Shown here in pieces: positions 1-64,000 of a stretch of 64,000 nucleotides of DNA. A model generated the notes under the pieces. The model had not been told where the DNA came from. It saw only the letters and a program-made list of their open reading frames with translations, and ran no database searches. A program made the position numbers and the translations under genes. The stretch lies in the NCBI GenBank assembly GCA_015039365.1, contig WION01000147.1, forward strand, positions 60,619-124,618, in the 5' to 3' direction. The first letter of the stretch is position 1; the number at the start of each line of letters is the position of its first letter. The stretch is from Amanita rubescens. Its lineage: Eukaryota; Basidiomycota; Agaricomycetes; Agaricales; Amanitaceae.

Positions 1-67
1 ACATGTTGAGGTCACATAAAATTTCCATAAATAAAACCGATCTTGAGTAAATTAGCAACCATCCGAT

Positions 68-880
68 TCACCTCATATCACCTGGTCCCTCCTGGTCCTC
101 AAAAGCAGAAGATCCCTGATCAACCATTAAATGAATCAGACTTGGCCCAGCCCACTCATTTACCACGCCGTCGGACCAGTCACAAACGGCAGCTTTAACA
201 ATTTTCACCAGCCACACGAGGTACTTTCCCACCCGGTGGCCATCGTCGCCAATGCTGCAGCAAAACGCATCAACTGCTTCGTCAGCCGGATGGTGTTGAC
301 CGCATGTGCATGGTGCGCTGAGGCATAGTTTGTCGGCGGAAGAAGGATCTTGCGGAAATGGCTGCATGTGCTTCGCGAAGACAGAAGCAAGCCAAATGGC
401 GTCTCGTATACCGAGGTTCATTCCTTGTCCGCCAATCGGAGAGTGGATGCGGGCTGCATCACCGACGAAGAATACGACCCGAGGATTCATGCTCCGGTTT
501 TGATCCTGCAACACCACAACTCTAACGTCTCCTTCAGCGTAGAAAAACCGTTGTCGACATCCATCCAAACGCTTCTGGAAGTGATCACATCTTCCTTGGG
601 AATATCCCATCCGATGTTGATTCGTGCCACTCTGGATAGGGTGACCGGGGGATATGAATGGCGAAACTGGCTTTGGGAGCAGTACTGTATAAATGTTGAT
701 CTGGTCACGCGCCAAATGCCGGGGAGTGAAGGAAACGTCACATCGGCTATGATATATGACCATCCGCACCACGTCGTTATCGTCTGTCTATGCACGCGCC
801 GTCAGGGTCTAAAAAACCGATATTGACGAGTTGGCGAAATATGGGACCGAACCATCAGCCCTTATAATGTATTTCGTTTT
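68..880 (-). pseudogene. FAD-dependent monooxygenase relic (C-terminal half)
   Basis: This is a decayed copy of the intact monooxygenase at 4337-5738. The minus-strand frame keeps the GD motif region (VVFFVGDAARIHSPIGGQ, near 400-460) and the stretch before it. The part matching YASTRHAHAISTIRMTK of the intact gene lies in another frame (205-390), and the region between about 500 and 800 is also split over frames, so several indels have broken it. Homology to the intact paralogue ends near 880-900 (the part coding ...YVIGADGS upstream is lost). A further short piece of the same gene lies at 2030-2066. Family assignment is by direct comparison inside the window and is firm; loss of function is inferred from the frameshifts. 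Confidence 0.85.
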
Positions 881-914
881 GATTGTTTTTCCATTGTCGA
901 ACGGGCTGACTCCG

Positions 915-942
915 TAGTTGGCCGACATAGGTGGTCTGCGGC
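915..942. repeat. 28-bp exact direct repeat, left copy
   Basis: Twenty-eight bases are identical at 915-942 and 2279-2306 in the same orientation. The pair brackets a 1.34-kb segment that holds a membrane-protein reading frame and a monooxygenase fragment. It may mark a duplication or insertion boundary. Confidence 0.8.
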
Positions 943-1086
943 ACAACGACGGTCATCAACAAAACTGCCGGATTCTTTTACACCGTTACATCACAGTGCA
1001 GTGTCACGACCCTGTAGCGAGCCGTAGCAATGTGTTGAAACGGGCCTTCTCGCCACATCTAAATTCTAAGTAGTAATTTCAAAAGA

Positions 1087-2046
1087 TTATAATGTCGATT
1101 GTAATGAATTGCAATATACACAGTCTTTTGGGGGGGCAGCTACTAGTAAGCGTGCTTTCAATAGCAGGATTAGTAAGTATAACAGCACAGTGCGAGCAAG
1201 ATATGCTCTATTATCTCCAGTATTTAGGGCAGAATCATGTACTTCATATGTGCTTACCTTCTTGCGGATGAGCGTGTCCTCGGCGGGCATACCGATCGCG
1301 CTGCATAGTACACGCGATGTTCCTGCATTCGTATTATCCGAGGCAATGTCTTCAGGAGTTAACTTGCCCTCAGAGCTCAACTCGCGGGCCATCGATAAGA
1401 TATGCGAACCATTTCTCTTGAATCTAAAGTAGTCGAGGAGAGGGCCGTCCCCAGCCGCAACGAGAAATCGTAACGCCGAGCTTGATGTGTCCCTCAGACT
1501 AACGTCGCTTGGATCGAGAGGTGTCGCAAGGCTGGAACCAAATGGCGAATCTTGCGTTTCTTGGGAGTCGTTCGAATGACCGCGTTTCACGAGATTCCGG
1601 TCAAATTCTTCCCTGGACTTAAAGTTGCATGCGTATATAACGCGTCAGATAGAGTGGTCCACTGGGAATCCCCGCCAAACATATCCGAAACGGGTAGCGA
1701 GACCAACGAAAAGAGTAGCACCGACAGTTACGGGTAAAGCCCAGAGAGCAGTTGCAAGGAACGCCAAAAATATCATAACGAATTGATGGCCTAGTACGTC
1801 CGCCCAATGCGCAAACCTGCGTATACCTTGCGTAGAATCCATATATCCGGTTTCGAAAGCGGCCTGCTCCAGTTTATCGGGCCATAGAAGCATCGTTCCA
1901 CCGACACAGATACACCAAGGAACGAAGCAGATGACTCTTGTAATCGATGCTGTGATATCCAGAGAAGAAAAGTGTTCGGGACGAAGGAACCATAGCAGAT
2001 CTTCATCAGCGAAAGCGAAGTCGTCGCCATACTGAGATATGAGCAA
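1087..2046 (-). pseudogene. hypothetical membrane protein, frame interrupted by one stop
   Basis: Two minus-strand reading frames (2046-1645 and 1642-1087) are collinear in the same frame, separated only by a TGA at 1645-1647. Read together they give about 300 residues: a hydrophilic start, two or three hydrophobic segments (VICFVPWCICVGGTMLLW and a long one around FVMIFLAFLATALWALPV), then a Ser/Asp-rich cytosolic-looking part and a last hydrophobic stretch (TVLLYLLILLLKARLLVAA). I do not recognise the family. The TGA may be a nonsense mutation or lie in a small unrecognised intron. The upstream end runs into a monooxygenase fragment, so the true start is uncertain. Confidence 0.45.
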
Positions 2047-2066
2047 AGCGTAAGGGTATCGTGTAA
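2030..2066 (-). pseudogene. FAD monooxygenase fragment (RYPY-SQY segment)
   Basis: On the minus strand these bases read RYPYALLISQY, aligning with RYPYSLIVSQY of the intact monooxygenase at about 5340-5375 (roughly three quarters of bases identical over 35 nt). It is the N-terminal side of the relic at 68-880, from which it is now separated by about 1.1 kb of unrelated sequence. Confidence 0.6.
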
Positions 2067-2278
2067 CTCCGCGGGGGTGAGTCTGAGCTCAGTTGGCTCT
2101 TTGAGATCTGCCCTCTTCACTTGGTTTGGAGGTTGAGGGCGCTCACTGGATGGAAGCGGTGATGTCTGACGAGGTTTAGTAAGACGGTGGGACGTGTGAC
2201 AGTAGGGATGGGGAAGAGGGAGAGCTACTTTCACTGTGGTACGATGATGACTTTGGCAAGACTCGGCTCGAGCTGACA

Positions 2279-2306
2279 TAGTTGGCCGACATAGGTGGTC
2301 TGCGGC
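2279..2306. repeat. 28-bp exact direct repeat, right copy
   Basis: Right partner of 915-942, identical over 28 bases and in the same orientation. Confidence 0.8.
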
Positions 2307-2470
2307 CGTAGAATCACCGCAAAAGTTATGTAACTGTGATTGCATTTGCATGTATTTGCAAGTCCTCCGGTAATGGTTCTTTGCGGATTACTTGAAATGC
2401 CAGGCTGGAAGCTGGACCCTTAAAGCAACTCTGTTCAGGTCCTCGCGACTTTTCTTACATACCTCAAATA

Positions 2471-4043
2471 ATGAATAGGACTCAAGCGCAACGCTCCAAT
2501 GATATCTCATCCAGCGCACGGTACTCAAAGAGCGCCGCTACTACACATCCTACGGGATTCTTCTCGCACGCTCACGACTTTCAAATCAAAGATTCCAACC
2601 TGTATGATGTCCATTATCACGAGCACCGAAAGACAAAGACAAGTGAAACCGTTCACCCTTTGAATTACATTACAATCCTGATCGTGACTATTAGATCTCG
2701 AGTATCTTCAGCAGTTTATTTCAGAGGGTGCACTTCATGATTCCATGGCGCGTTTTCCACCACCAAAGTGCCATCCCAGGACCCGTGAAAAAGTCTTGAA
2801 TGTAATCATGGATTGGATCAACCATCCACGTCCGCGTCGGCGTATCGTATGGTTAAACGGCCCCGCAGGAGCTGGCAAATCTGCCATCGCCCAAACGATT
2901 GCAATGCGCTGCTCAGATGAGAAATTAGCAGCATCCTTTTTCTTTCTCAGGAACAGCTTCGACAGAGGTACCGCGACCCGTTTGTTCACGACATTAGCTT
3001 GGCAACTTGCAAAAAACATACCTGAAATGCTTTACTACGTCGAATCAGCTATCGAGGCAGAACCTCTCCTACCCACGAAATCCATCGATATCCAGTTCGA
3101 CCGTCTCATCGCACAGCCATTTGCAACTCTTCTGCACGACAAGCCTGACTTTCATTTGACGAGGTTCCTCGTCATAATAGACGGTGTAGACGAATGTGCG
3201 CCCGATCGAACACAGCAGGTCTTCCTTAGGCTCATCGGGGATGTCCTATCTGAGAGAAATATCCCATTACGTTTCTTGATCTGTAGCAGACCAGAAGCCC
3301 ACATTCAAGAAACTTTCGGATCGCGCATCATGACAAATGTTACCCAGCCTGTGCTCCTAGATGATCAGTTCGAGCCAGAAAACGACATTCGAAGATATCT
3401 AGAGGATGAATTCGTTCGTATTTGTACTGAACGCGAACTCTCGTTATCTGGATGGCCATCAAATGGGGTGATCGACAAACTAGTCTCCAAATCATCTGGA
3501 CAGTTCATATACGCCTCTACTGTGGTGAAGTTCATTGATGACATAAACGGCGACCCCAGGGCACAACTGGATATCGTGTTGAAGCTTCGTCCTGTTGACT
3601 TTTCGTCGCCTTTTGCGGAGCTGGATCAGCTTTATATCCAAATTCTGTCACAACAACCAGATGTCAGACTGCTCAAAGATCTGTTCACCTTGATCATTGC
3701 TCTGCGTCAGCCGCGCATCCCATTCGTCTGTCGACGACTCCGGATCGGTAAGGAGGAACTCGAGCTTAAGTTACGCGGGCTGCGTTCGCTTGTTCACCTT
3801 TCAGATTCGGTTATCGACGGATATCATCTCTCCTTACACGACTTTTTTCGCGACAAGCAGCGTGCAGGTTCGTACTTCATACACCCTCTGCGGGTCACGA
3901 TGGTGCGACTACCGGGGATCATGCGCCCTGTGTTATTGGCATCGGCAATAATCATTGGGATTGTGCCCTTTACCGTACTAACGCTTGGAGCAGGGCCAGC
4001 CTACCTTATCCGAGTAAGGTATAGACGCCCTGGACCTCGTTAA
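2471..4043 (+). CDS. NACHT NTPase with C-terminal membrane helix, copy A
   Basis: Two exons are proposed: 2471-2642 and 2695-4043, with a 52-nt intron (AA|GTGAAA...TTAG). Exon 1 encodes the short family leader (GFFSHAHDFQIKDSN). Exon 2 encodes LEYLQQFISEGALHDS and then the NACHT domain: Walker A NGPAGAGKSAIAQT, Walker B LVIIDGVDECAPD and the sensor-like PLRFLICSRPE. A helical region ending in YHLSLHDFF follows, and the protein closes with one hydrophobic segment (VLLASAIIIGIVPFTVLTLG) and a basic tail. The product of about 505 residues lacks WD40, ankyrin or TPR repeats. NACHT proteins are STAND NTPases that oligomerise on ligand sensing, and in fungi many act in non-self recognition; that role here is inference. 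It is convergent with the intact monooxygenase downstream. Confidence 0.85.
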
Positions 4044-4336
4044 GCACCTAATCCTGGAACCCCTTTTGATTCTACTGCGCTTTATCCCTTTCCTCTCGAG
4101 CCGGCTACTCCCCTGCCCCTTGAACCCTGCCTCAAACTCACATACTTGAGAACCTCGACCTTCTCTCATCGTGCTCATACCTGATGCTCCCCTCCCACTT
4201 CGTTTGGAATAGTTATAGTTTTATTTTTACGCTCCTTCGCTTAACGGATCATTATAAACTATTATAGCTGTCGTATAGTAAATTAGAACTTGTCTCATCT
4301 ATTATCCCTCTCGCAATGCACCTCTCAATGTATGAA

Positions 4337-5738
4337 TCAAACTTGCCCCAGCCCACTGAGCGACCACATCATCGACGCGGTCACAAATGGTAACTTGAAC
4401 ACCAGCTTTACCAACCACATGAAGTGTTTTCCCCACCCCGTCGATATCGCGCCCAACACCGCAATAGAATACATCGCCCGCTTCGTCATACGGATGGTGC
4501 TGATCGCATGTGCATGGCGAGTCGAAGCGTACTCTTCCAATAGCTTGTCTGCTGAAGAAGGGTCTTGCGGGAATTGTTCCATGTGCTTTGCGAGGACCGT
4601 AGCGAGGCCAATGGCGTCTCGGATACCAAGGTTCATCCCTTGTCCGCCAATCGGAGAGTGGATGTGGGCTGCGTCACCAACGAGGAATACGACGCGAGGA
4701 CTTAAGCTGAAATCCCGCCTCTTGCTCTGATTCTCTGCGTGGAGTCGGACTAGGCACTTGTCCGCGATGGCTGCGTGCGTTCGGAACCTCGAGGACCATA
4801 ACACCTTTTCAACCACCACTCTATCCTCTTCTTGTCCAGCGTACAGAAACCCCGGTCGACGTTGATCCAAGTACCTCTGGAAGTAATCTGCGTCAGGCGT
4901 CGAAGGTGGTGGGCCATCCTCTTTGGGAATGCTAAATCCAATCCTATAAATCCCGTCCGCTGTTGACTCGTACGATTCTGGATAACGTGATCGGGGAATG
5001 GGAAAGGCAAGGCAGACTTTAGAATCCACAGTGTGTACATACACCTGGTCGCGTCCCAAGTGCGGGGGAGGGGACGTGAGCGTCACGTCGGCTATGACCA
5101 TTTGCCTCACGTCGTTGTCGTCAATGGAGGTGCCATCAGGATCGGCAAACCCGATGTTGACGAGTTGACGGACGACAGAATGCGAACCATCAGCGCCTAT
5201 GACATATTTCGTCTTGATCTTTTCCCCATTTTCAAACGTTGCGATGATCATTCCGTCTTCATCTTCATTATCGGATAACCCGACCAGTCGATGAGGCCTG
5301 TCCACTCTTATTCCTAGTTCTTCGGCCTTCTTCTCAAGCACTCGTTCCGTTGAATACTGAGACACAATCAAGGAATAGGGATATCGTGTGTGTCCCTCGA
5401 GACAGGTGAAACCTACGTGGTAGAGATGACTGGACGCAGTGTAGGCATTCATATGGGTCGCTCTGGTCCCGTGTGCGATGAGGTCATCGGCAACGTGGAG
5501 GGTGTCAAGGGCCTATGAATTAGGTTATTAGATTCGGAGACGTGGCAAGAATGAATTTCCTTACCTCAAGAGTGGCAGCATGCACTACTAATGCCCGAGA
5601 CGATTGAGGTCTCATGTTCCTCTCGACAGCGTCAACAATGACGAGGTCTTTGCACCCTCGACATGCGAGTGATACGGCAGCTGCTAGTCCAGCAGGACCA
5701 GCACCGATTATTAGAACTGTAGTTTGTTGAGGTAGCAT
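4337..5738 (-). CDS. FAD-dependent class A monooxygenase (phenol hydroxylase-like)
   Basis: Two exons: 5738-5565 and 5512-4337, with a 52-nt intron (GAG|GTAAGG...CATAG). The start MLPQQTTVLIIGAGPAGLAAA places the GxGxxG dinucleotide-binding motif within the first 20 residues. The DG motif (YVIGADGSHS) and the GD motif (VVFLVGDAAHIHSP...GGQGMNLGIRD) follow in the expected order, identifying the PF01494 flavoprotein hydroxylase family. These enzymes use NAD(P)H and O2 to hydroxylate aromatic or polyketide substrates; the substrate cannot be told here. The length, about 450 residues, is somewhat short for enzymes with a thioredoxin-like tail but normal for the core. It is the only intact copy in the window; relics lie at 68-880, 2030-2066 and 16760-16930, each next to a NACHT gene. 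Confidence 0.88.
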
Positions 5739-7552
5739 GTGTAACGATGAGCATTAGGGAAAAAGAGGGTCTTTTTAAACGGATCGAGTTCCAGCTACAC
5801 GGATGCAAGAGATGCGCATCGTTGTTCTTGACACATCACAACGGTGTAAGCATTTTAAATTTGCAGTGCATCTTGATATAGCTCTTGAGTTTATATACTT
5901 AGAACGGCTTGAAGCCAGTGGTAGAATTACCGCGATCCTTATCAGCAATACGTCAGCGATGCCGGAACGGATGTTGAGAGGCGACGAAGAATCCCACTGG
6001 TACAAAACGGAACGCAATAACCGTTCACGTCAGTTCGGCTTATATGCGTACAGCCATTCTTCTCCGTCTAAACAGCCGCGAAGACCACTTCCCCGAACCT
6101 GGTGCTCCATTCCTCTCCACTGGTTATACTACGCTTCCATCGCTACGGGTTCAAGCCTCAGGGGTCGAAACTTTCACCTTCGACTGATGGCCAACTGTCG
6201 CTTGCACCGATTTTCGAGGAGAAATCCATGATGAAGCCGTTTCATCTTTCGAACAGTCCGGGAGAAATGTTGTGCTGAAATCAAGCATCCCGTTGAGCGG
6301 CGCGTGTTGAGCCAGGTGAGAGAATGCGGATGTTGGTGGTGGCTCTGGTGAGTTGCAATAAGGAGCGATGACGAGGAGAACTTGAACATTCTCGGAGACG
6401 ACTCGCATGGCGGAGGAGTTTCCGCTCCTGTTCTGACTTCTAAGATGCTTTCAGGTTGCACTTGGACATTCCGAGGAGTGGTGGATGTTGCTTCTTGCGC
6501 TTGCAAGGCTGTTGAGCTTGTTGCTGCAGCTGTAGATCCAGATGTGAAGCCATGCGACAGAGGCGGTGCGGGGATAGTCACTGGGACAGGTAGCGATGAC
6601 GATGGGTAGTAGCTGAGGGTGAGCAAGAGGTGAGGTTATGTTCCGGGCGGGTGGTGTTTGCTAGAAGGACGGGACGTACAGCTGTTTGGGGCGGTGGTGT
6701 ATCCGTGGATTGTCTGGATAGATCTGATTGTGTCGAACACCCTCATAGTATGCCGCCCTCGCCGAACGGGCGGTTTTAGGAGGTGTTGAGGGCTGGTCGG
6801 GCAGTTGCTCGAAGATGGACAGATGTGGTTTTACATGACGTAGGGTGCTCAGTGAGACAAGGGGGATATCAGAGGGATGGACTTTTCTTGACTAGTACTT
6901 TCACAATGCACCGTGACGTGGCCGTGATGATCTTGCTCTGGCAAATTTGCAATCGTGGTTGTTGACGGTTGTAGATTTTCGTTCTGAATCAATCCAACGA
7001 CATTATTGACCAGTCAGTTTTCTGGAAACATTGGACCCTGTCATTTGCTGCAAAAAGGCCCGGGGAATGTGGATGTTGTTCGGCACCTTGCTCCTTTACA
7101 AGGCAAGACTCTGATGCATAGTATGATTCACCATTGATTTGAGATCGTCTTCTTTCCAAGCGCCGGGAAGATGTGCGGTACAACCCGGGGATTAAAACCT
7201 CGCGACAGGAGGCCATCATCTACTTACATACGCCTGCAATAACTGGTCTGAACTTGCATCTGGCCGAGTGCCCTTTTATAATCGTTTGTTCGGCATCCAA
7301 TTCAATGACATCCACCAATCAGCCTCTACAGGAGAGATGAGCGTGCACGCAATCCTTGCGTTTGATGCAAAGTGAATGGCTTGTGGCGAATCCCATGCTG
7401 TTCGGAACTGTATCTACTTATCGATGAATGAGGCCTCCAGCCTTTACAGGGTCAGGGTTTGCTGACGGGGCTTAAAGCTTCAAGCTTCGTAGAGACTCCC
7501 AATAGCAACTCTCCGTTGACCGCAAGTCACAGCAGGCCCCTCATCATCATTG
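5739..7552. other. intergenic region, no convincing gene
   Basis: About 1.8 kb between the monooxygenase start and the next plus-strand gene. Short frames exist on both strands, the longest a Ser/Thr/Pro-rich minus-strand frame at 6174-6626, but none shows a recognisable domain, splice pattern or paralogue. It presumably contains both promoters. Confidence 0.5.
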
Positions 7553-8494
7553 ATGCCGTTCTTGTCCTCCTCATCACGTTCGCGCAATCTGTCATCTCGC
7601 CTGATAGATGACAATATCCGCGATTTTTTCCCCAAGAACCAATCTATTCGCGAGCTCGTACTCTGGAAGCAAACAAAGAAACCAGCTGAGCACGAGTTTG
7701 TCATCCTCACGATGGACAATGCAGAGGAAAGGCAGTATCGCGTCGAGCGGCGACCGTCGAAAGAAGAGAATCTTAGCTCCAAGGTGCAGGGATGCACAGC
7801 AGAGGATACCATTACTCCTCTAGAACGGGAACAGGTGGAGAAACTCCTGCATAGCGGAACAGTGACCCGGCAGATCACGATTCATTTTCGGGCCGATCCC
7901 AAACCTGACCTGTATACCGTTTTTTCTTTTTGCAATGCCCTCCGCCGGGACCGCGACGCCGAGCAATACACATTGATGCTGTTCAACTGTTACTTCTTTG
8001 CACGCACTCTCACACTACTCATTACCCGCCATTTCCTCATGCGCCAATATTGCCAGTTTTACAAATCAGATAGAAAAGGCCTTGGCAGCCGTCCAGGACC
8101 TGAGATCGATAAAACTTTGGACAAATGGGTTCCATCAGGTCTCGTGCGTGTTTGGATCGCCGAATGTGTAAGGATGATATTACTCAAGTTCTGAATAAGG
8201 AATTCTGATTTATTGTCGTTTATTGTTTTTTTTCAGGCCGATATCCTCGGATACGAGATACTTCGATGGCGTATAAACGAAATGAACAGAGAACACTGCA
8301 AGACGGTTAATCTGTTGCCAGGCTGGAAACGAGATGAGGTGCATAAGGTCTTGGTCAAGAAAAAGGAAGAATTATGGCCCCGCATGTATTCGGATGCGAG
8401 TCATGCGAAAGACGATGAGTTCGACGAGGACGAGGGTATCCTTGGACCCCTATTCGGTTTCGGAAGAGCTTTTATTGCCTCCATCCGCGTCTAG
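7553..8494 (+). CDS. conserved-looking fungal protein of unknown function
   Basis: Two exons, 7553-8167 and 8237-8494, joined over a clear 69-nt intron (TGT|GTAAGG...TTTCAG) that links WIAEC to ADILGYEILRWR in frame. The product of about 290 residues has a basic/serine start, a segment EHEFVILTMDN, a Tyr/Phe-rich core (LFNCYFFARTLTLLITRHF) that could be an amphipathic or membrane-associated helix, and an acidic tail (KDDEFDEDEG) before a Gly/Phe-rich end. I do not recognise a domain. A start further upstream in an extra 5' exon cannot be excluded, because a TTG but no other ATG lies just before 7553. Confidence 0.65.
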
Positions 8495-8930
8495 GTACAG
8501 TACTAAGTGTTCCCCGCCTTGGCATCCCCACCAACCTCATCCGGTCCCGTACTCTCACGTCTCCCGCATGCGCACATGTTTTTTTCTCTCTTATAGGATG
8601 ATGGCAGGTATTGTTCCTACGACAGAACGTCATGCATATCATATCCATTCATTGCTGGTATATATAGTAGTACTTGAACTGGTCTCCGGGTCGTTTCGTG
8701 TATCTCGTCCAAGCAAAATTTTCCCAGAAAGAACAAAGCCTTGCGTTAGCGAAAACGACATGATGCGATGGCTGATTAGCGTTTTGTCCTGGCTAGTGTG
8801 GCGTTGTGTTGAACATCAAATGTTACAGGATCTAAAATCACACAATCAAGGTTGCTGCCGTAGCCTGCGGCGGCGATACCCGAGATTTATAATTATTGAA
8901 TTAAATGAGACACTGGCCACGCTTCACACA

Positions 8931-9924
8931 ATGGCGACAGCGCCTCGTTCCATTCCGGCAGATCTCGTCCAGTCAATTGTCAGCTTTCTTTGGTCACTCA
9001 GACTCTCAAGAGACGAGCGCATCACTCTTATGAAGTCCATGCCACTCTTCAATTCGACATGGAGAGACGCTTATATCCGCGCGTCAACCAAGGATGTTTA
9101 CATTCCTTGCGTCTCCTATACCGACCATTTTTTCAGTCTCCTGCGCAGGGAATCCAGATTTTATGACAAGGTGCACCTCGAAGCCAGGTGTCGCAGCATC
9201 ACCTTTGCCATCAGCTGCACTCGTGCACCGCAACAAGGGCCCACCACAAGCCACCCAGCTGACATTGCCATGGTGGACATTCTTCGCTTCATCAGTGACG
9301 ACCAAATTTCCTACGTTCCCAACTTGCGCAAGATTGCAATTCACTATCATAATATTGGCTTTGACGATACTATATTCCACCATTCCCGACTTGTGGATTT
9401 CCCCTCGCAGGTGACAGAATTAGAGATAGTCCACACGTTCAGCCCCGAAATGCCTGATTTTTTGAAATCAGAGTTGCGAGACAAATATGAAAAATACGGG
9501 AGTCCCCGCTATCTTTCCGAGTGGCACTTGTTAAACATCGGACATCTAACTATGGCAGGTGTTGGGGTTTGTTACGTTGCAGAGATGGATTACCGTCTGC
9601 CCGAACATTGTGAACCTGGAACTCGACCTCTCATACGGCCCTCTTAGGGAGATATGCATCCGTGTTCCCGACTCACTTCAGCGACTCATATTACACTCGC
9701 CGGAGAATGTCGACCCTTCGCAAGGGGTGTTATCTGCTGCAAATGTTCACGTTGAATGTCTCCCTTCTGTGCATTATCCGTCCAGGGAAGTATGTCTGGT
9801 GCCTGGGATGAATGAATATGTTTATAGCGTCATGAAATGTTTAGGTGATTATGCCTATCTTTTCGTGTTGTATTATCCTGCAAATGTGAAGTTGTACACG
9901 TGGAAGCGATGGTATACGTATTGA
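8931..9924 (+). CDS. F-box-like protein, frame shifts near 9555
   Basis: The frame beginning MATAPRSIPADLVQSIVSFLW near 8931 has the pattern of Agaricomycete F-box-like proteins: LPxDLVxxIVxFLW, then DERITLMKSMPLFNSTWRDAYIRASTKDVYIP. It runs to about 9555, where the coding signal moves to another frame that reads LQRWITVCPNIVNLELDLS, a leucine-rich-like continuation, to 9924. No intron of normal length joins the two; the only GT...AG pair there is about 25 nt apart. Either one indel has broken the gene or the C-terminal end differs from its relatives. F-box proteins recruit substrates to SCF ubiquitin ligases; whether this one does is unknown. Confidence 0.55.
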
Positions 9925-10427
9925 AAGAGATGGATCATGTGGACATAGGAAAAACGCCATTTATGTTACAACTAAAATCTGTCTCGGTCCAGTCTGTGTT
10001 CAGCTTTTACCATGGTCATTTTCTCTTTTTTTTTTTGCTAAGAAATGATGTATCTGAACGTGAAAACACGCGTGCTAAGTGTCTACATGTACCATAATGT
10101 GCATGGCGCCTTCAGGCGTATATAAGGGAATAACGGAAAGGTATATAGGAGAGCCCAGAGTGAAAAGGGCCGTCTCAGCCTCGACGACGTCCCTGGAGTG
10201 GTACGAATTCATTGTCATTGCCATTCATGGTGGATCACGGCGGACCACGGTCATTGCGACATTTACGTAGATATGGACCATCAGATACTTTTCATCATGC
10301 AGTGGCAGTACTACGATATTCAGGACAGGGAAAACGGTGACACTGCGCTACTAAAAGTTTTCTGAACCCCTCAAGGTACAAAACTATACGTCTGCGATTT
10401 GCAAGAGTCATTATATCCTCATAAGGT
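9925..10427. other. intergenic region
   Basis: Nothing recognisable here beyond a TATA-like GTATATAAGG near 10118 and an AT-rich stretch. It separates the F-box-like frame from the convergent minus-strand gene. Confidence 0.4.
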
Positions 10428-11177
10428 TTAGGGACTCGCGCCTTGTGACTGATAGACAACCGTCTGTGTCGCAGGCTTCTCCCCCAAACGAACTGCGCGA
10501 TCCAGTTCTGTTGTAACTTTGATCTTGTAAAATGTAGGGATGATTTGCTCGGCCGTCGTAATCCCCAAAATAACCTGCTCCTCCAACTCTGGCATCTCTG
10601 CGATGATTTCAATTTCCTCTGCCGTCCTAGTCCCCAAAATAACCTGCTCCTCCAACTTGGACCTGGTCCCTGCCTTCTTATTCTGTTGAAATACTGCAAT
10701 TGCCGTTGCTATCAAATGCGCTTCTGGGTCAGAGACCTTGATAGCTGTCTTGTTATGTTGGAGAATGAGCATTGTTGGGTATGTCCCAATTCCGCATTCG
10801 ACTTCAACATTGGCAATTGTAACAGCAGATTCATTGCGCACGGTCATTCGTATCTGGGTGCCCTCCGAAACGACGGTACTGGTCCGATGACTTCGTAGAT
10901 CTTGATATTTCATGAACCGCAGTAATTGGCCCAGAAATTCATTGAATCTCCATTCGGCTTCAATAGGGCTAGCATTCATGTCTTCTCTGGCGTGTTCGAC
11001 CTTAAAAGCCAGTCCGAACGAAGAATTTCTGAATTTCTTGGGGATAACAATTTCTTCTTTCTCGATAAAGCCCGGAAAGCCAGAGTAATCTGGAAGAGGA
11101 CCTTCAAAGAACGTGTCCTGGTCCTGGTCTTGAACGACGATGTTAAAAGCGTCCAGATCTGCTGATGTCCAGTCCAT
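10428..11177 (-). CDS. uncharacterised protein with internal duplication
   Basis: A single open frame of 249 residues starting MDWTSADLDAFNIVVQDQDQD. It contains no recognised domain. Near its C-terminal end the segment KLEEQVILGTRTAEEI is followed closely by ELEEQVILGITTAEQI, an internal tandem duplication of about 20 residues that is also visible in the DNA around 10556-10655. The N-terminal part is acidic and the middle (RMTVRNESAVTIANVEVECGIG) has a beta-rich look. It may continue through another exon downstream, because the sequence after its stop stays open in another frame. Confidence 0.5.
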   Translation of the reverse strand: MDWTSADLDAFNIVVQDQDQDTFFEGPLPDYSGFPGFIEKEEIVIPKKFRNSSFGLAFKVEHAREDMNASPIEAEWRFNEFLGQLLRFMKYQDLRSHRTSTVVSEGTQIRMTVRNESAVTIANVEVECGIGTYPTMLILQHNKTAIKVSDPEAHLIATAIAVFQQNKKAGTRSKLEEQVILGTRTAEEIEIIAEMPELEEQVILGITTAEQIIPTFYKIKVTTELDRAVRLGEKPATQTVVYQSQGASP

Positions 11178-11950
11178 TTCGTCGAATCTTTATCTAACGA
11201 AGAAGTTGATACTAGCATTATAGAGCAAAGTGGTAAGCCATACGGTCTTAGATGATGTCGTATTGGAAGGAAGTGAGACTTCCCCCTAGCCTTGCAACGC
11301 CCAAGATGAAACAAAAAGTGGAGTAGGCACACGTGGCAAGTCATAAATATGCGACACGCCTTCTAGCTGTCTTTCTGAGCCCATTACATCTCCCTGCAGC
11401 CTGACTGCGCAAGTTATGACAACTTGTCGTCATAACTTGCACCCGAGCTATTCCCTAGGTATGGCCAGGATCGCAGCGACGGTGTTGGGTTTACGGTCAC
11501 CAGTGGACCTGAATTTCATTGGTAGAAGTGGCACTAATTGACTAGTGACTAGCTGTAGACTCGTGCAAAATTGCCACTAGAACCTTGCAAATGACAAACT
11601 TCGAAACCTTTCTCAAATTGTCGCCACGTCTACTAAGTTTCCTCGCTCATCCTTTCGATCCCCAAGAGCAATCTGTTGTCAGTTGGTACCTCTGAGCGCT
11701 CACAGGTCCGCTCTACTTTCCGCTATAGCTGTTCCGACAACTGTGTCTTCCATGTATGTAGTAATTGACTCATTCTTTTACGCCGTACAGTTTTTGGTGG
11801 GCATCCATACCTTGATTTTTCTACTAGCATTCCGTCCTGCAGCTGCGGTCTCCTGCAAATGTCTGGCGAGGAGCCAAACGCCCCGCGACGGATCGCTAGC
11901 ACATAAGTCAAAGTACAAGTATAGCGTACAAAATGAGTAAACGGACGATA
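11178..11950. other. intergenic region with a perfect 12-bp inverted repeat
   Basis: No convincing gene. At 11409-11420 and 11429-11440 the arms GCAAGTTATGAC and GTCATAACTTGC form a perfect inverted repeat with an 8-base loop that contains part of a second, smaller palindrome. Confidence 0.5.
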
Positions 11951-11956
11951 AGGTGC

Positions 11957-12370
11957 TCAGATGCCCAACAGCACATTCGATATGAAATATGAACCACCTG
12001 CGCAACGATAACCTTCATAGCCGGGCCTCAACTTTTGCTGGATCTGAGCCTCTCGTTGCTTGCGTTCCTCTTATTTCTTCTGCTCCCTTAGTTTTCTTTC
12101 AGCAAGCTCTCGCACTCGCTCAGTGGCTGCCAGTTCTTTAGCCTTCTGTTTTTCGTATTCTTTGCGCAAGCGTCCTCTCTCGGCCTCATCCCTGGCTCGC
12201 TTCTGCCATCTGCTGCTCCTCTAGCTCTCTCTTTTGTGCTGCCAACTTCTCTTCTTTCCGCTTCGCTTCTTCCATATTCCTTTTCAAGGCTGCTTCTGCG
12301 TCCGCACTCTCTTCCTTTCTCTTTGCAGCTTTGGGCTCTTTCCAGATCTCATCCATCAATGCATCACTTT
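11957..12370 (-). pseudogene. coiled-coil protein relic with C-terminal YRCAGGS motif
   Basis: The minus strand encodes a Lys/Glu/Ala-rich coiled coil in pieces: EEAKRKEEKLAAQKRELEEQ (12370-12195), then after a frame change RDEAERGRLRKEYEKQKAKE and ELAERKLREQKK, then a TAA, then EERKQREAQIQQKLRPGYEG. It ends in YRCAGGSYFISNVLLGI with a TGA at 11957-11959. From memory, a Cys/Gly-rich GGYRCAGGSHF ending after a coiled coil occurs in uncharacterised Agaricomycete proteins. One frameshift and one in-frame stop make this a relic. Confidence 0.55.
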
Positions 12371-12588
12371 CGAGACTTTCACGAGGTCAGCATACGGTGT
12401 GGATCCGCTGATGTTTCAAGGCACGCTTTGATCCGGGCGACAATGGTATTTGTATATCTTTGTTCCACGAGTTCCCTGCGGAATGAGGACCTGTCCTGGG
12501 GCCTGGGCTGGGCCTCCGAACCAGTGCACATTATCATGGTCGGCGTACAAATCCCCGTGCATCTTCTTACATCCCCAACCTCAAAGTA

Positions 12589-14235
12589 ATGAACCAACCG
12601 CAACGCCCTGGCTCACGGCGCGCACGGCTTTCGAGGAACTCTATTTTACAGCGGCCCGGGGAATTCTTCTGGCAAGCTCACAACTTCCAAATCGAAGACT
12701 CTCGTTTCTACGATGCCAGCCAGAATGTCCATTATCACGATCGCAAAGGTAAGACAAGCGAGTTTACTCTTTGAGTTTTATATTCGTTCTGATTGCGGGT
12801 CATACTAGTAGAGATTGAGCGTCTTCAACAATACGTTTCGGAAGGAGCACTTCACGATTCCAGGGAACGTTCTCCTCAACCCACGTGTCATCCCAATACC
12901 CGTCAGGAGGTTTTGAAGATAATCACGGATTGGGTTAAAGATTCACACCCGCGCCAGCGTATCCTATGGTTAAACGGTCCCGCAGGAGCCGGAAAATCCG
13001 CCATCGCCCAAACAATCGCTGAACGCTGCTCAAATAAGCAGTTGGCAGCGTCCTTTTTCTTTCTTAGGAACAGCATAGACAGAGGTTCCGCAACTCTTTT
13101 GTTCACCACATTGGCCTGGCAACTTGGAAAGAACATACCTGAAATCCTTCCCTACCTTGAATCGGCCGTGGAGGAGGAACCTCTTCTTCCCACCAAATCC
13201 ATTGATATCCAGTTCAATCGCCTCATCGTACAGCCGTTCCAGAAACTTCTGCACGATAAACCTGACTTTCGCCCAACAAAGGTCCTCGTCATAATCGATG
13301 GGGTGGATGAATGCGCACCTGATCAAGACCAGTTACAGCTCCTGGGACTCATTGGCAATGCACTATCGAACGCACAGATCCCATTACGTTTCCTGATGTG
13401 CAGCAGAGCAGAGGCACACATTAAAGAAACTTTTGGATTAGAAGTTGTCGCAAAAATTACTAATCAAATAAGATTGGACCACCGTTTCTCTCCCGATGTC
13501 GATATTCGAAGATACCTCGAGGAAGAATTCGCTCGGATCTATACCGAGCGAAAACCTTCGTCATTCACATGGCCACCATACGGTGCAATTGACCAACTGG
13601 TCTCAAAATCATCCGGGCTTTTCATATATCCTTCTACTGTGGTCAAGTTTGTCGGTGACATAGACAGTAATCCCAGAACACAACTGAATATCGTGCTGAA
13701 GACCTGTCGCCCACCCGGCTTTTCTTCGCCATTTGCGGAGCTGGACCAGCTTTATATTCAGATACTTTCACAACAACCAGATACTAGACTGCTGAGGGAT
13801 CTATTCGCATTGATCATCGCCTTGGGTGAACCGGACATCGGATTTGTCTGTCGGCGACTCCTGATCAGCGAGGATGAACTGAAGCGCAAGTTACGCAGGC
13901 TTCATTCCCTCGTTCGGATTTCAGAATCGGTCATCGACACGTTTCATCTTTCCCTCCACGATTTTTTCTGCGACAAGAAGCGTGCGGGGAAGTACTTTAT
14001 ACACCCTGTGCGGGTCGCATGCGTGCGGTTACCAGACACCACACGTCCGGGGATGCAGACAGCGGGTATGGTGGCGTTGGGAGGTGTGGGAGTCATTCTG
14101 GCATTAACAGGTGTGGGAGTCGTTCTGGCGGCGCTTGGAATGCCAGCCTACTGGTACTTAAGGAGTAGGAGTAGGCCTCCCAACTACCAACAGCCTATCA
14201 TTCCATCTCACTCGTTCTATAACCCCGTGACTTGA
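12589..14235 (+). CDS. NACHT NTPase with C-terminal membrane helix, copy B
   Basis: Two exons: 12589-12748 and 12812-14235, with a 63-nt intron (AAAG|GTAAGA...TAGTAG). Exon 1 has the leader AHNFQIEDSRFYDASQNVHY. Exon 2 has IERLQQYVSEGALHDS, Walker A NGPAGAGKSAIAQT, Walker B LVIIDGVDECAPD, the sensor-like IPLRFLMCSRAE and FHLSLHDFF. The C-terminus is a glycine-rich hydrophobic segment with a small internal repeat (GVGVILALTGVGVVLAAL) and a basic, Pro/Ser tail. It is very similar to copy D (18388-19990) in leader, NACHT and promoter, implying recent duplication or gene conversion. About 527 residues; it looks intact. Role as a fungal NLR-like receptor is inferred from family membership. Confidence 0.87.
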
Positions 14236-14721
14236 AGCTCGTGTACTCGAGGTCCTCTCTTTTTAACACGTTGCTACCCCTGCAATATCTCGTCACGTTA
14301 TGGCTTATATGCTCACTTTCCCACCAAAGTTTACTCTTATGCTTTGCTTCACGTAGTACGTCGCTATGAATGTGACCTATTTCACTCCTTGGCTAAGCTA
14401 TCTCGCTGCTCTGTCCCCAACAAACGAAATCTACCATATTTCTCCAGGTTCCGGCTATCCCTTTTCATAGCGTTTGGTAGGGAAATTGGGGATTTTCCGT
14501 AACCCGTCGCACTGTTTTTTTTTTCGCTAATCCCACGACTTCACTGAACACTTGTTTACAAAATTCCGCTTACGTCAACTCTTCTGGCTTACTGTTCTGT
14601 TCCGAAAAAGGCAATAAAGTAATAAACGAGCAATGTACGGCGCTTCGCTCGGACTGGGGCCTCCGTCTCACCCCATCAGCTCGTAGATGGGATTCCTTGA
14701 AGCACAATTTGCTTACAGCAC

Positions 14722-16524
14722 ATGCGGCCACACTCAAATAGCGGGGTTGAAATACAACCTATCACAGGACTCTTTCCAGGCTCTCACGACATCCAAATCA
14801 ACAACTCCCAGCTTAATGACTTCAGTCAGATTGTCTATTACCCCAAGGAGGGGACATGTGAATGCCATTTGCCCTCTGTATTCTATGGTTCTGATTGCGA
14901 GACATAGATCTTGAGCACCTTCAAAAGCATATCTCGGAAGATGCACTTCATGATTCGATGGCACGTTTCCCTCCGCCCAGGTGCCATCCCCAAACCCGTG
15001 AAAAGGTCTTGAAAATGATTACGGATTGGGTTAAGAATCCACATGCGCGCCAGCGTATCATATGGTTAAACGGCCCCGCAGGAGCCGGGAAATCCGCCAT
15101 TGCCCAAACGATTTCCGGGCACTGCTCCGACGAGCAATTAGCAGCGTCGTTTTTCTTTCTTAGAAACAGCTCGGACCGAGGTACTGCAATGCGCTTATTC
15201 ACAACGTTGGCCTGGCAACTCGCAAATAACATACCTGAACTGCTTTCCTACATTGAATCGGCCATCAAGACAGAGCCTCTCTTTCCCACCAAATCCATTG
15301 ATATCCACTTCAACCGTCTCATAATACAGCCATTACAAGAGCTTTTACGTGACAAACCTGACTTTTCCCCACAAAAGTCCCTGGTCGTAATCGACGGTGT
15401 AGACGAATGCGCGCCTGATCGAGACCAGATACTCTTTCTGAGGCTCATCGGCGATGCACTCTCAAAGATCCATATCCCATTACGTTTCCTGATATGCAGC
15501 AGACCAGAACCCCACATTCAAGAAGCGTTCGAATCGCAGGTCATGACCGGGATCACCCATGCAGTTTCATTAAACGATCAGTTCGAGCCAGATAATGACA
15601 TTCGAAGATATCTGATCGACGAATTCGCTCGTATCTGTGCGGAACGCAAACTTCTCAAGTTGTCATTTGGATGGCCACCGGGTAGGACGATCAACCAGCT
15701 AGTTTCGAAATCATCCGGGCAGTTCATATATGCCTCTACTGTAATCAAGTTTGTCGACGACATGTATGATGATCCCAGAAGACGACTTGACATTGTATTG
15801 AAGACCCATCCAGTTAACTCTGCGTCACCATTTGCAGAGTTGGACCAGCTTTATATCCAGATACTTTCGCAACAGCCTGACGTGGCTGTTGCGAGATCTA
15901 TTCACACTGATTATCGCTTTTCGTAACCCAAAAATCCAATTCGTCTGTCGACGACTTCGGATCAGAGAAGAGGAACTCGAGCGCAAGTTACTCAGGCTAC
16001 GTTCGCTTGTTCGTATTTCACACCGTGATATCATGACGTATCATCTATCCCTACATGACTTCTTTCTCGATGAGAAGCGTGCAGGGAAGTACTTTATACA
16101 TCCGATTCGGGTTACCTTTTTGCGGCTACCAAAAATTATGAGTTCGGCGCGGGGAACCATAATTACGCTCCTCATGATATTTCCGCAACTTGTCGGGTTT
16201 TGGGCCTTTGCTGCATTGGTCTATGGAACAGAGTCAAAGCAAAGAACTAGTAATCTTCCCGTTACGCCAGGAATTCTATTCTTCTTCCTGATCCAATCTG
16301 CCGCGATGAATTATCTTACCCTTGTTAATGGCTTACCTGCCTATTTGATCATGATTTTCTTCTTAAACTCTCTTGCATATTGCATATATTGCATGGGAAG
16401 GACCCGTTGGATGATCGGCTTGAGGAGCGAGGGCTTCAAGTCCACCCTATTGTACGCCATCCTGTTTTCCTCGCACATCACTACCCTCTATCTCATTTAC
16501 CAACTTGTCTTCCCCCCAAGTTGA
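14722..16524 (+). pseudogene. NACHT NTPase with multi-helix tail, copy C (2-nt deletion)
   Basis: Exon 1 runs 14722-14857 (leader ending SQIVYYPKEGT) and exon 2 starts at 14908. The NACHT core is intact (NGPAGAGKSAIAQT, LVVIDGVDECAPD, PLRFLICSRPE), but at about 15880 the paralogues read ...DVRLLRDLF whereas this copy has lost two bases. The frame then leaves at VAVARSIHTDYRFS and stops at 15926. The rest of the gene continues in the shifted frame to 16524 with YHLSLHDFFLDEKRAGKYFIHP and three or four hydrophobic segments. Unless the two bases are a sequencing error, the product is a truncated NACHT without membrane helices. The shared 3' flank with AATAAATAAA follows at about 16600. Confidence 0.85.
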
Positions 16525-16596
16525 GCTTAGAGCTATATACCTTACCGTAAACGTAATCTATTTCACTATTTGCTAGAATGATCCAATTCTCATAAC

Positions 16597-16612
16597 TGAA
16601 AAATAAATAAAA
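16597..16612 (+). terminator. AATAAA-type polyadenylation signal after NACHT copy C
   Basis: An AAATAAATAAA-like motif lies about 80 bases after the stop, at the same place as in copies F (about 27465) and G (about 34220), inside a 3' flank conserved among the three. Confidence 0.45.
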
Positions 16613-16759
16613 ACCGATGACAGAGAGTAACGAACGAAGTAGGATGTATGCTATGTATGACTGTACAGTTTATGATGGTATGTACGACGAGCTAGCACTG
16701 CATGCGTGCCGATCTTCAATCCCAAGAATAACGCTAGCGCACACCCAACGCCGCTTCTA

Positions 16760-16930
16760 AGTACTGAATGCCGATATTGACTTTGGGAGCAACAGTGGTC
16801 ATGCGCAAAATGGGGAGTAAACGTTACATCCGCTATGACCATCTGTGACAAGTCCTTGTCGTCAACGGACGCGGGCGAGTTGACGAAAGCGAACCGTCCG
16901 CACATATGACGTATTTCGTTTATTGTAAAA
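16760..16930 (-). pseudogene. FAD monooxygenase relic (short)
   Basis: The minus strand reads SVDDKDLSQMVIADVTFTPHFAHD, matching SIDDNDVRQMVIADVTLTSPPPHLGRD of the intact monooxygenase. Homology ends on both sides within about 170 bases. As with the other copies it lies in convergent orientation just after a NACHT gene, so it is probably left over from duplication of a NACHT-monooxygenase pair. Confidence 0.7.
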
Positions 16931-17071
16931 ATGAGGACATTGACAAGTACTATGGGCGTCCAACCTACCTAAGAACGATAGGAACTCAAACTCGCAGTAA
17001 CATTAAACTGTGCAAAGGGGATCATTCTTGATATTACCATCAGTTCTTAGCTGTGAAAAAGTCAATTATTG

Positions 17072-18288
17072 TTACAACCCAGCATTTGGAACCAGACATA
17101 CCCAATGATACAATAACTCCACGAGGCATTGTACATCTTTCTTGAAGTCTTCGCCAACCTCAAGGTGTGGCTGCACGATTGTGAGTAAGGGTTCATACGA
17201 GATGTGGTTTCCTTGGGCATCGCTGGTGTACACCTGAAACATCCATTTGGTACCATCGGACAAACAATACCGAACAGTGTTATTACTAGGTACATGGTAA
17301 TCAGTGACGCCAAAGGCAAAGAAATCGAACACGCACCCGGTTACCTCGCTCAAAGCGATAGCCTGACTAGTAGCTTCCGGCATACAATCCACCAACATTT
17401 CCTTATCACGTTTCGCTTCGACCAGCATGATACAATTTCCTGTGTACATCATAAGATCGTCCAGCGGCGCTTCGAGAACCTTAGTTGAGAAAGATTGTCG
17501 AGGTGACGTTGAGTAAGAAATTAATCAAACAGGTCGTACCGGGATTTGCCTCGTGTTTATAGGTGCACACCCCATAATCAACGTTGCCGGTGAGCCACAC
17601 TTCAAACTGGTTTACAGTATTCTTCACCAACACGCCATCGCCGGACGCGATTCGCATCTCTGGGAAGATTGCTACAGGGAGTTTTTCTTTCTTTTTCTTT
17701 CGCGTCAAGAGAGATGTCGGCAATGGTCAAGAGAATGGCATCGAGGTCATTCGGGCGCCTGCTTCGAACTGCAAACAGTCATTACATAGTCAAGCATCAT
17801 GCGTAATGTGCGACTGAGTTAAACTTACTCTCTTACTTGTTGAGCGATGGATTCGAGTGATCTGCAAGCAAAGAGCATCTGTGTGTTTCGGATCAATAGA
17901 CGAAGTTGCGACTCGGATGCGCAAATCCAATGCAACGTCGTTCAGCAGGAAAGGTATTCGCTTCAGTCCCATCTCTGTGAGTTGGGATCATGACACTGAG
18001 GAAAACGAAAGTTTCTTATAGGTGTTTGAGATAAGAGACACGAAATCCTTTAACGATTCAACTCACGAGCTTCTTTGTGCTGCCAAGAATACCCTGTAGG
18101 GCGTCGACGTGCTTCATAATCTCCGCCATTTCAGCCTCAGTTTCTTCAATGTCCCTCAACTCTTCCTGCAACGCCGATAGTCGCTGTCTGGCCAGCTGCA
18201 TTTTAGTCAGGTCTACGGGAGTATCATGAATGCGGCTGCGCTTGCGTTTGTGACTTTTCGGAGGGGCGGACATGACAGAAGCCGGCAA
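17072..18288 (-). CDS. coiled-coil protein with PD-(D/E)XK-like region
   Basis: A multi-exon minus-strand gene. Exon 1 (18288 to about 18067) encodes a basic start (KSHKRKRSRIHD) and a coiled coil (LARQRLSALQEELRDIEETE). Exon 2 (about 17972-17830) encodes MGLKRIPFLLNDVALDLRIR. Later exons give VAIFPEMRIASGDGVLVKNT, FEVWLTGNVDYGV, then APLDDLMMYTGNCIMLVEAKR, and finally VRYCLSDGTKWMFQVY to the stop at 17072. An Asp in NVDYG followed by a beta strand ending in VEAK fits the D...ExK core of PD-(D/E)XK nuclease-like folds; this is inference from motif order. The frame changes in an A/G-rich tract near 17690-17715, so the copy may be damaged or my exon edges there are wrong. Confidence 0.55.
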
Positions 18289-18387
18289 TGAAAAACCAGG
18301 GCCTCATGCACGTTATCATGACGGTCGGCGTCTATATCCTCGTGCCCTCGTGGCAGTGCATCTTCTCACATCCCCAACTTCAAAGTA

Positions 18388-19990
18388 ATGAGCCAACCGC
18401 AACGCTCTAGCACACGGCGAGCACGACCTTCAAGAAACTCTATTTCACAGCCCGGAGGATTCTTCTCGCACGCTCACAACTTCCAAGTCAAAGATTCTCA
18501 ATTCTACGATGCCAGCCAGAATGTCCATTATCAGGTAACCCAAGCGAGAGCTGTTTACTCTTTGGGTTTTATGATCGTTCTGATCGCGGGTCATATTAGT
18601 AGAGCTTGAGCGTCTTCAACAATACGTTTCGGAAGGAGCGCTTCACGATTCCAGGGAACGTTCTCCTCAACCCATGTGTCATCCCAATACCCGTCAGGAG
18701 GTTTTGAAGATAATCACGGATTGGGTTAAAGATTCACACCCGCGCCAGCGTATCCTGTGGTTAAACGGTCCCGCAGGAGCCGGAAAATCTGCCATCGCCC
18801 AAACAATCGCTGAACGCTGCTCAAATAAGCAGTTGGCAGCGTCCTTTTTCTTTCTTAGGAACAGCATAGACAGAGGTTCCGCAACTCTTTTGTTCACTAC
18901 ATTGGCCTGGCAACTTGCAAAGAGCATACCTGAAATCCTTCCCTACATCGAATCGGCCGTGGAGGAGGAACCTCTTCTTCCCACCAAATCCATTGATATC
19001 CAGTTCAATCGCCTCATCGTACAGCCGTTCCAGAAACTTCTACACGACAAGCCTGACTTTCGCCCAACAAAGCTTGTCGTCATAATCGACGGTGTGGACG
19101 AATGCGCACCTGATCAAGACCAGTTACAGCTCCTGGGACTCATTGGCAATGCACTATCGAACGCACAGATCCCATTACGTTTCTTGATGTGCAGCAGAGC
19201 AGAAGCATACATTCAAGAAACTTTTGGATTAGAAGGCATCGCAGAAATTACTAATCAAATAACATTGGACCACCGTTTCTCTCCCGATGTCGATATTCGA
19301 AGATATTTGAACGACGAATTCACTCGTATTTGTACCGAGCGAAAACTTTCGGCATCTACATGGCCACTAGACAGAGCTATTGACCAACTAGTCTCGAAGT
19401 CATCTGGGCAATTCATATATCCTTCTACTGTGGTCAAGTTCGTCGACGACATGGATGGCGATCCCAGAACACAACTAAATATCATATTGAAGACCCATTC
19501 AGCCGACTTTTCCTCGCCATTTGCGGACCTGGACCAGCTTTACATTCAGATACTCTCACAGCAGTCGGACACCAGAATGCTTAGGGATCTATTCACACTG
19601 ATTATCGCCTTACGTGAACCAGACATCGGATTTGTCTGTCGGCGACTCCGGATCAGTGAGGAAGAACTGAAGCGCAAGTTACGTAGGCTTCATTCCCTCG
19701 TTCGGATTTCAGAATTGGTCATCGACACGTATCATCTTTCCCTCCACGATTTTTTCCGCGACAAGAAGCGTGCGGGTAAGTACTTTATACACCCGGCGCG
19801 GGTCGCATGCGTGCGGTTACCAGACACCACGCGTCCGGGGCTGCAAATGGCGGTTATGATGCCATTCGCAGTTGCGGGAGTCGCTCTGGGTGCGGCCCTC
19901 ACCGTGGCAACGCTTGGACTCCCAGTCTACTTCTACTGGCGTAAGCTAAAAAAGCTAAAACCGCCTCGCCGCAGCTTGGACTCGCCTTGA
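18388..19990 (+). CDS. NACHT NTPase with C-terminal membrane helix, copy D
   Basis: Two exons: 18388-18534 and 18605-19990, with a 70-nt intron (CAG|GTAACC...AGAG). The leader is GFFSHAHNFQVKDSQFYDASQ. NACHT motifs are NGPAGAGKSAIAQT, VVIIDGVDECAPD and IPLRFLMCSRAE; the helical region ends YHLSLHDFFRDKKRAGKYFIHP. The tail is a Gly/Ala-rich hydrophobic segment (FAVAGVALGAALTVATLGLP) and a Lys-rich end. It is nearly identical to copy B over long stretches, including synonymous sites, but diverges in the tail. It appears intact. The upstream flank (GCATCTTCTCACATCCCCAAC) is also shared with copy B, so promoter and gene were duplicated together. Confidence 0.87.
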
Positions 19991-20732
19991 AGCTCGTGTA
20001 CTCGAAGTCCTGCTCTCTTCAACACGTTGTTATTCCCTTCTCTAATGTCTCCTCACATCTGCTCACTTTCGTATACTTGCTATCACCTTGAATCATTAGG
20101 TCTATCTACTACCTAGCTATGAATGTAATCTATTTCACTCCTTTGCTGAACTATCTAAGGTGTGCGTGTCAAAAACGCGCAATAGTCAGTCACCTCTGAA
20201 CGCAGGAGTGGCACCTGGTACCTTTCCCGCTGGCAGCGATGAGGTCAATAGACTCTTCAGCTTGAGCCTCCAGACAGGCATACAAAACCTATTCCGGGAG
20301 ACAATAGCGCCGCGAGCACGATCTATATATACGCCCACATCCGCCTCTTCAGTGAGCTTTTTCAGCCACGTCACACGTTCAAACGTTCAACCGGGAGTCG
20401 ATGGAGTTTTACATTACACAACATAAGTTCCTCTCGGACTCGAAAGGCCTCCTCTTTCTTACCAGGCACAGTACAGGTAAGCACGCGGTTTCCGAGGGTT
20501 TCCGTCCACAACGTTTACTTCCCTGATCCCCCCATCACCATCCCCTAAACACTAGTATCGAATAGATCTGGAGGTGGGGCAATCGGCATCCAGTATGGTT
20601 GTTGTTCGTTTCAGAAGCCTGAGGCTAAATTGCAGCCTTGTACCGTCTCAGATCGACAGCGTCGAAAACATGAACACACAACCGTGGCAGACTAACACAG
20701 CCTGAGCTCAACATCCTACATCCTCCAAATGA
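19991..20732. other. intergenic region
   Basis: 3' flank of copy D followed by the leader region of copy E, which shares CAGCGTCGAAAACATG and CAACCGTGG with the flanks of copies F and G. A frame at 20160-20426 has no recognisable feature. Confidence 0.4.
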
Positions 20733-22330
20733 ATGGGATCCAAGCACAACACTCCGGCTGGCAATGGCTTACAGCATAGGCGACTGCATCCAAATAGCGA
20801 GGCTGCTACACAATCTACGGGACTCTTCTCAGGCTCTCACCACTTCCAAATCAACAACTGCCATCTTAATGACTTTAGTCGGTACGCAGAGAAAGGGACA
20901 TGTGAATGCCGTTTGCCCTTTGGAGTCTATGATCACCTTTCTAATTGCGATTCATAGGTCTCGAGTACCTTCAAAAGTACATTTCGGAAGGTGCACTTCA
21001 TGATTCCATGGCACGTTTTCCTCCACCCAGGTGCCATCCCCAAACCCGTGAAAAGGTCTTGAAGATAATCACGGATTGGGTTAAGAATCCACACGCGCGG
21101 CAGCGTATCATATGGTTAAACAGCCCCGCAGGAGCCGGGAAATCTGCCATTGCACAAACGATTGCTGGGCGCTGCTCGGGCGAGCAATTAGCAGCGTCAT
21201 TTTTCTTTTTTAGAAACAGCTCGGACCGAGGTACTGCGACGCGCTTATTCACAACGTTGGCCTGGCAACTTGCAAAGAACATACCTGAATTGCTTCCCTA
21301 CATTGAATCGGCAGTCGAGACGGAACCTCTCTTTCCCACCAAATCCATTGATATCCACTTCGATCTTCTCATAATACAGCCATTCCAAGAACTTTTACGT
21401 GACAAACCAAACTTTTGTCCACAAAAGTCCCTGGTCGTAATCGACGGTGTAGACGAATGCGCGTCTGATCGAGACCAGATGCTTTTCCTGAGGCTCATCG
21501 GGGAGGCACTTTCAAAGATACATACCCCATTACGTTTCCTCATATGCAGCAGACCAGAAGCCCACATTCAAGCAACGTTTGAATCAAAAGTCATGACGGG
21601 GATCACCCATACAATTTCGTTAAACGATCGGTTCGAACCAGATGATGACATTCGAAAATATCTGAAGGACGAATTCGCTCGTATCTGTGTGGAGCACAAA
21701 CGTTTCAAGTTATCACCTGGATGGCCACCGGGTAAGGCGATCGACCAACTAGTCTTGAAATCGTCCGGGCAGTTCATATACGCCTCTACTGTGGTCAAGT
21801 TTGTCGACGACATATATGATGATCCCAAAGAACGACTTGAGATTGTGTTGAACACCCGTCCAGTTAACTCTGAATCGCCGTTTGCAGAGCAAGACCAGCT
21901 TTATACCCAGATACTTTCGCAACAACCAAACGTCAGGCTGTTGCGAGATCTATTCACGCTGATTATCGCCTTGCGTGAACCAAAAATGAAATTCGTCTGT
22001 CGACGACTCCGGATCGGGGAAGAGCAATTAGAGCGCAAGTTACTCAGGCTACGTTCGCTCGTTCGTATTTCATACGGCGGTGATATCACGACGTATCATC
22101 TATCCCTACATGACTTCTTTCTGGATAGGAAGCGTGCAGGGAAGTACTTTATACATCCGATTCGGGTTACCTTTGTGCGGCTACCAAAAATCATGAGTGC
22201 AGCGTGGGGACCCGTAATCACGATGCTCATTGTGCCTCTGATACTTTTTGGGTTTTGGGCCTTTGTCACTCTTGTGTATGGAATAGTTTGTCGCGTCGAT
22301 GTATGGAATAAAGTGAAAGGGGAGAACTAG
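20733..22330 (+). CDS. NACHT NTPase copy E, altered P-loop and shortened tail
   Basis: Two exons: 20733-20901 and 20958-22330, with a 56-nt intron (ACAT|GTGAAT...CATAG). Leader GLFSGSHHFQINNCHLNDF. The Walker A motif reads NSPAGAGKS: the first glycine of GxxxxGKS is replaced by serine, whereas all six paralogues have NGPAGAGKS. Walker B (LVVIDGVDECASD) and the sensor-like PLRFLICSRPE are present. After one hydrophobic segment (VITMLIVPLILFGFWAFVTLVYG) the frame leaves the paralogues' path and ends in CRVDVWNKVKGEN. Sequence matching the missing three helices continues out of frame to about 22440. Probably a degenerating copy; nucleotide binding may be weakened. Confidence 0.8.
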
Positions 22331-22625
22331 TCTTCTCGTTACGCCAGGAGTTCTGCTCTTTTTCCTCATCCAATCTACCGTGATAAATTATGTTAATGGC
22401 TTACACTATTTGATTATGACATTCTTCCTTTCTTGCCGTAAATGTAATCAATTTCACTGATTGCCAGAATGATCCAAATTATCAAAAAATATAGATGAAC
22501 AATAGAGACGTAGTAATGAACGAAGTATGACGTGTGTAAGTAGTAGTCAGCTAGTGCTTCCAAATTATTTGTATATCGACAGTAATTAATTAAATAACTA
22601 AAGAAACGGTATATGTCGTCAGCAG
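22331..22625. other. out-of-frame remnant of copy E tail
   Basis: Degraded sequence matching the C-terminal helices and 3' flank of copies C, F and G (including the stretch before AACGAAGTATGA). No separate gene seen. Confidence 0.5.
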
Positions 22626-23255
22626 TCAAGTAGACATCCCACGTTTCGACAGCAGATGTTTGCTCCTTGATGCGTATGCTGCAACGGTCTGACGAGTGAC
22701 CCACCGTGGTTTGCCATTGTTGATGATCAAACGATGGGTAGGAAGAAGTGGGTGCGACGCGCCAACCTGTATTGGTCGCCAAAGGTTTTCCGCGGACCAT
22801 AACCAAATTTGGATTTCGCCGGAGTCTGGCCGATGGACAAAAAGGTCATTGGGAATGGCCTCTCTTAACAATGGTGGCATATCAAGGGAGCTGGTGCCCT
22901 CCGACTCAAACCATCCATATATATGCCCTTTTTGCTCGCGGATTTTACGGCTGTTTCGAATGTACGACGAGGGAGGCCGTAGTACTGAAAGTGGAGACGA
23001 GATGGCAGGAGATTGCGTTTCCATGATCCTAGGAAAGACAGGAGGCAATAGCGTACGTGGCTTTGTGTCTAGCCTGGGCAATGGGGGAGGCAACGATGCG
23101 GGCGGAAGCTTCGATTCTATTGTGGGCAATGCTGAAGGGGCCTCAGGCTGACTCTCCATGGCGTCATCCACTGGGATCAAGAGAGACTCGATTTCTGCGC
23201 TCTCGGAGTCATCGATCATCTTTGCAACCAACGCATATTTTATAAGGGGAAGCAT
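22626..23255 (-). CDS. uncharacterised proline-rich protein
   Basis: An open frame of 209 residues from MLPLIKYALVAKMIDD to the stop at 22626. The first half is Pro/Ser/Glu-rich and probably disordered (LPPASLPPPLPRLDTKPRT). The second half looks folded (HIYGWFESEGTSSLDMPPLL, PNDLFVHRPDSGEIQIWLW, RPIQVGASHPLLPTHRLIIN), with an IQIWLWSAENLWRPI core. I do not recognise it. The start is uncertain because a duplicated 5' segment lies just upstream (23248-23440). Confidence 0.45.
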   Translation of the reverse strand: MLPLIKYALVAKMIDDSESAEIESLLIPVDDAMESQPEAPSALPTIESKLPPASLPPPLPRLDTKPRTLLPPVFPRIMETQSPAISSPLSVLRPPSSYIRNSRKIREQKGHIYGWFESEGTSSLDMPPLLREAIPNDLFVHRPDSGEIQIWLWSAENLWRPIQVGASHPLLPTHRLIINNGKPRWVTRQTVAAYASRSKHLLSKRGMST

Positions 23256-23440
23256 TGTCGATGGATGGGGATATCTTGGTGAAACAATTAATATGTTGAA
23301 AAGTAGTGACTTACGTCAAGGTACTCTATATCAGAAATTCGCGCATACAGAGGGAAGCAATATCGATGGATGGGGATTTCCTTCAAACATATTGGTGAAA
23401 CAGTCAACATGTTGAAACGTAGTGACTTACGTCAAAGCAT
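23248..23440. repeat. imperfect tandem duplication of about 100 bp
   Basis: The block GAAGCATTGTCGATGGATGG ... GTAGTGACTTACGTCAAG at 23248-23320 recurs at 23350-23438 with a few changes and small indels. It lies at the 5' side of the minus-strand frame 22626-23255. Confidence 0.75.
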
Positions 23441-24776
23441 GGGTACCTTCTAACAGGCGGTCGAAGTCGAGGAGACGCCATTGACGTGGAAGTTGACCGT
23501 CACGGACCGTCACACTCACCAGCCATCCTCAGTTTTATCACCAATTCGCATGACCTCAGCCTCCATGCCTGGTTCCTATGCAAGCGGTGCTGCTGCTTCC
23601 AGTATCGCTCTGAAAACTGGGACTGGGACCGGTATTTTTACTATTACCCATTAGATGGCGAGCCGTTCACCCAGAGAAGCGATCGCGTTGGGGAAGGCTA
23701 TTTGGAGCACATGATGAGCTGGAGGACGTCATTCTAGCTGCCAGTATTGAAGATCCGGACGCAAAGAAAGATGGGCTGATGGACTGCGATTTGGATGAAG
23801 AACGGGATGTTACCTCCAGAATCGAAGACGATATCGACCAGAATCCGTTCGCCCCTTCCAAACCTAAACGAGCGCGAACTAGATGTCAGACCTAAATCAT
23901 CCCTCAACCCATAAGCAGGACATCCTCGCCCGCTGCTAGGTCCTTGTTACCATCGACCTATTTACACCGGGATTCGTTCGAGTTTGCGGTTGACGATGAC
24001 AGGAGCGACAAAGAGGAAGAGGTCGATTTCTACGACAATGAACCTGACAAGAGTCATTTGCGGATCCCTTGGAAGAGTTTACGCACAAAAGCATCAAGCG
24101 CGCTATTCCTGCCAAAGTCGACGAGGAGAACGGGTGGACGGATTTGATGCGTGGGGGTAAAGCTGTCGGGCCGCGTTCTCGTTGGCTGCCGAGTCTAGAG
24201 GGAAGTACGAACGGTTATGCACCACAAGGGCTGGTCGCGGTCCAGGAGGATGGATCGAAGTCAATGTCAACGAAGTGAACGACAATAGGAACAGGGAGAA
24301 GTAGGAAGAGCCTGAGGTGGTGGAGTCTCGCTGTCTCAAATCCCGACCCTGAAAGTCCCGTGGTCGTTGGCATCCGCGTTTCCGTTCCCGTTGTTCTAGA
24401 ACCAACACGACCAGCAAGATGAGAAGACAAGCCGAAGATCCATATACGCCTGCCCCGACGCGTATGAGGAGCGCGAACAGGAACCGCAGTTCGTCGCGCG
24501 CTGGAAGTCATGTTACTGGTCCCACCAAGAGCAGTGGAGGTTCTCAATGCCAAGCGATACGCCCGTCTGTGTTGCGGATGCGAAGCCCGCCGATTGTGAT
24601 GACGCCACAGATGGAGAGCGCGTTGCATTTTACGGCTGGGAGGGTCGAGTGCGAGATGGTACAGATCTGGAATACATTGATTCTCCCCGTTTGAGGGTGC
24701 GGTTGACCAAAGCTCGGAGCGCTGAGAGGGCCGAGAAAGGGATGGCGTTTATGGAGCCCGTGCCTCAGCTATAAGT
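23441..24776. other. region of unassigned coding-like fragments
   Basis: Several plus-strand pieces have a protein-like composition but no shared frame: an acidic one at about 23690-23895 (DVILAASIEDPDAKKDGL), another at 23944-24030 (FAVDDDRSDKEEEVDFYDNE) and one ending at 24774 (LTKARSAERAEKGMAFMEPV). They could be exons of one unrecognised gene or a decayed one; I cannot build a consistent model. Confidence 0.3.
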
Positions 24777-25565
24777 ATTAAATTCACATCACCCAACATA
24801 AGTCCATTACCGTGTCAAGCCTCGGCCCTCGTATACCGCAGACGCCGCCCTCCTCCCATCCAGACAAATCATTCTCCTCATCCTCATCCTCTACTCCTCC
24901 TCTCACCTCTTCCGCTTATACACTTCCATCTCACCCATTCCGCCCCCACACTCAACCAACGCCTCGGGACTCCGATCCAAAAGCGTATCTAACTCTTCCT
25001 CGCTCAACACTTGACACTTGCTCTCGTCTCGCATTCTGCAGGGAAGGTGTAACCTGAAAGAGAATTTTGGCTTGAGGACGAACGAATCGGAATACGGCAG
25101 CCCACTCTTCAACGCTCCCAGCTTTTTTTTCTCGTCGCGCGCTGCATCATAATCTTCACCTCCGTTGTTACACGGCGCTCAGGAATGGCGGGTCATCTGG
25201 AACTGGAATTGACCTGCAGAAGTACATTGCATATCATCAGGTTTGTTAGCAGTGGCCAATGAAGAACAAGCCTGGAACGCATGCAAAGGAAATCGCAAAG
25301 AGTGCTACAGAGAACGTTGATGACGCTCAAGGCCTCGATCATTCCAATTTCCAAGTTGCTGTCTACCGCCTCCCCAAGTGCTCCTCCCGTTTTGATGGTT
25401 GACTCGACTTACCATACTTAAGTTGAAAGGAAGGCATCGGATCTGCCACCGCGTCGAAAACATGATAAACGAGCGTGCCTGAAAACGCCGAATTGACAAC
25501 CGTGGTAACAAAAGTTAACACAGCTTGAGCCTAACATCCCTCCCCTTCCAACATCCCCCAAATGA
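24777..25565. repeat. upstream part of segmental duplication, copy 1
   Basis: This flank of NACHT copy F matches the flank of copy G at about 31675-32283, starting at TTAAATTCACAT and including GACTTGCTCTCGTCTCGCAT-like and GAATTGACCTGCAGAAGTAC-like blocks. About 100 bp around 25280-25400 are present only here. Confidence 0.75.
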
Positions 25566-27413
25566 ATGGGATCCAAGGACAACATCCCGACTGGCAGTTC
25601 GAGCTTGCGGCGCATGCGGCCACACTCAAATAGCGAGGTAGAAACACAACCTATCGGCACAGGACTCTTCCCAGGCTCTCACGACTTCCAAATCAACAAC
25701 TCCCAGCTTATTGATTTCAGTCAGAATGTCTATTACCCCAAGGAGGGGACATGTAAATGCCGTTTTCCCTTTTGATTCTATGACCACCGTTCTAATTGTA
25801 ATTTGTGAACCATAGATCTTGAGCACCTCCAAAAGTATATTTCGGAAGGTGCACTTCATGATTCCAAGGCACGTTTTCCTCCACCCAGGTGCCATCCCCA
25901 AACCCGTGAAGCGGTCTTGAAAATAATCATGGATTGGGTTAACGACCCACACGCGCGACAGCCCATCATATGGTTAAACGGCCCCGCAGGAGCCGGGAAA
26001 TCTGCCATTGCCCAGACGATTGCCGGGCGCTGCTCGGGCGAGCAATTAGCAGCTTCGTTTTTCTTTTCAAGAAACAGCTCTGACCGAGGTTCCGCAGCTT
26101 GTTTATTCACAACGTTGGCCTGGCAACTTGCGCAGAACATACCTAAATTGCTTTCCTACATCCAATCGGCCATCAAGACAGAACCTCTCCTTTTCACGAA
26201 ATCCCTTGATGTCCAGTTCGACCGTCTCATAGTACAGCCATTACAAGAACTTTCACGTCACGAACCGGATTTCTGTCCACAAAGGTCTCTCGTCGTAATC
26301 GACGGTGTAGACGAATGCGTGCCTGATCGAGATCAGATGCTCTTTCTGAGGCTCATTGGCAACGCACTGTCAAAGATACACATCCCATTACGTTTCCTTA
26401 TATGCAGCAGACCAGAACCGCACATTCAAGAAGCGTTTGAATCACAAGTCATGACCACGCTCACCCATTCAGTTTCATTAAACGATCAGTTTGAGCCAGA
26501 TGATGACATTCGAAAATATTTGATCGACGAATTCGCTCGTATCTGCGCGGAACACAAGCTTTTCAAGTTGTCACCTGGATGGCCACCGGCTAGCATGATC
26601 GGCCAGCTAGTCTCGAAATCGTCCGGGCAGTTCATATACGCCTCTACTGTAGTCAAGTTCGTCGACGACGTATATGATGATCCCAGAGAACGACTCGACA
26701 TTGTGCTGAAGACCCATCCAGTTAACTCTGCGTCGCCGTTTGCAGAGTTGGACCAGCTTTATATCCAGATACTTTCGCAACAGCCAGACATCAGGCTGTT
26801 GCGAGATCTGTTCACACTGATTATCGCCTTGCGTTACCCAAAAATCAAATTTGTCTGTCGACGACTTCGGATCAGGGAAGAGCACCTCGAGCGCAAGTTA
26901 CTCAGGCTACGTTCCCTTGTTCATATTTCACACTATGATATCACGACGTATCATCTATCCCTACATGACTTCTTTCTCGACAAGAAACGTGCGGGGAAGT
27001 ACTTTATACATCCCATTCGGGTTACCTTTTTGCGGCTACCAAAGATCATGAGCTTGGCGCGGGAACCCATAATTACGGTGGTCTCAATGCTTGTGATATC
27101 TCCGCAACTTGTCGGGTTTGAGGTTTTTGGCCCATTGACCTATGGAACACCGCGAACTAATCTGCTCGTCTTCCTCGTCCAATCTGCCGTGACGGATTAT
27201 CTTACCGTTTTTAATGGCTTACCCTACTTGATTATGACGCTCTTCTTAACACGGTTCTTAGTAAAAACCCCGGTGATCGACTTGAGGCACGGCTCCACGC
27301 ATGTCCTACTCCGCGTCATCCTGCTGTTTACGCGCATCATGACCCTCTATCTCCTTATTGTCAAACTCTTCTTCCCCTCCACGTCGAGCTTAGGGCTACA
27401 TACCTTACGGTAA
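25566..27413 (+). CDS. NACHT NTPase with multi-helix membrane tail, copy F
   Basis: Two exons: 25566-25752 and 25816-27413, with a 63-nt intron (ACAT|GTAAAT...CATAG). The leader is GLFPGSHDFQINNSQLIDF. Exon 2 reads LEHLQKYISEGALHDS, then NGPAGAGKSAIAQT, LVVIDGVDECVPD, PLRFLICSRPE and YHLSLHDFFLDKKRAGKYF. Four or five hydrophobic segments follow between about 27060 and 27390 (for example IITVVSMLVISPQLVGF and VLLRVILLFTRIMTLYLL). About 594 residues. This suggests a membrane-anchored STAND ATPase with no repeat-type sensor. It sits on a segment duplicated with copy G (32284-34142) and carries a fragment of that copy's neighbouring F-box gene downstream. Confidence 0.87.
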
Positions 27414-27605
27414 ATGTAATTTATTTCACTACTTGCCAGAACGATCCAATTCCAATAAATTATCAAAAATAAATAAAGACCGACAACAGAGACGGAATAA
27501 CGAACGAAGTATGATTTGTGCTATGTATGACTGTATGATGGTATATACAAGCAAGCACTCCAAGCGCATGCATGCGTGCTGATTTCCAATCCCAAGAAGA
27601 ACGCC

Positions 27606-27870
27606 TCACACCGCAACCCCAAACTTGGCAGAAATCTGCTCACCGGCGCCTATGAACGCAGGACTGGAAGACCCCCAAAAATACATCAAGCACGGGATCG
27701 TTGAACGTCCCGCCGGGGAGATACGCCTCCGCTTCGTCTTCTGCCTCTTCATCCTCGTTCGCATGACACATCCAGGCCTTTTCCTTGACCTCGATGGCGA
27801 CGGAAGTCGTACCGGCAACGGCGGGCTGAGATTCATGTGGAAGCTCCACACAGATCTTGACCCGCCTCAA
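27606..27870 (-). pseudogene. 3' fragment of F-box/LRR gene
   Basis: The minus strand encodes VKICVELPHESQPAVAGTTS, then AIEVKEKAWMCHANEDEEAE and DEAEAYLPGGTFNDPVLDVF. This matches the last ~110 residues of the F-box/LRR gene at 34362-36192, minus a short deletion and with a frameshifted end. Homology stops near 27870. The fragment marks the right end of the segment duplicated with NACHT copies F and G. Confidence 0.85.
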
Positions 27871-28029
27871 GGGAACGCGAGAGATGTATGTATATTCCGA
27901 GCCCTAACTTGTGGAACTTCTCTTATTATCCGACCTGAGCGTTTGAGCACAGGTGGTATTCCGGGTACTGATTAGCCGATAACCGAGGCGTGGCTGAACA
28001 TCAACACTTTCCCGTCCGAAATCACTGAA

Positions 28030-28320
28030 TTTTAGGTGCTCAAGCTATCATCGGTCTCAATCAATGAGCCTGCCGCCACCGCTATCGCCTAGGATCTTAA
28101 TAAGAAAGGCCAGTCCCAGGTTTTGGCTGCCGCAGGTGACGGAACGATTTTCGGCCTCAATATCGTCAACGAACCAATGCCTCGGCAAGTTTACGTTTCT
28201 GAAACTTATTCTTAGCTACTTTCTTACTTTACGATAAGACACCTGAAGAAATAAGCGCTATGGTCCTTTCAGAAATGTAGAAAATCGTCGAGGCTTACTT
28301 AGTTAGGGCAAATCACTCGC
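28030..28320 (+). pseudogene. scrambled HSP70 relic
   Basis: At 28035-28140 the plus strand reads GAQAIIGLN in one frame and INEPAATAIA-stop-DLNKKG in the next, matching the HSP70 segment [28 protein letters not shown]. At 28238-28310 it reads TPEEISAMVLSEM-stop-KIVEAYL, matching the HSP70 segment PEEISAMVLxKMKExAEAYL. In HSP70 the second segment precedes the first, so the pieces are out of order: either two relic copies or a rearranged one. Stops and frameshifts make it non-functional. Confidence 0.65.
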
Positions 28321-28844
28321 CTTCTCCCATCGCATCCTACCGCATCACGCTCCTCTGCTCCCACCCGCCTCCCTCCCGGCCCCCTTGGCTCGGCTAGTCC
28401 GTCCAACAACCTATTCAAAGCAACCTGCACTTGCCTTATTCACCGCGCCGCAATCTGGATGAGTTCCTTGGATCATCCGCCGTCTACGCCAATAATTCAA
28501 TCAGGATCATTTGGCCAAGCAACGGATGCTGCAATAACCATCCCAAACACGGTTTCCCCTGCTTGTACAGCATGTTGAAAATACTTCCGGTTATGGAAGT
28601 TTTACAAGAAGTTCAGGAGGCGGACGAGGGGCCATGTTCGCAGTTGAGCATTCAGTTGAGTGTGTCAGATGGATGGGGATGTTTTTCGGTACGCAGTTTG
28701 ATCCTCTTGTTGTTCGTGTCAATGTTGACGAAATGTGTTGTAGATACGCCCCCTCGCCTACAAATCCACCATTAACCCACCCTAACACAAACATTTCCAT
28801 CCATTCCGCATCCACGTAGGCTCCCTCTCGCTGTCAAGTCCCCG

Positions 28845-29152
28845 CGTTCCAGCTGGACAATCTAGAGCTCCTTCTATCATCGGGATTCCTGGATGAGGGA
28901 TTCGTGCCGAGGCTAGATGCCACGGCGCTTGGGACGACCTCGTCTCCGGTTGCCTCTCAAGCAGAGTCAATTGCAGAGAGATTCGTTATTCCACCACTGA
29001 GTGCGGGGGTGCCTCCGAGACTAGGCGTTGGATCAGCTACTGGGTCTACGTCGTCTTCTCCCAGGCATGGACTTTCGCACTTAGAGCAACCTTCCCTACC
29101 TTACCAACCACCCCAACCCTCCCAACACCAGCAGCATTGTTCAGAGAGCTAA
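28845..29152 (+). CDS. possible exon of an unrecognised Ser/Pro-rich protein
   Basis: An open stretch reading FQLDNLELLLSSGFLDEGFV and then a Ser/Gly/Pro-rich tail (GLSHLEQPSLPYQPPQPSQ) to a TAA at about 29150. A YAG lies before it, so it could be a last exon. No start, partner exons or domain were identified. Confidence 0.3.
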
Positions 29153-29529
29153 TCCCCTGGCGGCTCGCTACCATCGCCCTCGTCACCTGTTACAATTTCT
29201 CTGTGCCTCCGTCGATGATTCCTCTGAAAACACCTACCGTACCGGTACCACCTTCCGCGACGCCTGCCGTGCCCATTACTGTTCCCGTTCCCGTGCCAGC
29301 GCCAACCTTAGGGTTAAGTTTGGCGCTTGGACCTCCACAACAAGACGAATACGCTCTTGGGTGGCGGCACCTGCTGGCCCCAAACATTGCATAGACTCGC
29401 TACATTCTGTCTATTCGCCGCGACATGCTGGCTCACCTTTGGGCCTTGGTAGAGCAAGAGGGAGAGAATCATCATTTTCACGCTCCTCACCTCATTCATC
29501 CGCATTATCCACGATACCGATGGTGGGTC

Positions 29530-29828
29530 AGCCGGGGCGGAGGAAGCGGTATTTGAGCAGCTTTTCGCATTGATATACGACTTCGGGGTCGGTTTGGAGT
29601 GCCACTGGGGTGGTTGCGCCAGGATGTTCGTCGACTGGGTAGGCTAGTCCGATTGTTGTATCGCCTGCGCTTGGGTCGCCGTTGGATGGGTCGGGGACCA
29701 AGGAAGGGAGAGGGACGCCTAGTTCAGGCCCTGGTGAAGCAGGGAAGTCTAGATGTAGGGTGTGCTTCTTTTGCTCGTCGGTGAGGGTAAGGGAGCTGAC
29801 GGATGCACTTGGAGTGATTTAGACTGAG
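29530..29828 (-). CDS. possible exon of an unrecognised protein
   Basis: On the minus strand a frame without an ATG reads ITPSASVSSLTLTDEQKKHT, LGVPLPSLVPDPSNGDPSAG, then PVALQTDPEVVYQCEKLLKY and RFLRPG before a TGA. Its composition looks like a true C-terminal exon rather than a shadow, but no upstream exon or domain was recognised. Confidence 0.35.
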
Positions 29829-30062
29829 TCGTCGTTCCTTGGGAAGAGGATGGAAGACAATATGCATGATATTGGGACGAGAAATCCAATTGGGTGGAAG
29901 GTGGGAGATGTCTGCACATGAAAGAGAAGGAAATAGTAATGGGGAGTGGTGACCGACGTAAGCGGGGGAACTTGAAGGCACGCAGGGGAAAGGTCCAAGG
30001 GAGAACTCTGCATACCGCAAGTCTAGACACTTTCAGTAGTTGAATAGCGTCGAAAACAACAC

Positions 30063-31142
30063 ATGAGGTTGAAATACAACCTATCAGGCCCATCACTGCC
30101 TCGTACGCGCAGCATGTCCGAGTCGTCATCGGATATCAATCCTGAATGGAAACTCATAACGATTGGCAGGGGCAGCCTCGCCCTTGTCTCCATACTGTCA
30201 GGCCGCCCGGTGGCCTTTAAACATGTCATCTTTCCTAGTCGTACTCCAGAACTCAAAGCCGAGTTTGAAACACTCTGCTCGCTTCACAACACTTGCAATA
30301 CCGATTCATTCTTCGAGGTTCCACATCCACATGCATACTATGACCCAAATATCCCCACCAGCTTCGTTTCCCCAAATCATTTCCCCAAATCGAAGGGTCG
30401 AAGGCCAGCCCGCCGTCCTTTAGTCGCGGAAAAGGATTTCAAAGCCTTAAATTTGGACAACGCCGCGTACGCAATGGATCAGGTTTTACCTCTTCCTATA
30501 TCTACAGCACTCATAATCCGCAAGTTGTTCTATCCTCCTGGCCAGGAAATGGCACCACCTCCTTCGCTCTGTCGACTTTATTTTGGCAAAGTAATTGAGA
30601 CCAAGGCTCTTCCAAGTGGCCGTCCGAGCCGTTTTTTCAACTCTGCCAACTTTCCCCTAGATGTATCAAGGTATAGCCAGATGACGGAAGTTGCGCACGT
30701 TGACGATTACCCTAATGTGGATGAAATTGCACACGGCATGGGAGAGATGTTAGGTCTTCTACACTGGCGTGCTGGATATGATGGTCGTGACATTGAGTTC
30801 ATTATGGGTGGGGCGTCATTCAGTGGCATAGCAATGAATGTCATTGACTTTAATCAGGTAAGTTGTGACAAGTCTGCCTATGTTCAGCTTACCACCTCCT
30901 TTCCTTAGATGCGTGCCTGGTCGAGGAAGAAGGAGGATGTACATCAGCTTGTCGAAAGTTTCTTTACCAACGATCCATATTATCCTCGTCCTCGCCCTGA
31001 AGACCCGCTTTATCAAAAGTTCTGTGTTGGTTATATGGACGCGTATCCAAAGAACTCTGATGAGGCTATTCAACTTGCCCAGGACTTTCTCCGCACAATC
31101 GAAGCGGAGCAGGGTCGACGTGATTCCATCGTACGAGTCTAG
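30063..31142 (+). CDS. DUF3669-type fungal protein
   Basis: Two exons: 30063-30857 and 30909-31142, with a clean 51-nt intron (AATCAG|GTAAGT...CCTTAG) joining NVIDFNQ to MRAWSRKKED. The C-terminal part has the DUF3669 signature as I know it: LGLLHWRAGYDGRDIEFIMG, DFNQMRxW, then VESFFTNDPYYPRPRP. The family is widespread in fungi and of unknown biochemical role; HxxxGxDGRDIEF...DFNQ resembles the catalytic-loop region of kinase-like folds, which is only a suggestion. The first ATG may be false: 30063-30085 is nearly identical to part of the NACHT exon-1 region (GGTTGAAATACAACCTATCA, also at 14747), so MSESSSDINPEW at 30114 is an alternative start. Confidence 0.8.
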
Positions 31143-31326
31143 TCCTGTGTCCTTCAACCCCCACTTGCTGAATTCAAGTTGTAACAACTGTCGTCGTTTA
31201 CAGACCTAATCGATTGATATTTCTGTACACTATGCACTACAGAATATCGTCTTTGGTGTTCACGTTATCTAACAGCCACGCTCAACATGTGAACCAGACT
31301 CCTTTCCAGTCTCGTCGTGGACGAGC

Positions 31327-31341
31327 GACATGATTGAATAC
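31327..31341. repeat. target-site duplication, left copy (15 bp)
   Basis: GACATGATTGAATAC is repeated exactly at 31624-31638, immediately after a poly(A) tract. Together with the insert between them this is the hallmark of LINE-type retroposition. Confidence 0.85.
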
Positions 31342-31623
31342 GATACAGAAAATTCGCACTGATAAAAAGAACAGCAAACAACTCAAACAGTTCCTCAAAG
31401 AAAACCCCACCGCCTTCACGTTCGACGACTTTCCCCCCGAACCACCATGAACCCCCCTTCCCCTGCCTAGATGTCATTAGTAGCTTACCGTATACTACCA
31501 TAATGCGACTACTGTGCTATACACTTACTATACAAACCTCCGCAGAGTGAATCACTCATTATAGATTTACGATAGACTACATAATAAACTCATTTCTATT
31601 CGGAAAAAAAAAAGAAAAAAAAA
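31342..31623 (+). pseudogene. 5'-truncated processed retrocopy with poly(A)
   Basis: This 282-bp insert reads like the 3' end of an mRNA. It has a coding tail (RTDKKNSKQLKQFLKENP, then TAFTFDDFPPEPP), a TGA at 31448-31450, about 150 bases of untranslated sequence, an AATAAA at 31583-31588, and sixteen bases later an A-rich tract (31604-31623, A10-G-A9). Exact 15-bp direct repeats flank it. The parent gene is elsewhere in the genome and was not identified. The intact repeats and A tract suggest a young insertion made by an active non-LTR retrotransposon machinery. Confidence 0.85.
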
Positions 31624-31638
31624 GACATGATTGAATAC
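31624..31638. repeat. target-site duplication, right copy (15 bp)
   Basis: Exact copy of 31327-31341, directly after the A-rich tract of the retrocopy. Confidence 0.85.
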
Positions 31639-31673
31639 TCCTTCCCCATCTATACGATGATAGTATCAGCTAT

Positions 31674-32283
31674 ATTAAATTCACATTACCCAACATCCTC
31701 GCAAGTGCATTCTCATCCGCCCTTTGGAGCCTCGTGTACCGCAGACGCCGCCCTCCTCCCACCCAGACCCTCATCCTCCTCCGCTTATACACTTCCATCT
31801 CACCACATACTCCGACCCAAAAGCGTATCCGCTCAACACTTGACACTTGCTCTCGTCTCGCATTTTTGCAGAGAAGGTATAACCTTTGCCCGCCTGAAAG
31901 AATCTTAGTTTGAGGACGAACGAATCGGGGGACACCCCAGGTGATGACCAACGCTACTTTTTTTTCTGGTCACGCACTGTATCATAACCTTCACTTCCAT
32001 TGTTGCAATGCGCTCAGGAATGGCAGGTCATCTGGAACTGGAATTGACCTGCAGAAGTACGTTGCACATCATCAAGTTTGTTAGCAATCGCCAATGAAGA
32101 ATCGCATTCCCCAAAGTTTTGATGCTTGACTTACCAGAAGTTGAAAAGAAGGCATCGGATTTGCCACCGCGTCGAAAACATGATAAACAAGCGTGCCTGA
32201 AAATGTCGAATTGACAACCGTGGTAACCAAAGTCAACACAGCTTGAACCTAACATCTCTCCCCTTCCAACATCCCCCAAATGA
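31674..32283. repeat. upstream part of segmental duplication, copy 2
   Basis: Matches 24777-25565 upstream of NACHT copy F, with small indels and one missing block of about 100 bp. It contains the shared NACHT promoter region (GCGTCGAAAACATGATAAAC and CAACCGTGGTAAC). Confidence 0.75.
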
Positions 32284-34142
32284 ATGGGATCCAAGGACAA
32301 CATTCCGACTGGCAGTTCGAGCTTGCGGTGCATGCGGCCACACTCAGATAGCGAGGTAGAAACACAACCTATCGGCACAGGACTCTTCCCAGGCTCTCAC
32401 GACTTCCAAATCAACAACTCCCAGCTTATTGATTTCAGTCAGAATGTCTATTACCCCAAGGAGGGGACATGTAAATGCCGTTTGCCCTTTTGATTCTATG
32501 ATCACCGTTTTAATTGTGAACCATAGATCTTGAGCACCTTCAAAAGCATATTTCGGAAGGTGCACTTCATGATTCCCTGGCACGTTTTCCTCCACCCATG
32601 TGCCATCCCCAAACCCGTGAAAAAGTCTTGGAAATAATCACGGATTGGGTTAACGATCCACACGCGCGACAGCCTATCATATGGTTAAACGGCCCCGCAG
32701 GAGCCGGGAAATCTGCCATTGCCCAAACGATTGCCAGGCGCTCGGGTGAGCAATTAGCAGCGTCGTATTTCTTTCTTAGAAACAGCTCGGATCGAGGTGC
32801 TGCGACGCGTTTATTCACGACGTTGGCCTGGCAACTTGCGCAGAACATACCTGAACTACTCTCCTACATTGAATCGGCCATCAAGACAGAACCTCTCTTT
32901 TACACCAAATCCCTTGATATCCATTTCGAGCGTCTCATAATACAGCCATTCCAAAAACTTTTACGTGACAAACCAGATTTCTGTCCACAAAAGTCGCTCG
33001 TCGTAATCGATGGTGTAGACGAATGCGCGCCTGATCGAGACCAGACGCTCTTTCTGAGGCTCATCGGCAATGGATTCTCAGAGATACCAATCCCACTACG
33101 TTTCCTGATATGCAGCAGACCGGAAGCCCACATTCAAGCGGCGTTTGAATCAGAAGTCATGGCCGGGATCGCCCATTCAGTTTCATTAAACGAACAGTTC
33201 AAGCCAGATGATGACACTCGAAGATATATGAAGGACGAATTCGCTCGTATCCGTACTGAACACAAGTTGTCACCTGGATGGCCACCAAGTACGGTGATTG
33301 AGCAGCTAGTCTCGAAATCGTCAGGGCAGTTCATATACGCCTCTACTGTGGTCAAGTTCGTCGACGACATATATGATGATCCCAGAGAACGACTTGACAT
33401 TGTATTGAAGACCCATCCAGTTAACTCTGCGTCACCATTTGCAGCGTTAGACCAGCTTTATATCCAGATACTTTCGCAACAGCCAAACATCAGGCTGTTG
33501 CGAGATCTATTCACGCTGATTATCGCTTTGCGTAACCCAGAAATCAAATTCGTACGTCGACGACTTCGGATCAAAGAAGAGGAACTCGAGCGCAAGTTAC
33601 TCAGGCTACGTTCCCTTGTTTGCACTTCACACCGTGATATCACGACGTATCATCTATCCCTACACGACTTCTTTCTCGACAAGAAGCGTGCGGGGAAGTA
33701 CTTTATACATCCCATTCGGGTTACCTTTGTGCGACTACCAAAAATCATGAGTTCGGCACGGGAACCCATAATTGGGCTGCTTTCGGTAATGCTCAGGATA
33801 TATTCGGAAGTTATACTCGAGTCTTGGGCCATTGCCACATTGGTCTATGGAATAGAGCCAAAGCGGAGGACTACTAGTCTTCCCGTTAGGCTGGGAATTC
33901 TGCTCTTCCTCCTCATCCAATCTGCCCTGATGAATTACTTTGCCTTTGTTAATGGCTTACCTGCTTATTTCGTTATGATCTTCTCCTTACTCTTTTCTGG
34001 ACTTTACATAGAAAGGACCTATGGAACGTTCGAATCGAGGCGGCGGAACTTGAAGCCTCCCCTACAGTACGTCATCCTGCTTTCCCCGCACATTACCGCC
34101 CTCTGTCTCCTTATTTACCAACTTGTCTGCCCCCCACGTTGA
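32284..34142 (+). CDS. NACHT NTPase with multi-helix membrane tail, copy G
   Basis: Two exons: 32284-32470 and 32527-34142, with a 56-nt intron (ACAT|GTAAAT...CATAG). The leader is the same as copy F (GLFPGSHDFQINNSQLIDF). NACHT motifs are NGPAGAGKSAIAQT, LVVIDGVDECAPD and PLRFLICSRPE. YHLSLHDFFLDKKRAGKYF is followed by hydrophobic segments, including PVRLGILLFLLIQSALMNYF and YFVMIFSLLFSGLYI, and a last helix near the end (LLSPHITALCLLIYQLVCP). About 600 residues and apparently the most complete member of the multi-helix group. It is convergent with the intact F-box/LRR gene, in the arrangement that was partly duplicated with copy F. Confidence 0.88.
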
Positions 34143-34218
34143 GCTTGGGGCTATATACCTTGCCGTAAATGTAATCGATTTCACTGCTTGCCAGAACGAT
34201 CCAATCCAATAAATTATC

Positions 34219-34232
34219 AAAAATAAATAAAG
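34219..34232 (+). terminator. AATAAA-type polyadenylation signal after NACHT copy G
   Basis: AAAAATAAATAAAG about 80 bases after the stop, in the same position as in copies C and F. Confidence 0.45.
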
Positions 34233-34361
34233 ATCGACAACAGAGACGGAGTAATGAACGAAGTATGATCTGTGCTATGTATGACCGTTTGATGGTATGT
34301 ACAAGCAAGCACTCCAAGCGTGCTTGCATGCGTGCCGATTTCCAACCCCAAGAATAATACC

Positions 34362-36192
34362 TCACACCGCAACCCCAAACTTGGCAGAAATCTGCTCACC
34401 GGCGCCTCTGAACGCAGGACTGGAAGACCCCCAATATGCATCGAATACGGGATCGTTGAACGTCCCGCCAGGGAGATACGCCTCCGCTTCGTCGTCTGCC
34501 TCTTCATCCTCGTCCGCATCGCACATCCGGGCCTTTTCCTTGACCTCGATGGCGACGAACGTGGTGCCGGCAACGACCGTCTCGACTCTTTCCGCAACGG
34601 CAGGCTGAGATCCATGTGGAAGCTCCATACAGATCTTGATTTGCCTCAAAGGCGATGTCTTCCGAGCCCGTCCCTCCGCCAAACGCTTCGTCATCTCGAA
34701 CCAACTAGGTACGTCGTTCAACGGAGATGAAGACGACGAACAACAAGCTGCACCCGTTTTGACAGAGAGAGTTTCCAACTCTGGACACGGATACCGACCA
34801 TCCTGCTCGTCCTCCGGTATCAGCGCCGCAAGCATCGTCTCCACACCCACATCTTCCGCCTTGAGTTTCCTTAACCGCGTCGCGCCATCCAACACCGTCC
34901 TAAGCGTATCCCGATCGATCGATTGCTTGCCAAGTTTAACGTTGCGCAAGGTGAGTTCCTCGACTTGCAAGCTACCCTCCTCCACCTCTCCCTTCCCTTT
35001 ACACAAACATGCAAGGACGCGGTTCCCATCCACGTCATTGACTTCCCCAGGGTGCGCCACGTCTTCCAACACCATCTCTTTCACGCTCGGCGTCCAAATC
35101 GAATCGAAAACCGCTCTAGCCTCCCTTAACGACCGGTAACCAACCGCGAGCTTTCGTAATTTCCCAAGACTGACTTTGTCCTTTCCGCTTGTGTTTCCTC
35201 CTTCCGGCGATGATGGTTCTTCCGGAATAGGCCCAGACCCGCTGACACTCAACACTTCCAATCCCGGGCTAGCGCTCAACAAACGACGAAAATCGCAACG
35301 AGAAGGCCGGACTTGGAGCGAATGCGAAGCAAGAGAGAGTGACTTCAGTCCTCCAACTTGGCTAGTTTCCATGGCGTCTGCCAGAGCCGGCCAATCGAGA
35401 TGAACGCCTTTGAGGGTGAGATGTTTCAACCTCGGCAGCACGTTCGTCGTCGTCTTTGGTTGTTGTGAACACTGTGAACCTGCACCCACACACGCCTTCT
35501 TCTTTCGTCTGAGAAATGCCGGTTTGGCCAATTGACGAGGCCGAAACTCGGGGCTGAAACTGACAAAATCGTTGCACCGCATCAAAGTGAGAAATTCGAG
35601 GAGAGGCGCGCCGAGGGTGGTGATGGAGGGATTGATCATGTTGAGTGCGATGAACATGGGGGCCCAAGTGTCGGTGAAGATGGTGAGAGAGTGCCATCGA
35701 CGGAGGTGAGGGATGAGGAGGGAAAGCGCGCTGTTGATGAGGGCTGGAGCGACGATGGGGTTGAAGGTGCTGCCCGGGTCTACCGGCATGATTCTGTGGG
35801 ACTAAGGTTGAGACAAAAATGGCTGGATAGTTTTACGTTGACACTAACTCTGGTTCCGTAAAGTCCCATTCATCGTCTCTCGCGTCGATGAGGATATCGA
35901 GAGGACATTTTCTCGACAAGGCGAGACAAGTACGGATATGGGTCGTATCGATCGCGATTCTGCGATTGAAGGCGGGTTTGGAGACGAGAAGCTCTTGGGT
36001 GACGCAGATCCTCGTCCAGAGTCTGGGAGTGTTGCGAGCTACGTCTCGCCAGTGTTTGGATACGCTAGAGAGGACGAGGGGCGTCTTGACTGTGGCCGAG
36101 CAAAAAGGAGCGGCTGGGTTTGCCACATTGTCAGGCTCAGCGGAGAAGAGGAAGATGTAGGAGAGGAGCTCGACCGGGAGCTTTGGGAACAT
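34362..36192 (-). CDS. F-box / leucine-rich repeat protein
   Basis: Two exons: 36192-35849 and 35793-34362, with a 55-nt intron (GA|GTTAGT...CACAG); the spliced length, 1776 nt, gives 591 residues. The N-terminus is a good F-box (LPVELLSYIFLFS ... VSKHWRDVARNTPRLWTRI). The rest has irregular leucine-rich segments (LPRLKHLTLKGVHLDWPALA, GLKSLSLASHSLQVRPS, LRKLAVGYRSLREARAVF, VEELTLRNVKLG) and an acidic stretch near the end (DADEDEEADDEAEAYLPGG). Such proteins usually act as substrate adaptors of SCF ubiquitin ligases, binding Skp1 through the F-box. The 3' end of this gene is duplicated as a relic at 27606-27870. Confidence 0.85.
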
Positions 36193-36389
36193 GATTTGGC
36201 GGTCGGAGAGCCAGAATGGCTGGTATTAAAAAGGAACCCAGAATCGAGAACAAAAAAGAAGAAAATAAACTAAAGGAGAGAGAACATTGCAGATGAAAAA
36301 CAATAACTTGGCTCTTTGGCTCTTTAAGCTTTATTGTTACGTCCACAAAGGCAAACCTATATCAGGCAACTCCTCCGGCCCAATCATTA

Positions 36390-39300
36390 TTACGACTCCC
36401 CTCCTCCCATTCTACCCATTCCAGGACCCACCCCAACGCTCATCTCAGGCCCAAACAAACCTACTTCCATACCCAGAGAACCCCCTCCAACTCCCATTCC
36501 AAGTTCAACCCCACCAGCAGACCCGTCACCAAAAAATCCAGCCATCACATCCACAGGGGACATGTACACGTCCATACCCGAACCGTCCATCCCAAACAAG
36601 GGTCCTCCTTGTCCTGTCCCACCTCCCTGTGTCTGCCCCTGACCTGCCCCACCCCCCGAAACAGATCCTGGCCGTGAGTTTGCCGAATACGTCGACGGTC
36701 CAGCCCCAGGATTGCCCGCCTCACCGAAAAACTCGGAAAACGACTCCGGACTGCTATGGTGCGACGGCGAATCACCGCTGTGATTGGGTGATCGGCCATT
36801 CGCCGCTGATACAGACGAAGCCTTTTTACGAACAGGCCGTATCCACGGCGGCCGCGAGCTTTGGGAATTGCCCGTATTTTTTCCGCTCCCATCCCCTCGA
36901 GGTGGGTCAAGCGGGATCTGCGTCACTGGAGGATCGTGAGTATGCTAAACCCATCTTTATCGCTGGCACTCACCTCGACAAAATTCCTCCATCAGGTCAC
37001 CAGACCTCATACCGCACACGTATCTCCCGCTGAACCTCCGCAATAATCCAATACAAGATCGGATCGCGTCCAGGCCCGTGCGTATCAGATGCTGCAACGT
37101 CTCAGACTTGCAGCAAAGTAAGATAGCCATCAACGTCCTCCCCGCTTGCGTCAACTGGTGGATAACATGAACTCCATCTATGTTTCGTCCCGTCATCAGC
37201 AGCAGTCACAAAAGCTACTGAAAACCAACTCACAATACGTCATTAAACCCTTCTTCGCAATGTGCACATGCGTCGCCACGATTTGCAGCGCCGAATTATG
37301 AGCAGACACAATCGCCTGCACTTCCGCGTCGCTCTGCTCTACATCCATACCCCCAACTGTCCTCTCAGCCACCATTTCCGAGAATCGATGTCTATAAATC
37401 AGCATCCTGACATAATGCTCCGCGCAATGAATCCTCGCAGCCTGGGTCAATCTAATCGTATCCTCGCTCGCCAGCGTATCAGCCGAATGGGCCCAAAACA
37501 CGGGGAGCGTCGCATGAATCTCGTCCAACATGGCTTCTTCGTCCCTCATATCTCTAAACCCACGCCGACCAGCCAACAAGACGGACGTCGCCCTTAAGAG
37601 GAACGACGAAGAGGATAAATCCCCTGTATGTCTTGCAGGCGGGACATCTAACACCGACTCTAGCACGACCATAATCCTCAACGTCGCGACGAACGCGTTC
37701 ATCCTGCACTCCGTACCAGGCGGAGGCATCCCGACCCCTTCTTTCGTGATATACTCATCGTCCACCGGCGCCGGCTCTGGTACGTCGCAATCCCTCAACC
37801 TCAACATGGACGGTCGCCCAAAATGGGTGCTGAACTGTTTGTCCCAGATGTACACGCACCAAAACGTGCGTTTTCTGACTTCGTCTTCGACCGGGTCGAA
37901 CAAGTCCCACGTCTCAGCGGACCGGTGCATCCCAGCGTCGACGCACATCGTCACCGCTTCCGTCAGCAATGACGCCGTTTTGGAAATCCGCCCGAGTCCG
38001 ACGGCGTAGACGGCTGCAATTAGGTTGGCTTGGATGTTGTATAGAGTGGGTCGGTCAGAGATGGGCAGCGTGCGTAGACGGTTGTATAACTCAAACCAGT
38101 GAGTACCAGCGGTGATGCCTTCGTTGGGGTCTGCCCGGACGCGCGGATCATCCATGTGCCGTGAAGCGAGGCAACAAATGGCGACGATGAATGCTGCAAA
38201 GCCTGGTTCTCCCCATTTTTGTGGGTTTCCATAATCCTGCGCGCGCGCGTTGGTGAGCAAAACAAAGGAGGGAGGCGAGTATACTTACAGCGAGAAAAGT
38301 GGGTACATGAAGAAATGGAAGGATATAATATGACGTAGACAAGTAACATTGGACGAGGCTGTATATGTTGGCAGGGCCAGTTAATAGTCCGACGAGGTCA
38401 CACGACAGCATATACACGCACCTGTCCATAAGATCCGGCGCGATAGAAGCGGTAATGAGTCCCCATAACGCCTGAGGGTTCATATCCGTTCTCCTCAATT
38501 TTCTATCCGGAAACCAATCTATATCATTCCCCGTTTTCGTCGCGGCGGATCCCTCCGCAGTAGGGGAGGACCCAAACCTCGGCGAGGAAGGATCATTTTG
38601 GTGGTTACCACCCCCGCTCAACGAATGTCGCTCGACGAGTAGATCAAGCACGGGCAGTCCAGACGTCTCGCCTTGCCACCGAGTATACCCCTCATCATCG
38701 ATATACAGATACGATGCAGTTAGCGATAATTTGGACGTTTCCTCCACCGCCGCGAGATGATCAAGCGAGGTGGCCCCCGAGCCGGCCGCCGAGTGGGCAG
38801 AGAATGGACCGTTAAGGAAGGTGCCGAAGGACCGGATCGGGCTCCTGCCTCGCTCGTCGTACGGTGACTGCGGATCTTGTTTGAAGTGAGTGGATGGGTT
38901 TGTGAGAGGGAAGACGTGCAATGAGGGAGGGGGAACGCCGGATGCTGAAAAACCGGAGGGAGGGTACATGAACGGAGCGATGGGGTCCGTAGGCGGTGGT
39001 TGGGTTTGTAAGAGCGGATTGGGAGGGAGAGCTCCGCCTGCTGCGAATACGGCGGCGGGGATGGACTGGATGAGTGATTCGAGGTGTTGCATACGGTCTT
39101 CTAACGTTGCCGTACGTCTACCAAAATGTCAGTCAGTCTTTTTTGAGATCGTTCTGCGCACGCACTTTGACTTGTGTGGATGAGTCCTCTTCCCCGGTTC
39201 TTCAAACGTACAGGCCGAGTTGGCAGTTAGACAGGCCTGACATGGATGACCTTCATCGCACTTGATCCTCCTCCGCCTGGACAAGTCAGATATGCTCAAC

Positions 39301-39485
39301 GCGAAAAGCACGCACGTACCGACAGCGATCACATGCCCTTGGGGACGTCGAGGTAAGTAAGTAAGTTCCGTTAGATATGGTGATGCGATAACGAACCTGC
39401 TGAGCTTGAAACGCCTTTCCTTGAGGATAGAGGATGAAGAAGGCTGTTGTGAGTGATCTTGCGATAGCTGTGGCTCGGGAGGCAT
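36390..39485 (-). CDS. Zn2Cys6 fungal transcription factor
   Basis: Seven exons fit in frame (2790 nt, 929 residues): 39485-39397, 39337-39320, 39276-39166, 39117-38289, 38236-37234, 37177-36974 and 36925-36390. The zinc cluster is CDRCRRRRIKCDEGHPCQAC...C, with C-x2-C-x6-C-x5-C-x2-C-x6-C spacing; exon 2, only 18 nt, carries the first two cysteines. A linker and short coiled coil (LEDRMQHLESLIQSIP) follow, then a fungal_trans domain (WGEPGFAAFIVAICCLASRH, then KRTFWCVYIWDKQFSTHFGR) and a Gly/Met/Ser-rich C-terminal tail of about 170 residues that is likely a disordered activation region. These proteins bind CGG half-sites and control nutrient or secondary metabolism genes; the targets are unknown here. 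Confidence 0.9.
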
Positions 39486-39787
39486 TGGTGTGGAGGTGGG
39501 GGACGGGGATAAAGTAATAGTAAATTATAAATTAAACGGAGAATTGTTTCAGTAAACATTTTTGTTCTACCAAATCTGACCGTATCCATCCGTCTTCACA
39601 CCCACGGGAGCGCTCGGCTCTTCCTTTTTCCGTTTGTAATACAAAATAGATTTGCTTCATACATTATAAATACGATGTAACACGACTCATATCCAAACGT
39701 GGGGGCGCCTGACACGCCTCGTCCTTCTTCATGAGCATTTTGGCGGCGGATACCGTCCACTGCAAAGTTAACCTTGCATTATCGATC
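39486..39787. other. short intergenic region
   Basis: Promoter of the Zn2Cys6 gene and 3' flank of the flippase gene; no additional feature seen. Confidence 0.4.
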
Positions 39788-42700
39788 CTACATCGCCCGC
39801 CCAATTCCCCAACCTGTACTCTCTCTCTGACCCACTATCGTCCTTGAATCATCTTCTTCGTCCTGCGACTGCCGACGCACCTGACTTTCCCGCCACCCCC
39901 GTGATCGTCCTACCCCTTCCTCACTCGCAGTCACATAACTCTTGCCAGTCTGAGGTCCATCCCCGATATCCCCATCATCCTCTGCCGTCATATAATCGTC
40001 GGTCCGATACGATAGTCCAGTGTCAGACCGATCTGGATCGTTCACCGACAACTTCGGACTCGTTGCACTAACCGCCTCGGACTTTTTCCGCACTGTAACC
40101 GCCTCGCTCGCCCCTGTGTCATGATATAGCAACGATGGGGAACTCAGGTCCTGGGACTGCGTCATGGGTGGTGGCGACAACCGTTCTCGTTGTTTAGGGT
40201 ACACCTGCGACGAAGAAGTAGCCCCACTGTTCGGCCGATCGTGCGTCCCCGTGACCATTGTAAACTGATACGACTCAGATGGCGGAGGTATGTCGGATAC
40301 AGAGTAGTACGAGAATTGAGGCGATGGCAGTGGCCGTCCTTGATGACTTGGCGCTTGCAACTGATCATATGGATTGACCAACGGTGATGGCTCTTCTTGC
40401 TCTGGCCGGGTATTATTTGTCGGTCCATCGGGTATATCTTTCTGGTCCATCGGCGGTGTGCCTAGGTATGTTGATCTAGTTATCGTATCCGGTGGCGGCG
40501 ACGATGACGCAGCGAGCTCGTAAGACTCATGCGGGCTCACTGGTTCGGATAACGATCTTGAATGAAGCTCCCGTAATATCGGTTGTGCCTCCACGTTTCT
40601 GTCCACGTTTCTATTCTTGCGCTCTTTTCTATGCCGTATACCGAGTTGATCCTTGAGATCGCCCATGACCCACATTTCACGGACGATATCTTTGTCTAAG
40701 GGATAATATACAGTGCTGACGTATTTGACGACGAAGCGTGGACCTGGCGTTGCTGCGTATCAGCATGTTTCCATTCGGTCACTTCAGCCACTCACCGAGC
40801 GCCACAAAAACGGTCAGGAGTACAGTCGTCCAAAATTGGAGGTTCCCAAACAGGATAACCACCTCATTTGGCATATCCGAGGTTGGCCATGGGATGAACG
40901 AATATATCACAATCCACAACAGCATTGAAAGACAGGACTTGAGAACCGCGTAGAACATTATCTTCGTCCAACTACGTCATCTATCAGAAACCGTGCGGAC
41001 GAAACAACCGAAAAAGACGCACTAGTGGGTATTTATCCCAACATATACATTGGCGGCGATTACCCCTGAAACCGCCACCGTTGTCCCATACTCTGTGAGT
41101 CCTTCGATCCCAAGGCCATTCCAGGATACTTGGCTGCAAAACATCCACGCGCAAAACGGTATGAAAAAGATGACAGCAGATTGGTACAGCCCATCGAACA
41201 TGTATAGCCAAAACTTGGCGCGGGTATATTCCAGACCACGGATACCCCTGACGTACAATTGTGGAAACGCGAGCGCTGCTTTTGCGTTGATATCCTGATC
41301 ATAGGCTACACGTAACATATCAATAACCGGTCGCGTAACGTGCCGTTATCGGACCTACCTCCGAGTATGACAACGGGCAGTGAGGTGAATACAAGATTAT
41401 ACAGCAATATAAAAGTATAATCATACAAATACGTTGCGCTAAATCTGAAAAAGTAACGTTAATACCCCATATGCTCGTTGGTGTATGATCATCGCCAACG
41501 TACGAGTTAAAGGGTAAATACCAAAACATGGCAAATGTCCAAATCACGTTCTACGAGAGACATCAGCCGACTTGTTCCGTCATTTGTAAAATTCGCACCT
41601 TGTAGAAGAAGTTACTATGCATATCTGCAACACGTTGATACGACCACCGGCCGTGAACGAGGAGAAGCTTCGTCAAGAACCTAAACTGGCCGAATGCGTA
41701 ATCCGCAGACATGGCCGCTTGCGAGCCTTCGAGGCCATACAACCCACATCCAATGTTGGCTTCTTGGATCATTGCCACGTCGTTCGCGCCATCGCCAACT
41801 GCGAGTGTCATTGCCTCTTTGCCTTCCTTGACCTACAAGGATGTGCCCGTCAACGTTTGATCCAAAGAACCGACGAAAACTCACAAGCTTGACAGTCAAT
41901 GCCTTTTGAGCAGGCGACACTCGGCAACACACTACAGTCTCGCACTGCGTGCCCAAGCTCAAGAAAAGAGGCTTCAACTCGGGCGTCAAAGCGTGAGTCA
42001 AGGTATCGCCATCAATCACAACCGCAAATGACGCCCGCGCGCCAATGACGAACCCTCTCTCCTCTTCCTTTGGCCTCTTCGCACCGACCACAGGGGGACC
42101 CAGCACCGACGCAATCTTGTTCAAACCACCTTCAATCTGCGAGCGCGTCTCCTCCGGCGTATCCGCCGAGAGAATCATCACTTCCATATCGCTCTTGAGC
42201 AGGTTGCAACTGTACCCAATCTCAATCGCCGTCTGCAGCTTGTCGCCCGTCAGAATCCACAGCTTAATCCCAGCCCGATGAAGCATTTGAATCGCCTCCG
42301 GCACTCCTTCCTGCAATTTGTCCTCCAACGCCGTCGCACCGAGAATTTCAAGGTCCCTCTCCACCATCTGACACGCCTTCTCAATTTCCTCGTCCCTATT
42401 CTCCACCGCACTCGTCGCAGCATCATATATCCTCGACCAGACCATGAACTCGTCCTCGCCCATCTCTCGACAAGCGATACACAACGTCCTCAACCCGTTA
42501 TTCGCAAACATCTCCATATCCTTCGACGTCTGCTCCTTCACCCACGGGTCATGGCCCTCCTTTAGCCGCGCATAGATGACGCTATCGGCACCTTTACAAA
42601 AGAGCACCACCTTCCCATCCGGCCTACGCGCGATGACACTCATCCGCTTCCGCGTGCTGTTGAACTCAAGAACCTTGAGAGGCACAAACCGCTCCATCTG

Positions 42701-45254
42701 ACCCATCACCTCAACGTCGATCCCGTCCTTTGTACGCGCGATGAACGGGAAACCAACGTCCCGCGCTGCAGCCACCAACGCAGCCTCGTCGGGCGACTCG
42801 GCCTTGTACGCCACTTTCCACGGATCATTCTGCGAATCTGGTCGGTCCGGCAGCACGCTATGGCACACCGCCAACGCCCTGAAAAACGCAGCGATGTGCC
42901 CCCTTTGCTCGCCTTCCCTATTCACCATATCCTCTGCGAGCCGAGGTGAGATCAACGTCAACTTGTCCCGCTGCAAATAGCGATTCTTGAAAGATCGTTC
43001 CATGATGGTAATCATATCGCTTTTGAGCTTGCCTAATTTGTTCTCTATCTCCTTTGGGTCTAGCTCGTGCGTGCGTCCCTCCCTTGTGGCAGAACCACGT
43101 TGCGCTTCCGTAATGCCTTCCCCATAAGCGACACCATGGATGGAGCACTTTTGGAACTCCATAACGTTTTGTGTCAGGGTGCCCGTTTTGTCGGAAAAAA
43201 TGTATTCGATCTGCCCTAGATCATCAGAGATATTCCACGTCTTGGGAACACAAGCAGTGTCATATGGTTGATAGTACATGTCGATATCTTGGGAGATGAA
43301 GTAGGCCTGGATTGTCTTGACGATTTCGATGGAGATGTAGAGCGAGATAGGGACAATGTTTTGGAATGCGATCAAGCATGAACTACACGACGGAAAGTTG
43401 TTAGAAGCATTAAACGAACTCGGAACAAAGATACGCACGCAAAAGTAATGATGGCATCAACAGCATAATTTGATGATGGCTGCGAGCCCGCCTCAAAGAA
43501 ATACGCGCTTGTTCCCCGCTGCGCATCCATTATACCATTAAGGATGGCCGAAAAGACACACATGAACGTCAACACGCCGAAATTGACAAGGACATTGAAG
43601 TTGGTTTCTTTTTCGATCTTGCTCCGTTTGGACGGCGTTGCTCCTCCATTAAGCATAATCTTGGTATCGGCGCCCGTAAATACGACCAAGCCGATGACCC
43701 AAGGGGTATTACGCAGTGCACAGCCACGCAAAAGCAACTCATTGATCGTGGCTGCCTCTTGCTTCGGTTCATTGGTTGCTGGGTCTGTGTACCGCAGCAC
43801 GCCGTGATATAGGTATAGGTTCGCGTGCGGCGGTTCTGAGTCGAGGTAGAAGGATGAACGCTCAATGTCTTCCTCCGTTGCCATGCTCATCGTAGCCTTG
43901 ACCGCCTTTCGAGGTTTCAAGTTTGTCTCGCCATCCAAGTTCTTCGTTTCCAAATAACACATTCCGTCCGGATCTGAAGTGGCCAGCACCACGACATCCG
44001 CCGGGACCTGCTCGTTCTCGCGCAAAAGAACGATATCCCCGACTTCTAGCTTCTTCCACAATGTCCGTTCCCACATTGCCGTTCCGCTGGTATGTTTCTT
44101 CCAATCCACAACGCCAAAACTGGCGGTAGAGCGAGTAGATTGGTGGTATCGCGATAGCGAGCCGACATTTACCCAGGGCGATTGGGTATTATCCTGAAGA
44201 TTGGACGCGTCGTTATCCATGGACGCGTCGTAAGATGTTGGGGGGTATGTGTGAGAATCAACACTGATGATATCGTCTAGCCTTCTCCCTCCTGGCCCTT
44301 TAGGAGGAATGTCAAGGCTTGCCGTGCTATCAGTGGCGTTGGTAACGTTGCGATGCAGCATCGTTCTAATCTCTTTTTCCGCCTTGCCGGCTTCCTTGTC
44401 CCTCAGCTTACGCACGCCGGGCGTAATTCGCCCGGGTTTGTTGAGCCCGAGGGCGCGTTGATACCATGGTCTAGGGTCCGTAGGCTGGTTGAGGTTCTTC
44501 CAACCGCCGCCGAGACGGGTGACGGCAGATGTATTGACTTCTTCATCTAATACTCCACGGCGGTAATCTTCTATGCCGTCTTTAACGGCGGTGACTGCGA
44601 GAATGAAGGCGAGGGGGAGGACGGCGGAAGCACCAGACGATGAGCCAAAGATGGGAAAGACTAGGTGCGGTTAGATAGAAGATGAAGCTAGATGTGATTA
44701 GTCTTACGTTGGAGGACGACTAGGACGAGAAAGAATATATTGGCAACGCTATATTCGAAGTCAGATCGGAGATTGGGGCAATGATTGAGCTGACGGACCG
44801 ACGGAACTGTTCGTATAAATTTTTAGGTATGAAAGTTATGATAGTATACTCTGTTGGAAAACTTAGCGGGATATTAGCAGAATGGAAAAGGGGGATGCTT
44901 ACTGGTGGTGCAGACTTTGTTCCTCTTGTAGCGAACGATAGGTTCGCCATGGGCATCTACCTCTATAGCGGAGAGTGGTTGATTGACATAGACGTTCCTG
45001 CGCCGTCCTGGTATCACTTTGTGTTGTGTGTCGTCGGCCGGGGGTTGAGATTGCTTGTCTTTCGCACTCTTTCTAAAGAAGAAGTGTTTCTGGCGGATTG
45101 TCTTTCTTCTCTCGGCACGTTGCTCTGATCTGATAGATTCTGCAATAACTGAAGCAGCCGTACGGGATGACCTGAGTCGTAAATGTGGGTCGACTGGGTC
45201 GTCGTCTTCATCGTCAGGGCCGGTTTCGGGAGGACGCTTGAAGAAGGAGTGCAT
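39788..45254 (-). CDS. DNF1: P4-ATPase phospholipid flippase, Dnf1/2 type
   Basis: A multi-exon gene for a plasma-membrane/endosomal flippase that moves phospholipids to the cytosolic leaflet. It starts [20 protein letters not shown] at 45254; exon 1 ends at 44903 and the next exon gives [18 protein letters not shown] then [13 protein letters not shown]. Hallmarks in order are [13 protein letters not shown] (actuator loop, DGET), [16 protein letters not shown] (membrane helix 4), [11 protein letters not shown] (phosphorylated Asp, near 43190), [11 protein letters not shown] (nucleotide domain), [17 protein letters not shown], then [18 protein letters not shown] and membrane helices with [20 protein letters not shown]. 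The cytosolic C-terminus of about 290 residues is Ser/Pro/Asp-rich. The GDGAND-to-helix-5 sequence matches yeast Dnf1/2 better than Drs2 or Neo1 as I know them. Intron edges were checked only in places. Confidence 0.92.
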
Positions 45255-46638
45255 GAGAAAGGGGAATTAGGGAGGGCTATAGTAAGCGGTAACTGTCAAA
45301 CTTAACCATCCCACGACTCTGCACAGCCACACACGCCGCCTCTCGCTTTCCTCGCTGCGCACCGTGTTCTAGATGACAAACCAGGGGCTGAAACAACGCT
45401 ACTCCACTACAACCCCTCGGCTGCTATTTCTTGTCCTGGCTCTTTACTGCGCAACACGGCCTTGCCTCCATGACATAGACTTTCTTTCTTTCTTTCGCAT
45501 TTTGTGGCTCAGCCTGGCGTTGCGAGCAATGAAAGTAAGGATTTAAGTGACTTGTCAACGATACTCCTTCATCGTAACGCGTCTCATCTTCTCTCTTCAA
45601 TGACGTGGCCGGGATTAGGGCTGGGCCAAGATGCGCAAGGATGATCACGGAGCAAGATATTTTATCAGACAAATGTTCCCGCCTTCTGCCTACGAAAGTG
45701 CAACGATTATCTCTGTGTATATGATACCACCCGCTCGCCGTGGACCATGGTCCTGCGAGTTGGACATGACCAAGGCGCCATACCAGTCCGTGATTCACAG
45801 AAAATGGGAGTTGGCGCTGTTCCCGGTTGCGCATAAGCTATCGAGAACTGAGCCCGTAATGTGCTAGATTGCAGATCCACAGTCCCTTGTTCCGCTCGTT
45901 GGGTGAATTTCTCAACACTGATTCTGTCAGTGATCGGAATGCGCCTATTGCTTCTAAGCATCTTGTGATGATGATGGAATTCGTCGTGTCTACAAGGCGC
46001 GATCGCGAAAACCATATTTCTCGACGCTCTTGGTCGAATGCTATTTCTGCGGACCCAATTTCTCGTTCAACCAAGGGTGACCTTGTATAACCAAGCAGGT
46101 GCTTAATATGTGACTGCGAGATGAAGCAGAGGGTGCATGTTAGTGCGCGCTGAGCGAGAAAGCGTGGCGATGCGAATCGTCTATTCTCGCACTACTGCCG
46201 CCCCTTTACTCCGGAAGAATGACGACATATTTTATAATGTCGGAACCGGAACTACCAGGCGTGAATGCATGGTATGCTCATGCTAGAGAGATATGCATGG
46301 TCGTCAGTGACTGGTGACCGGAGGCCTGGCTCGTTCCCAAATGGGGCAAGCATAAGGCGTTCGTCCAAAGAGTGAGGCTTGGGAGAAGCAACAACAGTTT
46401 CCGGGGTCCGTTCACTACTCTCGCCTCGAATCCTGCTTGAGTCGCACTGAGTCGCACACTCATTCCTCTACCTTTTCGGAGCCCTTTCCCCTCGAATCCC
46501 TCAGCTCTCAAGTCAAACAAGCCATTTCTTGCCTCACAAGTGACTTTCCACCCTCATATCTGCTCTTATCTCTCAAGATAAATATTAAACACACTATTTA
46601 GTCCACTGTCCAATTCCTTGCTAGCATAATCATTAGCA
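45255..46638. other. divergent intergenic region
   Basis: About 1.4 kb between the flippase start and the GTPase start. No gene recognised; short frames here lack paralogues or motifs. Composition shifts from about half GC to clearly AT-rich at its right end. Confidence 0.4.
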
Positions 46639-49600
46639 ATGTGGGATGAATCAGATGATGCACTTGCATCTCGTGAGTGAAGTGTTTGTCTTGAATTGAT
46701 CAAAGCTTGAGATGTAAATGACAGAGGTGATTGGTATTCGCAGGGAGCAATACAAGTGTTCCCATTTTCGTATTCTTGTCATTGGGAGGGCCAATGCAGG
46801 CAAGACTACAATCCTTGAGAAGGTTTGTGGTGTAGCAAAAGGAACAGAGCCAATCATAATCTATGACAAGATGGGTAAGTTTGACATTGAAGTCCAATTT
46901 ACTTTTCAATCCTAATTGCTTTTTAGGCAGAGTACTGGTGCCTGATGAGACCCATGTGGCATCATCAATTGGGGTAAGTTGAGTGCATAAACCTCATGGA
47001 CCTGCTTACTGAGATGCATTAAACTGTAAGAGAGGCATACATGACATTGAACACCAGATTACATATGGAGGAAGCAACTTCATCTTCCATGATTCCCAAG
47101 GTTTTGAATCTGGTGCAAAGGAAGAGTTAGAGGTTGTTTGGGATTTCATTGAGAAGAGGTCTGCAGCAGCTAAGCTAAAGAATCAGTTACATGCAATTTG
47201 GTATCTTTCACATTTGTCTTTTGTGCAAATAACTGATCTAGGTTTTTATAGGTACTGTATACCTATGGACAGTTCTCGCCCCATTCTGCCTACAGAACTT
47301 GACTTCTTCAGTAAAGGAACAGGGAAAGGTGAGCCTTGAGCCCATATATTTGAACATGACTAATTGCTACTTCCACAGTTCCTTTGGTGGTCATATTCAC
47401 TAAGTTTGATGGACAAGTAATCCAAGAATCTGGAAAATTAAATGATATAGAAGATGATGCAGTTAAGTGGGATATGGCCATGGAGAATGCTGAAATCACT
47501 TTTCAGACTGTTTATCTTCCTAAAGTCTTTAATACTACATATCCCCCAAAAGCACATGTGCGATTGGAAGGTAAGGACAGTAAACATTTTCTGTTTCAAA
47601 ATAGGGATAATAATATTAATAGATATGGATATACCAGAGAATGACTGTCCTGAATTGACCAAGATAACTGCTGATGCTATTGATGATGAAAGTCTACAAG
47701 AATTGTTTGTCTCAACACAAATGAACAATCTTGGCCTTTGTGTCAAATATGGACTGAAGTAAGTGATGATAAATTTTCAATTTCAACTGTTGAGTTCTTC
47801 AGACATATCCTGAGCCGAAAGAACACTTCATGGGAAGTTGTTTTTGGCATAGTCATTTCCAAGTTTCCACATTATTGGGTATTTCACTAAGTAACCAATG
47901 TGACCACAAAAATGCTGAGCTGAAAGTAGATTGTCAGAGGAGTAAGTCTTTTGTACAAATTGTGTGGCAGCAATAATGCAAACATTCCACAAGGATGTAA
48001 GTGAATTGTATTATCATTTATTATGTGCACTGAGCAGAATAATGAACAGAATGTATGTCACACTGTTCTATGAAGTTTGATAAGTGATGACAAAATATTG
48101 TATCAAGGAGATTGATGTGAGTGATACCACAATATTGTTTTTGGCAGTAGATACATATGATGTCTTAAAACAATAGTGGGCAAGTGATACTGATACAGAC
48201 TTCAATGAGCACTAATATCATGATAAACAGTTTGTGAGTGATACTGAACATTCACAGCTAAGAAATCTCACTATACATAACAGGAAGTGAGTGACACTGT
48301 AAATTTCCTGAGAAACACTCACCAAGTCTCATTCTCCAATAAACAGAGGGCAAGTTACTATTTTCTTTTTTGAAATCAGCTCAATTTCATTTCAAACCAC
48401 AACCAACAGGCAGTAAGTGACAAAACCATTTTTTTTCAGGGAGTAAAATGCCATGTATCCCATGCCACATAGGATGTGAGTGGCTCACCAGCTTTTAAGG
48501 TGGAAACCCTTTCATCTTGATCAATTGCTGACAGAAAGTATGTGATATTTTGCTGCTGCTACTTCTCATTGAAGACATCCCATGGTTGGTAGACTGTAAG
48601 CAATTTCATTGTTCTACAGTACAGTCTTGTGACACCTCACCCTATGACCAATAGGCTGCAAGTGGACTCCACTCATTGTTTGTTAATAGTCTTATTTGAT
48701 CACAGGGAGTAAGTGACACTGCACAGTTATTGGTATGCATGTCTCAATATTGCACAACTTACAGGAAGTGAGTGATTATGTATGCACCTCTACATGCTAC
48801 TATTCAACGTCTACAGGAAGTGAGTGTTAATGTTATGAAAGTTTGCTGTCAAGTGTTCCAATATGTGTAATCCAATGGCAGAGAGTGAGAAATTGCATTG
48901 TTGAAACACAGCATATCTCACAGTTGTATCACCAATAGAATGTTTGTGATGCTGCAGTTATGTGGCCAGACAAACTCACCATGTGTTATCTTATGTCCAA
49001 TAGTTGGTTAGTGCTGGTGTAGCATATTAGACTCATTTCATTACATTCTCATGGCCAACAGTTTGTGAGTGACTCTGCACTTGTTCCTTTCAAAAGTCTT
49101 ACATATCTCATTTCATCTCATGATCAACAGGAAGTGAGTGGTGCTGCATTTGTTGCTTTAGCATCACCTCATTCATAATCAACAGAAAGTGAGTGAGATT
49201 GCACTTCTATGCCCAACACCTCAACACAATGGACCATAGAGAGTAAGTGATGCTCCATTTCTTTCCCAGCTAATCATAACATATGTACTGTATCTCACAC
49301 CATAACCGATAGAAAGTAAATGTCACAGCACTATTTCTTTGCCACTGGCTGATGCCTGTATCCAATGACCAACAGAATGTGAGACAGACTTTCCTTGCCA
49401 TGCAGGCAAATTTCTCATCCCATACCCAACAGTATGTGAGTGAAACAGCATTTATTTCATTGCTATGCAGTCTGACATGTGTCAATCCCTGACCTACAGA
49501 ATGTAAGTAATGCTTGTCTATACCAGGCAGTCTCATTTCATCTCATTCCATGATGGACAGGATGTGAGTGACATTGTATCTTTTTCTTAAACAGTCTCCT

Positions 49601-51896
49601 CACATCTTGTCTATAACCAATAGAATGTGAGCAATGTTTACCAGGTTGTCTTTCCACATCATCTCTGGAACAACAGGATGTGAGTAACACTGCATTTGTT
49701 TGTCTATGCAACGGTATCACCTCATACAATGACCCTCAGTATGTAAGAGTGACCTGCATTATTTAAAGATAGTTTTAATACATCTCACCACATGACCGAC
49801 AGGGAGTAAGTACATCTTTCTTTCCTTTTCCTGGATTCTCATCTCTTGACATTCAATAGTTTGTGAGCAACACCATTTTTTTCTTTTCCAGACAGATCAT
49901 ACCTCATTGCATAACAATAGTTTGTGAGACATTGCTTCTCTTTGTTTGAAAGGCAGTCTCAATAACCACTGTCCCATCTTCAACAGCTTGTGAGAGGGAT
50001 TACCTTTTTGGTCTTTCACAAGCAATGTGACATACATACATACATTATTGTGTGACTCACAGGATGTGAGTGATAGTACCTCACTTTTCACCATGACAGG
50101 CAGCTCAATACACATATTTCCTATAATGAATAGAGAGTGAGAAAAATTACAGCAGTCTCATGACAGTCTCATCACATGACCAATAGGGAGTGAGTGAAAC
50201 TGCATTTCTTTTCCCTTCCACACAGTTTCATTGTATTTTATCTTGCAAACAACAGGGAGTGAGTGATATTCAATTTTCAGTCTTTTCCTTGGAACTGGGA
50301 AGTCTCATCTTATGACCAACAGATTGTGAGTCCCACCCATTTTTATATCAGACAGTCTTCTCCCACTCAATTACAAACAGGATGTGAGTGACCCTGCCTT
50401 TTTTTGCCAAAAGTTTCATCACATTGAATGAATGTCATCGAAATTAACAGCCAGTAAGTGAATTTATTCATCCATACACTTGTCCATCTCTCACTGGCAT
50501 CCTATCACCAATAGGAGGTACTGATGCTATGTTTCATTTTGGGGGCAATCTCATCACCATTGCCAACAGAAAGTAAGTAGAATTGTCCTTTTATCCATGA
50601 AGCTTATCTCATGGCCAACAGAGAGTAAGTCATATTTTCTACCATCTATATTCATATCTTATTTTATGTTCAATAGGATGTAAGAGATGCTGTACTTCTT
50701 TCCGCACTCTCATTTCATCTTGGTCTACATATTCAAATTAATAGAAAGTGAGTGGCATTACATTTTTTTCTCTAATCTGTATCATAGTATTTACCCAACA
50801 GAGAGTAAGTACAACTATCATAGTGACAGACAACTTCTTCTCAGCTCAACCCATGACCCACAGCAAGTGAGTGCAATGCACCTTTTATGGCAAAAACCTC
50901 TTCTGATCCTGTTTTGTGACCAACAGCAGGTAAGCTTCACTACTCTCTTAAAGTAATTAATGCATTACTTCTGATCAACAGTTTGTGAGTCATTCTACAC
51001 TTTTTCAACCCATGCCCTTATAAATATCATTCTATCATATTAGTTTGTGAGTGAGACCAAGACTTTATTTGCCCAATCTCTTAGCACACTTTTTACATAA
51101 ACAACAGAAAGTATGTGGTATTCTTCTTTTTCTTTTTGAAAGACTTTATCCACTGTCAAATACAGAAAGTGAGTAGAATTACTTCATCCATAAAGGTGCT
51201 GTTTTGACAAGCTTACTTAACAGGATGTGAGTGAACATCTATTTTTTTTGTTATATTGTTTTCCTGAAAAAACCTCATCAACATTCCAGATTGTAAGACA
51301 GTTTCAATTAAGTTTTCTGCCCCCCTTCCATGAAAATTGTTCCCTGTGTTCTCCAGGTGGGCAATCATCATGTATGAGATGTCCAAAAAGCCATACCAAT
51401 TTTGTACATATATTTAGCTTGTATGTGTCCACTGCTGAGTGGGAACTTCCTTGATTAATGATTCCACATTTATTTTCATCAGTCAGTGCTTCTCCCATTG
51501 TTTGGAAATAAGTCATCAACATTCTCAACAACTGTAAGACCTTTCTCCACCATGTTGTTTTACATTTGTTGATTGATGTTGTTGTTACCAGCCTACTGAA
51601 TGTCAAGTCTTAGTTGGTAATGGATCTTATCTATTTATTTATTTTTGAGAGAGCTGATGTTTAAAGCGATCAATATCATTGCAAAACTATCATTTTGTAT
51701 AATGGAGCCAATGGAGACTTTTGCAACTCTTGCTGAAATAGAACAAGCATTTCAGCAATCAATTGTGGATGCTTTGGATGAGTTCATAAGTGAGGAGTAT
51801 GCAAAAAAACTCAAAACAAGCATTACTTCAGAGTTTTTGCCATCTGGTCATCAAGATTTACTTGTATTCTTGTATGATCAGACTGATAAGATCTAA
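46639..51896 (+). CDS. P-loop GTPase whose middle is encoded by a run of 3-nt exons
   Basis: Exons 1-8 are ordinary: 46639-46672, 46725-46874, 46927-46973, 47031-47200, 47252-47328, 47379-47570, 47623-47758 and 47803-47878. They encode a G domain with G1 IGRANAGKTTIL, G3 FHDSQGFESG and a G4-like IFTKFDGQ, ending KYGLKHILSRKN...SKFPHYW. From 47940 the frame continues only as a 2-nt exon (GA), 54 three-nt exons and one 9-nt exon (up to 51292). Exons of 15 nt (51357-51371), 3 nt (51418-51420), 51 nt (51483-51533) and a last exon (51650-51896, ...MEPMETFATLAEIEQAF...) follow. Phases agree at every joint and the sum, 1371 nt, gives 456 residues. The array segment would be an Ile/Leu/Lys/Glu-rich helical stretch. 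The G domain is firm; the full splice model is inference from the sequence. Transcript support is needed to exclude a pseudogene. Confidence 0.7.
47940..51420 (+). repeat. array of about 57 consecutive micro-exons (2, 3 or 9 nt)
   Basis: The motif [C/T]A[C/T]AG-NNN-GTRAGT recurs about every 60 bases. Between the AG and the GT/GC there are exactly 3 bases in 55 units; exceptions are the first unit (2 or 4 nt depending on the AG chosen) and the third (9 nt at 48108-48116). The triplets vary: GAT 8, AAA 7, TTT 6, AGA 5, AAT 5, GGA 4, GAA 4, TAT, ATT and CTT 2 each, and ten others once. None is a stop. Intervening segments are 46-73 nt. Three units (48180, 48350 and 48658) have GC instead of GT but otherwise perfect donors. 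The introns share a 3' end resembling CATGACCAACAG, with a branch-point-like TGAC or TAAC very near the AG. Confidence 0.85.
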
Positions 51897-52443
51897 TGCA
51901 TCATTGGTATGTGCTTAGAAAACAATCTACTGTGTATCAATGGTTGATGGGATGACAAGTCATATGTAGTATGGCACCAGTTCCTGAAATGTAGTACCAA
52001 ACCTTTGCACCACCTATGTCTTTTGTTAAGTTGTGTAGTACCTGCAGCCAAATATTCTGAGAATCATGCTAGGTTATTTTCCTCTGGAAGTCCCATTATT
52101 GCAGGCTAGGCCATTATAATGGCACCTGATGTGCTTTAGCAGGTACTGATATGTTGCATAACATTTTTACATGTCCCTCAAGAACACACATCTACGACTA
52201 CATTTGCAACACCCACATACTATCATGTACATAGTATCTCAGGGGGCAATAAAGAAACCGATCACTATAACAATCGAGGACCCACACGAGCCGATAAATC
52301 CCTATTTATGTACACTGCGACACATGTTTTCCATGCTTCGGTTCGGCATTCAGATCTTATCGTTGCCAAGACTCAAGTCATGCACGTTATCGGACAAGCA
52401 TTCAAGACATAACTGCTACGACAAATAAAGTTGGCAACCAACA
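51897..52443. other. 3' flank and intergenic region
   Basis: AT-rich 3' flank of the GTPase gene, then a return to mixed composition near 52170. A plus-strand frame at 52171-52428 has no recognisable feature. Confidence 0.4.
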
Positions 52444-53559
52444 TCAATTGTTCCGCTCATTCGCTGGAACAGGGGTATACAGGACCTGTCCATTCTTCTT
52501 GAACGTTGCAACAACCTCCTGCCCGCCATTATCACTGATTACCCAGTTCATGAAGCTAGAAGCCAGATCCTTTTGAGGTGCTTTAGTTCCCTGTAGACAA
52601 TGGGCAGGGTTCAGTAGCAAATGCTGTGGGTCGTTCTCATCGCCCCGTTTGTAGATGTTAAGAGCATCCGTAACCTGCGACGGCGACGAAAGCCAGGTGC
52701 CACGATCGGTCAACGTGTATTCATCCAAGACCGATGCTCCCTTGAGCGCCTGGAGTGGGAATTGCGGGTATTGGTGGTACCACTTCGAGTACGTTAAGGC
52801 CCACGGAACCTGGCCGATGGTAGTGAACAACAAGCTTTCCTTGATGTTGGTCGCACTCTTGTCATATCTAGAAAGAAAACGAGCTGCAGGTCGATTTGAT
52901 GGTGGAGTCTACAAGGAGTGAAGTCAAACATAAGTGTATGACCATGCGCAGGAGATTACTTACCGCGACATCAGCATTCCCTTGGGTCACAATTCTATTC
53001 AACGAATCATAGAGATCCGGGGAGTTAGCCAAGTTAGCAGGATCTGATTTAGGGCCGGCGAGGTAGAAATGATCCTATATATCGTTCAAGGCGCCATTGA
53101 TCAGCAATGCTGGTGAACTCACTTGGAAGGCATATACCCTGCTCGCCGCATATCCTGAACTCACGGCATGCTTTTCAGCCAGTTCGTTATAGGTGACTGC
53201 AATATCGACGTCGCCAGCCTGCAAAAAAGCAAGTGATTCGGTTGTATCTCCCAGGTACCAGTCAACCTATATTGTTTTTGTTTGCTCAGCTCCTTATAAT
53301 GTTCATGCTCGTCAGAACGTACGTAAAATGGCTCTGTCCCGTTTGCAACGCTGTCATTGATGAATTTGAGCGCCCATGCCTCGATGAGACCGGATTGCCC
53401 TGCTCCTCCATTGGCTATGCGCAAAGAACGATTCCCGCTCGTACCGTACCGCGCGGTGTAAGTTAGACCGCATGACGAGTTGTTGGCAGTCTGCGCAGAT
53501 ACTAGATTGAGAAAGGAGGTAAGTATCAAAGCCGCAAAGGCGAAAGTGGATTTGCCCAT
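52444..53559 (-). CDS. secreted PBP-like (TupA/PstS-type) binding protein
   Basis: A multi-exon minus-strand gene. The start MGKSTFAFAALILTSFLNLVSAQ is a signal peptide with an AQ cleavage-like end. Then come RIANGGAGQSGLIEAWALKF, an intron (TTTTAC|GTACGT...TATAG), VDWYLGDTTESLAFLQAGDV, DIAVTYNELAEKHAV, an intron (CCAA|GTGAGT...TATAG), DHFYLAGPKSDPANLANSPD, a third intron (GCG|GTAAGT...TGTAG) and the last exon TPPSNRPAARFLSRYDKSAT to the stop at 52444. The order DWYxGDTxESLxFLQAGxVDIAVTYN ... PxSNRPAARFLSRxDxSATNxKE is that of the fungal PBP-domain family related to bacterial tungstate/molybdate-binding proteins. Fungi lack the matching ABC importer, so its role outside the cell is unknown. 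Confidence 0.8.
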
Positions 53560-54631
53560 CGTAGCAGACACCCGAGTAGTGCCGGGGAGTAAGGCCCTCA
53601 TGCCTGACGTGTGGGATTTATGAGAAAACCGGAAAGGAGATGATTATGTTTACTGCTACTATATATTTGTACTAGTGGCGTTGATGCTCCGTCACTGTGG
53701 AACCAGGAACAACAGAATAGCAGCCTGAATGCACGCACCGAGATACCTCGCATATATAGTGAGTACAATTGAATTTGACTGAACTTTGCCCCCGGCCGTT
53801 CAGCAAGTTGAAGACTTGGTCGGAACTATCGTGACCGAACGCTGAAGCGCTGACGGCGCTGACGGAACTCTCTCGGACATTGGCATCAATCCCTGTCGTA
53901 GAAAATGCCAAGAGCCGGGACCCCAGATACTATACTAACCGTGGTAAACCTCCTAACCATCACTCTATGCATTTGAATAAAGGAGCCAAAGGCACTTAGG
54001 CAAGGGCACCTTGGCACACGATGTGGGTGGGATAAGGCGTAACGGAGGTATGGAGATGCAGTGGCCAGGAGGGATGGGATGAGAGGGATTACCTGACGCG
54101 GCCGGGCGCGTCCCGTCGAGTCACGATCATACCACGTCCTTGTTGAGGAGAATATGGATGTAGCTACTTCTTCTGGGACAAAGGCAAGTCGGGGATCATA
54201 GAGTGATGGGCCAGTGTCTGGAGGTCTTCTCTGTACCCTGAAGGGTAAATATGTCATGTTGAACTTTGGAAAGCCGTTTCAATACTTACGCTGACCCACG
54301 CCATTCTTCGGTTCCCTTATATTACTACTATTAGGTAAAAAAGTAGTCAGTCGCACGAGTCTTACTAATTTCCATCTCCCCTTCCATGCAAGAAACCGTC
54401 ATGAAGGCATCGCAAACGTACAACGCAGAATAAGCGGAGATAACGGAACCATGGAACCCACCCCAGTGAAAAACAAAAGTCCCCGATCTCAACGACCAGG
54501 CTATCTATTCCGGTCATCATGCATCACGGTCGTCGCGTGCACACGCAAGTGGAATAACCGTCGCCCTTCTATCCTCTGAATGCTACGTCATGCTATACAC
54601 GTCGGGACTAGAGCTTTCACTTAGTAACTGT
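53560..54631. other. intergenic region
   Basis: Promoter side of the PBP-like gene and spacer. A Pro/Arg-rich frame at 53886-54257 on the minus strand has no recognisable domain and I do not call it. Confidence 0.4.
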
Positions 54632-55419
54632 CTAACTTACTCTCTGCCATTCTCGTTGTTCTACACGCTGGATTGCCAATGAGAGGTTATCCGGGCTCGG
54701 TTTGGCAGCTGTAGCAGCAACGTGAAGACAACGTTTCCTGCACAAAAGCAAACGTTGTTGGTCCAATAGTTGCAATCTTGGCCGGAGGTCGGTTACTGCT
54801 GCCACTGTTCGATGCTTCGATCGATTCGAGGCAGGGAAAAACAGTTTTCTAGTATGGGAGTGACGAATTGCGCGGCAGAGGGCGCAAAGTAGACTATCCA
54901 CCGGTCTATATGAGCAGTATGAGCGCATGAAATAATGATAATGCACCTTTTACTTGAGCATGTTCCCCGATAACTCTTTCCAAGTCATCCTCGAACGACG
55001 GTGAGCCGGTTGTGCCGCACACCTGCACGAGGTCAAATTTCAGACCTGCGGCATTCAAAATGGATGGCAAAGTTTCGCGGTTTCTTATCGCCCGTGAGAT
55101 AAACGTACGTCTTGAACAATAAAATTGGCCAGTTGTTCTGCATTTCCTGATTCTTGGCCGCGTATCATGGTCGGGGAGGGAATGAGATGATGGTGCGTAG
55201 CAGGAAAGACGTCATGTAAAGATGATAAGTTGGAAGTAGTAGCATTCCCAACCACGTATAATGGAGACTTGTCACGATAACACCAGAATATCCCCCGGCA
55301 GATACGATGTCGGTCAAGAGATAGATATTGGTAAGAGTAGTTTGGGGAACGGGAATGGAGACGGGAAGGTATCCGGCCGAGGCGGAAGCAGCTTCATACT
55401 TGTCGGGCTCGTAGGTCAT
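54632..55419 (-). pseudogene. HEM4: uroporphyrinogen-III synthase (HEM4) pseudogene
   Basis: The minus strand carries the HEM4 pieces in order but in several frames: PDKYEAASASAGYLPVSIPV and GGYSGVIVTS (55410-55260), GQESGNAEQLANFIVQD, a piece of the LTGDK motif, NRETLPSILNAAGLKFDLVQ, WIVYFAPSAAQFVTPILENC, IATIGPTTFAFVQETL, then AATAAKPSPDNLSLAIQRVE to the end at 54632. The family's TGDKxRxTLP, FxAPSA, AIGPTTA and KPxPxxL motifs are all visible. Uroporphyrinogen-III synthase closes the tetrapyrrole ring in haem synthesis. The frame changes at least four times and the segment after GVIVTS is lost or altered, so this is a decayed copy; an intact gene is expected elsewhere. Confidence 0.75.
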
Positions 55420-55794
55420 CAACAGACATCAAATCTATTGATGCCGTTTCTTCTGCATCCTGAGGGTGTGGCAACGTGTTGATTTACATTGTTGGCTTAC
55501 AATCGGGCTCGCATATGATTATCAAGGAGTCGAGATGGTCGACGAACAGTTGCTACACGCTGTCACGCGATGTGACCACGGTTGAAACTTCTCCAGTTGA
55601 TTATATAACCTTATATAACCTCCTTCCGCTCGGCGAACAATGATCCGAAGGCGCGACTGAGGCTGACGGAGGTCCAATTTGGAAGTAACAGCAACGGGTA
55701 ATCACCGGCCAGCCCCTAGATTTCCATAAAATCTCCACATGGACCGCCATTGCTTAAGCAGAGCGATTTCTGCCCATCTTTTTATATTGTTCTG

Positions 55795-58081
55795 ATGCAA
55801 CCAGACATGAAGGCGGATGGGGCTTCTGTCGTCTCGGAAGAGTCCTACACCATAACACTAGCTGCGATGGACCCAATACATTCAAAGGTGGAGGAGGCTC
55901 ATCGTCCTAGCGACGATACGATTTTTGTAGATTGGGATGGTCCTGATGACCCCGCCAACCCTCTCAAGTGAGTTTCAACGCGTTTTTATTTTTGGAGCAA
56001 TTTACGACGCTCGCTTATAGCTGGACGTTCAAGAAAAAATGGATATCCACGATCGTCGTGTCTCTATTCACATTTATCAGCCCAGTGTCCTCGTCGATGG
56101 TGGCACCTGCTTCGAATGCCATAGCCGCGCAATTCCATGTTACCAGCGATGTCATTGTCATGATGATAACGTCCGTATTTATCTTGGGCTACGGTGAGTA
56201 ATTGAATGGAGTCCCAGCATGGTGTTCAAGTTACGATGTGATAACAGCTGTTGGTCCCCTGGTTTGTTATACAATATGCCTGGTATTCTACTTGGAAACT
56301 GATCAAATACATCACTTAGGTTTTAAGTCCCTTGAGTGAGATGTATGGTCGCTCTCGAATCGTGCAACTTGCGAACATGTGGTACCTCGGTACGGCTCGA
56401 CACGTCCTTCCCGGATCTGACATCCATGCCGTTTGAACAGCTTGGAACATCGGCTGTAGTTTTGCTCAAAGTGAAGGACAGCTTATTGCGTTTCGTCTGT
56501 TGGCTGGTCTGGGAGGCAGCGCGCCCCTTTCGGTACGCCTGACGTCCGTGCGGATCATGTTTTCCCTGAAATTATCCCAGATAGGTGGCGGGGTTCTCGC
56601 TGATATGTGGAGTGCAGAGGAAAGAGGAAAAGCGATTGCGATCTATTCTTTGGCTCCGTTATTGGGCCCCGTTTTGGGCCCCATTTGTGGTGCATGGTTG
56701 GTAATCTATACCGGCTTCAGAAACACGATCTGATTCCTGAAATAGGATAGTAGAACGTTCCACATGGCGTTGGGTTGTAAGCCCCCTCCCACATCTCTGT
56801 CCCTGTGGCTCACATTTCGGAAAGTACTGGGCAACAAGCATTGTCGATGCGGCGATCCAAGTGTTGGGCCTATTTTTCCTGAAAGAAAGTATGCCGATCA
56901 TTCCCTGTAAATTTAGATGTCCTATTAATAACTTCGCCAGCCTACGCACCATTTCTCCTGGAACAGAAAGCGAAACGTATACGCCAGAGTATAGATATCG
57001 AGAAGGGCCAGTTTCTAAAGATATGCACCATATATGAAAAAAATGGGTCCAGAACGTAACTGACTTCCATAATTTTTGGGCGCTAGACCGAAGGTTACTA
57101 AGCTGACGTTTAGGTGGACGCAGATCTTTGGTCGTTCCATGACGCGGCCGTTTGCCCTATTTGCACGAGAATCAATCATTCAGCTTATCTCTCTCTATTC
57201 CGCTTTTCTCTATGGCTTGCTTTATCGTAAGTCGTCTATATCTTAACTGGATCATTGTTGATAATCCGCCCTCACAAGTATTCCTAACTAGCATGCCCTC
57301 CATTTTCTCGAATGTCTATAAGGAGTCAGTTGGAATCGGCGGATTACACTATATCTCAATGGGCCTAGGATTGACCCTGGTGTCGCAAATAAATGCTCGA
57401 ATGTTGGATCGGATATATATCTACTTTAAAAACAAGAATGGAGGCGTAGGCGAGCCAGAATTCAGATTGCGTACGTTCTACGCACTTCTTTCTCCACGCC
57501 ATTTGTCTTATGCCGTCCGTTCCTGGAATAGCTTCCACATTTTTTGGTGCTGCGCTACTTCCAATTGGCCTACTCATATCCGGATGGGCAGCCCAAGCCG
57601 GCGTTCACTGGGCTGTCACAGACTTGGTGAGTTGGTTGAGTTGGACGTACCATCTCATACTCAACGGCTCACTTAGGGGATAATATTCATAGGCGGAGGC
57701 ATCATATTGGTGTTCCAATCTACCCAGGCATACATTATTGACGCCTTTCCTTTGTATGCCGCATCGGGTTAGACAAGCCATATTGTTATCTTGTCCACGA
57801 ATCTTACCGCCAATTTCTGTTTACAGCTCTGGCATGTGTAATCTGCCTCCGAAGTGCAGCTGGTTTCGGTTTCCCGCTGTTTGGACCAGCAATGTACGAT
57901 GCTCTTGGCTACGGAAAAGGGAATACAGTCCTTGCATGCGTCTCCATCGTGCTTGGCTGGCCAGCGTATGCTTCGAACCGTATTCCGTAAATAATGCAAA
58001 TGGCTAACACTCGCGTATTACAGGCCCTGGATATTTTGGGTTTACGGAAAACGAATTCGCGCAAGCAGCCGCTACACGTGA
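55795..58081 (+). CDS. MFS multidrug-type exporter (DHA1 family)
   Basis: An intact gene with about a dozen introns, all 46-60 nt with GT/AG ends, whose exons join in frame. It starts MQPDMKADGASVVSEE, then [20 protein letters not shown] (the usual N-terminal DDPxNPxNW signature). Transmembrane segments follow with YAVGPLVLSPLSEMYGR (loop 2-3 motif A), RLLAGLGGSAPLSIGGGVLA, DMWSAEERGKAIAIYSLAPL, GPVLGPICGAWI (antiporter motif C), ERSTWRWVFW and FLKETYAP. The second half includes LTSMPSIFSNVYKESVGIGG, LFYALLP-region helices and a last exon PWIFWVYGKRIRASSRYT. Twelve helices are expected. DHA1 exporters of this type extrude drugs, polyamines or metabolites by proton antiport. It lies next to a secreted FAD oxidase, which could make its substrate. 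Confidence 0.88.
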
Positions 58082-58637
58082 ACATCGAATCAATCGCATG
58101 GTTTTCTCATCGCATGCGCACCGCATGCCACGCTGGTCATTGTTTATTGTATTATTTAAGAACGCACGTTGGTAGACGGCATAACACCGTCACCAACGGA
58201 TTTTGTATTATACGATGTCACCCTGCAAATGTATTCATCTGATTCATTTCAATCGATGATCACCTACCACAGTTATCCTTGCCTGGACGAGAACAATTGA
58301 GGAGCTCTGTCGTGGCCGTGTTTCTTCTCGCAGACTCGAGCTGACACCACTTTCGTGCTGCTTAGTTTTAAGACCGCAAGACGTGTCATGTCGTGATAAC
58401 GATGAATGCCTCGGTTGCTGAATGTTGAACGTTGAACGCAGCATCACATAGTGGAGTTCTCGACAAAGTTGAATTCTTTTATTTACGTACAGGAGCTGCG
58501 TTGCCATTGTAGACAACGACAAAATTGAAAAAAGCAACAAAATAGCCATTTATAAACCAATAGGCCCATTCAGATGTTTGACGATGAACCTTACAATCGA
58601 CGATAAATAAAGAGTGCACTAGAGTTGATGGCCATGC
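58082..58637. other. convergent intergenic region
   Basis: 3' flanks of the MFS gene and of the FAD oxidase gene; no gene seen. Confidence 0.45.
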
Positions 58638-60357
58638 TTACCCAGTAGGATCATACTTGGATTGGACGCTCTTGAGCCGATCGTAATCATTGTACGAAGC
58701 AAACACGTTTTGTGAAAGATCACACTCGCCGATGTAGAGAGGTATACCAGGAGAGGGAGGAGATCTATATTCCTTCGTCAGCCCGACTCCAATGCAAAAC
58801 CATCCGACATACTGCTCTAAGAGGAGCAGTCGTGCATCCTCAAGTGGTTTGGGAACATAATCCTGACCAGGCGGGAGCTGTAGGGCGAAATTGATGGTGA
58901 TGTATCCCCCGAGGGGTGCGTTCATTGGGTTTCCACCATTCGCTCTGCCGGCGAGAATCATAGGGTCCAAAACAGGAGTGTACGCAAGATAACCTTGAGT
59001 AAAGTATTGCTCCATCGATTGGCTGAAGTTCCAGAAATTCTGATAATACGACTGCAAGAGGGCATTTTCACGCCTTGCATTCGAGGCACCGAAAAATTCA
59101 ATGCTGTCCCTGGGGAACTTGGGGATAGATGTCACAAGATCGTAATAGCTTAAAGGTCCGAGGCTCTGAGAAGTTGCGTTGATGGATAACAATTCACCGA
59201 AAATGCTTTCGGGAAGTGAAGAACCCTTGTAGAACATGTAGACACTTGTAAATTGTGTTGGAGTTGGATCCCCGTTGTAGAGGAAGAGACCGATGATAAC
59301 TGAAAACCCGTTAGGCGGAGGAGTCGAGAATTCCAGTCTACTTACTGGCATGCGGATCCTGGGCTTCGTTGAAAGTTGCTAGAGCGGAAACGATAGCTAC
59401 GTTAGACGAGGCAGGGTACTGCAAAAATCGTCAGTCCTATTCTCCTTACCTGGTATCACATAAGACATACCGTGATAACACCGCCATAGTAGTTCAGCTG
59501 ATCCTTGGTACCAGTAGGGATTGCATTAACCTCGTAACGGGTCACAATACCACACCGGTTCGCACATCCCTTCAAAGCCCAGAATAGATCCGAATACTCG
59601 TTGGTCGCATTAACGGTGACAAACTCGCCCGTAACGAGAACGACATCCAGTTCTTTGAACTGGTCTGAAGCCCAACCGTACTCAGGAGACAGGTAACTGA
59701 CTCCTCCTCCCAAGAGTAAGCTAGTACCAACATCCCTTCGAACAATCAGTCGGGATGAAGCGCCAAAGGCCAACGTATACATACCTAACGCGACCGCCTA
59801 CAGCAGCCACACCGTACACCTGAGCAGCATCGATGATCTCCTCCCAAGTTGGACCAGGTTCAAAAATGACCGAGTTTCTCTCCGCATTGTACGTTATATT
59901 CTTCATATAAGAAAATAGAATCAATACACCATCTTGTACACTGTTCATCGCGATTAGCGCTCGTGCATAAAACAGAAAGAAAAAAAACTTACACGTTCCA
60001 ACCCTTCATGGCACTATGACCGCCAGACTGAACCGCATACAGGGATCCAGTCTTGTAAATAGCAGCCATCGCAGCCTGTACGTGCGTCGCGTCGCGAGGG
60101 TACACAACGCAGCTAGGGTCGACATCGACGTTGTTGAAATTCCAGGCAGCCTGAGTAGCGTCATAGTACCCCGTCGAACCGTTGAACTGTACAATCGTAG
60201 TCCCAAGTTGATGAACCAGAATAGTACACGCGGCGTGCGCGGCGGCAAATGCGGTAGCGTTTCTAGCAGCTAACAGGCTTCCGTCAACCGCAGATGACGC
60301 AAGGCCAAGAAACAGAGGTATTGTTAGACCGGAAAGATGCATGATTGACGTGAACAT
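58638..60357 (-). CDS. secreted FAD-linked oxidase, BBE-type
   Basis: Five or so exons. The N-terminus (MHLSGLTIPLFLGLASSAVDG) is a signal peptide; MFTSIMHLSG at 60357 and MHLSG at 60342 are alternative starts. The FAD-binding part contains CVVYPRDATHVQAAMAAIYK, YAVQSGGHSAMKGW (the His that carries 8-alpha flavin), an intron, VQDGVLILFSYMKNITYN, then FEPGPTWEEIIDAAQVYGVA, VGTSLLLGGGVSYLSPEYGW and DLFWALKGCANRCGIVTRYE. The C-terminal part (58638-59290) ends in YIGECDLSQNVFASYNDYDR, in the position of the BBE domain's NYxD motif. No second cysteine attachment site is obvious, so the flavin may be bound once. Such enzymes oxidise sugars, polyphenols or secondary metabolites outside the cell or in vesicles. 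Confidence 0.87.
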
Positions 60358-60769
60358 CCATCTAATGTGGATCTTTTTATAGGTTCGTAGACTAGGAAAA
60401 CATCAGGCACAACGCTTTTCGATCCATCTCCACTGGGGATGTTATGTTCGATGATGATAGCTATTGAATGCTGAACTGCGGCAAGAGATGAATATCACGG
60501 TAAGCGCTCCGAGAGGGGAATTTCGCCAGGAACATACTCACAGCATTAGAAAGACGGCCATTGAAGTGGTAGAGGTCAGGGATTGTTTGGGATACTCTGG
60601 TTACGCTTAAAAAAAAACAAGCACAAATATGGACAAAATGGCCATCTCTGGTTCCCCTTCGAACATGAAACCAGTCTTATCATCCCGTCACAAACCTCAA
60701 TGTGTCATGCTAGAACGTCCAAGTTATTCTGGTACTTAAACATATCAAGCCGTCCCAAAATATGAGAAA
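60358..60769. other. short intergenic region
   Basis: Promoter of the FAD oxidase gene and 3' flank of the next gene; nothing further recognised. Confidence 0.4.
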
Positions 60770-62389
60770 TCAGACTGATACATCCATGTCAACGGATCCT
60801 TCCATCGGCATTCCATCAACCTTCTTGGACTGCGTGCCATCCATAGTTGACCCAGTACAAACGCTCATCTTTGACGTTGAGCTAAGCGTAGACTTGGTGC
60901 TCAAGAAAGCAGATCCAGATTCATCGGCTGAATACTCTGCATGGCGTAAAGAATTTTCCGCGCTTGACGAGATAAAATGATCACTGGTCCGAGTCGTGTC
61001 CGCGGACGCGCTCGTAGAAGAATTAGATCTGGACTCGTGGGACATCGTATCAGCTGGAATAGGATCATTCAATATTGGGAAAACAACGGAGTTTCGGTTT
61101 TTTTCCACTGAGCATTCATTGCTGCCGGGTGCCGCTTGACATCGGCGCTTGCCTCTTGCTTTTCGGCTCGTCTTTGTATTGGTACCTTTCGGTTCCGAGA
61201 GAGATGATGACGACGAGTCGGCGCTCGCAGTGCGACCCAGGAACCGTTGGCTATGCGAGCGCAACACGCGTGTGTAACTTGGTAACACCGTAGGTTCCTT
61301 TCCGGGTTCTTGCGCGGTCGAATTAGGAAAGCCGACTCGGATAGAGTCAGCGCTCGACGAGAGGGACGCCGTGTCCTGGGAAGAGCTTTGCATGACAACA
61401 TCCGATTCGAATTCCCGGCTCGATTTATCCCCAGTTGACAGCTTGCGTCTTTTCCTCGAAGTGCTTCTTTCTTCTTCCTCTGTTACTTCGTACAAGGGCT
61501 CCAACCTCTGTGGTCCCCGAAGCATCTCGTGAAGATGGGCTGACCAATTCCCAGATTTGGCGCGCATAGACAGTGGACTCGAATTTTCTTCGAGCTGCTC
61601 TTCGAAGCTGAATTCGCCAAAGAAGCGTGGGTTCTCCCTTTCTGGGATCTTCATAGTACCAATCCGCATCGGCGCGGCAGGCACCTCTGGACGGATACCG
61701 ACCAAGACCTCGATAGCATTTCTGATAAAGCTGAGGGGCCTCTCGTCACCTGTGTCAATCGAAAGTGCCCGAGGCAGCTTGTCATTCAGAGTTTGCGCAA
61801 CTTGCACGAGTTCTTCCCGCGACATCGCAAGTAAATCTTCATGACTATTGAATGGTACGCATTCCAGAGCAGTGATAATGACAGCGTCCTCGTCCAGAGT
61901 AGAGTCAATGTTCTGTAACGCAAGGCGAGCCTCTCCTTGTCTGTAAGCATGCTGGCGGGGTCGAGGAGTAGTGCAAGGTGATGCGGGGGGCTGTGAGTCA
62001 CCGCCAGACCGTGCTTGTCGCGGCAGAGGTCGAAGGCTGCGAGGACCTGCAGGCTTCTTCGTCCAGGATCTGGATCCATCAGGCGCATATACCCTCATTG
62101 GATCAGAAGAACTGTTGCCTTGGCGGCGATCCAGCACATTATCGACAGTCGCAGCGTAGTCATATGCGTGCAGATGCTCAAAGCCAGCTTCGTCCTCTTC
62201 GCGATGACGTTTACCTAGCAGAGCGGGAACATTTGGCGATGGAGCAAGAAGTTCTAGTTTGAAAAGGAGACGTCGAAGAGGAGTGAATGGCTTGCGTAGT
62301 CTGGATGGGGTAGAATTTCTGTTCTTTGTTGATTTAGGCATGTGGATGATAGTGGATAGAATCAAGTTTCGTGCGTCTGTTATACTCAA
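60770..62389 (-). CDS. uncharacterised basic, serine-rich (probably nuclear) protein
   Basis: A single uninterrupted frame of 539 codons on the minus strand; MPKSTKNRNSTPSRLRKPFT at about 62341 is a plausible start, with MSITDARNLILSTII at 62389 as an alternative. Several basic clusters look like nuclear localisation signals (RLRKPFTPLRR, GKRHREED, SRKRRKLS, SRKARGKRR). The middle has one folded-looking segment (DEDAVIITALECVPFNSHED, LLAMSREELVQVAQTLNDKL, then PLSFIRNAIEVLVGIRPEVP). The C-terminal third is Ser/Thr-rich and probably disordered. No domain recognised. Confidence 0.7.
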   Translation of the reverse strand: MSITDARNLILSTIIHMPKSTKNRNSTPSRLRKPFTPLRRLLFKLELLAPSPNVPALLGKRHREEDEAGFEHLHAYDYAATVDNVLDRRQGNSSSDPMRVYAPDGSRSWTKKPAGPRSLRPLPRQARSGGDSQPPASPCTTPRPRQHAYRQGEARLALQNIDSTLDEDAVIITALECVPFNSHEDLLAMSREELVQVAQTLNDKLPRALSIDTGDERPLSFIRNAIEVLVGIRPEVPAAPMRIGTMKIPERENPRFFGEFSFEEQLEENSSPLSMRAKSGNWSAHLHEMLRGPQRLEPLYEVTEEEERSTSRKRRKLSTGDKSSREFESDVVMQSSSQDTASLSSSADSIRVGFPNSTAQEPGKEPTVLPSYTRVLRSHSQRFLGRTASADSSSSSLSEPKGTNTKTSRKARGKRRCQAAPGSNECSVEKNRNSVVFPILNDPIPADTMSHESRSNSSTSASADTTRTSDHFISSSAENSLRHAEYSADESGSAFLSTKSTLSSTSKMSVCTGSTMDGTQSKKVDGMPMEGSVDMDVSV

Positions 62390-62985
62390 GTGGCTGACAA
62401 CGTCAGCTCCACGTTTTGCTCTTCAGTGTTAGCATCAAGTGTACGGCCCAGTTTCGCTAATCCGTCACTTGAAACACGAATCGAACAGGTACAGGAGCCC
62501 CTAATTCCTTAAGTAGTATGACATCGGCTCGGTCACCCTAGAATGGAGGAAAACTCTAACCGAAAGCGTCGTCGCTTCCTCCAAGGCACGCATATACTTA
62601 GCCGCCAGGGGCATGAGTCATTTATTCATGCAATGCAGGGATCCCGAATACGAGCCGTAGTTTCTTGACAGGTCATATCAGTCATGTCGAATTGTCGCTT
62701 TCTTTCATAGCAACTAATCCATATTGCTACAATTGTGTGAACATTGTATACTGGGTACTGATTTTGCGATATCCACAAAAGTATCAACAAGCCTTGGGAC
62801 CATTCAAACAATTTCTGCATGTACTTAGTAGTTGTCTTGAACTGGACGCTGTAGCGTCTCTCTGACACGTGATCGCGTTTATCACGTAATCAAGTTGTGG
62901 ACAAATCGGATTCGTAATGTTTTTTAATCCAGCGTCACTGAACGAAGTCGGGGAGCGGAAAAACGCGCATATAGTCTCACCAGTA
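62390..62985. other. intergenic region
   Basis: No gene recognised. The segment around 62620-62870 is AT-rich with short frames on both strands. Confidence 0.4.
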
Positions 62986-62989
62986 CCCT

Positions 62990-63261
62990 AACTTATTACA
63001 CAGTGAAAGCAAAAGGTCCTGAGCCAGACTGAAGCGCGCCGGGATAAGCTCCGTGAATTGGAGAAAACATGCTTTGCGTTGAGGGACAGCGCCGGCGAGT
63101 GTGTGTTGGCGGCAAGTAGCGAACGGGAAAGACTCGGAATGGTGGTGAGAATGCTTGGGGTGAGCGGCAAACCAGTTACTACGCCAGAGCTGGATCGGCC
63201 AGAGTTGTTGGGGCCAGAGTGGGAGCCACAAAAGATGACGTTGCTAGGGCTGCAGCGTTAA
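62990..63261 (+). pseudogene. possible C-terminal exon or relic, coiled-coil
   Basis: A frame without its own early start reads QKVLSQTEARRDKLRELEKT, CFALRDSAGECVLAASSERE, RLGMVVRMLGVSGKPVTTPE and ends LLGLQR-stop at 63261. The RxKLRELExxxxALRDSxxE pattern looks like a helical coiled-coil segment. A TGA lies just upstream and no partner exon was found, so it may be a relic. Confidence 0.35.
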
Positions 63262-64000
63262 TTATTTTCCGAGGCCTGAAATATTTTCCTCGCTCGGATT
63301 TACCCCAGACCACGGCGACGCCCGAGACATCCAAGCAGGGCACGGCAATTCACGAAACATCTACTGGCGGCGTTACCCGGTGAGGCAACGGCTACACGCG
63401 AGACACCTAAGCAGGTGTTTCCCGCTGAAGCAACGGCAATACGCGAGACAAAAGACACGGCAACGGCCATTTGCATGCAAGATTGGCCACTGCAATATCG
63501 GCCCTCTCAGCCTATGGCCGATAGCGCAGGCTGGCCTCGGACCATGCCACGCAAAGCGGTGGCCCACACCTCTAAGTGTCAGAGCGTGGAGTGATCAAAG
63601 CGGAAAATCCCGTTTTGTTGAGACTGGGCCTGAGAGCGACCTGGTTCGTTGGGTCAGCGCAGCCTCGTCAACTTACAGTCCTCCGTGCTCTCGATCCTTT
63701 GACCAGACGCACCATTCGATTTCGCTCGTAGCCGTACCACGAGACACTCGCATCGCTCTGTGCGCTCTCAAGCCTTGACATCGTTTCTAACCAGCTGTCG
63801 CCTATCGCACGGTCATCTGACGTACTACCATTATCTCTTTGATCTCAACTCGCCCGCTGCCCTACACAACATCTACGCTTCGCGTACTAGTGGATCACCG
63901 CCACTTCTGCCTGCTGATCTGAGATCTCTTAATCCAGAATCCGAGACACATCATCCGGTGGCCTCTGTCACACAACTCTTCTTGATTCATACACAGCTAT
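63262..64000. other. GC-rich intergenic region with imperfect short repeats
   Basis: Between 63310 and 63470 the element CAACGGCWAYRCGCGAGACA-like recurs four times with changes, spaced 45-70 bases apart. No gene is called; the window end may contain the 5' side of a gene outside. Confidence 0.4.

Follow-up and report, generated by a model that had tools for sequence, protein, structure and literature searches.

A putative array of 55 one-codon exons within a GTPase gene of the basidiomycete Amanita rubescens

The stretch of DNA analysed here, called the window, comprises 64,000 nucleotides of an Amanita rubescens contig (WION01000147.1) carrying F5887DRAFT_119034, the gene that hosts the array. 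The full gene model consists of 8 upstream, 57 small and 3 downstream exons (68 in total) and forms a single open frame of 457 codons, while the public annotation of the gene stops at the array. The features are as follows.

46639-46672, 46725-46874, 46927-46973, 47031-47200, 47252-47328, 47379-47570, 47623-47758 and 47803-47878, plus strand: eight ordinary upstream exons, from the spliced alignment of the annotated protein P0001
47879..51482, plus strand: 58 introns flanking the small exons, with a mean of 58.9 nt; one measures 125 nt and the others 48-73 nt
47930..47941, plus strand: 12-nt exon ATTGTCAGAGGA (IVRG), from the full gene model; frame-preserving
48108..48116, plus strand: 9-nt exon GAGATTGAT (EID), from the parse and gene model; matches EID of NEIDWFE in P0004
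47994, 48050, 48177, 48231, 48284, 48347, 48410, 48473, 48535, 48593, 48655, 48706, 48765 and 48817, plus strand: first bases of 3-nt exons 1-14, from the ab initio parse and gene model
48882, 48939, 49004, 49062, 49131, 49186, 49240, 49313, 49376, 49433, 49500, 49561, 49624 and 49677, plus strand: first bases of 3-nt exons 15-28, same basis
49740, 49803, 49860, 49921, 49987, 50063, 50134, 50187, 50256, 50323, 50381, 50451, 50515 and 50570, plus strand: first bases of 3-nt exons 29-42, same basis
50622, 50677, 50745, 50802, 50864, 50927, 50982, 51044, 51108, 51166, 51224, 51290 and 51418, plus strand: first bases of 3-nt exons 43-55, same basis
51483..51533, plus strand: 51-nt exon SVLLPLFGNKSSTFSTT, from the full gene model; aligns to P0004, P0007 and P0010
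51592..51616, plus strand: 25-nt exon, PTECQVLV and the first base of A, from the full gene model and spliced alignments
51667..51896, plus strand: last exon, 230 nt, ..INIIAKLSF .. FLYDQTDKI and stop codon, from the full gene model; its start also from spliced alignments with homologues

The eight upstream exons (46639..47878) agree with F5887DRAFT_119034 at 100%, end with ..KFPHYW in phase 0 and encode a GTPase domain with the P-loop GRANAGKTT. The domain was assigned to the MMR_HSR1-type P-loop GTPases (Pfam PF01926, E 1.2e-4, 22.5 bits against a cut-off of 21.9), and a search of solved structures gave a single weak match, GTPase Der (7am2, E 7e-4).

For the array, AG-NNN-GT units of the window were listed first, and the segment 47879-51482 was then parsed ab initio with splice-site and branch-point scores under a flat exon-length prior. 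Exons of exactly 3 nt made up 53 of the 58 exons parsed, and 51 of 57 at two higher intron penalties. Two 7-nt exons of the parse were shortened to 3 nt by use of a GC donor (TGG|gcaagt and AGG|gcaagt), which gave a total of 55, and a 15-nt call at 51357-51371 was dropped because homologue alignments place no residue there. The final set (47994..51420) rests on the ab initio parse, the full gene model with a recount, peptide homology and the spliced alignment of P0004. Besides these 55 triplets, the region 47930-51420 holds one 9-nt and one 12-nt exon. A preliminary description of this DNA had counted 55 three-nucleotide units of 20 triplet kinds without a stop, and the recount gave the same figures. 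The 2-nt unit of that description is better read as the 12-nt exon 47930-47941, which also replaces a 4-nt exon of the ab initio parse, keeps the frame and has counterparts at the same place in paralogues (VGRE in L069, VDRG in L070).

All 55 triplet exons are in phase 0, and the joined small exons give 186 coding nt, that is 62 residues (IVRGDNEIDWFERADK..KKDIL), in a segment of 3604 nt, about 95% of which is intron. Among the 67 introns of the whole gene, GT donors were found in 64 and GC donors in 3, with AG acceptors in all, and the 55 donors following 3-nt exons carry GTRAGT in 32 cases and G at +5 in 53. The pattern AYAG-N3-GTRAGT matched 30 times on the plus strand of the window and 0 times on the minus strand. 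The units have the character of spliceosomal micro-exons, being very short internal exons flanked by canonical introns.

The spelled peptide was compared with homologous JGI proteins from relatives. The best matches of P0004, P0007, P0010, P0016 and P0018 among the other listed proteins were at 72-83%. The JGI contigs are about 1.5 kb long, without room for introns, and are presumably cDNA judging by this size. The assembled 62-aa peptide matched P0004 with 44.7 bits (9e-10 in a set of 120 proteins), P0010 with 39.3 bits and P0007 with 30.8 bits, each at the right place, compared with a maximum of 28.1 bits over 200 shuffles and 21.6 bits for the reversed peptide; a fourth JGI protein, P0018 (25.8 bits), was within the shuffle range. 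The spliced alignment of P0004 to the window scored 452.5 against 375 ± 8.8 (maximum 398.8) for 40 shuffles. Few non-JGI proteins are able to match the array peptide since many annotated homologues stop at the array. A piece of the array searched against a 5.8-billion set gave three candidates, none with E ≤ 10, a database search with the C-terminal part of P0004 returned P0004 and P0007 only, and no Pfam match was found for the full proteins P0004 and P0010. Because the spelled stretch resembles related proteins read without introns, the triplets are very probably spliced by the cells. The claim that one-codon exons lie within a fungal GTPase gene is thereby supported as the best reading, through the open 68-exon frame and the peptide homology at the right place. 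That the array acts on RNA, its many introns slowing or regulating expression with an incidental peptide, would suit a segment so largely composed of intron, but is very improbable given that the peptide is homologous in relatives and the flanks are in frame.

A spliced alignment was also obtained for a paralogue in A. rubescens (C1:29.7-34.5 kb), where P0004 scored 637 against 417 ± 11 (maximum 446) for 40 shuffles, with 80 of 98 aligned residues identical and 48 of 57 exons being 3 nt long. A second case was observed in L070, whose triplets WFEQGKKETDRETKYDG correspond to WFEKGKKESDREIEYDG of P0016. The paralogue bears on the possibility that the triplets are optional exons giving very many isoforms per gene, for which skipping would be frame-neutral, all 55 triplets of the window being 3 nt long and in phase 0. 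The paralogue contains one 4-nt unit (C1:32494) that would shift the frame, and the P0004 alignment skips this unit and leaves one P0004 residue unmatched. However, each triplet used in the paralogue alignment has a counterpart in P0004 and otherwise none is skipped in the well-aligned part, which makes optional use unlikely; since these triplets are all matched, they appear to be included together in at least that one transcript of a relative. The last exons of this paralogue align irregularly to P0004.

Genome-wide, AAYAG-N3-GTRAGT occurred 5338 times against 292 for the reversed control pattern, while other spacings gave 152 (N2, control 260), 142 (N4, control 273) and 208 (N6, control 192). 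Eleven of the 12 arrays checked adjoin exons of the GTPase family of the window, including L073, L076 and four picked by pattern only (L079, L080, L081 with L083, and L082), and no flanking exon was found within the 3 kb of L075; these figures on family restriction refer to arrays. The number of arrays in this Amanita genome is very roughly estimated at 180, with duplicate contigs counted twice. As to stop triplets, TAA/TGA occurred 6 times (control 12), TTA/TCA 47 times (control 4) and TAT/TTT 663 times (control 4). The stop test is weaker than these counts suggest: in the examined loci, TTA is also absent (expected 11.1), TGA occurred 4 times against an expected 9.4, in loci partly chosen for TGA, and a TGA triplet is present in three arrays.

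The similarity of adjacent intron cores was 0.89 in L080, 0.60 in L081 and 0.33 in L070, and in the window it was -0.004 compared with -0.093 after shuffling. The young arrays L080 and L081 are tandem repeats with units of about 61-64 bp, and Tandem Repeats Finder reported no repeat for the window array. The likeness of adjacent introns indicates that arrays grew by tandem copying of one codon together with one intron. Variation at the codons was higher than in the introns of the younger arrays, with exon-column diversities of 0.24/0.66/0.30 against an intron-column mean of 0.09 in L080 and 0.59/0.65/0.56 against 0.17 in L081, as if residues were under selection; in the old arrays (the window and L069), codon diversity was not above intron diversity. 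Nine pairs of duplicate contigs were too similar to gauge selection: the 3-nt exons that could be compared showed 0 substitutions, up to 19 lay elsewhere in the array region of one pair, and the ninth pair had no overlap in the array.

If the array were a minisatellite built from intron-derived units, non-coding or decaying, that the mRNA skips or retains and whose 3-nt spacing is only inherited from the founding repeat, this would account for the plainly tandem young arrays, the annotation passing over the array and the slight excess of similarity between adjacent introns of the window. Yet intron length in the window array ranges over 48-73 nt while all 55 triplet exons keep their length of exactly 3 nt, genome-wide counts for spacings 2 and 4 fall below the control, and homology links the spelled peptide with proteins read without introns, which leaves this explanation hardly credible. 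Minisatellite decay as the sole cause was rejected because the length of 3 persists while intron interiors barely align. The earlier contrast with a decaying minisatellite holds for the conserved exon length and splice sites, but needs amending in that the units resemble an old codon-plus-intron tandem repeat. Insertion of near-identical introner-like introns at every codon boundary of a pre-existing coding stretch was also considered, as L080 has 30 identical adjacent intron pairs, 17 of them with unlike codons, which is what insertion into a varied sequence would produce; these counts are not independent because a few codon variants may have been reshuffled by unequal exchange. It is nevertheless improbable, demanding a hit at every codon boundary and exclusively in phase 0, with all four pattern-only arrays within one gene family, and same-codon runs (CTA x7) suggest copying of units.

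It is highly probable that the best joint explanation is a GTPase segment whose codons are nearly all separate exons joined in frame, built by codon-plus-intron copying and later shaped by selection. Under this explanation, 58 short introns would be excised from the pre-mRNA, perhaps successively by intron definition, and the triplets joined in frame, placing 62 residues between the GTPase and C-terminal portions of the protein; the window gene is probably spliced as modelled in vivo. Arrays would start and grow via tandem copying of units about 60 bp long, an origin the window array probably shares with the young arrays. Gain or loss of a unit would change one residue and could not shift the frame, because each copied unit holds exactly one codon. 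Introns would later drift outside the splice signals with exon length fixed at 3, and residues would be retained or diversified by selection, presumably on what the protein recognises, leaving the segment strongly different among family members. We lean towards a broader proposal, that the codon-intron repeat is a new route to a hypervariable protein segment, in which repeat instability would gain, lose or exchange single residues without harm to the frame. Very roughly 180 arrays would thus supply an expanded GTPase family with segments that differ under diversifying selection, possibly for self/non-self recognition, and exon skipping might widen the variation further.

Aphid bicycle genes have many small exons per gene and rapidly varying proteins, and both their exons and those of schistosome micro-exon genes are longer and unequal in length. 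In schistosome-type micro-exon genes, short frame-neutral exons, numerous and of different lengths, make up most of the coding region. The array differs from both in its constant exon length of one codon and in the tandem copying seen among young units, and the window gene is not of the schistosome type, with 57 consecutive small exons, 55 of them of one length, in a protein encoded mostly by ordinary exons. Many small exons and rapidly varying proteins are also described, in the accessible parts of the reports, for the schistosome genes (PMC4350168, PMC5825161). Single exons of 1-3 nt are on record, with one 1-nt exon in Arabidopsis APC11 (PMC4674806), one 1-nt exon in Fusarium CYP621A (PMC12940212) and one 3-bp exon in Drosophila homothorax (PMC7392893). 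These resemble the present units in lying between spliceosomal introns and being easily missed by annotation, but as far as the accessible text of these reports goes there is one ultra-short exon per gene, whereas here 55 are consecutive, with thousands of units genome-wide in one family as far as checked. The P450 genes of another basidiomycete, Phanerochaete chrysosporium, have frequent introns of 45-55 bp and exons down to 6 bp (PMC1184071), but these are spread over many genes and the accessible part of that report does not mention arrays. Introner-like elements are near-identical introns dispersed in unrelated genes; the four pattern-only arrays adjoin exons of one family. The arrays also resemble known cases in which introns are gained by copying introns already present, but here each copy would add exactly one codon, dozens of times in one gene. 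Among the papers listed in the literature searches, mostly without subscription papers and preprints, none described consecutive one-codon exons or Amanita micro-exons. The spliceosome would here need to join dozens of such exons, ordered and in frame, across many genes. The arrays allow direct tests of exon-size limits, splicing order and intron definition, display a route by which introns are gained one codon at a time, and indicate that a whole protein segment can escape gene prediction.

Zero-length ratchet sites, as in recursive splicing, were rejected as the rule, spacing 0 occurring once against 246 times for spacing 3 in 72 loci. A lone AG|GT site is located at 51356, inside the 125-nt intron, and recurs in the matching intron of L069.

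For the GTPase gene in the window (bases 60619-124618 of contig C54; assembly of 75.7 Mb in 786 contigs), the public protein P0001 (F5887DRAFT_119034, Amanita rubescens) was 100% identical in the protein search. It ends PHYWVFH, three residues into the first intron of the small-exon array, and the public annotation therefore missed everything downstream. The full model has 68 exons and 1374 nt of coding sequence, in one open frame of 457 codons with a terminal stop, arranged as follows.

46639: start of the window gene
End at 47878: eight ordinary exons with the P-loop GTPase domain (GRANAGKTT; Pfam MMR_HSR1), finishing ..SKFPHYW in phase 0
Downstream of the small exons: three further exons

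On the minus strand, an open frame at 52447-52908 matched the substrate-binding-protein-like domain PBP_like_2 at 23.6 bits, below the cut-off of 27.

An ab initio parse was performed with splice-site and branch-point scores alone, all exon lengths up to 220 nt being equally allowed. The best path through 47879-51482 contained 58 exons, 53 of them exactly 3 nt, and under two higher intron penalties 51 of 57 exons were 3 nt. The refined model was obtained by adding two GC donors and a 12-nt first exon as in the paralogues, and by discarding a 15-nt exon call that fell within a 125-nt intron. It contained 57 small exons, of which 55 are 3 nt long and the other two 9 and 12 nt; since this refinement drew on protein comparison, 53/58 is the clean ab initio figure. 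The refined model agrees with the 55 three-nucleotide exons of the preliminary description.

The introns were 48-73 nt long, with a probable branch site near the AG (consensus TATGACCAACAG). Among the 55 donors after 3-nt exons, GTRAGT was found in 32 and G at +5 in 53, while GC donors (48180, 48350, 48658) occurred in three of the 67 introns of the gene, all inside the array. Short introns with mostly strong donors and a probable branch site near the AG would fit intron definition well. An exon of only 3 nt probably cannot accommodate the 3' and 5' complexes at once, so the introns are probably removed one by one. An AG/GT junction (zero-length exon, ratchet-like) is present at 51356 inside the 125-nt intron before the last triplet, where the spliced aligner also placed an empty exon, and the matching longer intron of the C1 paralogue L069 has AG/GT at G000:C1:34201, indicating that the 125-nt intron may be removed in two steps.

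The peptide of 62 residues spelled by the small exons was searched against the 120 homologues listed for the upstream part. The four top matches were all JGI short-contig proteins; few others could match, as many of the 120 stop near FPHYW. The four are P0004 (44.7 bits), P0010 (39.3), P0007 (30.8) and P0018 (25.8), with the aligned stretch directly after the conserved FPH.W (NEIDWFERADKTAGEER vs NEIDWFESADDAAGKER in P0004). Among 200 peptide shuffles the highest score was 28.1 bits, which P0004, P0010 and P0007 exceeded and P0018 did not. P0004 has 478 aa from a 1486-nt contig, which therefore has no room for introns.

The nearest relative of P0004 found in the A. rubescens genome was L069 (C1:29.7-34.5 kb; two exons at 86 and 90%). 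When P0004 was spliced-aligned to it from SKFPHYW onward, 80 of 98 aligned residues were identical and 48 of 57 exons were 3 nt, the triplets reading W/F/E/S/A/D/N/A/A/A/K/E/R/Q/Y/Y/D/D/G/V/H.. vs WFESADDAAGKEREYYDDGIH.. in P0004. The score was 637, compared with 417 ± 11 (maximum 446) for 40 middle-segment shuffles; on the window gene it was 452.5, compared with 375 ± 8.8 (maximum 399), and 97 residues were aligned there, of which 46 were identical. L069 has a 4-nt unit (AGCT, G000:C1:32494) facing one unmatched P0004 residue, and its downstream end is not cleanly in frame, exons of 1 and 7 nt being forced at about C1:34028-34310; this paralogue may therefore be decaying. P0016 against array L070 provided a second case. 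Seven JGI proteins were tried on 19 sites: long close triplet runs were obtained with P0004 and P0016, a shorter run with gaps with P0080, and poorer alignments with P0007, P0010, P0018 and P0061. With the open frame and the peptide homology to JGI proteins, the earlier main reading of one-codon exons in a GTPase gene stands at the level of sequence. Beyond it, the data point to a repeat origin, a genome-wide scale, a tie to a single family and excess codon variation.

Genome-wide, AAYAG-N3-GTRAGT gave 5338 matches vs 292 for the reversed pattern, and the other spacings (reversed in brackets) gave 152 (260) for N2, 142 (273) for N4 and 208 (192) for N6. Among spacings of 0-15 at 72 loci, length 3 was found 246 times, lengths 6, 9, 12 or 15 22 times, lengths 2, 4 or 11 seven times, and length 0 once. 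No stop was present among 255 triplets at these loci and the window. Genome-wide counts (reversed in brackets) were 6 (12) for TAA/TGA, three inside arrays and three isolated, 47 (4) for TTA/TCA and 663 (4) for TAT/TTT. In a 458-triplet sample partly chosen for TGA, with expectations from base frequencies, TAA was found 0 times (19.0 expected), TAG 0 (2.1), TGA 4 (9.4) and TTA 0 (11.1); since the non-stop TTA is likewise absent, part of the deficit is unrelated to stops. Arrays L073, L075 and L076 carry a TGA triplet mid-array. The third base was hardly ever C (3) and rarely G (27) in the 458 triplets of this sample, some of whose loci were chosen for TGA, while in G-domain codons of the window gene it was C in 16% and G in 20%. 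Two-codon exons may exist too: neighbouring 6-nt-exon units 62-68 bp apart (e.g. AACAG-CAATCT-GTGAGT) were observed at G000:C190:186271-188421, G000:C120:27631-27709 and G000:C139:27544-27622.

Twelve arrays were examined for adjoining exons, and 11 adjoin exons of the GTPase family. The window array and L069-L072 are next to G-domain matches. L079-L082, picked by pattern clusters alone, all four adjoin family exons, the link being a C-terminal exon only for L079 and an added stretch (L083) for L081. C-terminal family exons were found at L073 and L076, and no flanking family exon was found within the 3 kb of L075. Eight arrays, some incomplete at the edge of the fetched stretch, had a mean of 28 strict pattern matches, from which roughly 180 arrays are estimated in the genome, duplicate contigs being counted twice.

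The similarity score of adjacent intron interiors was highest in L080 (0.89), followed by L081 (0.60), L070 (0.33), L082 (0.32) and L071 (0.25); the window array, L069, L072 and L079 scored about 0 and shuffled interiors about -0.1. Thus the arrays differ in age. Young arrays are tandem repeats of codon plus intron, and in old ones, including that of the window, little beyond the splice signals and the 3-nt length persists.

In L080, 30 adjacent intron pairs were identical, with a different codon in 17, and 36 close pairs differed at 30/108 exon vs 6/1512 intron positions. The codon variants are few (mainly CAA, CTA, CGA and CTT), and unequal exchange has probably shuffled them; as the pairs are therefore non-independent, a column-wise comparison is safer. 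In L080 and L081, all three exon columns were more diverse than every intron-core column; in L070, L082 and L071, exon columns were above the intron mean, and in the old arrays (window, L069) both were alike. Either the residues would have been driven apart, or a needed peptide would have been kept while the introns were homogenised; if either is true, the codons matter. The array peptide of L080 (G000:C13:579501-585000) consists mostly of Q, L and R, its codons differing chiefly at the second base.
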